DNA from: Candidatus Atribacteria bacterium 1244-E10-H5-B2 | Lineage (GTDB): Bacteria > Atribacterota > JS1 > SB-45 > 34-128 | NCBI GenBank assembly: GCA_003575245.1 | Contig: NMQN01000628.1 | Coordinates: forward strand, 1-7,198 | Direction of reading: 5' to 3' | Length of the DNA: 7,198 nt | Shown here: positions 1 through 7,198 of the stretch, one piece after another | Layout: each line of letters starts with the position of its first letter | Position numbering within the stretch: position 1 is the first letter of the stretch | The notes under the pieces: model-generated | What the model saw: only the letters and a program-made list of their open reading frames with translations | What the model was told of the DNA's origin: nothing | Database searches by the model: none | Translations under genes and position numbers: made by a program

Positions 1-30
1 AGCGAGTAGCGTTTAGCGTATAGTATAAAG
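1..30. repeat. AGCG-rich low-complexity repeat at left edge
   Basis: The first 30 bases contain the tetramer AGCG three times (at 1, 8 and 16), separated by short T/A-rich linkers, followed by a TAGTATAA tail. No reading frame crosses it. It resembles the short repeat-like stretch before the TAXI gene (around 4167-4220) in its mix of AG, TAG and AGC words. It is cut by the window edge, so its full extent is unknown. The function is unknown; it is probably a degenerate intergenic repeat. Confidence 0.35.
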
Positions 31-65
31 GGCTAAAAACCATAATTTAAAAATATTTTACAACT

Positions 66-176
66 AATCAGGTATCCAGAATTCAGGAGTCAGGAGTATT
101 ATAATAATTCCATACATAATATAGGACTATAGTCTAACATTATTCTGGATACTGGATTCTGACTTCTGACTACTAC
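66..176. repeat. Imperfect inverted repeat upstream of fchA
   Basis: GTATCCAGAAT at 72-82 is perfectly repeated in inverted orientation as ATTCTGGATAC at 142-152. Each arm is flanked by further related words: AGTCAGGAG near 88-96 on the left, and CTTCTGACT near 163-171 on the right, which are reverse complements with one mismatch. The modules are in a different order in the two arms, so this is a mosaic rather than one clean hairpin. It lies about 50 bases before the ribosome binding site of the first gene. It looks like a dispersed extragenic palindromic element. No transposase or coding frame is present. Confidence 0.5.
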
Positions 177-215
177 TTTTTTTACACAATCCAATATACT
201 ATAAACTAATAAATT

Positions 216-222
216 AAGGAGG
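216..222 (+). promoter_or_regulatory. Ribosome binding site of the fchA-like gene
   Basis: AAGGAGG lies seven bases before the ATG at 230. It is a strong Shine-Dalgarno match and fixes the start of the first gene. Confidence 0.85.
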
Positions 223-229
223 AAGATTA

Positions 230-856
230 ATGTTAATTGATAAAAAAGTCAGTAATTTTTTAGATGAATTAGCTTCTAATTCACCAACTCCTGGCGGAGG
301 TAGTGTGGCTGCATTAGCCGGAGTACTGGGAGCAGCTTTGATTTCTATGGTAGGTAATTTAACTATTGGTAAAAAGAAATATAAAGATGTGGAAGAAGAT
401 TTTAAGAAAATTATAAGTTCTTCGGAAAAATTGCGCTATGAATTAAGTCAGTTGATAGAAGAGGATGTTAAAGTATTTAATAATTTTATGGCTACTTACA
501 AGATGCCTAAGGAAACTGAAGATGAAAAAAAGATAAGAGCAGAGAAAATACAAAAATCACTAATTGAGGCAGCAAAGGTTCCCCTTAAAGTAGCTTACAA
601 ATGTCTGGACATACTGAGTCTTTCTAAAGAAGTTGCTGAAAAAGGTAATATTAATGTGGTAAGTGATGCCGGAGTCGCGGTCTTAATGGCAGAAGCAGCA
701 TTGGAGAGCGCCATATTAAATGTGAAGATAAATCTGAGAATGATTAAAGATGAGAAAATAAGAACGGAACTTTACTCCTCTATAAAAGAAATCTTATTAA
801 AAGAAAAAGGACAGAAAGAAAAAGTGTTGAAAATGGTGGAGGGGAAAATAGGATAA
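230..856 (+). CDS. fchA: Cyclodeaminase/cyclohydrolase family protein (FchA-like methenyl-THF cyclohydrolase)
   Basis: This 208-residue protein is a stand-alone member of the formiminotransferase-cyclodeaminase C-terminal family. That family closes or opens the folate-bound one-carbon unit: formimino-THF to methenyl-THF plus ammonia, or methenyl-THF to 10-formyl-THF. Seen in the sequence: the family's N-terminal signature S-P-T-P-G-G-G-S at residues 18-25, followed by an Ala/Gly-rich helix; a charged helical middle; and the conserved K-G-N...S-D-A-G-V-A segment at residues 138-150 before a final helix. The length matches single-domain family members, and the formiminotransferase half is absent. 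The protein should be cytosolic and all-helical. The start is set by a strong AAGGAGG site. No folate partner gene lies next to it in the window; the next gene is 473 bases away. The family call is firm. The choice between cyclohydrolase and cyclodeaminase activity cannot be made from sequence alone. Confidence 0.88.
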   Translation: MLIDKKVSNFLDELASNSPTPGGGSVAALAGVLGAALISMVGNLTIGKKKYKDVEEDFKKIISSSEKLRYELSQLIEEDVKVFNNFMATYKMPKETEDEKKIRAEKIQKSLIEAAKVPLKVAYKCLDILSLSKEVAEKGNINVVSDAGVAVLMAEAALESAILNVKINLRMIKDEKIRTELYSSIKEILLKEKGQKEKVLKMVEGKIG

Positions 857-925
857 AAAAATTGTTTAAAGACGAGAGTGTATCAAAAAATATAGAGTAT
901 CTAAGTAAAATGGCAGAAAAACCAG

Positions 926-966
926 AGGGTTAGTTGTATTTTTAAAATATATCTAACTCTATTTTA
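926..966 (+). terminator. Possible intrinsic terminator after fchA-like gene
   Basis: AGGGTTAG at 926-933 pairs with CTAACTCT at 953-960 (eight pairs, one of them G-U). The loop between them is AT-rich and can itself pair (TATTT with AAATA). The stem is followed by ATTTTATT, a broken T-tract. It lies 70 bases after the stop codon. The stem is weak and the T-tract interrupted, so this is only a candidate. Confidence 0.35.
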
Positions 967-1018
967 TTGTATGCTCTAAAAAGTAAAGAAAAAATATTAA
1001 ATATTTTTTAAAAAAAGC

Positions 1019-1050
1019 TGGACTTTTCAAATTTATTTATGTAGTATGAT
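1019..1050 (+). promoter_or_regulatory. Weak sigma-70-type promoter candidate for the rpiR-type gene
   Basis: A -10-like TATGAT lies at 1045-1050. Upstream are TGGACT at 1019-1024 (spacer 20, too long) or GACTTT at 1021-1026 (spacer 18, a poor -35). An A-tract precedes it. It sits just before a perfect inverted repeat, as a regulated promoter would. A 5' leader of about 270 bases would result. The support is composition and position only. Confidence 0.22.
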
Positions 1051-1066
1051 AGATAATAGATGGATA

Positions 1067-1105
1067 AATTGCATTAAAAAAAATAATGATGCAATTCTTG
1101 CATTA
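1067..1105. promoter_or_regulatory. Perfect inverted repeat, possible operator
   Basis: AATTGCAT at 1067-1074 and ATGCAATT at 1089-1096 form a perfect 8-base inverted repeat with a 14-base AT-rich spacer. A third half site, TGCATTA, follows at 1099-1105 and copies the TGCATTA at 1070-1076. The arrangement lies just downstream of the candidate -10 element and upstream of the regulator gene, which is where an autoregulatory site would be. There is no T-tract after it, so it is not a terminator. The binding protein is unknown; the RpiR-type protein encoded at 1330 is the obvious candidate. Confidence 0.35.
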
Positions 1106-1162
1106 CTATCACTGTTTAATAATTTATATTTACTGTATAGAAATTTCCTTTTTCCGTAATCC

Positions 1163-1275
1163 CTGTTTTAGTAGATACTCGCTTAGCAAGGCAAGCAAAA
1201 GGCAGTAAAACAGAGAGGGAACAATTCATTGTGCCCCTACAAAAGAAAAGTAGAGGCACAGCGTGCCGTGTCTTC
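1163..1275. repeat. Cluster of overlapping extragenic palindromes
   Basis: Several inverted repeats are packed together. CTGTTTTA (1163-1170) pairs perfectly with TAAAACAG (1206-1213). GGGAACAAT (1217-1225) pairs with ATTGTGCCC (1228-1236) with one mismatch. GTGCCCCTAC (1231-1240) pairs with GTAGAGGCAC (1250-1259) with one mismatch around a nine-base A-rich loop. GGCAC (1255-1259) pairs with GTGCC (1263-1267). The middle arms are shared, so these structures exclude one another. The segment is more GC-rich than its surroundings. It resembles the dispersed palindromic repeats with CCCCTAC ends that are common in intergenic DNA of many environmental bacteria. No transposase is present. Confidence 0.6.
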
Positions 1276-1286
1276 TTGTACTAAAG

Positions 1287-1312
1287 ACTATTCACTATTC
1301 ACTAACGACTAG
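1287..1312. repeat. Short tandem CTATTCA-type repeat
   Basis: The words CTATTCA, CTATTCA, CTAACGA and CTAG follow one another directly at 1287-1311, giving a seven-base periodic stretch just before the ribosome binding site of the next gene. It is not part of any coding frame. It is probably a degenerate intergenic repeat. Confidence 0.45.
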
Positions 1313-1329
1313 TTTTAGGGAGAGATAAG

Positions 1330-2202
1330 TTGAATCCTGAAAAAGAGAAAAATTATATTGATTTACCATCACGCATAAAAGATAATTTTAAAAAATTCAG
1401 CGAAAGCCAAAGATTAATTGCTACATATTTATTGAGAAATTATGATAAAGCTACATTTTTTACTGCCGCTAATTTAGGGAAGGTAGTAGGAGTTAGTGAG
1501 TCTACTGTTGTAAGATTTGCTGATTTTTTAGGCTACGAAGGTTATCCCGCTTTACAAAAAGACTTACAGAATAGAATCAAAAATAAATTAAACACTGTTA
1601 GCCGACTAAAAAAATCCATAAAAATAGCTAACGGTGGGGAAAGTATTTTATACGAAGTTTTCCGTAATGATATTGATAATATCCAAAAAACTATGGACAA
1701 TATATCTAAAGAATCTTTTAATAAATTAATAGAAGAAATGTTGAATGCAGATTCTGTATATATTGTCGGTCTTCGAACCGCTACCTCTTTAGCTTATTTC
1801 ATGGGATATACCCTCCATTTGATTTTGAGAAATGTAACCACCATAACTTTTGGAGTTAGTGATCTCTTTGAAAGGTTGATTAACATAAATGAAAAAGATC
1901 TGATAATAGGCATTACTTTCCCTCGATATACTCTGCAGACTGTGGAAATTATGGAATATGCCAAAAAGAAAGGAGCAAAAACAGCTGCTATTACCGATAG
2001 TGTATTATCTCCTTTAGCCCAATTAGCTGATATAAGTGTATTTGCTAATAGTAATTTAAATTCTTTTATTGATTCTTTTACCGCACCTTTGAGTTTAATA
2101 AATGCTTTGGTAACTGCAGTCGGAGTAAGAAGAAGAAAAGAGAACTTAGAGTCTTTATCTGAATTAGAAGAAATTTGGGAAAAATATAAAATATTTTATT
2201 AA
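1330..2202 (+). CDS. MurR/RpiR-family transcriptional regulator (HTH + SIS domain)
   Basis: The protein has 290 residues, the usual length for the RpiR family. Residues 12-80 form the N-terminal HTH_6 domain. The helix-turn-helix covers about 45-66, with recognition helix S-E-S-T-V-V-R-F at 56-63 and the typical L-G-Y-x-G-Y-P tail at 67-73. Residues about 125-255 form a SIS domain, which in this family binds a small effector, usually a sugar phosphate. Here the usual S-x-S-G-x-T phosphate loop is replaced by I-T-F-P-R-Y-T-L-Q-T (195-204), and the first loop reads G-L-R-T-A-T-S (147-153). The effector may therefore not be a sugar phosphate. The start is TTG, supported by AGGGAGA at 1317-1323 a few bases before it. 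The KamA-like gene follows after 90 bases with no clear terminator between, so the two may be cotranscribed. It probably controls the downstream enzyme and transporter genes; that role is inferred from position. Confidence 0.9.
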   Translation: MNPEKEKNYIDLPSRIKDNFKKFSESQRLIATYLLRNYDKATFFTAANLGKVVGVSESTVVRFADFLGYEGYPALQKDLQNRIKNKLNTVSRLKKSIKIANGGESILYEVFRNDIDNIQKTMDNISKESFNKLIEEMLNADSVYIVGLRTATSLAYFMGYTLHLILRNVTTITFGVSDLFERLININEKDLIIGITFPRYTLQTVEIMEYAKKKGAKTAAITDSVLSPLAQLADISVFANSNLNSFIDSFTAPLSLINALVTAVGVRRRKENLESLSELEEIWEKYKIFY

Positions 2203-2270
2203 GATTTATATTGTAAAATTCTTCTAACTCAACATTAAAGAGACAAAAATTATAAACAAATTATTTTTTG

Positions 2271-2280
2271 GAAAGGGGAA
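2271..2280 (+). promoter_or_regulatory. Ribosome binding site of the KamA-like gene
   Basis: GAAAGGGGAA lies 12 bases before the ATG at 2293. The purine tract is G-rich but is not a perfect Shine-Dalgarno sequence, and the spacing is on the long side, so initiation may be moderate. No better in-frame start is visible nearby. Confidence 0.5.
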
Positions 2281-2292
2281 AAAGAAATTAGA

Positions 2293-4122
2293 ATGAGCAA
2301 GAGCTTAATTGAAAAGCTATGGAGAGAAAATCCAGAAGTTTTTAAACTATTAAAGGAATGTGAGGATTTAAAAGAAGCAAGAAAAAAACTTTTTAAATTT
2401 TCTAGAGACTTAGAATGGAAATATAGAGAAGGAGAAGAAGTTTTACATAAATTAGAATATGCTACCGCATTAGAAGCGATAAAGGCATTCAATAACCTTA
2501 TTTCTCTTCGAAATGAGAAGATTGCTGGTTTTAGCACTTTAGATTATTTATGGAGTCTTGCTAAAGATAATCAAGAGATAACTGAAGGAATTAGCGAAGG
2601 TTTTTTAGAAGAATTTATTCATCTTTTTGAAGCAATGAAAGGAAAGGCGGATATTTCTTCAGGATGGCTAAGGCCATTACTGGAAAAAGATGGTGTTAAA
2701 ATAGTGGACTTTACTAAAATTAAAGGGAGAGAAGCAGGGATATCTCGTTCTAATTATTTAGACAAACTGTACGAAAAAGTTCATAATTTTATTGACCGTT
2801 ATCCTTTTGGATGTGATGATAAACTGATTAAGGAAAGAGAAGAAAATCGTCAGAAAATATTAGATTATTTTGGAGCAACTATAAACGACTGGAACGACTA
2901 CCATTGGCATCTGAAACACATATTCCAAGATGAGGATGATTTAGAAAATCTCAAGAAATTAGTTCCTCTCACCGAGGAAGACATCAAAGCTATTAAGATT
3001 GCTATTGAAAATAAAATACCTTTTGGGATTATCCCTTACTATCTTTCTTTGTTCGATTTTTCCCGCAGTGATCGAAAAAATGATTACCAAGTAAGGTCCC
3101 AAGTCATTCCCCCTATACACTATGTAACTTTAATGAAAGAACATCGTAAAGAAAGGTCATATTACTTTGATTTCATGGGTGAACATGATACTTCACCGGA
3201 AGAATTAATTACCAGAAGATATCCCATGATATCTATTCTAAAACCTTATGATACTTGTCCGCAAATTTGCGTTTATTGTCAGAGGAATTGGGAAATAACT
3301 GGACCAATGATGCCCGAAGCAGTACCCAGCAAAGAATCATTAGATATAGCTTTAAACTGGTTTGCCAAACATACTTCCATGAAAGATGTGTTAATTACTG
3401 GTGGCGACCCCTTAGCCTTAAATTATGATCGGATAAAATATATAATGGATAGATTGTGTCAGATGGAACATGTGATAAATATAAGGTGGGGTACTAGAAC
3501 TCCGGTAACTGTTCCCATGAGAATAACAGATAAATTGGCTAAATTGATTGGAAGTTATATAGAACCAGGAAAAAGAAATGTTTGCATAGTAACTCATATT
3601 GAGAGTTCATCTGAAGTTACTCCAGAATTGGCTGAGGCAGTGATGAAGTTTAGAAAACAAGGAATATATGTTTATAATCAATTAGTATATACCCTGGAAA
3701 CCAGCAGAAGATTTCAAAATGTAGCAGCGAGGATAGCGATGAAGAAGGCAGGAGTAGACCCTTATTATACTTTTTATCCTAAAGGAAAAGAAGAAACCGA
3801 AGATTATCTTGTCCCCGTTGCTCGTCTGTGGCAAGAGAGAAAAGAGGAAGCAAGATTAATACCTGGTATTTTTCGAACCGATGAACCGGTATTTAATGTT
3901 CCTCGTTTGGGCAAAAATCATGTAAGAGCGTGGCAAGATAGAGAATTAATTGCTCTCAACAAGGAGGGGAGGAGAATTTATTTATGGCACCCCTGGGAAA
4001 AGGGTATAGCTTCTGTTGAGCCATATATATATAAAGATCTCCCCATTTATAAATATCTTCAAGAGCTAGCGAAGAGAGGAGAAGATATCGAAGAATACAA
4101 GTCAATTTGGTACTACTATTAA
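2293..4122 (+). CDS. KamA-family radical SAM aminomutase, long form, glutamate 2,3-aminomutase-like active site
   Basis: KamA enzymes use a 4Fe-4S cluster, S-adenosylmethionine and PLP to move an alpha-amino group to the beta position. The radical SAM motif C-P-Q-I-C-V-Y-C gives cysteines 322, 326 and 329 (CX3CX2C). Arg331 follows at the position of the LAM carboxylate-binding Arg134. I-T-G-G-D-P, near residues 370-375, matches the family's SAM-contacting loop. P-R-L-G-K (537-541) aligns with the PLP lysine loop, so Lys541 is the likely Schiff-base residue. The two aspartates that bind the lysine side chain in LAM (Asp293, Asp330) align with Lys497 and Asn535, matching what I recall for glutamate 2,3-aminomutase. 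The LAM-like region starts near residue 194 (D-W-N-D-Y-H-W). Residues 1-190 are an extra helical domain; LAM itself is about 416 residues. No cysteine follows residue 440, so the C-terminal zinc-site cysteines of LAM are missing. The substrate is inferred and not proven. Confidence 0.85.
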   Translation: MSKSLIEKLWRENPEVFKLLKECEDLKEARKKLFKFSRDLEWKYREGEEVLHKLEYATALEAIKAFNNLISLRNEKIAGFSTLDYLWSLAKDNQEITEGISEGFLEEFIHLFEAMKGKADISSGWLRPLLEKDGVKIVDFTKIKGREAGISRSNYLDKLYEKVHNFIDRYPFGCDDKLIKEREENRQKILDYFGATINDWNDYHWHLKHIFQDEDDLENLKKLVPLTEEDIKAIKIAIENKIPFGIIPYYLSLFDFSRSDRKNDYQVRSQVIPPIHYVTLMKEHRKERSYYFDFMGEHDTSPEELITRRYPMISILKPYDTCPQICVYCQRNWEITGPMMPEAVPSKESLDIALNWFAKHTSMKDVLITGGDPLALNYDRIKYIMDRLCQMEHVINIRWGTRTPVTVPMRITDKLAKLIGSYIEPGKRNVCIVTHIESSSEVTPELAEAVMKFRKQGIYVYNQLVYTLETSRRFQNVAARIAMKKAGVDPYYTFYPKGKEETEDYLVPVARLWQERKEEARLIPGIFRTDEPVFNVPRLGKNHVRAWQDRELIALNKEGRRIYLWHPWEKGIASVEPYIYKDLPIYKYLQELAKRGEDIEEYKSIWYYY

Positions 4123-4150
4123 AGAAATTCCCGAGAAAAAAATTGACTAC

Positions 4151-4160
4151 AGGAGGTGAT
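4151..4160 (+). promoter_or_regulatory. Orphan, perfect Shine-Dalgarno sequence
   Basis: AGGAGGTGAT is fully complementary to the usual 3' end of bacterial 16S rRNA, yet no real gene starts after it. The only start codon in range is the GTG inside the motif itself, which opens an 11-codon frame ending at 4191. The TAXI gene starts 96 bases further on with its own site. The sequence between is repeat-like, which suggests that an insertion moved the start codon away from an older site. A leader peptide is the alternative. Confidence 0.45.
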
Positions 4161-4166
4161 ACAAAA

Positions 4167-4220
4167 AGCTACAAGTGAGTTAAGTTCGTAGTTTAGAGCA
4201 GATTTTAGATAGCAGATGTA
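4167..4220. repeat. Low-complexity repeat between KamA-like and TAXI genes
   Basis: AGCAGAT occurs at 4197-4203 and again at 4211-4217, with TTTAGAT between them, giving an imperfect 14-base tandem. The preceding part has CTAC and GTAG words and TTTAGAGC. Its word content recalls the AGCG/TAG stretch at the left edge of the window. It is not coding in any credible frame. Confidence 0.35.
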
Positions 4221-4243
4221 GTGAATTTTAAAAAATTAAAAAA

Positions 4244-4249
4244 TGGAGG
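4244..4249 (+). promoter_or_regulatory. Ribosome binding site that decides the TAXI start
   Basis: TGGAGG lies seven bases before the ATG at 4257. It rules against the in-frame GTG at 4221, which has no upstream Shine-Dalgarno sequence and would add 12 charged residues ahead of a normal signal peptide. Confidence 0.8.
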
Positions 4250-4256
4250 TACTGAA

Positions 4257-5204
4257 ATGAAGAAATCTTTAAGCATAATATTAATGGTTAGTTTATTGGT
4301 ATTTTTGTTTTCCGGGATTAGTTTAGCTGTTACTCATATTACTTTTGGAACTGGCAGCCCAGGAGGTGTTTATTATCCTCTGGGTGGGGCAATGGCTGAT
4401 CTCTGGACTAAATTGTTGAAAGCAGAAGGGATTGAAGTAACCGCTGAATCAACCGCAGCATCAGTAGAAAATTGTAGATTGACAGGCAGTGGAGAAATTC
4501 AGATTGGAATGGCAATGGCTAGTGTTTCATTCAAAGCTTATGAAGGTATAGTACAATTTGAAGGGAAGCCACAATCTATTCTGGGTCTATTTTCTATGTA
4601 TCCGGCACCCCAACATATTTTAACTTTAGATCCCAATATTAAATCTATTAGAGATTTAAAAGGAAAGAAAGTTTCAGTAGGTGCCCCGGGAAGCGGAAAC
4701 GAAACTATATCGAAACTGCTTATTGAAACCGCCGGTTTAACTTATGATGATATGACAGTCAGTTATTATTCTCAACCTGAAGCAGCTCAAGCTTTAAAAG
4801 ATAGGAATGTAGATGTGGTATTTTGGAATTTCGCTTACCCTGGTTCTGCAGTACAAGAAGTGACTGCAGTAAGAGATGTATATTTTGTATCAGTAGATGA
4901 TGACATTCTTAAAAAATTGATTGCGGAATTTCCTTACTATCAAGAGGGTAAAATACCCGCTAACACCTATAAGGGACAAGATTATAATGTTACGACTGTT
5001 CAGGATGGAAATGATGTGGTCGTAAATAAAGATCTTGACGAAAATACTGCATATTTATTAGTAAAAACACTATTTGAAAATGCTAAAGAAATACATAATG
5101 TCCACCCCGTTGCGAAACTATTAATTCCCGAAATTGGTGTAAGGACCGTTACCCCACTTCATCCTGGTGCAGAAAAATACTTCAAGGAGAAGGGATTACT
5201 TTAA
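4257..5204 (+). CDS. TAXI-family TRAP transporter solute-binding protein
   Basis: From the ATG at 4257 the protein has 315 residues, typical for the TAXI family. Residues 1-24 form a signal peptide: M-K-K-S, a hydrophobic core to about 18, then S-G-I-S-L-A with likely cleavage after Ala24. There is no lipobox cysteine, so the mature protein should be free in a periplasm. It starts with the family hallmark I-T-F-G-T-G-S-P-G-G-V-Y-Y-P at 28-41. Further TAXI features are T-A-A-S-V-E-N (near 65-71), the lobe-two segment D-L-K-G-K-K-V-S-V-G-A-P-G-S-G, and the A-L-K-D-R-N-V-D-V-V-F-W segment. It captures a solute and hands it to the membrane subunit encoded downstream. Known TAXI ligands include glutamate and glutamine, but the ligand here cannot be read from sequence. 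The stop codon overlaps the next start by one base (TAATG). A terminator-like hairpin follows at 5215-5257. Confidence 0.93.
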   Translation: MKKSLSIILMVSLLVFLFSGISLAVTHITFGTGSPGGVYYPLGGAMADLWTKLLKAEGIEVTAESTAASVENCRLTGSGEIQIGMAMASVSFKAYEGIVQFEGKPQSILGLFSMYPAPQHILTLDPNIKSIRDLKGKKVSVGAPGSGNETISKLLIETAGLTYDDMTVSYYSQPEAAQALKDRNVDVVFWNFAYPGSAVQEVTAVRDVYFVSVDDDILKKLIAEFPYYQEGKIPANTYKGQDYNVTTVQDGNDVVVNKDLDENTAYLLVKTLFENAKEIHNVHPVAKLLIPEIGVRTVTPLHPGAEKYFKEKGLL

Positions 5205-5710
5205 TGTTTAGTAGAATAATCAGGGGAACCTTTATGGTTTCCCTGATTATTTTTTTTATTATCACGATTTTATATTTTATAAATAAAGAAAATAATCAGA
5301 CACAATATTATTTAGAGATTATTAACAGAAAAAATGATTCTATATTGGTCAAAATTGAAGTTGCTGTTGGTGATAAATTTTATTTGGAATATTTAAATTC
5401 AACAGATTTAAATCCAGTATTTGATACTTTTGAAATAAAAGAAGAGGGAATATTTTGTTTGCTTACTGAGGAATATCCTTGGTATGGGGTGGGACAGGAA
5501 TGCCACGCTTCTAAGGATATAGAATTTACAGATAAATTGGTAATAGTAAATGTAAATAGAGAGATGGAAAAACTTTCCCTGCGAGTAGCTTTTACCGTAG
5601 AGCAAAAGATAAGACATAAAGAGAGAGAATTTATTCTATCTTCTTTAACTGATAGAGGAGATCCTGTAGATATAATTATTGCTGTTGAAGGAGGCATGAA
5701 TGATAAGTAA
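5204..5710 (+). CDS. DUF1850 domain protein of the TRAP operon
   Basis: This 168-residue protein fits the DUF1850 family, which is regularly encoded between TAXI binding proteins and fused TRAP permeases and has no established function. Residues 10-27 form one hydrophobic segment, a membrane anchor or uncleaved signal. The rest is soluble and probably extracytoplasmic. Family-like features are F-Y-L-E-Y-L-N-S-T (59-67, where many members have His-Ser-Val), P-V-F-D-T-F-E-I (71-78) and Y-P-W-Y-G-V-G (91-97). Two starts are possible: ATG 5204, which overlaps the upstream stop and suggests translational coupling, and in-frame ATG 5234 (Met11), preceded by AGGGGAA. The 5' end contains a strong hairpin plus U-tract that also encodes the membrane segment. 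The 3' end overlaps the permease start by 11 bases. The protein may help assemble or gate the transporter; that is inference from context. Confidence 0.82.
   Translation: MFSRIIRGTFMVSLIIFFIITILYFINKENNQTQYYLEIINRKNDSILVKIEVAVGDKFYLEYLNSTDLNPVFDTFEIKEEGIFCLLTEEYPWYGVGQECHASKDIEFTDKLVIVNVNREMEKLSLRVAFTVEQKIRHKEREFILSSLTDRGDPVDIIIAVEGGMNDK
5215..5257 (+). terminator. Intrinsic terminator-like hairpin inside the start of the DUF1850 gene
   Basis: The stem 5215-5230 pairs with 5236-5251 over 16 positions: 15 Watson-Crick pairs plus one G-U (5226 with 5240). The loop is TTTAT. The right arm runs straight into eight T residues (5250-5257). This is the textbook form of a Rho-independent terminator, 10 bases after the TAXI stop codon. 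It lies within codons 4-18 of the DUF1850 frame. It probably reduces transcription into the membrane-subunit genes, or stabilises the 3' end of the binding-protein message. Confidence 0.75.
5688..5694 (+). promoter_or_regulatory. Ribosome binding site of the TRAP permease gene
   Basis: AAGGAGG lies inside the end of the DUF1850 gene, five bases before ATG 5700. It supports that start and rules out ATG 5696, which is the DUF1850 frame itself, as the permease start. Confidence 0.8.
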
Positions 5711-7198
5711 AGAAAAAGAAGATTTACAGACTGATAAAGAAGAGAATTACGAAATTGAAGCAAAAGTTGATGAGAAAGTACTAAAAGAAATAGAAGAGAT
5801 TGAGACCAAAAATAAAAGAGATTTATCCGGTTTATGGTCTCTTCCTATTCTAATTGCTTCTATCGGATTATTTATTTTTCATATGTATACCGGATGGTTT
5901 GGAGCATATTTTAGTTTAATCCAACGTTCTATCCATTTTATGTTTATCTTAACTTTAACTTTTTCTCTTTTTGCCCGTAGTAAAAAAACTCCCAGAGATA
6001 AAATACAATTTTATGATTTGATATTTATTGGCATATCTATAATTTTATGTTATTACATACTGACTAATTATAAAGAGTTAGTCTGGCGAGCGGGCGCTGC
6101 AAATCCCATGGATGTTTTTTTAGGAGTTATTTTGGTCTTACTTACTTTAGAAGCAACCCGAAGAGCAGTAGGTCTTCCTTTAATGTTAGTGGCAGTATTT
6201 TTTCTTTTATATGCCTTAGTCTTTGGACCTTATATGCCGGGAAGGTTTTCTCATGGAACCTTTTCTATAAAGAGGGTAGCCTATTATCTTTATCTTACCG
6301 ATGCGGGAATATTCGGGACTCCTTTAGGCGTTTCAGCGAGTTTTGTCTACCTCTTTATTTTATTTGGAGCTATATTAAATAAGACTGGAGCAGGTAAATT
6401 TTTTATTGATTTTGCAACTGCCCTTACCGGATATACCAGAGGTGGACCAGCAAAAGCTGCAGTAGTTTCCAGTGGTATGATGGGGACTGTATCAGGTAGT
6501 TCTACTGCTAATACAGTTACTACCGGTAGTTTTACTATACCTTTAATGAAAAGTATAGGGTATAGCCCGGTCTTTGCTGGGGCGGTAGAACCAGTTGCCT
6601 CCACTGGTGGTCAGATAATGCCCCCCATTATGGGGGCTGCAGCCTTTATTATGGCTGAATTTTTAGGAGTTCCTTATATTGAAATTGCTAAAGCGGCAAT
6701 TTTCCCTGCCTTATTTTATTATTTTGCCTTATTTATGGCTGTAGATTTTAAGGCCGCAAAAATTGGTTTACGCGGCCTTTCCAGAGAGCAGCTACCCAAT
6801 CTATTAAAAACTTTAAAGACAGGATGGATTTTGTTAGCTCCCATCTTTGCTTTAATTTATTTATTGGTTCAAGGTTATTCCCCACAAAAATCAGTAGTGC
6901 TTAGTATTGTAGTATTAATTATAGTTAGCATGTTTAGTAAAAAAACCAGACTAACCCCGAAGAAATTTTTAGAAGCTATAACTGAAGCAGGTGTTTCTGC
7001 TACTACGGTAGCGGTAGCTTGTGCTGCAGCAGGAATAATTGTTGGAATTACTACTATGTCGGGATTAGGACTAAAATTTACCGGAATCGTATTTGAAGTT
7101 TCGCGGGGGATTTTACCTATCGCCTTAATCTTGGCTTCTTTAGCTTCTTTGGTCTTGGGAATGGGGGTACCTACTACCGCTAACTACATTATAATAAC
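5700..7198 (+). CDS. TRAP transporter fused permease subunit (4TM-12TM, DctQ-DctM fusion), partial at 3' end
   Basis: The frame runs from ATG 5700 to the window edge with 499 complete codons and no stop. Fused TAXI permeases are commonly over 600 residues, so roughly a quarter is missing. Residues 1-42 are a highly charged cytoplasmic tail rich in Glu and Lys. Hydrophobic segments at about 46-66, 76-92, 105-122, 138-150 and 158-177 fit the small-subunit (DctQ-like) part. The large-subunit part follows from about 205. It carries the family signature G-M-M-G-T-V-S-G-S-S-T-A-N-T (259-272), E-P-V-A-S-T-G-G-Q-I-M-P-P-I-M-G (297-312) and the second-half repeat G-M-G-V-P-T-T-A-N-Y (487-496). TRAP permeases drive import of the solute held by the binding protein using an ion gradient, usually sodium. 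The gene overlaps DUF1850 by 11 bases and has a strong internal Shine-Dalgarno site, so the three transporter genes form one coupled unit. Confidence 0.95.
   Translation, partial: MISKEKEDLQTDKEENYEIEAKVDEKVLKEIEEIETKNKRDLSGLWSLPILIASIGLFIFHMYTGWFGAYFSLIQRSIHFMFILTLTFSLFARSKKTPRDKIQFYDLIFIGISIILCYYILTNYKELVWRAGAANPMDVFLGVILVLLTLEATRRAVGLPLMLVAVFFLLYALVFGPYMPGRFSHGTFSIKRVAYYLYLTDAGIFGTPLGVSASFVYLFILFGAILNKTGAGKFFIDFATALTGYTRGGPAKAAVVSSGMMGTVSGSSTANTVTTGSFTIPLMKSIGYSPVFAGAVEPVASTGGQIMPPIMGAAAFIMAEFLGVPYIEIAKAAIFPALFYYFALFMAVDFKAAKIGLRGLSREQLPNLLKTLKTGWILLAPIFALIYLLVQGYSPQKSVVLSIVVLIIVSMFSKKTRLTPKKFLEAITEAGVSATTVAVACAAAGIIVGITTMSGLGLKFTGIVFEVSRGILPIALILASLASLVLGMGVPTTANYIII

Follow-up and report, generated by a model that had tools for sequence, protein, structure and literature searches.

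In E. coli, REP sequences, a dispersed repeat found in intergenic DNA, form hairpins between malE and malF that stabilise the upstream RNA, and in leader-peptide attenuators such as those of pyrBI and trp a terminator lies near a stop codon and its strength can depend on the ribosome. Stem-loops that follow the binding-protein gene of clostridial ABC operons terminate between 20.7 and 96.1% of transcripts, those of the U-rich type I above 90%, in the part of PMC9045158 that deals with them. The behaviour of a terminator placed inside a gene is described in sections of PMC4824070, which also name pyrBI: an artificial terminator 30 bp past the start of a second E. coli ORF lost about 10% of its efficiency to translation of that ORF; with the upstream stop codon 5 rather than 28 bp ahead of the terminator, efficiency fell from about 90% to below 10%; and at about 27 nt the repression had faded. 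The same sections describe ribosome rescue for a similar construct with non-stop RNA.

The window analysed here, by which we mean the whole stretch of 7,198 nucleotides from an Atribacteria bacterium, carries on its forward strand a TAXI-type TRAP solute-binding protein gene (NMT1_3; 4257..5204; Pfam PF16868, E 3.3e-78 on the ORF 4221-5204), a DUF1850 gene (5204..5710; PF08905, E 5e-7) and a DctM-type TRAP permease gene (5700..7198; PF06808, E 3.7e-76) that runs off the window. We infer the binding-protein start, ATG 4257, from homologue lengths; the stop TAA occupies 5202-5204, and the DUF1850 ATG begins on it at 5204, giving a TAATG overlap. Close homologues with a named source come mostly from Atribacteria/Atribacterota, a largely uncultured group of bacteria. 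A promoter scan of the window gave 29 sites against 28.1 in shuffled sequence, with no excess from which a separate permease promoter could be judged, and a scan of viral contigs with DUF1850 gave no relative. Upstream, at 230-4122, lie genes for a cyclodeaminase-like FTCD_C protein, an RpiR-type SIS regulator and a 609-aa radical SAM protein, plausibly a context of amino-acid catabolism.

Direct reading and folding identify an 18-pair hairpin at 5213-5253 that runs into a tract of eight T residues. The stem starts 8 bases 3' of the binding-protein stop, or 10 bases if its 16-pair core is taken. The first-pass annotation had described this core correctly (5215-5230 with 5236-5251, including one G-U), and its five-base loop, eight T residues and 10-base spacing can all be read directly; one G-U and one A-U pair extend the stem to 18. 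The purine-rich 5' arm (5213..5230) encodes R-I-I-R-G-T, the loop TTTAT occupies 5231..5235, and the 3' arm (5236..5253) together with the T tract encodes V-S-L-I-I-F-F, so that the hairpin falls in codons 4-17 of DUF1850. The T tract (5250..5257), a putative RNA-release site, overlaps the stem foot and forms the Ile-Phe-Phe codons. The folding energy, a check proposed at that first reading, is -26.0 kcal/mol (shuffled mean -8.6, sd 2.2; z -7.8), and 0 of 200 shuffles did as well. Eight terminator-like sites were found in the window (shuffle mean 3.3), among which the hairpin ranks first with 18 pairs against 5-6 in the other seven. It has the form of an intrinsic terminator on the coding strand, namely a stem containing G+C with a T run immediately 3', and on the reverse strand no T run lies beyond the stem. 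The T8 tract at 5250-5257 is also longer than five U, as are the tails of type I clostridial terminators in the account given in part of PMC9045158. An Rfam search with E up to 1 gave a single weak match, elsewhere in the window and not at the hairpin. In one fold of 251 nt the minimum-energy structure retains only the upper 9 pairs, and the lower stem and U tract pair instead with sequence further on; the centroid retains the longer stem. The 5'-arm sequence AATAATCAG at 5215-5223 recurs 76 bases on, at 5291-5299, where it could pair with the 3' arm, and this downstream partner is not conserved in more distant relatives.

Recoding, covariation, synonymous constraint and amino-acid entropy together indicate that the hairpin is no by-product of the protein codons. 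When codons were replaced synonymously at random according to local usage, none of 1000 trials attained the native fold at nine of ten Atribacterota loci; at the other (L092) 10 of 1000 did. Covariation was measured over ten junctions (the window, L081, L082, L083, L084, L086, L087, L091, L092 and L093). They represent the window and all but one of the ten phylum genomes in which a close homologue of DUF1850 occurs; the one left out, G005, has no junction. Pairing holds in 96.6% of 174 cells, as against 47-65% in slid controls, and 8 of the 18 pairs have changed on both sides (1-2 pairs in slid controls); the covariation score was reached by 0 of 500 shuffles and the number of further pair types by 15 of 500, in an alignment whose ten sequences are related and whose structure was drawn from the window. 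At L086, L087, L092, L093 and the window, both the stem sequence and the encoded residues vary and pairing is kept. Among six closer loci, codon pairs for the same residue differ synonymously in only 9 of 165 cases in the stem and U codons, compared with 469 of 1754 elsewhere in the gene, and this is the lowest value of 133 comparable windows. Across 90 aligned homologues, including the protein of the window (three of the 93, of 140 residues or shorter, were left out), amino-acid entropy is 0.08 bits in the 3' arm and U tract, 1.46 bits in codons 9-11 at or around the loop, the most variable of six stretches measured, and 1.03 bits in the rest of the membrane segment, which is itself predicted from hydrophobicity. 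Conservation ends near the borders of the hairpin rather than those of the helix. The proposal made at first reading that compensatory changes would keep the stem thus held when tried, with the encoded residues varying, and coding overlap and covariation bear out its picture of a terminator-like hairpin lying inside the next gene and coding twice.

Of the 90 aligned DUF1850 proteins, 56 carry M at position 1, ahead of the hairpin, and 33 are annotated as starting in the hairpin loop, a warning that start-site annotation may go astray. We rejected the loop ATG (5234) as a general start because 13 of the 90 proteins carry T, K, I or A at position 11, residues that ATG, GTG and TTG cannot encode.

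A uniform scan for hairpins with z>3 in the 133 nt from the upstream-gene stop found them at 10 of 10 group A junctions, every one with at least 6 T in 8; at 13 of 20 junctions of a second, paralogous Atribacterota TAXI-DUF1850 system; and in other bacteria at 24 of 30 loci below 50% GC and 22 of 40 above. With other settings the second Atribacterota system gave 11 of 20, all 11 ahead of the point where the DUF1850 frame opens. Control positions inside the upstream gene gave 2 of 127, and a separate junction scan of named loci found a hairpin at 53 of 78. The archaeal loci, which are the 30 best matches from a search of 294 genomes in the phylum to which L008 belongs (52 of the genomes had one), gave 1 of 27 (0 of 27 with other settings); they are mostly GC-rich, so that the z-score has less power there, and their upstream ORFs were taken by size with binding-protein identity assumed. 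As the upstream gene we generally took the closest ORF with 230 codons or more, likewise by size; in the Bacillota-type scan described below, 150 codons sufficed for an ORF truncated by the end of its locus. Loci without such an ORF (3 of 30 archaeal, 2 of 75 Bacillota-type) were left out. The junction scans exclude L005/L085, whose contig has no junction, and L009, where the binding-protein gene continues into that of the permease; the uniform scan also excludes L008 and, for being too short, one of the 71 named loci. Binding-protein ends of the DctP type in nine of these genomes carry a hairpin at 16 of 30 loci (30 of 73 matches).

The gap from stop to hairpin is 5-10 nt in group A and wider elsewhere, many of the relatives' junction hairpins have no good U tract, and the DUF1850 start may come before, at or after the hairpin. 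The constant feature is the position relative to the upstream stop, and the hairpin is therefore tied to the end of the binding-protein message. Several loci whose hairpin formally lay inside an ORF (L010, L012, L019, L038, L039, L068, L070 and others) have an untrustworthy upstream-most start and were not used for embedding; the DctP locus L145, whose following ORF formally spans the hairpin, has an ATG with a purine tract beyond the hairpin and was not scored as embedded.

Some of these loci are of interest in their own right. The paralogous Atribacterota TAXI junctions L096, L099, L101-L105 and L108 carry stem-core variants CCGGGTACC...GGTACCCGG that differ from the core of the window, CAGGGGAACC. 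In L008 (from 1834 onward), an Archaeoglobaceae MAG, a binding protein 64% identical to that of the window is followed by DUF1850 with a T-rich stretch in place of a hairpin (z -0.8), reflecting either gene transfer with loss of the hairpin or a mis-binned contig. The binding-protein gene runs in frame into the middle of DUF1850 around position 4900 of L005, and into the permease gene around 939 of L009; these fusions are either deletions or assembly errors. Finally, of 24 loci selected by eye, 20 (L020, L022, L024, L029, L030, L047, L205, L206, L210, L215, L220, L222, L224, L226, L241, L244, L249, L250, L252 and L278, of which L249 looks like the same contig as L020) have a Shine-Dalgarno-like tract ending 1-9 nt before the hairpin and the DUF1850 ATG 0-10 nt after it, a layout in which folding would join the two and which might form a hairpin-bridged ribosome site.

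Coding overlap recurs in Bacillota-type genomes. From the phylum and class to which the genomes with L026 and L033 belong (Bacillota) we collected 75 DUF1850 loci, 35 from searches and 40 by region; a large upstream ORF is present in 73, of which 45 have a hairpin with z>3. Of these 45 hairpins, 19 lie inside the DUF1850 ORF with no ATG, GTG or TTG left between the hairpin and a point 45 codons before the DUF1850 domain, 9 lie where the DUF1850 frame is closed, and for 17 a start level with the hairpin or beyond it is still possible or none was found before it. Among the 19, L201, L202 and L203 are the earlier loci L026, L034 and L033 and several of the 19 are close relatives of one another, and among the 75 L249 and L269 also appear to repeat L020 and L038, so the two sets of loci are not independent. 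The native fold was attained by no more than 1 of 500 recoded trials at L025, L026, L033 and L034 and by no more than 11 of 300 at the 16 of the 19 that are not earlier loci, with 0 to 11 of 300 in the family of L266, L270, L272, L273, L275 and L276. In this family 2 of 14 pairs have changed on both sides, a number equalled by 144 of 500 shuffles, and the covariation score was equalled by 10 of 500. A TAATG overlap of the start with the upstream stop occurs in L266, L272 and L279; in L270, L273 and L276 the start is 2-3 nt past that stop. Several of the 19 have T-rich tails; the family of L033, L034, L217, L238 and L256 has no T tract. In eleven examples picked by eye, mean hydropathy is -1.54 in the 5' arm and +2.44 in the 3' arm and tail, with L266 and L279 as exceptions in the 5' arm, where the window is near zero.

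The hairpin was also set against its genomic background, 400 kb from four Atribacterota genomes with mechanically called ORFs. Close same-strand junctions carry a hairpin in 5 of 171 cases, of which 3 are TAXI binding-protein ends (genes read by eye), and wider same-strand gaps in 4 of 94; convergent gene ends do so in 1 of 32 (z>3), and in 0 of 32 when a T tract is also required. There are 11 strong hairpin-plus-T sites in the 400 kb, and the 2 that lie near a same-strand ORF start are both at DUF1850 homologues. Rho scored over its cut-off in 41 of 50 phylum genomes, and tmRNA did so in 38 of 50. With few hairpins at convergent ends and Rho so frequent, intrinsic termination may therefore not be routine in these organisms. 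Of nine genomes searched for the stem core motif, seven contain it, at 10 sites in all and at most three per genome, and six of the sites are this junction; such low counts mean that it is no widely dispersed repeat. Elsewhere in one genome, two identical short palindromes resembling the stem core, CAGGGGAATAGCTTCCCCTG, lie 154 bases apart (G006:C105:38356-38375 and 38510-38529).

Our preferred model, which we hold with moderate confidence, is that the selected hairpin and U tract terminate transcription intrinsically but leakily and also protect the 3' end, keeping the binding protein in excess of the permease. According to the model, RNA polymerase leaving the binding-protein gene would form a hairpin of 13-18 bp and pause on the T8 tract; by analogy with U-rich type I stem-loops, most transcripts would end at 5250-5257, and the hairpin would also shield the 3' end of the terminated binding-protein RNA. 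A minority would continue into DUF1850 and the permease gene, and the soluble binding protein would therefore outnumber the membrane part. The TAATG overlap leaves no intergenic room, and for this reason the terminator would be written in the signal-anchor codons of DUF1850, its purine-rich arm yielding Arg/Gly/Glu and its pyrimidine-rich arm and U tract Val-Ser-Leu-Ile-Ile-Phe-Phe. The hairpin site is accordingly supported as a place where the ratio of binding protein to permease could be set, as the first-pass annotation had envisaged. The archaeal polymerase is not known to use hairpin terminators; the near-absence of the hairpin from archaeal loci fits termination, though RNA decay differs there too.

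Several points count against termination. RNA ending within DUF1850 has no stop codon for ribosomes that re-initiate at 5204, which is a cost of the arrangement, and the re-pairing of the lower stem in the longer fold also speaks against a terminator. By analogy, so does the repression of an E. coli terminator this close to a translated stop, in the sections of PMC4824070 that report it. The same sections make it doubtful that, as had been suggested at first reading, ribosomes starting at 5204 melt the hairpin and permit read-through, since translation of the second ORF cost only the roughly 10% mentioned above. Should transcription and translation be coupled in these organisms, the ribosome that completes the binding protein would be the likelier modulator, because the gap is only 8-10 nt and the E. 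coli data show such dependence on stop distance. We suggest, tentatively, that stop-start coupling of translation and attenuation of transcription work together in such operons, that RNA ends within the ORF may need ribosome rescue, and that this would be a dedicated use of intrinsic termination by Atribacterota that otherwise barely employ it.

A serious rival, which we nonetheless consider unlikely to be the main explanation, is that the hairpin acts chiefly as a 3'-end barrier to which downstream ends left by Rho or an endonuclease are trimmed back, with little intrinsic termination, so that the binding-protein RNA would be long-lived and the permease RNA not. Its standing comes from the scarcity of hairpins at the ordinary gene ends sampled, the presence of Rho, and U tracts that are weak in many lineages even though the placement after the stop is the same; for the many relatives with poor U tracts, 3'-end protection fits better than termination. 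Stem energy is moreover linked to transcript stability in part of PMC9045158. A barrier of this kind, however, has no need of the T8 tract at the stem foot or of the T-rich tails found throughout group A, although Phe and Ile codons are T-rich anyway, and it would be melted by translation of DUF1850. The two functions can both be true. It is considerably less probable that the hairpin mainly limits translation of DUF1850, by covering either codons 4-17 close to the start or the loop ATG (5234) with its purine tract. The stem does begin 9 nt after the A of the ATG, AGGGG sits 7 nt upstream of the loop ATG, and other lineages place the hairpin between a Shine-Dalgarno-like tract and the ATG; against this, the hairpin tracks the binding-protein stop at 5-10 nt in group A and not the DUF1850 start, the position-11 residues that no start codon encodes disfavour the loop ATG, and a T tract would be superfluous. 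That the hairpin is a chance by-product of AT-rich signal-anchor codons or a mobile palindrome is very improbable, since the 3' arm and T tract are indeed natural codons for a hydrophobic helix but recoding, covariation and synonymous constraint are all contrary, and the motif counts rule out a mobile palindrome.

Among the matches listed in our literature search, no terminator embedded in coding sequence after a binding-protein gene was reported, and in the collection searched no paper mentions DUF1850 and none mentions Atribacterota together with transcription termination. What is new here is the coding overlap with selection at the RNA level evident from sequence, the extension to TRAP operons, the contrast between bacteria and archaea, and the recurrence in other lineages. 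The locus offers a naturally selected case in which one sequence serves as terminator-like hairpin and signal anchor, and covariation separates the constraint on RNA from that on protein. Moreover, it would extend to the TRAP operons of several bacterial groups the hairpin-set stoichiometry of binding protein and permease known from ABC operons, and makes testable how a terminator within an ORF copes with ribosomes and non-stop RNA.

Compared with the described systems, the hairpin resembles the malE-malF REP in lying past a binding-protein gene, where it would favour the upstream RNA, and differs from it in that the stem is not widely dispersed, lies in coding sequence and has a T tract. Like the pyrBI and trp attenuators, it sits near a stop codon and may have a strength that depends on the ribosome; unlike them, it separates structural genes, and no leader peptide was seen. 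The artificial terminator of PMC4824070, tR2 in the first 100 bp of an E. coli second ORF, is alike in its place within a downstream ORF of an operon and in the non-stop RNA predicted from terminated transcripts, but from the sections describing it that construct is man-made and not dual-coding by selection, whereas the arrangement in the window is natural and conserved. The internal terminators of clostridial ABC operons, as part of PMC9045158 presents them, share with the hairpin a single long stem just past the binding-protein gene and before the genes for membrane components. Those terminators, however, are intergenic and their termination was measured; here, in a TAXI-TRAP operon, intergenic placement is absent, the hairpin lying within the DUF1850 ORF from 5204, where it codes twice and would terminate transcription in a similar manner.
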